From Saccoglossus kowalevskii (lineage: Eukaryota > Hemichordata > Enteropneusta > Harrimaniidae), in NCBI RefSeq assembly GCF_000003605.2, contig NW_003138320.1:792085-826635 (forward strand): DNA of 34,551 nt, in the 5' to 3' direction. Of this stretch, positions 1 to 34,551 are shown in pieces. A program made the position numbers and the translations under genes. Numbering within the stretch: position 1 is the stretch's first letter; the number at the start of each line of letters is the position of its first letter. The notes under the pieces are model-generated. The model made no database searches. It had not been told where the DNA came from and saw only the letters and a list, made by a program, of their open reading frames with translations.

Positions 1-152
1 AACTACCATGCCATTCACGATTATTATGAAATGAAACACACCTTTTACACGCATATTATAATTGTGAATGCTCTCAACTCTATAAATACCAAGTAAAAAT
101 ATAGGGATGGGCTTCATACTCGAGAGGAACTTACGATCGGGGAAGTACGGTA
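1..152 (-). mobile_element. TIR transposon fragment, same family as 11821-12013
   Basis: Positions 1-185 match 11821-12050 closely, apart from a short insertion in the latter. The inner right end reads ...GGGGAAGTACGG followed by TA (151-152), resembling the CCGTACT terminus of the 3590-4492 element read in reverse. Homology between the two copies continues about 30 bp past the TA, so the true boundary may lie further right. Confidence 0.6.
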
Positions 153-224
153 CTTTAACGCAATTGGGCTTTCACTCTCAGAATACTGTGGTTCAAACGC
201 ATAAGGCTCTAACCCAAGTTTTAA

Positions 225-765
225 CAAGCAGCCTATCGGCTGAGATAGCTCCGCTGTAAGCAATGCACATTTCAATTAAAGAACTGAAGACATCATTAGA
301 AAATGAACAATATGAATAGTATCAAAGCAATCGGACTTACAGTTTTTAACAAGAAGTCGAAAATATCACTTTTTACCAAAAATTACAAAAATGTTCACCA
401 AAATAAATAGAGAATTAAAGATATCATCACAAAACAAACAAATCTGAGAGAGGTCCACATGTAGTACCTATATATGTAATATCAAAGCAATCGGACTTAC
501 AGTTTTCAACAAGAAGTCGAAAATATCACTTTTTACCAAAAATGACAAAAATATTCACCAAAATTAGAGAATTGAAGATATCAACATGAAATGAACAAAC
601 CTAAGAGAGGTCTACCCAAAGTACATATACACCAAGTATCAAAGCATTCAGGCTTGTAGTTTTCAAGAAGAAGTCGAAAAAGTAAAACATTGACACGGAC
701 GACGACGACGGACAATCACTCATATGATAAGCTCCGCTCGACAAAGTCGACAGCGGAGCTAAAAA
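225..765 (-). mobile_element. Hairpin-ended element with tandem core units (two units), reverse orientation
   Basis: One end (225-270) reads AGCAGCCTATCGGCTGAGAT followed by AGCTCCGCTG. The core holds two copies of a roughly 150-bp unit (ATATCAAAGCAATCGGACTT at 318-337 and 479-498). The other end is a strong hairpin at 730-760 with AGCTCCGCT/AGCGGAGCT arms. The same element, inverted and with more core units, lies at 31825-32806. Confidence 0.75.
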
Positions 766-1059
766 GCACATTGTGCATATAAAAGTTGAGTTTATACTAC
801 TAGTACACAATGCTTGGCAGCATGAACGGCTATGTATAATGGCGTATACGAATGTGATCAGATACTAAAACGTCATAGCTTTGAAAAGTACCCGGCTGTT
901 AAATATGTTCGTTCGTTATTTATTCCCCTCCATGAATGGCCTCCATGGTGTTTAATTGCAAGCACTTCAAATGCCTATCCAAGCTACAGTTATAATTAAA
1001 ACAAAATTAAACCACTGCAATATTATTTCGAATACAGTTTAGAATATACACAACTATAA

Positions 1060-1430
1060 ATTAAGGTTCGCTTTAATCATTATGCAAATTAGGTAATTAA
1101 TATTGCACAGATTTTTACCCAAAACTAATCAAATCTGCGCATTAGTTTGGAGCATCTGTGTGCCAAGTTTCATCAAAATCCAATGAGTGGTTCTTTAGAT
1201 ATCAGTGGAACAGTCATGAAACAGCCAAAAATCAGCTAATTATCATGCAAATTAGGTAATTAATATGCATGGATTTTTACCAAAACCTAATCAAATCTGC
1301 GCATTGGCCCAGAGCATCTATGCACCAAGTTTCATCAAAAACTGATGTATGTTTCTTGAGATATCAGTGGAACAGACGGACACACATACACACACACACA
1401 CCCACACATACACACATACAGACACACTAA
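1060..1430 (+). repeat. Dispersed repeat: two tandem copies of about 160 bp ending in a CA-rich tail
   Basis: ATGCAAATTAGGTAATTAAT occurs at 1082 and 1244, each followed by ATCAAATCTGCGCATT, CAAGTTTCATCAAAA and AGATATCAGTGGAACAG. The second copy runs into a (CA)n/CATA tail at about 1380-1430, an arrangement typical of retroposon tails. Family not identified. Confidence 0.65.
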
Positions 1431-1578
1431 CTGCAAAGACTCCCTTTTCCCAAAAATGTTTGACTGTGACAAACAAGATGCAAATTTCCAAATAAAGAAG
1501 ACATTTAAATGTCTAACACTTTCAAACACATCACGATTTGCGAACAAGTAAATTCTATTGTTTTCTGTGTTACATGTA

Positions 1579-1743
1579 CTGTAAAATCTTTATTAGAAAC
1601 CGCGGCTTCTATGGTACAATGCAACAGAGGGGATGCAGCTTCTACTAGAGCATCTACACATACGAGAAATGATGAATTTTTGGTTCTCAATAATCAAAAA
1701 GAATTTTCTATTAGCGATGCAGCTTCTAATACAGATTTTACGG
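1579..1743. mobile_element. TA-flanked MITE (165 bp), CTGTAAAATCTTTATTAGAA family, copy 1
   Basis: Terminal inverted repeats of about 25 bp (CTGTAAAATCTTTATTAGAA at left, the inverse of TTCTAATACAGATTTTACGG at right) flanked by TA. Interior GGTACAATGCAACAGAGG is shared with the copy at 20981-21158. Confidence 0.87.
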
Positions 1744-1894
1744 TATAATAAAACAAATTATTCAGGTTGATTACAAGTAACCATATTTGCTCTGTGCATC
1801 TCAAATAACAAGTGAAGCAAAACACGGAGATTTTGAATACACCAAACATTAATGGGGATTCTCATATACAGTATTTTTCATTTTACAATTTGAA

Positions 1895-2365
1895 TTTCTA
1901 TTTTGAACAAGCGACTTGACCATCAAAATAGCTCCTCTGTCTTCTGAAAACGTTGTGGTAGCAAAGTTAAGCAAAAATATTTGCCAAAAATAGAGAATTG
2001 AAGTTATTGTCACAAGGTGAACAAATGTAACAGAAGTCCACCTAAGGTATCTACACACCAAGTATCAAAGCAATTGAGATGATATACTGTGGAATACTTT
2101 ATTTTCGCTGAAAAGGCTTTTTGGGCGTTTTGTATGGAATTTATTTTCACTGATTTTTGATGAGTTTAATGTGAAATAGAGGAAAAAAAGTATATTCGCT
2201 GGATTTTATTTTCACAGAATCATCCCTTCAGCAAAAATAGCGAAAATAAATTCCAAGCGAAAATAAAGTATTCTACAGTATTTCAAGAAAAAATCAAAAA
2301 AGCAATTGTTGACAATCACCTATATGAACAGCTCCACTGTGTCATCTACGACGACAGCAGAGCTA
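1895..2365 (-). mobile_element. Decayed copy of the hairpin-ended element, interrupted by a MITE
   Basis: AGCTCCTCTG near 1930 and AGCTCCACTG.. /GCAGAGCT at 2330-2358 are decayed end motifs. The core phrase AGTATCAAAGCAATT (2061-2075) resumes as TTTCAAGAAAAAATC at 2281, after the MITE at 2087-2278. Confidence 0.6.
2087..2278. mobile_element. TA-flanked MITE (192 bp), CTGTGGAATACTTTATTTTC termini
   Basis: The left end CTGTGGAATACTTTATTTTC pairs with the inverse of right end GAAAATAAAGTATTCTACAG; TA flanks both sides (2085-2086, 2279-2280). No coding potential. It splits the older hairpin-ended element. Confidence 0.85.
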
Positions 2366-2572
2366 ACAAAACTTGATCAAAGTGGAATGCACGTCAATAT
2401 ATCAAAATAATTTATCAAATCAAATAAATGAAATGATTTATACCGCAAAATTAATACCAGTTTGACTATTTTTCAACCAATAATTTAACAGTTGAATTGA
2501 TGGCATAACAAAATATTTAATGATTAGAGACAGTTTTTTTTTTGTGTGTGTAATAATTGAGGTAATACTAAC

Positions 2573-2663
2573 TGGATGTGGTTTATACATTAATTCCATA
2601 GATGGTACCCCCACACTCTGCATAAATGGTAAATAATCACCAGTACCTCCTAGTACATCAATC
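2573..2663 (-). CDS. Coding exon 12: last exon in window
   Basis: Acceptor TTTCATTGCAG precedes 2663. It encodes residues 537-566: [20 protein letters not shown] then [10 protein letters not shown], aligning with GCPII [23 protein letters not shown]. The two arginines of the GCPII arginine patch (R534, R536) are E559 and M561 here. The most plausible donor is GTTAGT at 2572-2567, phase 0; this 3' boundary is less certain than the others. The next exon (expected YPxYHSxYET with the last zinc His) was not found at 1-2570. Confidence 0.86.
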
Positions 2664-5600
2664 CTGCAATGAAATAGAAACATTACTGTTGTGAGTTTTG
2701 GGTTCTTTGTAAAGTACAGTGGAAGGCATGCACAATAACTGTGAATTCTAACATGTATAATTTCAAGAAAGAAAAAAAAGCGATACATTGTCAAAGAACA
2801 ATTGATCCAACTATGAAAGGAATCATCATGGACACGCATCTCTATATACATAATGCATATAACAAATTTGAAAACCGACATGTCCAAGATGGCCGCCAGT
2901 CGGCCATCTTTGATCTGATTACTGAACAAACTGATATGGACATGCATTCCAACATGTATGATGCATATGCCAATAAGTGGTCAGTAGGTCTTGAAGATAA
3001 TAATATGACCAAAAAAGAAGATAGCCATCTTTGATCTGATTTGCATGAACATATATAATTTATGTACCAAATTTGAATGAAAATAATAAAGCTTTTCCAC
3101 CATAATACATTTTCAAAAAACAAGATGGCTGCCAGTCAGTCATCTAACAGTTTTGCCTCAGGTGAACATTTTGTGTGGTAGACTTGATTTTATTTTTTGA
3201 CTTACATAGGAAGTTCCTTTCCAGTCAACATACTTGGATGTTTTTCTATCCATTTATCATACACCGACTGGTCATTAGACGGAGACATCACCTACAAAAT
3301 AAAGAAAAAACATTCAATGTCAATAGTACCTATATGACTAAACAAAACACTTCTGCTTACAAAATCATTGAAATCAGACTGGCTTATCTTTAACCCTTCT
3401 ACAAACAATCTGTTAAGGGTGCATGATTGCAACACATTCTGTTTGATGCGAGTCCCATGCGACATGTATAGTGCATGTAAAATACAATGATTACACCAAT
3501 AGTCCTATATAATCTGCAATTTCCATCAGAATATTGACAAAAAAACAAATTTACCCAAATTTTCTGTTGGCTCCAAAAATTAGGGTTTACCGTACTCGAC
3601 CTCGTTAGCGCCCAGGGGCCTCAACTCAGAAAATCACGATTTTGTAGGGATGGGCGCTTACCCGAGCACCCCCCTCGAAAAAGAGTGCAAATGAAAATTT
3701 TGATTCATCAAGTGACAGATTATGTCTTTGAGAGAAAATCAAATTACTAAATTAGTTGCGTCGTCATTGATTTTCACAATAAAGAAACAGAAATGATCAC
3801 AAAAAATATGCACATTTTATTACAATATTAATTACGTACCACCATAATTTACGGAATTAAAAACATTTGAGTCTGTTGGAACACAGTCGAAGTCAAAATT
3901 GTCATATTATTTCCACTGACGAAGTTGTTGGATCGTATGCAAACTCTTGATGAAAATCACTTTCCGCCATGATGCAAGTGCAGATTTGACCTACAGCAGC
4001 GTCCTTTGACCTAATGGGTCAAGTTGGTTATTAACTAATCAGAATGCTGTGTTGTACTAACGCAATTCTTTGGAAATTCGGTAACGCAATGCGGAAGTGA
4101 ATAATCGATGTCGTAGTACGATCTGTTAGGATTGATTTCAGCGAATAAACGACATGGTTTTTCCGAAAAACTAGTAACTAGCTATTTTTGAGAGGTAAAC
4201 TGAATATGGCATGAAATATTTATCGCATTTTACTTGTATTAACAGGTCATTGTCGAAGCGTAGTTTACGCACGGTTACTGTGTTCTACGCATTCACATGT
4301 TCACCGCGATCGATATCCACGCTGTTTCATATAAAAACGATTACCAAGATTCGTTACGCAAGACCAAGTTTTAAATTAGTTGCATTTTGAAGGGGTGGGC
4401 GCTTTGCCGAATGTGACCCCAAATATAAAAATTGCACAAAAGTGGGGGGTGGGCGCTTGCTCGGGCATGGGCGCTAACGCGGTCGAGTACGGTATTTCAA
4501 GAAATTTTGAAGAATATCAGAAAAAAGTGCAGACAAATTTCGGTGAGAAAGTCTGGTGGTGAAACGGTTATGAAAGGGGATGAAAAATGCATGCAATCCT
4601 TCAAAGTGATAAAAAGCATTATATTCTGTAAAAATGTGGATACCTTCTTGGTGGCTTCAAAGATAACCTTCTGGAGAAGTGGACTAGCACTGGCAGCAAA
4701 TGAGTAGTCTCCCATGACAACCGCATCCAAGTTAATGTAAGCAACAGCTCTATTTCCAAGCATCGTACTAAACTCCTACATAGAGTAAATAGATTGACAG
4801 TTGTTTTAATAACAAAGATGTTCATCACTAAGAATGGTATCATGAATCAGTAAATGAAATATGACTGAAATATAATTTACCTCAACCCATTCTGTCGATC
4901 CAATCATCCCATACTCCTTGGCATCCCAACTAGCAAAGATTATAGTACGGCGCGGTTTCCAACCTAAAATAAAAACAGTGAAATGTTATTTTAGAATATA
5001 GAAACTGTTCCATTTCAAACACACTGTGGTTTCTCGAAATGCTTACTAATTAGATAACTTGTCACTGATAAAAGTCACCGAAAACATTTTGAGCAATTTT
5101 AAGCAATAATACTAGTCAAGAGTGAAATATAAACGTGCCTCTGCATTCTCCATTAATTTCGTAACTTGCTATGATCATGGTAAAAAGAAAACCTGTGCTT
5201 ACTTTCAACAGCTAGCTGGAGTCTGATCGAAAACGCGTCTCAATAAATACCGTTACATCATTTTTCCGATAATTTTTTTCAGCTCGTAACGATAGAATCA
5301 GTCAATTTAGAACTAACATGTATGCTATCGGTAAGCATTTTGGCACACTTTTACTGAAAAGATGAGTTTTTCATTGCTCATGAATATTAATTTATGCAAA
5401 TAAGACTATTTATGCAAGGGCAGACACTAAGATATTGCCTTCTTTCAGGGGGGTTTGCTTTTTGGTGTCATTCGTTGGAATATGAATAAGGATTTGCGGG
5501 AGATTTTTTTTTTTAAAGAGGAACGAAAATTTCTTAAACATCTTTGTAAACACAGAAATGAAAGTTGTATGAATTCACCATGAGATTTATTTTCAAATTT

Positions 5601-8600
5601 TATTTTTATTAGGTATACATGTATGTATGATTTTTCTCTTTTCTTTTATTTCTTTTGTTTGCTCTTGTTGGCATTCCAAAGGCTTAATAAATATTATTAT
5701 CATTATTATAGACAACTTAATGAAGTGAACAAGCATTATCCCTAAGAAAATAGAAAAACCTTTCCTGAGTAACCTACGGGACAATTACAGATAAATTACA
5801 AAGTCACACTACACACACATTTCAAAGTGGACAGTAATCAGTAAATTAATTCTTTGATTAGAGAAGACAGACATAACACATTCGATGTTTATTCCCAGGT
5901 TATGTTATCAATGTTGATAACCAACTAGGCAGGATTTTCATTTTCTGAACAAAGAATATCCATGTTACTTAAATATTCACATAAAAGTTCATTCCAACGA
6001 GTCTACTGCTTGACATGCAATAACGGGATTCATTATAGGTGAAAAAAGCATCAACGAAGAAAGTACCATAAAGAAGGAATTTTTTGGATTCACAAATTCC
6101 AGGGAGATCTCTTCAAACTCACTGGGCCTAATTATACAGGTTGATTCTACACTGGGTGAAAGCTGACTTAAAGGGCGGTAGTCGTGCCATGTATGACGAG
6201 ATATATGGGTCTCATAAACAAAGATGGCGACTCTGACTATTGCACAGATCAACGAGTACAAACTGAGATGTTACCAAGCTTTAATTAGGTATTTTTAGGT
6301 ATTGGAAGGTATCAAAGGAGTCATCGGTGGTAATTAGTGCAATTCGCGCACAGGTCAAACCTCATACTTGTGATTTCCATTAGACGAGCGCATTGGATTG
6401 TGGGAAAATGTTTGTCAACACAAATGTCGCACATGGGCAGCGTAACGACCACCATCCTTTCATTATATGCGCACACGTGAGGATGACAGCGATATTATTA
6501 TATTATATTATATTATATTAGATATTATTCTAAATTAGATTTAGCATGGGGGACTACATGGGAATAAAATAATGCAGTTAATTATTGGAGTTTTAATTAT
6601 ATTCTATAATTCTTATTAGTCTGTATTAGTAAATAATATTGTCTATTAGCTAAAATTCCAGTTCTGACATGTATTATCCAATGTACTTATAGATACAGAG
6701 AATGTGTGTGTTGTCTGTCTCCACATGTTGTATATCTATCATAAAATATACCCATAATGCATAGCAAGTACACTAAATACATGCCTGTAACCACGTTTGT
6801 GCCAGCTTGACACAAATCTCCCACAATCTAAGGTACACCACTAGCTGGTAATAAATCTCCCATAATGCAAAGAAAGTACAGCGCATACCTGCTTGCAACA
6901 GATCTCCCATAATGCACAGAAGGTACACCACATACCTGCATGCAACAAATCTCCCATAATGCATGGGAAGTACACCACATACCTGCTTGCAACAAATCTC
7001 CTACGATTCTTGATAATTCCATCATAACAGCCATGCCACTGCTTCCATCAATTCCCCCATAATTCCATGCGTCTTTATGACTACCAATAATAACATAGCG
7101 ATCTAAAACGAATACATTACACAAGTTGAGTACAAGAAATATCTGACAGCATCTACTATATAAAAAATATGTCTATTGGTATAACTACCGGTACTAAAAT
7201 TGTGTTCTCACACTCACTGAAGTATTTGTTTCCACTCCAAATATATTCTGGAACTATTCTTTTTTTGTCAGAATCACAAAAATGTTAAACAAATGATGTC
7301 AGAGTGCATTGGTCTACACTGACCTGGTTCAACGGATCCTGGGACACTGGCGAGAATATTGGAAACTTGGTTCTTTCCTGGGGGGTTGTGAACTTCCAAT
7401 TTTAGTGATAAATCTGAATTTAAGAATCCTGGTCCACCATTATACTGGCAACCTCGCTCACCGCTCCATTCAGGTGGCACATGAGGGAGGTCAAGTTGAC
7501 TGTAGGGAATACAGGTGTAAATAAGGAGATACAATATACAACTGACAGTGCAGTACGATTGAAAACTGGCAAACTACAAGCATGTGACAAGCTTGTGACA
7601 TATTTCACAGTTAATTTTAGACCAAATTACACACAAAAAAAAGACATCAGTTTCCAATAAAAATGATAAAAATGACAGATAGTCTCTATATCTGCAGTTC
7701 TGTACCTGGCATTGCTAAATATAGATCAATAATTATAGTAATTTATGGTGAACTTGAGAGATACTCTGTTGACATATTCTTAAAGAAAATTAAATCATTT
7801 AATAGATTCAGTAATTTATCAAATATAATATTAATATTAAAGGATGCCAACACAAAAAAATAAGAGCAACTGGCTTCAAATAGTTTCAGAGTGGTGGAAC
7901 TGATTTTGACGCATTTTGGCCTTAAAATGGGCGTCATTTGGTCATTTTCAGTCAGATAATAAAATAAAACACGTGCATATAATGTCTGATGTATGTGTGG
8001 CATTTGAATTTGATCAGCCCAAGCATGGCTTGATACAGATGGATGTGAACAAGGACATGCACGAGGGTGGCAATCCGCGAGTCCCAATTTTTGGCAGGGG
8101 CCTCCTTGACCAGACATCAGCACAGTCAAGGATACTGATCCTGATGGTCAGATGAAGGTCAAGAGCACCCCTTGTGGTGGCAAAATTGGAGAGTAGCATT
8201 GAAAGCTGGTGACCCATGAATGGGGGTGAAGGATGGAATCCTTGGCCAAAATCCAGATAAAAAGTCAGCAGAAATATTACTTACTATTCTGAACACATGA
8301 TAGTACGAGCATCCTCATAACTGATCACTTGGACGGGTATTTTAGGCAGACTAGTCAGTACATCAGAGTTAGGTAAAAAGTAAGATCCATCTGAAAAAGA
8401 AAGAAAACAACTTAAATTATTTCATTCATCATGTTTATATCTTCTCTACAGTAATGCAGTGCGCCCTCTATCCATTTTGACATATCACCAGAAATACCGG
8501 ATAGTGATTTTTGACAAGTCATTTTATAATGCAATCAAAACATGTGATTCGTACAAAAAAGGAAAACTAAACACCTTAATTTGTAAAAATACGGCATAAT

Positions 8601-11600
8601 TTTTTTATTGAATGGCTTGAAAATCAAACTAGGAAAGATGCTATGCAATGTGCAACACTATGCATCGCTGAAGTCCAAATTCTCATTCAAATTTAAATTT
8701 TTTGATTCAAAGATCACAAACCACCAAGTTGGAAGGCATGCTGTCCATGGAACAAGATTATGTAAAAACATGGTTGACTCTCATGGTATGGATTTGTTCC
8801 AATAGGTAGTGTGTCGCTATGACAACAATTATCAAATACTAAACATAATATTTATTGGCCCTAGTAGCGTTTATCTGTTTACAAGTCTGATAACTTTATT
8901 TACTTCCTGATCCAAACACGATGCCCAGAACTGAACTAAAAATGGTGACAATTTTTTATTAAATATTTTACAAGTAAACTTGGTTTTTAAAAGCATCCGC
9001 CATCTTGGAAATACCACGTAATGGTTCCATGTTTGAAATTAGCATTTCCTAATATGGTAGGATGCAGATTCCCTGTGCGATTCTGAAAAGTTATGGAACG
9101 GTGATTTGACAATAACTTTTCCCCTGAGTCCAAGTTTGACTTGGATTCCATTGTTCTAATAATTGGTGAAATATGGAGATAGGTGGTCTAACTATTTTGG
9201 ATTGCATTTTTCAGTGTTCAAATTACACAGTCACCACGCGTTTGTATGAACAGTGGGCAACTGTGTAAAGATGAGGAGTTCATATAATCCACAACTTTGC
9301 ATTTTATACAAAGTTATCAACGATAGACAGGAGGGTACACATGTATAGCTTAAAACCAATAATTACCGAGTATGATGTATGCTACCAGTAAGTTACAATG
9401 TTGGGGTTACCATATGGTCTAGAAGTTGTTATGAAGCCCCATATTAACTCAATTATTCAAAGCGCATGCAAAAATAGATTTTTATACCAGCATTAACTTT
9501 ATAAGTGATAGATAAAATATTTCTGCAATATTCTCTCTAATCTACATGAGCTGATGAATGTATGTGTAATCACTACCATTGATCACATGTATCACAAGAA
9601 TACTGCAAAGTAGGCTTGATGTAAGTATGGTGGTCGTATCGACTGACACTAATTCAAGTAGAGGTTGGTGCTTTCCTGTGCTGCCCAACTGCAAATTTTG
9701 CATTAAAGCGCGGTAGTTGCCGTGCTGTGCATGTACAAGATATACGAGTCTCATATAAACAAAGATGGCGACTTTGACCTTTGCGCAGATCAACGAGTAT
9801 GAAGTGAGACGTTTCCATGCTTTAAATAAGTAATTTTCATGTTATTGGAAGGTATCGGAGGAGCCACCAGCGGTAATTAGTGCAAGTCGCGCCTAGGTCA
9901 AACCTAATACTTGTGATTTCCATTTGAAGAGCGCATTGGATTGTGGGAAAATCAATGTTTATCAACACAAATGTGGCACATGCGCAGAGCAACGAATACC
10001 GCGCTTTAATCTTTTGATAAAACATTTTGCTGTTGCATGTAATTGTAATTTAATAAGATAACAAAAAATGTTTTGTGTTGTGCAACAGCAACAGGATTAT
10101 TTCCATATGTATACTTTAAAACACTTTCCTTTTTTTTATCGTTACATTGAATGCAGAATCACTAGATATATAGAATTCAATCACTGAGTGAAAATGTTCT
10201 CATTTCGCAAAATGTCTTGTATTTATGATAAAAACTATAAAATAGCATTTTCCTGAGTGTTGCAGTGACCTTGCAGATTTTCGAGAAAATTGTCTTAAAG
10301 GGGAACTAAATAGAGTCTATTTTGGTGTGTGTATTTATCACGTCATGTATATTGATTATAAATTTAAAAAAAAAAAATATTATCTTCAGAGTTAGGATGA
10401 TTTAAATATGAGAAACCATAAACCTGCGAAGGACTTCCGTTTGCGCCATCTTGCCATAAAAAAACGCCCTCATGAGGTATAAACAGGTAAGGTAACAAAG
10501 CATGACGACGAAATAGTATCTGATTAAATATAGGCAACTTAGGGAGCCATCTAGTCTAGGTTGTTTTGACTTTTACGTTAATGTTATTTACAAGCGTATC
10601 AACATACAAACATTATGGATGTGCGATTGATCGAGACAGACATTTTTTTGTCTAACTGTCTAATAAATGCTGTTTCCAGTACTGCACTCTACGGCGAGCA
10701 AATTATTCAAAGTATGGACGCTGGAGTATGCAATCTTGAGTTCGTAGGTGGTGGTGGAAACATTTTCGTCCATGTATTCAGGGGGCTGCACTGGCAAATC
10801 ATGGGATAATTGTCACAGGAACACCAAGCAGATTGTTCACAGACTTCCGTGTAATTTGAAATAAAACTATCATCCAAAACAAGGGGCATCGTTGACGATA
10901 TACTCTCANNNNNNNNNNNNNNNNNNNNNNNNNNNNNNNNNNNNNNNNNNNNNNNNNNNNNNNNNNNNNNNNNNNNNNNNNNNNNNNNNNNNNNNNNNNN
11001 NNNNNNNNNNNNNNNNNNNNNNNNNNNNNNNNNNNNNNNNNNNNNNNNNNNNNNNNNNNNNNNNNNNNNNNNNNNNNNNNNNNNNNNNNNNNNNNNNNAA
11101 AAAAATGCGTCATTGATTTCCATGACACTTAAAATAAAGAAACAAACATGTTCATAAAAAACACACACATTTTATTACAATACGATTTACATACCGTCTG
11201 AATGTACGGTGAAATAATGGGTAGGGTCTGTGGGAAAACAGTGGACGAAGGCATTTATCATTATCTTCGTTTTGGTATGTTTTCGATTGTACGCAAACTC
11301 TCAACGCAAAGCAATTTTCCACCATGAGGTTTTTTAGAACGATTTGACCGGAAACAACTTCCTTTGACCTAACAGGTCATGTCTTTCATTAACCAATCAA
11401 AATGATGTGTCGTAATGATGAAATTTTCTGATTATTGACGACAATATTTTAATGCAATGCGGAAGTGAATTATCGCAATGTAAATGCGATCTGTAGCACT
11501 GATTGCAACGAAAAAACGATGATTTTTTCCCTAAAAACTGACGATTCGCAATTTCCGAAATACAAACTGAGTGTGGAGGAAGAATTTAAACACCTTTCAC

Positions 11601-14600
11601 GGTCGCCAACATGCCCAATAACCAGGTACACGACTTAACGATCACATTTTTGGCTTTTCGAAAGCTACTACTCAAAGTAGTATGGATTACTCCAGTATTG
11701 CAACATCTGGGTTCATCCTGAGTAAATGACAGAATAGAAAGGGTGCCAACCACGTTGTGTACGTTCGCCATGCACTCTGAAATTAATGCGAGTTTTCTCA
11801 TAAAACTAAAAGCACAAACCAAACTACCATGCCAATCACGATTATTATGAAATGAAACACACCTTTTACACGCATATTTTAAAGAATATCGTTGACGCCC
11901 AGTAAAAACACTCTGGGCTTATAATCGTGAATGCTCTCAACTTGATAAATACCTAGTAAAAATAGAGGGATGGGCTTCATACTCGGGAGGGGCTTGCGAT
12001 TGGGGAAGTACGGTACTTTAACGCAATCGGGCTTCCACTCTCAGAATAAGGCTACTTTACTTCTAATGTTGCATATTGTTCCTTTATTTCTGTTGCATGT
12101 TTTCATTCGCCATTCTATTCCCTGTCCCGGTTCGATCTGCGTGTTAAAATTTTTTGTGAATTTTTGGGTTTTTTTTGCAGGGAATGTCCGGGCATAGGCC
12201 CACCCCAATTTTTGTTTGCAATTTTCCATGTTCAGGACCCTGGGCTCTTACAGAGGTACATAAATTATAATACGGTACATAAATTATTGGCAAAAAATTA
12301 AAATCATGCTCTTTATAATATTGACTCACCAACAGATGGAATTCCGGGAGTGAGAGGATCCCCATATCCGAGATAGGCCGTACCACTTTTAACCGATTTC
12401 GAAGGAACCCACCATGTATTGGGATAGACATGACTGGCATCTCTACCATCTGGTGAGAAATCAACGCTGTCTGAAAAGAGTAAAACTCCAGCAGCTTTGG
12501 CGTCCTCAGCATTTTTCACCTGAAAGTAAATGATTTACAGTAAAATACTGGAACAAGATTGAAATAAAATCGATTGGGATGAAATTTATTTTTAAATTAA
12601 CTTGTGAGAATGTGTTGATTTAATAAGTTATGTTCACTCAGAGCGAAAATTTGTGTGACCATGAATGCAACTGTATGTTTTAGTGACACTGGCTGGGTGT
12701 CGTGACTGAAGATTTATTTTTAATGTACATGTACATGTAGATATGCGGGGTTACATGTTAGAAATATTAATTAGAAAGACACATTATTGTAACTAATGAG
12801 GAGAAGTTGTGTTTCGTGTAATTCACTCATCATGAAGCTTTTAATTTGACATTATGGTAAAAGCATGTTTGTGATTCGCTCAAATTAAATAGATTTGAGT
12901 GTGCTACCGATTAAGAAATGTAAGCAAGACGTGACCGTGACAGTAACCTACTGTCAGCTATTTGTGCTTTTTTCATTGACTCTGTTGGTAATTACACATA
13001 AAGCTCAGAACACTGTGTAGTTAAAACCCTTATATCAGTTCTACCTACCATGTTACAAGGAAATATTTAATACAGTGTTACAAAACAGCAATTCCAAGAC
13101 CAGTACATCAGTTCTACCTACCATGTTACCAGGAAATATTTAATACAGTGTTACAAAACAGCAATTCCAAGAACAGTACATCAGTTCTACCTACCATGTT
13201 ACCAGGAAATATTTAATACAGTGTTACAAAACAGCAATTCCAAGAACAGTACATCAGTTCTACCTACCATGTTACCAGGAAATATTTAATACAGTGTTAC
13301 AAAACAGCAATTCCAAGAACAGTACATCAGTTCTACCTACCATGTTACCAGGAAATATTTAATACAGTGTTACAAAACAGCAATTCCAAGAACAGTACAT
13401 CAGTTCTACCTACCATGTTACCAGGAAATATTTAATACAGTGTTACAAAACAGCAATTCCAAGAACAGTACATCAGTTCTACCTACCATGTTACCAGGAA
13501 ATATTTAATACAGTGTTACAAAACAGCAATTCCAAGACCAGTACATCAGTTCTACCTACCATGTTACCAGGAAATATTTAATACAGTGTTACAAAACAGC
13601 AATTCCAAGAACAGTACATCAGTTCTACCTACCATGTTACCAGGGAACATTTAATACAGTGTTACAAAACAGCAATTCCAAGAACAGTACATCAGTTCTA
13701 CCTACCATGTTACCAGGAAATATTTTGCCAAATCTCATGATAACTATTTTATCTTCTGGCAAGTTAGCTTTCCTGCCTTCTAACAAATCAAAATCCTCCT
13801 TGGTACCATAGTTTAAGTAAACAGGCTTTTTCTGAAATAAAAGTAGCAATTACAGTTATATAAAAAATGGAAAGCACATAAATAAATAAATAAATGCAAC
13901 GCATATGTTCATGAAATATCAGGCGTTAACACAAACAAAAATTGGGAAAATCACAAAGACAATTTGGAAGTAATATTTTCACTTCTACAAAAATATTTAT
14001 CACGACTCGCAAATCAACATGGTTTATTATTTAAAGTATACTATCGTTCTATCCTCGGGGGCGGAGCTATGCCATAAGATGTTCCACATTGTTAAAACGT
14101 GCACCACTGTACCATGTATTTATATGGGCTCTGAGTGAACTGGTGTGGAACACCAGTCGAAGAGTTGGTGAAAATAGCTAAATTCGAGAAAACAGCACAA
14201 AATCAACTTTGAAGTAATCCTGGACAACTAAATTTATATGTGTTGCACATGCAGGGGTGATCTTGCTACACTGTTCAGGGGACTCTCACAACCATCCCAA
14301 AGTACCATTTTCTGAAAGTTGTCAGTCTATGTTTACATTGTGATGGTTGCCAGGCGGTGAAAATGTCTGAATGTCCGTCCCAAGAATTGTTCTGAGACAA
14401 GTAAAATTGTCATTCAGACAACTGAATACTGGCAGTACATGTAACTGACTGTAGTAAATATATAAACAACAAACATTTCAAACAAGCAAGTTTTAAAGTT
14501 AACGTCAAGCCCTGTAACTATACAAGTTCAGTGGGGAACTTGCTGAAATTGTTCCCAACTTGACCTACTAAACAATTTACATTCTAGAATTGTATAGTCA

Positions 14601-17600
14601 CCATTTGTTTTAAGTTTGCTCAATACAGTTTCACAACAGTTTTTGAATTTTTGGAATTTACAAATAGAAATAGAAAAAAATTGGTAGTAAAGACACACAA
14701 GGCCATATGTGGAAAAAATTGGGGTACAGACATACTTTTTCGGATAAAGGTATACATGCGACTATGATGAACAAATAATACACGACCCACTCAATTGGAA
14801 ATTTTTTTTTTGAAATGTTGAATTTTATACTTTTAAATGGCTTACAACCTTGAATATGAAATGACTTACGATGACGGTTGCAGAGTGGCTGTATGCGATG
14901 AAAGGCTGATTAATACCGCTCTTGTCTTCACCTTCATTCGTCCAAAATATATTTGATTCGTGACTCACAATGGACAGAGTGCTTTTCGAGCTGAAAACAG
15001 ATTTATCCATTGGTGAACAAGAGAATAGACTTAAATCTGTAATGTTGGATTTAAAGCGTCCCAAGATATACATGTAATACATTTTACAACAAAAAAGGCC
15101 ACCAAGCATCCATCTTTAGACAAAACATGATATGGGACATGTACACAATGTGTCATCTTGTGTTATGCAGGCTTTCAATTAATTTTAACAATAAATAACA
15201 CCAAAAAATAAAAATAATGTACTTTTTTTATGACAACAGACTAGCAACTACTATCTTTCATTCTTTGACTACAGCTCTGGTATTATGCAATACTGTAAAA
15301 ACAATCACTCTAGGCATGTCAAAGATATGGCATCTTGAAAAAAAAAATTATCTATCTATCTTGATCTATAACCTTGATTTTGTTGTGTATATACATAAAC
15401 AACCTGAATACTTCCAGTTATAACCAACTTGAATAAAATTTTGAAGCATAAGCGTATGCATCTGTTAGACATACATACATACATGCATGCATGTACTAGT
15501 ACCGTAAAAACTTGATTAATTTGCGATAGTAAATATAATTATTTTTTCAAGTGCGCGAATTAATAGCGTAAAAACATAAATTATTGGGTACTTTTAGATC
15601 GATTCAAAAAGGGGCTGTTTTCATAAATTTATTAGTGATTTGTTTTGTTTTCCAATGAACACTATTACAGGACGCTGTTTAAGTGCCTCTGAGACTCGTG
15701 GTTAGCAACATTCATGGCATACAGTCGGGTAGAGAACACGCTCAACGTCAAGGACCACGCACCATGTTACACTTGAAATAGAACAGTGAAATGGCAAAGG
15801 TCACTCTGTACACAAACAAACAATGAACACGTGGCTACAAAGTAGCCGTCTGGTTGCACTGCCTTTTTTAAAAAAATTTTCGGCAGTACCGTCAGACACA
15901 GATTATTAATTGTTCGACAGGTCGTCGGCAGTGAAGCCGTCAAGCCAATCACCATCTTAGTCGTCGTCTAAAAGCAGATCAGCAATGATTTCTGCTATTT
16001 CAGTGTTGCTTCGGATAAGGTGGTCTTCTGCCCCGTTGATTGCATTTTTGTAGCCATGTGTTCATTTTTTACATGATTGTTTGGTTTTTTTTGTCAAGCA
16101 CTTTCATCTATAATGAAAATGTGTCACGAGGTCATTCGCCCGACCAATCAAAAACGTCAATTTACGTACTTAAATTACATCATAGAATAAAATCACTTTC
16201 CAAAATGGCGGACACATGGTCGATGCAACCCTGTGGACCAGCGACGAAAAGCCCTGTACTAAGCTTTCCATCACGGAAATTCGTAATCGATGTGCTGACC
16301 GATGGATATTTATCGACTAAGTAATAATTTTGCCCAACATCTGTAGTGTCGTGAGGGAATGATTTTTTTCAGGTCTAAACTGCTTGCTAACTGAAAGGCT
16401 GTGATGACGGAGATCGTCTGCGATTGCGGCTACAACAAGTACTGATAACATAAAAACTGTATAAATGTATATTTTTAATGTCTTCATTCAATATATATTC
16501 TGAGTTATCCACTTTATTCTGGCCAGCGAATTAATAGGATACAATTTCAAATATGTTTTTGAACGCCGCGAAGGATACCTTTTAAAATTAGCCTTCAAAA
16601 ATAAAATGGGTCGCGAAATAATAGGGACCGCGAAGTTATTACGTTATGTTACATGAGAACAAGTGCTTGAAATCAATCTAGGCATGCCTCAGAATGTCTT
16701 GTTTGAAAAAGAATGGCCACTCATCAGCCATTTACAAAAATGCCTGACACAAGATACCAGATTGAATGGTAGAAATTTTGGTGTCAACTAAAATGTCAGT
16801 CAGCCATATTGAATTTGAATGTGAATGGGAGGCAAATGCATACATGTGACTTAACATTTTCACCACCAGTTTCCTCTGTTGGTTCCAAAATTAGGGTTCA
16901 TTTCCAGAAATATTGAAGAATATAAGAAAAAGGGCAAAAACATTTTAGACGAGAGAGTCTGATGGTAAAAGGTTAATGTATGTGTCAAGTAAAAGTGTAA
17001 CTTTTGGGGCATGTACGAGATGTAGGTGTGGACAACAGAAAGGGGGAATTGTAAGTCCCAGTTTTTAGACTACAACAAACAAGTATAAATAAAATATTGG
17101 ACCAAATTATAGCTTCATCGGATTTGAAAGCAAAATGAAACTAATTTCTGATAAAAAGAAATGAAAATTAAAAACAAATTCTGTTCAAAGATTCAGCTAC
17201 AATGTAGTCTGGGAGGTGATGAATTGCAGTTATTATGGTTACCTGGATTTAAGTGGCAGCCATGGATTATATTTCTTCGTCTCAATCGTGAACCCATACT
17301 CTGTCCATTTGTTAGTAATATAATTGTCTCTGTCCAGGCTTGCTTCTGATCCAATGGGATGAGAAACATTAGAGAAATACCTTGAAAAAATGGCAAACAA
17401 TTAAAACGATGAAATTCTCATTTTGACTGTTTACTGCATTCATTCAGATTATACTAGATATACTAGACCAAATAAAGGTTTTTCAAACTTTTAAAACTAT
17501 GAAAAAATTCCACACCTGCACTGCAGTATGGTATATATAGAAAATTCAAAGACTGACTGGGAAGGTTATGGCGCCCTCTACAGTCATCTTACATGCACTT

Positions 17601-20600
17601 GTTGATTGAGGACTAAAATTGCAAATCTATACTGTAAAAGCAGTAATTTTTACATTTAATTTTACTCTTGATTTTTTTAGCATATTCACTGGTTTGAAGT
17701 TGAAATCCGCCACAGCCAGTACTCGCCTTTGATATATACAATGGTTATAAAAAAAAATAACAATAAAAATAATAATTGAGTTGCATAATGTATTGTAATG
17801 TAATGTAATGTAATGTAATGTAATGTAATGTAATGTAATGTAGCGTAGCGTAGCGTAGCGTAGCGTTGTAGTGTAGCATAGCGTAGCGTAGTGTAGTGTA
17901 GCATAGTGTAGTGTAGAGATGCAATCAGATTCCTGTGTTGCCCTCATGTTTATTTATCAGGTCATTTTCATAATACCCTTATTGTTATACATCTTTTCCT
18001 GCTTGATGTCATTTCGCAAGATGCGATAACCCAACATGCCAGCAAAAGTATTTTACGAGATTCAAGTCAGGGTGATTATCTGAATTCAGTGACGCAACGG
18101 GATTCAATTTCATCACGTGCTATAAAAGGTTACTTTGCCCGATATAAACAAAAGAAACCGAGTGCAAAAGAAATACGTTGCACATTTCCTAAAAAGAAAC
18201 ATGTACATAACATTTTCAAACATCTCAGTAGAGGGGTTTTACAGATATCTAAATATTATTTTCATACTGTTAATGGTTAATTGTAACATCTGGTACCTGA
18301 AAACCTGCCCTATGTAGACAAAGCGGAGTGTGGTGTGGTTTAAGCACAGTTTTATAAGTGTAAATATTTATTTGCGTCTCGGATATCAGTTTAATAGTTT
18401 TGGCTGTACATCGAGCGCATTTGATTTCAGGCCACACTTCACAAATTCAGCATTCATGCAGTGCAAAGCAAAAGGTTGCTGTATCATACGTTTTCATTTG
18501 ACCTAACTAACATACATTGAAGGCAATCTGAATGTAATTGATTTCATGGGTCACTGCATTGTCACAGCTGCGCAGCACGATATTTCAACACTGTGGCGCT
18601 GTGGCATGCATTTATTCCAGGGACAAAACCATGCGTGCCATAATGGAAAAGAATGTGCAAAAAATTTTCAACCGTAGAGCTAAAAAAAAAAATACCCTAC
18701 TGTTCTCTTTTTACCATGATGATCTCAGCTTTTGATCAGGGACTGTGCTTTGATATAACTATCCACAAGAGGTAAATTTCATTTAGATGATAATTTGTGT
18801 CACTTTTGCAATCACAAAGAGTAATTTCAAACTATGAATACCGGTAATTAACATTCTGTGAAAATAATTTGAAACCATGTCATCACTCACAGAAATGTAA
18901 ACTTCAGAGAAAAAACATTGGGAAAACATTTTGATGATATGATGTGTATGCTAGCACTTTTCAAATTCCCCACATAAATGATTTTAATTTTATCCTAATT
19001 TGCTAAATGACTTTAAATTCAGTGTAATAATGAGTTCTATTGTAATTTTTTATATCCATGCAGATTTAATTTTTTCAGCAAAATAAAAGTAAAAACCCAA
19101 TGAATAATTAATGCATTAATTGTAGTTTTTTTTAAATGGGTTATGAGCCTGAAACAAGTTATTTTACTGTAGGATGAAATAATCACACAATTACTCACTG
19201 TTTTTTTTAATTTTGCTATTATCGCCGATAAGTAAAATCCATTATTAAATCAAATCCATGCAAACATGTAATATAACAATAGAGCTCATTATTTCCCTGC
19301 CAGGTTGCGTGTACTTTAAACACAGTGAAATTGCTCAAAGCATCCATTGTGAAACAGCTGTGAAGATATTAGTGACCTAACGCTGGATTATATGCAAGCG
19401 CAAACAGCCAATTATGTTCTTTATATCACTTGCTTCAAATAATAGGTTAAGCCAACAAAGCACATGGATACAGACATGCAGCTATGATAAATAAATGAAT
19501 GTATGTGTGTACAGAAAATAAATACATGTACCAGACAGAAAGAAATTAATTGAATTATAGCCATGTATAGTGTTGGCTAATGAATAAGTCAATGCAAACT
19601 CAACCCCAACGTCAGGGGAGAATGAAACTATCCATATTGAAAAAACAACTGTAATTTGCATCTGAGGCCAATCTATTAAAAAAGGGAGTGAAGAAATGAG
19701 CAATAGCATCGCCATAACAAGTATCAAGTCTTATTAGCACGCTAACATTTATCAGAGTAAACATTAGCTAGTACATGTTATTATGTCTAGTCTGGTTACA
19801 CAACTAATATTTATTATAAAAGCGGAAGACAGATATCACAAAATCATAAAACAAAACAAAAATCAAAATAAGCAGGTATATTTGATGTGTTGGTCAAAAT
19901 AATTGGAATAGTAATTTTCAAGAAGAACTGTCAAAAGTTTAGTCTGGCAGGTGGGCGGTTTACAACCAGTTATATATCAATGGCCGTGCTGGCATCAATG
20001 GAGCTAACAAAAGTAGCTGAATATTCATACAAGTCTACAAGAGTTCTCAGTTATTCTTCCAGTAATTGCAAAGGCCATTACAATACACTTTTATACGCTC
20101 ACATCATTTTTGAAAATCATAAAAGATGTAAATTATTACACCAGTCTGGTTGTAAAGTATTCTTTGTATCCTGGCACATTTTTATGTATTTTTCCATATT
20201 TGTTTGATAATTTTGATTCAAACGGGCATAATATTAAATTAATGTGGTTTAACAATTTTTTTATAGTGACAAAATATAGTTGACTTTGCAATCAAAGGGT
20301 TAGACAAGTTTAATTGTCTACACTTTTGAATGAATGCTCAATAACCATAGCAACCCTTTGAACATTAAAAATCTTGCACAAAATAAACTTTCATATTTTT
20401 TTCAAAAATGTTGATTAAGACTTATAGTCAATAGGAAATCATGATCATTTGGTCTTAAAATAAAGAAATTAGAGAAAAATACATAAATAAAGTGCCAAAT
20501 GTTATATTAAAATTTTTACAAAAACTATATGAAATAAGTGTTTAAAAGTACAAGTGTTGTAGTTGTAACTTACCACAAGAAATTATCCAAATTTTCAACC

Positions 20601-20902
20601 GACACATCCTTGTTAAGGGAGACACCATATTGTTCCTCGTAATCTTTACTCAAATCGTTGCAGTTTCCTATATTCTTCACCAGATGGCGCCGAGTCATGT
20701 AACCAATAATCAATCCAAAAAAAAATATTAGCACTGCCACAAATATCTTGACCATAAGTCCTCGCTTTCCATAGCACCATTCGGGGCATGTAGCAATCTG
20801 CTTTGCAGGTTTGTACTGCGCAATATCAACGTTATCAGTCTCGGGATCCCATCGACTGTACAGAGCAGCTTTCCCACCACCTGAATCATTGTTTGTCGTC
20901 AT
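2573..20902 (-). CDS. GCPII/NAALADase-like M28 membrane metallopeptidase, 12 coding exons, 3' end outside window
   Basis: Joined exons: 20902-20574, 17380-17243, 14990-14870, 13831-13706, 12519-12330, 8390-8285, 7499-7324, 7102-6983, 4963-4881, 4775-4644, 3291-3206, 2663-2573, giving 1698 nt (566 codons) with no stop and matching phases at every junction. The product is a type II membrane protein. Residues about 1-48 are cytoplasmic, 49-69 a membrane segment, then a stalk, a protease-associated/apical region (about 155-370) and the M28 peptidase domain (about 390 onward). Zinc ligands by family alignment are H404, D414, E452 and D480; the fifth (His) lies beyond exon 12. Family members of about 750 residues cleave C-terminal residues from extracellular peptides or folates. 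Here the general base before the Glu ligand is K451, so activity is doubtful. Vertebrate orthology (FOLH1, NAALAD2 or NAALADL1) cannot be settled, so no symbol is given. Confidence 0.94.
2887..2909. repeat. Perfect 9-bp hairpin over an AAGATGGCCGCC motif
   Basis: AGATGGCCG and CGGCCATCT are exact inverse complements around a five-base loop. Related AAGATGGC and GCCATCTTTGATCTGAT phrases recur at 3023 and 3121, suggesting a decayed short repeat in intron 11. Confidence 0.6.
3206..3291 (-). CDS. Coding exon 11: peptidase domain
   Basis: Acceptor TTATTTTGTAG precedes 3291, donor GTAAGT follows 3206. It encodes residues 508-535 ([20 protein letters not shown]..), aligning with the GCPII segment SLYESWTKKSPSP. 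It leaves in phase 2, forming M536 with the first base of exon 12. Confidence 0.88.
3590..4492 (-). mobile_element. TA-flanked TIR transposon (903 bp) with a mini-ORF and poly(A) signal
   Basis: The left end CCGTACTCGACCTCGTTAGC and right end GCTAACGCGGTCGAGTACGG are inverted with one mismatch over 24 bp, flanked by TA (3588-3589, 4493-4494). GGGCGCTT.CC.GAGCA subterminal motifs recur inside both ends. On the minus strand, an ATG at 3970 begins a short frame containing EFAYDP, a shifted frame continues DFDCVPTD, and AATAAA follows at 3821-3816. Homologous copies lie at 33974-34551 and 11099-12013. It is non-autonomous; TA targeting suggests the Tc1/mariner-pogo group. Confidence 0.87.
4644..4775 (-). 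CDS. Coding exon 10: fourth zinc ligand
   Basis: Acceptor CTCTATGTAG precedes 4775, donor GTATCC follows 4644. It encodes residues 464-507: [20 protein letters not shown], then [16 protein letters not shown]480 (4727-4725) aligns with zinc ligand D453. The arginine of the GCPII arginine patch at position 463 aligns with A490. Both ends are phase 0. Confidence 0.94.
4881..4963 (-). CDS. Coding exon 9: catalytic Glu/zinc-ligand motif, general base replaced by Lys
   Basis: Acceptor ATTTTAG precedes 4963, donor GTAAAT follows 4881. It encodes residues 437-463: [19 protein letters not shown] then IGSTEWVE. In active relatives the motif is WDAEE(F/Y)G, the first Glu being the general base and the second a zinc ligand. 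Here the first is K451 (AAG at 4919-4917) while the ligand E452 (GAG at 4916-4914) is intact. The GSTEW..E calcium-site glutamates are kept. Confidence 0.95.
4965..6160. other. Intron 8, left part: no feature seen
   Basis: AT-rich intronic sequence between exon 9 and the MITE at 6167; it holds an octamer-like ATGCAAAT near 5393 and no recognisable exon. Confidence 0.5.
6167..6460. mobile_element. MITE with AAAGATGGCGAC interior, copy 1 (decayed end)
   Basis: It matches 9702-10010 along its length: CTTAAAGGGCGGTAGT start, ACAAAGATGGCGACTCTGAC, ATCAACGAGTA, GGTCAAACCT, GCGCATTGGATTGTGGGAAA. The right terminal repeat is eroded (GTAACGACCACC). Confidence 0.78.
6492..6529. repeat. ATATT microsatellite
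   Basis: Short run of TATTA/ATATT units just right of the decayed MITE. Confidence 0.9.
6800..7001 (-). repeat. 47-bp minisatellite, 3 clear plus 1-2 decayed units, spanning exon 8 end and its splice donor
   Basis: Copies of ACCTGC(T/A)TGCAACA on the plus strand begin at 6981, 6934 and 6887 (47 bp apart), with decayed copies near 6840 and 6800. The rightmost copy is the real exon 8 boundary. In coding orientation each carries GGAGAT(T/C)TGTTGCA(A/T)GCAG followed by GTATG, so two extra donor-like sites lie in intron 8. Confidence 0.92.
6983..7102 (-). CDS. Coding exon 8: first two zinc ligands; its 3' end seeds a tandem repeat
   Basis: Acceptor ATTCGTTTTAG, donor GTATGT (6982-6977). It encodes residues 397-435: [21 protein letters not shown]404 (codon 7079-7077) and D414 (7049-7047) are the zinc ligands matching H377 and D387 of GCPII. 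The last 19 exonic bases (GDLLQAG codons) and the donor are copied downstream in intron 8 as a 47-bp array, and the reading frame runs on through the array to a stop at 6828. Confidence 0.95.
7324..7499 (-). CDS. Coding exon 7: link from apical to peptidase domain
   Basis: Acceptor ATTCCCTACAG precedes 7499; the donor is GTCAGT, slightly weaker than its neighbours. It encodes residues 338-395 with CQYNGGPGF (GCPII YNVGPGF), [19 protein letters not shown] (conserved strand leading to NVIG) and GSVEP, and the split codon D396 opens the DRYVI motif of the next exon. Confidence 0.93.
8285..8390 (-). CDS. Coding exon 6: apical domain
   Basis: Acceptor CTTTTTCAG precedes 8390 and donor GTAAGT follows 8285. 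It encodes residues 302-336, including [20 protein letters not shown], matching the GCPII stretch with GLPSIPVHPIGYYDAQKLL. Both boundaries split codons (D302, Y337) and both resolve correctly. Confidence 0.92.
8391..9700. other. Intron 5, left part: no feature seen
   Basis: No coding exon or terminal inverted repeat recognised between exon 6 and the MITE at 9702. A GCGCCCTCTA motif at 8461 also occurs at 17571. Confidence 0.5.
9702..10010. mobile_element. MITE with AAAGATGGCGAC interior, copy 2 (intact ends, 309 bp)
   Basis: Terminal inverted repeats ATTAAAGCGCGGTA and TACCGCGCTTTAAT (14 bp) bound the element. The target duplication is unclear. It lies in intron 5. Confidence 0.85.
10909..11098. 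other. Assembly gap (190 N)
   Basis: An unbroken run of N in intron 5, next to a repeat, so a repeat-induced scaffold gap is likely. Nothing can be said of its content or true length. Confidence 1.
11099..12013 (-). mobile_element. Diverged relative of the CCGTACTCGACC element, left end lost in the N gap
   Basis: 11099-11540 parallels 3755-4170 (ATTTTATTACAATA, GTACGCAAACTCTC, AATGCGGAAGTGAATTATCG). AATAAA on the minus strand at 11176-11171 and an ATG at 11325 are retained. The right end reads GGGGAAGTACGG then TA at 12014-12015. A minus-strand open frame at 11822-11586 (78 codons) lies inside; I do not recognise it. The left terminus is hidden by N. Confidence 0.7.
12330..12519 (-). CDS. 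Coding exon 5: PA/apical domain
   Basis: Acceptor TTACTTTCAG precedes 12519 and donor GTGAGT follows 12330. It encodes residues 239-301, starting [20 protein letters not shown] and ending [13 protein letters not shown]; the GDPLTPG motif is a family hallmark. The position of GCPII N257 is T285. It leaves in phase 1 (D302 split G/AT). Confidence 0.94.
13034..13726 (-). repeat. 73-bp minisatellite, 9.5 units, spanning exon 4 end and its splice donor
   Basis: Unit starts (CAGTTCTACCTACC) occur at 13036, 13109, 13182, 13255, 13328, 13401, 13474, 13547, 13620 and 13693, exactly 73 bp apart. The tenth copy is the real exon 4 boundary. Units are nearly identical; visible variants are an A for C in unit 1, three changes in unit 9, and a GACC/GAAC difference in units 1 and 7. 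In coding orientation each unit holds about 20 nt of exon 4 end (..CCTGGTAACATG) followed by donor GTAGGT. Confidence 0.97.
13706..13831 (-). CDS. Coding exon 4: protease-associated (PA) segment; its 3' end seeds a tandem repeat
   Basis: Acceptor TTTATTTCAG and donor GTAGGT (13705-13700). It encodes residues 197-238 ([15 protein letters not shown]... [16 protein letters not shown]), the clear counterpart of VYVNYARTEDF..GKIVIARYGKVFRGNK in GCPII. The Arg of FRGN that binds the substrate alpha-carboxylate in GCPII (R210) is P235 here. The last 20 exonic bases and the donor are repeated downstream in intron 4 as a 73-bp array. Confidence 0.93.
14870..14990 (-). CDS. Coding exon 3: N-terminal peptidase half / apical junction
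   Basis: Acceptor TGTTTTCAG precedes 14990 and donor GTAAGT follows 14870. It encodes residues 156-196, ending [13 protein letters not shown], which aligns with the GCPII stretch PFSAFSPQG..GDLVYV. It leaves in phase 0. Confidence 0.9.
15502..16644 (-). mobile_element. pogo/Tigger-like DNA transposon remnant
   Basis: TA (15500-15501) precedes CCGTAAAAACTT, and AAGTTATTACGT precedes TA (16645-16646); these are imperfect inverted ends. On the minus strand, a frame ending at stop 15959-15957 reads [14 protein letters not shown], then an acidic DDD end. I read this as the C-terminus of a pogo/Tigger DDE transposase, where an Ala/Gly-Ser/Ala-Glu-Asp-(D/H)-Leu motif sits near the end. The rest of the transposase is missing or unrecognisable. 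Subterminal GCGAATTAATAG motifs occur near both ends (15555, 16526). Confidence 0.55.
17243..17380 (-). CDS. Coding exon 2: start of ectodomain
   Basis: Acceptor TTTTTTCAAG precedes 17380 and donor GTAACC follows 17243. The exon encodes residues 111-155, beginning [19 protein letters not shown]. This matches the GCPII segment where a Phe, an N-glycosylation sequon and a His-Leu/Ile-Ala/Gly turn open the ectodomain. N114 (NVS) sits at the family's conserved glycosylation position. Phase enters after two bases and leaves after two bases (AG/C, S156). Confidence 0.92.
17794..17916 (+). repeat. Pentanucleotide microsatellite switching from TGTAA to GTAGC units
   Basis: About ten TGTAA repeats (17794-17840) give way to GTAGC and then mixed GTAGT/GTAGC/ATAGC units to 17916, a two-step change at fixed 5-bp phase. 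It lies in intron 1 and produces only artefactual open frames. Confidence 0.95.
17920..20570. other. Intron 1 interior: no gene seen
   Basis: AT-rich sequence with short open frames lacking codon bias or family resemblance. Noted inside: an E-box plus TATA-like stretch at 18114-18128, and an AAACCCAATGAATAATTAA phrase near 19095 like the ends of the 21621-21820 MITE. Confidence 0.6.
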
Positions 20903-20905
20903 TTT
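20574..20905 (-). CDS. Coding exon 1: cytoplasmic tail, transmembrane segment, stalk
   Basis: The start ATG is 20902-20900. Residues 1-48 are polar with a [10 protein letters not shown] stretch, followed by a hydrophobic run (residues 49-69, core [15 protein letters not shown]) and a basic TRRH stop, as in type II membrane peptidases. Coding ends at 20574 before a GTAAGT donor, leaving a split codon TG/G for W110. Only three bases upstream of the ATG there is a pyrimidine-rich CTCAG acceptor (AG at 20907-20906), so the 5' UTR must come from a separate upstream exon. Confidence 0.92.
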
Positions 20906-20980
20906 CTGAGAAAATAAAGATTAATGCAAACAATTAAAGAAAAAAAATTGGCGTAAATTGAAAATATCATTTGTACAGTA

Positions 20981-21158
20981 CTGTAAAATCTGTATTAGAA
21001 GCCGCGGCTTCTATTAAAATGGTACAATGCAACAGAGGTGATGCTGCTTCTATTAGAGCATCTACAATATGAGAATGATGAATTTTGGGTTCTCAATTAT
21101 TCAAAAAGAATTGATACGACTTCTATTAGGGATGCGGCTTCTAATAGAGATTTTACGG
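20981..21158. mobile_element. TA-flanked MITE (178 bp), same family as 1579-1743, copy 2
   Basis: Left end CTGTAAAATCTGTATTAGAA and right end TTCTAATAGAGATTTTACGG are inverted repeats; TA lies on both sides (20979-20980, 21159-21160). It sits about 75 bp upstream of the exon 1 acceptor, inside the 5' UTR intron. Confidence 0.88.
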
Positions 21159-21620
21159 TATTGTCACTAGAAAAAGCACAATTTTTGCTCATCAATTAAA
21201 AAGGTAAGGATCTTGTAAGATTGTGTTCATGCCAACGTTTCTTACAAAAAAGGCATAAATATGGTGGCCACCGGATAATACCGGTATACACAATGGTATG
21301 GACTCTTTTATAGGCAATGTTTTGGTTGCATAATTAATTCATGTATACTTTTGGAAAGCTTGAACATCACGGGACACCAATTTTAAAGGCTAAAATTTCC
21401 CAAAAAAGACTAATCTAGCATCAAGGTAATGACCGTCAATGCATCCATGACAAATCTGGGCCAATGTTGTACTGTACTTGTGAAACCATGGAACTAGTGT
21501 TTTCAGTTTCATATTGAAACCATCGGCATATTTCTAGTTTAACAATGTATACAGGTCAATACAAACTTCCTTAAAATGTGACACACCCTGCGAGTCTACC
21601 TACCTATATGAAATAAGATA

Positions 21621-21820
21621 CTGTAAAATGACTAATTTTCACTGGGTTTAAATTTCGCTGATTTACTATTTCAGGCATATTCAGTGGGTTTTAAATTCAA
21701 GGTTTTATCATCTAGATAATGTGTTCTATGCTAAATTTTACACATTCACTGGGTTTTATAGTTAAGCGCATTTTCCTGTCGATGAAATTAAAACCCAGTG
21801 AATAATTAACCCCTTTACAG
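21621..21820. mobile_element. TA-flanked MITE (200 bp) with CACTGGGTTT termini
   Basis: The left end CTGTAAAATGACTAATTTTC..CACTGGGTTTAAA and right end TTAAAACCCAGTG..CCCCTTTACAG are inverted; TA lies on both sides (21619-21620, 21821-21822). Fragments of the family recur near 17630 and 19095. Confidence 0.82.
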
Positions 21821-23350
21821 TATACTACAGTTGACTGTCTCACTCAAATTCAGGACACCATGTGATGTATGCATTCACAACACTGATTTTGCCCTTATTA
21901 AACATATTTTAACCATTTCATCACCAGACATTCTTGCCAAATTGTTTTTTTAATATTTTTGGAAATGAACCCTAATTTTGGTGCCAAGAGACAAAGTTTA
22001 GTCAATTTTCCAGTTTTTACACAAAAAATTTGGCTATTTTTGTCCCAATCTTTTGAAGGAAAAGTGCAGACTATAACTATTTTGTGAATTTGTGATGAAA
22101 AAAGCAAACTGATGGCGAAAAGATTAAGGCCCTTCACACCAGCAGATCATGTTCACACACCTGTTTTCAAACCAATGTAATTATTACATAATAGTTCTGT
22201 TAGGCTTTGTCTTTTCCACAAAACGAAATGAAACGAAACCTAACTCGCATTTTTTTTTCATTGGCCTAATAATATCTGAGAAAATTTCACACTGTGAAAC
22301 ACGAAATGATTAGCGCCATCAGTGTTCAACAATTCCAAAATGGCTGTCATGTCATGTCAGTACAGGTCTCATGCCACTAATTAACCAATGGCTGCTCGTA
22401 GCCCTCAATTTAAATGCCCAGCAAGAACCAATGAAATTTTTTAAATATTATTTTTCTCAGGTGCTCCCTGTTTGAGGGCGTAATCACCTGGGTCAGAGGT
22501 GAGACCAACATGTGGTCTTTTGTTTACTACTTAGCGGCTGTGTACCTGTGGGTTTATTCTGTGTGTTAATGGATGTTCTAATCTTGGTGTTTTTCCAGTG
22601 ATTTCTCTTGGTGCAATCCAAATACAGTAGGTGTGTCTTGTTTACCTGAGATTTGCAAGAGTTTGAGCTGGCCAACATGTTAGTTTTTTTCATATGGTTG
22701 ATTACTGGCATGTTGATTTCCCATTTTTGAGCCATATTTTCAACTTTCTTCGTCATTTTCATATAGCAATCTCGTCATATGTTAACATTGTCGTCTATGG
22801 AAATTCAATTAGTGGTATGAGCCCTACAAATGAGCTGCAAAGTAGGCATAAAATAGATGGAAACTAAATATTCTCGACAAATTTATCTCTGTGACGTGGC
22901 GATGTTTGAAGTCATTCAAAATTTTAGGTTAGGGTTAGGGTTTCATTTTGTTTTGTTTTGTGGAAAAGACTTAAGTCGTTCTGTTATGCCAGTGCTGACA
23001 TCTCTTTATCCAAGGTGGCTTAAACTCCTGCCTATTTAAATTAAATGTGTTTACATCTGTTTTTTTCTTGCATCGCTGCAAGTTACACCAACAAAAAGGA
23101 ACACAAAAAACAGTTATGAACACAATATTAGGGGGAATTATATTATTGTGACTGTGCTGGTCAATTAATCTTTTAACTAAATAACTATTTACTGAAATCA
23201 GTCAGTCATGACAAATGCATGCAATTCTGTGACATATTCAATTTTTTCCACAAAATTACATATTGTATACATACATTTGCTTTCTTCAAGTTTACTATGT
23301 TGTGTATCTTAGTGATTTCATTTCAGCAAAAATTAAATGCTCTACTAAAT

Positions 23351-23396
23351 CACAGTCCCTCTATCATAGAGGGATAGAGATAGAAGAGGGACTGTG
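23351..23396. repeat. Foldback with 12-bp arms flanked by a 9-bp direct repeat
   Basis: CACAGTCCCTCT and AGAGGGACTGTG are exact inverses around a 22-bp spacer. ACTAAATCA occurs across both edges, as a target duplication would. Confidence 0.75.
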
Positions 23397-23458
23397 ACTA
23401 AATCATCCATACAGATAACGTTTCCTAATCTTAGTTGAAGCATGTACCCATTTTCTTA

Positions 23459-23832
23459 GGGACGACGTCAAAAGAGAGATGTCGGATAAAAAACTTATTT
23501 CCTTTAGTTTGGGGGTGGGAGGTTTTGACCTCAAAAAGTTTCCATCCGACAAAAACGATTTTATTTTTCAATGAAGTCAAAAAAATCTTGGAGTATTTGT
23601 AGTTCGTTTTTTTTTTCTATCCAATCATGGACAGAAATAATCGAAAAAGGAAAAACAGAAAAATGGTTTGGCAATACTACTGTCCAATTATCAATTTGTA
23701 TTTAATGGTGAATGTAGTCTGACGACATGACCAATATTTATCAATTAAGTTTCAGTGGGGGGTAGGGGGGTTTGGAAAAAAACTAAAGGAATTAAGTTTT
23801 TTTATCCGACATCGCTCTTTTGACGTCGTCCC
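23459..23832. mobile_element. TTA(A)-type MITE with about 52-bp terminal inverted repeats (374 bp)
   Basis: GGGACGACGTCAAAAGAGAG, then ATGTCGGATAAAAAACTT, at the left is the inverse of the right end finishing CTTTTGACGTCGTCCC. The right flank is TTAA (23833-23836) and the left flank TTA. A TTAA target is typical of piggyBac-mobilised MITEs; assignment by target site only. Confidence 0.87.
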
Positions 23833-24787
23833 TTAACCGCCCTCAGTGTTGAAATTGGGGCAGGGGACCAGACTAACCCAACCCAGTAGTTTCATGTTAT
23901 TTCTTCAACACAGACATTACTGTAGGTTTAAATTATAATACCACGAATTTACATAAAAATTATTCCAGACTCCCAAGCATACTGTACATGTAAAAATGAG
24001 AAAACACTCAACTGTTGCAATTTTTTGTCTTTCAGATTTTATAAAAGTTCCACATAGTATAGCTGGGTTGTTGTCCAAGTGGTTCAGTGACCAGCTATCC
24101 TTTTTTAAGTTCGTTGACAAGATTTATGACTTGATAAACATTTACATAATGATTATATATTGCTGACCTTTTACAGGGGTGTAGCAAGGGATTATTTATT
24201 GGTAGACAGGGCTTGGCACTGTGCCAACAGGAAAGTACAAGTTACACGCAGCAGTAACCATATGTCACTGTTGTATACACGCAGAGAGTGAAATATTTGT
24301 CGCATGAATTCCTATATCCTGATTATTTCAAACCTCCAAATATAGATGAACTATGATATGATAAAGGCATGAACACTTTATTTTTATAAATAATAATTAA
24401 TGTTTTATGAATTTCAAACAAAAGTTGAAATCAATTCGACCAAACCATCATGTTATTTTGTCTGTACACCATTGAGAAAATGGGGATGATTTTTTTTCAT
24501 GGATTTCTTTATGTGAAAAAATTTATAGACTAAAACTACATACTTATTAAAATAAAAGGTCAAATTCAGCAATGACTGTAAATGTCATGTTAGTCAAGTT
24601 TCACAACTCAAGTTTCAAGAGGTCATTGTGACCTTGCAAAGTGAAATTCACACTGCAACAAAACCATGCGTAGAAGTTGCAGTGGACTGTACTGTATAGG
24701 ATTTAGCTGCATTTTATTTTTCCCTATTTTGCTGATACCTAAACGAGTAAAACTAAAATTTCCTCCACAAATAAGTGAGTTCCCAAA

Positions 24788-24872
24788 CGAATGCACATGA
24801 TACTCAAGGATGCCCTCAACTCGTAAAATGTCTAAAAACAGAGGGGTGGGCTTATACTCGGGGAAGCATGGT
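24788..24872 (-). mobile_element. TIR transposon end fragment
   Basis: CTCAACTCGTAAAATGTCTA, AGAGGGGTGGGCTTATACTC and GGGGAAGCATGG then TA parallel 11937-12013, so this is a truncated end of that family. Confidence 0.6.
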
Positions 24873-27800
24873 ATTTGATTCATACCGCTGTGTGCATGAA
24901 CTCTAGTGAAAATAAAGAAAAGTAAAGAATAAAAAAATCAAGCTTCACAACTTAAGACGTATGGTCAAATATCTTGTAAACAAACAAACAAACAATTTAT
25001 TCTATACACATTGTATCTACTGCTACCCATTTTGGACACGACTCAGTTTAACAACCAAACCTTATAAGACGTTTTTGAAAGAAAAACAATTTTAAAAGGG
25101 CACATTAAGACTTAAAATATTCAGCAAGACTTTTCACTCGCTGCATAATAATTAAGTTGATTAAACAGACACTGCATTCACATTCATGCGATTACTCAAG
25201 CATGAAAGAAAACTATTGAGAGCTCAATAAACGTGTCTGTATGCCAAGCGTCTTTGTCAGTCTGAATCCGAGACTGTCAACTGTGACAATATGCAAATTA
25301 CAATTCTGTAAAAGACGCGACTCGTAAAGTTCCTCAATCGAAAGATCTAATCATAATGGATTTATAGGCATCACACCACTTATAGTTTATAATCAATTAA
25401 GGCTCGAAAACTTAAGTTTGTAAGAATGATTCAGTGATGCATTATTGTGAAAATTATACAATGTTATTAACTTCTGATGAATTTGATGATTAGGAATGTG
25501 ACATGTACAAAGCAACAAAAGTGTTACAGTAAAAAAAGGGAACACATTTGAGATCTCCGCGTTTCCTTTCAGAACTGCATTTTTACACCAGGTGACACAT
25601 TACTTCAAAATACCACAACACTGAGAACACAGATCTTAATCTAATATGAAACTATTCGAACAAGTTGATGTTTAGGTTCCACACTACCATTAGAAAAGCG
25701 CAATCAAATCCAGTGTTTTAAATTTATTTTAGCAATTTCAATTCCAACAATTTAGGGACAAGTGATCATCTTGTATATTACATACGGGTCCCATGATATG
25801 CATAGCAGCATGTACATACAAGCTATATGCATATAGATAAAATACTGTGATTATTTACATGCAATACAAATACAGACAATCGCGACGACCACAAAATCTT
25901 ACTTTATTATAATTACCTGAATTATGAGTTTTTTGGTTGTTATTTTTTTTCCATCAACATACATACATGCAAGTTATAGCTAATATCAGTGTGTTTGAAA
26001 ATCAAACAATTTGGTATTTTCTGCCAAACCTCTATCAATATTGGAGGTGTGAAACATTAAAAATTGGATGTCAGTGAAAAAGGCTAGAATTTGTTTTAAC
26101 ATCCTATAAATACAAATTAATGAACGAGTCTGCCTGGATTTACATGATATTCATGAGTAGTAGTAATCATACTTGTACAAAGTGGCATATGGTTGTAAAA
26201 ATTTAAAAAAAACGAAAAAAAACAACACAAAAACACATTATTCTACAGATGAAATCCATGCAGGCTGTCGCAAGCCATGCCTTAACACTAATCCAGATAT
26301 ATTAAATTAACCGTAAAATAATACTGAAATAAGTGACACCTGCAGATACATAAATCCAAGTGTCCTACCACATTAGTTTTTTTTTTAATTAAAATTTGGC
26401 TCATACAGCTGTCGCTAGATTTTGAGTAATTGAAAAAATTAGATAAATAAATACATAAATTTCCAAAATGTTATTTAATTATCATTAATAGTGCAGAAAT
26501 GTGGTTGACAATGTATTTGACAAAATTTGAGTGGTTGTGAATCTGTCAATTATTATGAAAGTCGGAAACAGCTGGAAATATTTATTATATATGCATGTAA
26601 CTACCATAAATCATAAATAGAATTCCATAATTGTTTTGATAAAGTCATTAGTCTACCACTGAATATCAGTATCCTGAAGGTACTTATAATTAGCTATCGT
26701 CACAACAAACCCACTCCCATCATTTTTATAAATATTTATAAATTTCAGAATTCAAACTGAAACCAGATGTTCCTATTGACCGAAGTATTAACATTGAAAC
26801 ATTTTTAAATAACATTACTACACTTGTTGATTAGTTTAACAACTAATGAAATTTATAAATACAATGCATTCATAAAAATTAAAGGAAATGGGTTAGTTGT
26901 CATCAGAGTATTTTCACTGTGGTCACTCAAATCATTTTTCCAATTTAACTGTGCAGCATGCAATGCATTTTAACATATGGTATTGTTGGACACAGTGTGG
27001 TAACATTATATGCAAAGTAATACCATGAGAAACATATCCCACAGTACAATCCCATATATCATATAGCATATGCCACTTCAGTCTGAGTTCTTGTGAGGAC
27101 ACTATTTAGCAAGGTCATTTATACAAAGTCATTCAACCAGGTAGATTTTTTTTCATCTGTAATTGAAATAAAAATTTACTCTGATCTCGCACAGCAATTT
27201 CTTTATATTTTTACTTGTTTTGTTCCACAACTACCCTCTTTCCTTTTTTTCTTGTTTATTCAAACCTTCCTTTCGCACTACAATTGTCAACTGGGTCATA
27301 GTAAAACACTTTCCTTTTACAGACAACTCCAGGATTGTTAACCAATTTGCACAATAATGACATGACCTAAAATGCATAAAGGAGGATATTTATTTGTATA
27401 TTACTCCGCTTTCATACTGACTATACTTCAACATTACAAATGCTTCAGTATTTTGATAGAAATTTAGCATGGAAATAAAATAAACATGACTTGTACATAT
27501 TTTGTCTGTGTATTTGTTTGCTACTACAATGCTATACTATACATTGATATAAGTAGCAAGCAGTACTAATGACTATATATACAGGGGGGGTAATTTTTTC
27601 CAGCTTTAAAAATTTATAATTTTTTTAACAAGTACTCTCTTTGATCACAAGCATGATAATTTCAAAGTAATTTTTTTTTAAAAATCTTTAATAAAATTTT
27701 GATTTGTCTGCAGTAGCTGTGTTTCTATGGTTAATACATGGCCTTAAATGGGTCATTGTAAAATAAAACCGATAAATTGTTTAGATTAATCTTTTAATTT

Positions 27801-28142
27801 GACAACGTGAACAATTTATTATATATATGTACACATTGTCTGTACAAACACACATCAATGGCGATAAATGTCGCATAAAATTACGCGGGGAATGCTCCTG
27901 ACTGAATGTTTGTTGACATTATGGCGTCGTGCCCGGCACGCATAATAGTAAGCAAATAACACCGAATAAACGGCAAGGTAAAGACTATGTCTAATTAACT
28001 ATGTCTAATTAACGAGATGTTTTTATGTTTCATTTACAGCGCAAACTACAACCACAAAAATCCGAAGCCCGGACGAGTCACGCACCACGACACACCCACG
28101 TCATGCCCACTCGTTTTCTCCCGGCAAAATAAAACACACAAT

Positions 28143-28157
28143 TTGGCAACATGCCAA
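28143..28157. promoter_or_regulatory. Perfect palindromic NFI consensus site
   Basis: TTGGC-AACAT-GCCAA fits the full nuclear factor I consensus TTGGC(N5)GCCAA exactly. A second TTGGC/GCCAA pair with nine-base spacing follows about 30 bp to the right. Both lie just inside the first intron of the metallopeptidase gene. Binding is inferred from consensus only. Confidence 0.35.
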
Positions 28158-28257
28158 TACTACGAAACACACATGTTGGCAAATTCGCAGCCAAAACAAA
28201 CGGTTGTAAAACAGGATTGTATGGATCACGAAATGAAAAAAAAATAATCGAACTTAC

Positions 28258-28420
28258 TTTTAGTTTCAAGAGGTTTCAGAGCGCCCTGTTTAAGATGCTG
28301 ACACCAACAAGTCACGAATTTGGGTCTTTCAAAAATTGTTATTTGATATGTGTACACTTTTATTTTCACAGAGCGTGTATTCAAATGAGCCGACTAGACC
28401 CAGCCTCGTACATGTAGTTT
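28258..28420 (-). other. Probable non-coding first exon (5' UTR) of the metallopeptidase gene; upstream limit unknown
   Basis: The acceptor three bases before the start codon requires an upstream exon. Reading the minus strand, a strong donor (CTAAAA then GTAAGT, 28257-28252) lies in the CpG-bearing interval just left of the YEATS4-like start. It is the best candidate donor I found, making the first intron about 7.3 kb. The exon's upstream limit (transcription start) cannot be read from sequence, so the right coordinate is nominal. Confidence 0.4.
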
Positions 28421-28858
28421 GTATTTCGATTATTATTTTTATAAAATTAAAATATGGAATAAAAATTGTATAATGTATAGTGCACATTACAATCTATTTT
28501 TGTTCATGAATTATAATTGTTAAAATTAATCATCAGTAACTATATTGAATGTATGAATTAATTTAAGTGACGAACGAGGAGAACAAAAAGTTCGTGTTTG
28601 CCTGATTAGTTGGATGTAACGCGACGTGTGATTGGATGAATGCATTCTCATTTGTGAGTTGTTCAAGATGGGTTAGTTGCTTTCTCGCTGAAGATTTCGC
28701 GTTTGCGTTTTCGTTCGCAAAATTCTGAGGCATTATTACAAATTCACAGAGAAAATAATTAACAACGCTCTCTCTTATCACAAGTTTCTTAGACTCTGTT
28801 CCGATTTTCAATACATCGTCGGAACCAATAAAACGCGGGGTCAGTTTTGGAGGTCAAT
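28259..28858. promoter_or_regulatory. Probable bidirectional promoter between metallopeptidase and YEATS4
   Basis: The interval separates the candidate minus-strand 5' exon donor from the plus-strand YEATS4 start. It contains a CCAAT box at 28825-28829 on the plus strand, 30 bp before the ATG, and one on the minus strand (ATTGG at 28631-28635), scattered CpGs and no clear TATA box, as for housekeeping promoters. The CpG-bearing sequence extends left to about 27880. Confidence 0.5.
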
Positions 28859-28924
28859 ATGGCTGCGATGCTGTATAAATACAAAATGGCAGAGTTTGGT
28901 CCTGACTCTGGCGGACGAGTGAAG
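28859..28924 (+). CDS. YEATS4: First coding exon of YEATS4/GAS41 (partial gene, continues right of the window)
   Basis: An ATG at 28859 opens 22 codons ending MAEFGPDSGGRVK before donor GTTTGT at 28925 (phase 0). This peptide is the distinctive N-terminus of GAS41/YEATS4, the acyl-lysine-reading YEATS subunit of the SRCAP and NuA4/TIP60 chromatin complexes. A short lead (MAAMLYKYK) precedes the conserved part; translation could instead begin at the ATG at 28868 or 28886. The YEATS fold, encoded from the next exon on, was not found before 34551, so intron 1 would exceed 5.6 kb. The assignment rests on a short but characteristic peptide. Confidence 0.8.
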
Positions 28925-31760
28925 GTTTGTTTTGCTAATCTAATAGTATTCTTAGATGGTATATTTTGATTGATACTGTTTGTTGATTAATATAACAGTT
29001 GGTGAAACTGTCCGTAACATTGAAAATTGCTATACCCTGTCGCGTGACATGAAAATCTGTGTTTTAATTTACCAAAACAAAACTCATCTTTTGTATGAGT
29101 GGGAAAAACCGGAAATGTCATATTCCCCTTTTTTAGGGGTTAAGCTTTTGACATGCCGGGGGTGAGTTTATTTAACCATGTATAGCATGGTTACATGATC
29201 TGCCTGTAGCATACATGTGGTGGAACTATTTTGTCAATGACTGTCGAATTTAAAACTTTTAATCCCCAAACCCCTCTATAATATTAAATGGTCTATCCCT
29301 TAGTCATTTTGTAGGTTATTTCGACCTGGGTCGTTTACCCCCTCAGGGTAAAATTTTCTGATTGTTGCTTGTTTGAATTGATGCACATAAATTATCACTA
29401 AAGAAAATGTGACCTGTAGAACCCAAAATGAAACTGCCTTTTTATGTTGGAGATCATAAACAATGAAAGTCTCATAAGTCGTAGTATTGACTTGCCTGTT
29501 CATTTTGTGTCAGTCCATGGTCTGTTCAATGGAATACTATGACCCCATGCCCAGTTTGTATCCACAGGTCATACTGTATTTGCATATATGCTACAGTGCG
29601 CGAATACAGTGGAATACACGGTCATGCAAGTCATTGCCCCAAACGGTCATTGCCCAGCATAGGTGTCAATAGCCCTGCGTACATAATTGTTTTGAGAGTA
29701 AAATTTACATTAAGACTTGACAGCACCTCAACACTTCCATGTGAATGGTAATTGAAGTTTTCCAAAACTCCACATCCTCAGTGGACGTGGCATGAGTATT
29801 TTTTTTAAAGAATCCTAAACTTCTCCCATTTGTAAATTACATTGATCATTTCGATGATGACATTGTCAAATCTGCAATCATTTACAAAACTTGAAAGCTG
29901 CCTTGAATCACATCATGCAACCTTGCTATTTTTAGAAACGGTCATGTCCAAGTGACAGTAGAACAGCAAATGAAGTGTATTTGGGTAACCAACAACACTT
30001 TTGGTGTATTGATATACATTGTATGAATTAGTCCGCAAGACAATTTGTATGATACGTCATGTATGCTAAGTGTTTTTGAAAATGACCATGGTTTTCATAG
30101 GGATGTGCGTGAGGTGCATATCTTAATGAAAACAAGCACCTCCACATTCACTTTGCTACCAACTGGTACAATATATGTGGTTTGTGTAATGTTTAGTTCC
30201 ACTCGAGATGACCAGCGTTCATCAGTGATTATAGATGATCTTTAAACAGGATTCATTCAAAACAGATCTGATATAATATTTAGTACCAACTGTTTTTTTG
30301 TATTTATGTTTTATACTGATGACCCATTTTTGCATGTTTCAGACAATTTTTCTTCAGCAAAATATTGCATACTTGGTAGAAAATTTAGTTTCTAAATCAA
30401 AAATTATGTAACACTTTTAAAACAAAAAAACATGATCATTTTTTTTTATTTTAAATACTTGGCTGAAAGTCTGCAATCGATCTTAAACAAGACGATCTCT
30501 CGTCCAAACAACTGTTTCAAACACAAATGTTTCAAACCTGAGCGTAGGAAAACATGAAAACAGTTAATATTCAGTGAGAAGTGCGTTGTCAAAAAATATC
30601 TAGACTGATTAAGTGTAGTACTGATAAGTAAACAAAAGATACAAAGTGAATGAAAGTGTCTTACCTAGTACATGTAGTAGTAGAAAATTTACCTTACCTA
30701 ACTGCTTGGATGTCAGCATGAAAGTATTTGTACAATTTGGTTTAAATAAAAAAAAAATGCTGAAGCTGATAACTGAAAACAAATTAACACTGAAATCAAA
30801 ACAAATGTATTTTTTACAACAAGGGAGAAAATAAATGAATGATAAAACTGATAAATGAGACTTGTTTTGTTAATACTGATATTTTGTTTCTACTTGCCAG
30901 CGTCACTAAATTTGTTTATTTATACAAAATTGTTATAGATATTTGATTTTTGGTTCATCAACCTTTTGAGTGCCAGTCAACTTTTTGTCACCTTCCTTAA
31001 ATTTAAATCTACATAACTTTGTTAATTTTTTTTTTCAAAATGTTGATAAAACCCTGTCTCCATAATTGATGTCCTTGTATTCCAATAATGTATTAAAAAA
31101 AATTGCGTAAGAATATCCAAACAAGTTCATCAAAATCATTGCTGGAAAAAAATGTATTCAAAGGGTTAAATGTATGGTGTTAGGAATTAGAAATGAAAAA
31201 CACTGAATATCTTCATCTATCTGTCTCTATCAATGGCGAAATATCAGATTATTTTGATTTTTACATGTACCTTATGACTTTATTTTTTTGCTATTGTTCA
31301 CAAAATCCAGATAATATCAGCTAACTATTTTCTGCACAAAAAAAAACTCTGATTCAACTTGGTGGAAAGATTACCCATTATGATGGCTGACTGGTGGCCA
31401 TTTTGTTTTTGCCAAATTGTGTTTCAGACATGTATCTGGTACATGCTTTAAGCAATTCACTTCTGTCAGTATACCTAGACTGTCCATATACATGTACCCG
31501 GTACACTAATGTTGTCATCTAAGCCCTAAACAAGGTTTATCAACAGCTGACTGTTTTCGGTGCAAAGAAAAACACTATTAAACACAAATAGATATGTGCT
31601 TGGTCATTTTATGAGTCACAATAATTATGAATAGGAACTTTCATTAATTTGTGCAATACTGTTGATATATGTTTTCTTGCTATAAACATGATACCATTCA
31701 TTGTCACTTGCATATAACATGCATCTTCATAGTGAAAAAGTTTTCACTCAGACTCTCCTG
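28925..31760. other. Presumed YEATS4 intron 1: no exon seen
   Basis: The plus strand was scanned for the next YEATS4 exon (GVTIVKPIVYGN-type) without success. Short open frames here lack family resemblance. Confidence 0.55.
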
Positions 31761-31765
31761 TTTTT

Positions 31766-33126
31766 AGCTCCGCTGTCGACCTAGTCCAACTTGTAATGCG
31801 AGTGAATGTCCGTGTCAACTTTTTAGCTCCACTGTTGACTTTGTCGAGCGGAGCTTATCATATGAGTGATTGTCTGCCGTCGTCTGTGTCAATGTTTTAC
31901 TTTTTTGACTTCTTCTTGAAAACTACAAGCCTGAATGCTTTGATACTTGGTGTATATGTACCTTGGGTAGACCTCCCTCAGATTTGTTTATTTTGTAATG
32001 ATATCTTTAATTCTCTAATTTTGGTGAATATTTTTGTCATTTTTAGTAAAAAGTGATATTTTCGACTTCTTGTTAAAAAACGCAAGTCCAATTGCTTTGA
32101 TATTACATATATAGGTACTACATGTGGAACTCTCTCAGATTTGTTCATTTTGTAATGATATCTTTAGTTCTCTAATTTTGGTGAATATTTTTGTCATTTT
32201 TAGTAAAAAGTGATATTTTCGACTTCTTGTTAAAAACCGCAAGTTCAATTGCTTTGATATTACATGTATAGGTACTACATGTGAACCTCTCTCAGATTTG
32301 TTCATTTTGTAATGATATCTTCAATTCTCTAATTTTGGTAAATATTTTTGTCATTTTTGGTAAAAAGTGATATTTTCAACTTTTTGTTGAAAACAGCAAG
32401 TCCAATTGCTTTTATATTGCATACATAGGTACTACATGTGGATCTCTCTCAGATTTGTTCATTTTGTAATGATATCTTTAATTTTGGTGAATATTTTTGT
32501 CATTTTTGGTAAAAAGTGAGATTTTCGACTTCTTGTTAAAAACCGCAAGTCTGATTGCTTTTATATTACATATATAGGTATTACATGTGGACCTTGTTAA
32601 TTTCGTGGTGATATCTTCAATTACTTAATTTTGATGATTATTTTTGTCATTTTTGGTGAAAAGTGATATTTTTGAATTCTTGTTGAAAACAGCAAGGTCC
32701 TTTGCTTTGATACTATACATATTGTTCATTTTCTAATGATGTCTTCAGTTCTTTAATTGAAATGTGCATTGCTAACAGCGGAGCTATCTCAGCCGACAGG
32801 CTGCTTGTTTGACTTTTTCTTTTAAACTACAAGCCTGAATGCTTTGATACTTGGTGTATATGTACCCTGGGTAGACCTCTCTTAGATTTGTTTATTTCAT
32901 GATATCTTCAATTCTCTAATTTTGGTGAATATTTTTGTAATTTTTGGTAAAAAGTGATATTTTCAACTTCTTGTTAAAAACTGCAAGTCTGATTACTTTG
33001 ATATTATACATATAGGTACTACAGGTAGACCTCTCCCAGATTTGTTCATTTCATGGTGATATTTTCAATTCTTTAATTTTGATGAATATTTTTGTCATTT
33101 TTGGTAAAAAGTGATATTCTCTATTT
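31766..33126 (+). mobile_element. Hairpin-ended element with about five to six core units, plus an adjoining partial copy
   Basis: The terminal hairpin lies at 31825-31855 (AGCTCC.CTGT.. / ..AGCGGAGCT), with a second terminal-like motif at 31766. Core units start at 32055, 32212, 32369, 32518 and 32665 (GATATTTTCGACTTCTTGTT type), spacing 157, 157, 149 and 147 bp. The far end (AGCGGAGCTATCTCAGCCGA, from 32778) matches the inverse of 225-250. A second, partial copy follows at about 32807-33126. Confidence 0.75.
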
Positions 33127-33129
33127 CAA

Positions 33130-33970
33130 CATCAAGTTGCATCCGTTGAATCTTGGCCAGTGGATTTGGCCATCTCATTGAGTCTGTGCCACATTCACCC
33201 AGGGTAGGGGTATTTTTGGTATTCAGAATAAGGTAGGATTTGAACTTGGGTCTACCAATCATAAGTTTGCTGGACAACCACTAGTACGTTACCAGTAACA
33301 GGTACTCCTCAACTACACAACAAGCATGTGCATTGCAAAATGCTTGTTAAAGATACACATGTCTCTGTTAATAAAAATAGCTTTGAGGTAAGGTTAATAT
33401 AGCAGATTATGCGCTAGTCGGTGAGTGACATTTGTTATTGAATAAGTCTGCTGGTTGGGAAAAAATAACAGTGCGACGGCCTATTCTCAAACACCCATAA
33501 ACACAATCCACAAAACAGTAATCAAAAACTGTACATTACTCTAGTTGTTGTGACTCCTGAACAATGTAACCAGTTTACACCTACTTGTGTAACATTGTAA
33601 AATCGGTTGTTCAGGATTGTCTCATAGTTGAGTTTGTGTTGTTTTTTGGACTTCAGCTTTTTTCATTGGCTTTTCAACTGGCGTTCCACAGCAACTTGCG
33701 TAGAGCCCTTAGAATTACATGGTACAGTGTTGTGTGTCTTAGCAATATAGAAATTTCTGTGACGTAGTTGTATCCCCCCCAAAAAATAGGTATTGATACA
33801 TTTATTTTGTTCTTGTGGTTGTCTACTCAAAATGACATATTTATTTCATATGTCTGTGTATCTTCACATACATTCCCAGTTTTGCATTCCCTGGCAACAA
33901 TTTACAAACAATTTTAATGCAATGTAGGTATAAAAGCAAAATTTCTGAAATTTATATCTTGACTGTAATA
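33130..33970. other. Presumed YEATS4 intron 1, continued: no gene or clear repeat seen
   Basis: No coding exon, hairpin or terminal inverted repeat was found between the partial hairpin-ended element and the transposon at 33974. Confidence 0.5.
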
Positions 33971-33973
33971 TTA

Positions 33974-34551
33974 CCGTACTCGACCGCGTTAGCGCCCAGG
34001 GTCCTCGACTCATAAAATCGCGATTTTTTTTTTAGGGGTGGGCGCTTACCCGAGCACCCCCCTTGGAAAAGAGTGCAACTGACAATTTTAATTCACTGTG
34101 TGACAGATTGAGGGGGATATTACGTCTTTGAAAGTTTGAGGAAAAATAAAATTACGAAATTAGGTGCGTCGTCTTTGACTTTTACAATGAAGAAACAGAA
34201 ATGGTCAAATATGCACATTTTTTTACAATATTAATAACGTACCACCCAAATTTGCAAGATTAAAAATATGCAAGTCTGTTGGAACACAGTCAAAATCTTA
34301 ATCATTATCGCCACTGACGAATGTGTCGGATCGTATGCAAACTCTCGATAAAATACACCTTCCGCCATGACGTATTTGCATTTGACCTGCATCAACATCT
34401 TTTGACCTAATCGGTCAAGTCTGTTATTATCCAATCAAAATGCTTTGTGGTACCGACGCAATTCTTCGAAAATTCTCGAAGACTCTCGGGTAACGCAATG
34501 CGGAAGTGAATTATCGTTGTCGAAGTATGATCTGTTGGAATTGATTTCGGC
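33974..34551 (-). mobile_element. Second copy of the CCGTACTCGACC element, cut by the window edge
   Basis: It begins after TA (33972-33973) with CCGTACTCGACCGCGTTAGC and follows the 3590-4140 sequence to the window end. Its minus-strand ATG (34368-34366) starts MAEGVFYREFAYDP, homologous to the 3970 mini-ORF. The right terminal repeat lies outside the window. Confidence 0.87.

Follow-up and report, generated by a model that had tools for sequence, protein, structure and literature searches.

In lancelets, minisatellites formed when a stretch spanning an exon-intron boundary is duplicated in tandem go by the name of "mirages"; the original Adh mirage paper is reportedly that of Canestro and colleagues from 2002. 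A report on lancelet genes describes, in the sections drawn on here, tandem repeats over exon-intron boundaries in the globin genes BflGb6 and BflGb9 and in Adh3 (units of 10-72 bp in the last), with two BflGb6 haplotypes differing in unit number (6 versus 3), a homogenised centre in that array, and regular splicing undisturbed (PMC3087553). Repeats of 60 and 108 bp have also been described in lancelet PGBD5, in an article whose accessible portion cites the Adh and TnC mirages, gives copy numbers of 2 versus 7 and 3 versus 6 between assembly versions, and says that splicing is unaffected (PMC3902484). The Rogers model, cited in the sections used of PMC3087553, derives intron gain from tandem duplication of proto-splice sites. 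No report of a hemichordate mirage was found among the papers listed in searches of a literature that lay mostly outside subscription journals, and nothing on competing duplicate splice sites was found in it.

Here, we analyzed a 34,551-nucleotide stretch of the genome of the acorn worm Saccoglossus kowalevskii (contig NW_003138320.1; hereafter, the window), in which a 73-bp array at window positions 13034-13725 is, in our judgment, likely to be a mirage outside the lancelets, its copies being near-neutral decoys.

The array lies in a glutamate carboxypeptidase II-like gene

Ten exons on the minus strand of the window (4644..20902; exons 1-10 of our model, with the C-terminal part outside it) were joined in frame. 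The resulting protein matches the glutamate carboxypeptidase 2 (GCP2) chain (E = 2.9e-82, residues 99-506) and contains Peptidase_M28 (PF04389, 6.1e-17) and PA (PF02225, 1.7e-05) domains; judged by these matches, the gene that bears the array encodes a homologue of glutamate carboxypeptidase II. A pattern search for its later exons returned one place only, near position 2653. Exon 4 (13706..13831, 126 nt, entered in phase 0) ends in GNM where the solved GCP2 has GNK, and exon 5 (12330..12519), which has a single acceptor, starts with VKNA as in GCP2. Since the GNM|VKNA junction lines up with GNK-VKNA in the GCP2 chain, the in-frame donor is the one at 13706|13705.

Elsewhere in the gene, a run of N at window positions 10909-11098, inside intron 5, marks either an assembly gap or a withheld stretch, and pentanucleotide arrays (TAATG, then GTAGC-like) occupy positions 17786-17916 inside intron 1. 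Repeats with a 157-bp period lie near both ends of the window (318-680 and 31973-33118), by eye in opposite orientation, and an array of the same period is present in another sampled locus (L030).

Ten identical donors behind one exon

The array was delimited by TRF (period 73, 9.5 copies, 98% matches, score 1349) and by reading its units in register on the minus strand; it spans the exon 4/intron 4 boundary with nine full units and a tenth, partial unit of 35 matching nt. Each 73-bp unit consists of 20 nt of exon end, corresponding to the last 20 nt of exon 4 (13706-13725), followed by 53 nt of intron (GTAGGT + 47 nt). The donor ATG|GTAGGT is identical in 10/10 units: the in-frame donor at 13700..13708, with an intron starting at 13705, is followed by nine extra copies within 13043..13635, whose introns would start at 13632, 13559, 13486, 13413, 13340, 13267, 13194, 13121, and 13048. 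Intron 4 (12520..13705) thus measures 1186 nt, 672 nt of them array. An earlier note on this DNA had proposed that an exon end and its donor, rather than whole exons, are multiplied about ten times in a 73-bp unit holding the last 20 nt of exon 4 and GTAGGT; the TRF copy number, the donor count, and the unit anatomy all bear this out, save that the array edge, put there at 13726, belongs at 13725, the upper bound of the exonic 20 nt.

Only one of the ten donors, 13706|13705, keeps the reading frame, and our in-frame gene model requires no donor but this first one. As the earlier note had claimed, reading on beyond exon 4 runs into TGG-TAA within the first extension, and the unit is without a convincing acceptor, its coding strand containing, by direct reading rather than by an acceptor score, only two AGs (GTAG, GTAG), neither preceded by a pyrimidine tract.

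The units differ at few places. Unit 0, the real exon end, equals units 3-7 letter for letter, such that the array has an identical centre and an edge unit carrying the centre sequence, whereas changes are confined to units 1, 2, 8, and 9: two differing sites in unit 1, both within its exon part; one change common to units 2 and 8, in the intron part; and one change within the 35 nt of unit 9. Near-identity had been taken as a sign of recent expansion, and the pattern fits either recent expansion or homogenisation. The copy number is taken from one assembly, and six of the nine full units are identical, which, together with the N gap in neighbouring intron 5, would suit an assembly artefact, in which misassembly of near-identical units lengthened what is truly a short array or a single duplication. 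We regard this as very unlikely, because units 1, 2, 8, and 9 are changed at particular places, the region has a single matching place in the assembly, and a diverged array of like anatomy is found at exon 8 (see below).

The genome contains other satellites, including arrays with AGGTAAGT, and a dispersed satellite or transposon might by chance have landed on the exon end. To this reading we assign next to no probability, and we reject it: a 21-nt piece of the unit, searched with one mismatch allowed against the whole assembly (572,110,611 bases, 4830 contigs), gave 9 matches in these 572 Mb, all inside the 13034-13725 array (reversed control, 0), so that the unit core occurs at this locus alone, and the unit contains the gene's own coding sequence.

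Comparison with lancelet mirages

The acorn-worm array resembles the lancelet globin and Adh3 mirages in that a repeat straddles the boundary (in BflGb9, as in the present gene, the one at the 3' end of the exon) and in that splice signals are carried by many units; it differs in that, according to the sections used of that report, many but not all lancelet repeats keep their signals, whereas 10/10 donors are intact in the acorn worm (PMC3087553). Likewise, PGBD5 is said to have two arrays at splice sites within one gene, as does the present gene, but those are imperfect repeats at two neighbouring exons, in contrast to one near-perfect array and a further one in a paralogue in the acorn worm (PMC3902484, accessible portion). 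The hosts differ as well, lancelets being chordates and the present host a hemichordate. With the Rogers intron-gain model, as outlined in the part of PMC3087553 that cites it, the array has in common a tandemly duplicated splice signal as raw material; unlike in that model, the acorn-worm units lack any convincing acceptor and are contained in an intron that already exists, and no new intron was seen. A structure known from lancelets only, in the papers cited and as far as their sections drawn on here extend (PMC3087553, PMC3902484), would now be found in a second deuterostome phylum.

Two further donor arrays with other units

A second donor array, which the earlier note had not mentioned, as it had not the known status of such structures, multiplies the 3' end of exon 8 (6983..7102, minus strand) in the same gene. 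This array (6853..7001, minus strand) has a 47-bp unit composed of 19 nt of exon and 28 nt of intron; donors are intact at introns starting from 6982, 6935, and 6888, and the fourth copy is decayed. Its unit length, like 73, is no multiple of three. A third array was found in a paralogue on another contig (C1146; locus L021, positions 1125-1537, minus strand), where a 34-bp unit sits at the end of the exon corresponding to exons 8 and 9 and 12/12 donors (GAG|GTAGGT) are intact. The exonic share of this unit is 28 nt by the TRF edge (1537), with exon and array alike further upstream. We considered that a fixed 20-nt piece of exon is captured each time and dropped this notion, the exonic shares of the three donor arrays being 20, 19, and 28 nt. 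Variation among the L021 units is greater in the exon part than in the intron part (23/252 versus 3/156 varying cells; nominal Fisher p 0.003, for a split that uses a chosen 21-nt register and cells that are non-independent).

The three donor arrays occupy different exon ends and have unequal unit lengths. The first and third have GTAGGTAG in common at the donor, and no other likeness among the three was seen by eye; we infer that they are of separate origin.

Proposed origin and consequences for splicing

We propose that the 73-bp array began with a tandem duplication over the exon-intron boundary, after which unequal exchange or slippage would have multiplied the units and made them alike. 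The spliceosome would normally take the donor next to the exon, the first to be transcribed and the only one with a real exon body and an acceptor at normal exon length, while the nine donor copies would stay intronic and be removed with intron 4. If splicing slipped to a later copy, the message would gain 73n nt including a stop and would be expected to undergo nonsense-mediated decay. On this account, the array is probably close to neutral, with a copy number that varies.

By predicted pairing, the true donor does not stand out among its copies, the unpaired probability being 0.0099 for the former versus 0.0021-0.0144 for the nine copies. Accessibility was therefore rejected as a reason for the choice of the true donor, and any preference would have to stem from position and exon context.

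These same values, i.e., similar predicted accessibility, would also accord with a splicing rheostat, an idea akin to the copy-number tuning that the earlier note had raised. In such a rheostat, U1 snRNP would be contested by ten equal donors, some transcripts would acquire a 73n-nt extension with a stop and be degraded, and gene output would depend on copy number. The ten donors are indeed identical over 9 nt and further out, a stop follows within the first extension whichever downstream donor is used, and the 12/12 intact donors of the paralogue L021 point in the same direction. We nonetheless consider a rheostat unlikely, given that lancelet mirages are reported, in the portions of the two papers used here, without splicing disturbance (PMC3087553, PMC3902484), that nothing in the present sequence data supports downstream donor use, and that the donor is lost in the fourth copy of the exon 8 array.

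The mirage reading is favored by the anatomy of the array, with its unit spanning the exon-intron boundary (20 nt of exon, 53 nt of intron, ten donors) and a splice signal carried by 10/10 units (ATG|GTAGGT), by the reading frame, by the privacy of the unit, by two further donor arrays with other units, the one at exon 8 being partly decayed, and by the like anatomy of the lancelet globin, Adh3, and PGBD5 repeats. Against it stand the donors themselves, intact in 10/10 units here and 12/12 in the paralogue, where unselected decoys might be expected to lose their signal, as well as the predicted pairing, which gives the true donor no advantage, and a copy number taken from a single assembly; for the 73-bp array, recent expansion would account for the intact donors. 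Ten equal donors behind one exon amount to a natural experiment on the choice of the first among equal sites by the splicing machinery, and variants in copy number would reveal any cost of decoy donors.

Survey of exon ends and of tandem donors

To gauge how common such arrays are, we surveyed 105 exon matches with 210 ends (own gene, 10 matches; paralogues, 8; p450, 34; SNF, 53). Ends were those of protein or HMM matches, with a slack of 35 nt, such that true exon ends may be missed, and a long p450 match may stop somewhere other than at an exon end. Rows were judged within sampled loci (34/100 for p450 and 54/97 for SNF), and one SNF row was dropped because its margin was too short. Five ends were flagged, namely, the donor arrays at exons 4 and 8 of the gene itself and in L021, and two acceptor-end cases (L055 and L056). 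Tandem repeats were found at 0/68 p450 match ends and at 0/53 SNF donor ends. Since all three donor arrays belong to the family of the starting gene, we claim no enrichment from this survey.

The flag in L056, an 11-bp offset at the acceptor end of an SNF exon, was taken for low complexity. In L055 (~1420-1570), a two-copy repeat with an 86-bp offset lies across the apparent acceptor of an SNF-family transporter exon and is perhaps a decayed acceptor-side mirage. Two longer arrays were noted close to SNF-family exons: a 41-bp array of 12.8 copies (L068, 1935-2452), which stops ~48 nt before a likely acceptor and whose unit contains the branch-point-like motif TACTAAT; and a 23-bp array of ~64 copies (L080, 4-1479), which starts ~40 nt past a likely donor and whose unit contains CAGGTT.

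Genome-wide, no enrichment of tandem donors was seen: three AGGTAAGT words, searched as one pattern, matched 1190 times (426 + 764) versus 1613 (1045 + 568) for the reversed control; among the matches listed, most come from a few long arrays. A broader proposal would hold that donor-side arrays recur at hemichordate exon ends as in lancelets, and that ladders of equal donors are a standing, copy-number-variable dial or load on deuterostome splicing; we judge this decidedly unlikely.

The mitochondrial contig

One contig of the assembly (C4830; loci L003 and L004; 17,037 bp) is mitochondrial and carries COX1 on the strand opposite to ATP6, COX3, ND3, ND4, ND5, CYTB, ND1, ND2, and COX2. For S. 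kowalevskii, AUA has been assigned to Ile, AAA to Lys, and AGA to Ser, with AGG absent and a tRNA-Lys UUU, as compared with AUA for Met in cephalochordates (PMC3121625, accessible portion); in addition, nd5-cob adjacency has been described for two hemichordates and for Xenoturbella, the latter without the AUA change according to the sections used (PMC2697986). The mitochondrial contig shows the code and the nd5-cob order published for Saccoglossus; both point to an acorn worm of the Saccoglossus type, and the code led us to reject a lancelet as host. A GFP-family search, by comparison, gave no match in this assembly or in any of 14 control genomes and thus has no bearing on the host. More specifically, nd5 adjoins cob; a tRNA with anticodon TTT is present; AAA stands at lysines common to mammals (e.g., COX1 residue 264); and AGA stands at a cytochrome b serine common to mammals, with four AGA codons and no AGG in the ten genes counted. 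When ATA codons were compared by eye with the mammalian residue, Ile was found at 5/8 and Met at 0/8 in a COX1 stretch (printed alignment), at 3/8 and 0/8, respectively, in cytochrome b (8/9 ATA codons aligned), and at 9/19 and 3/19 in ND5.
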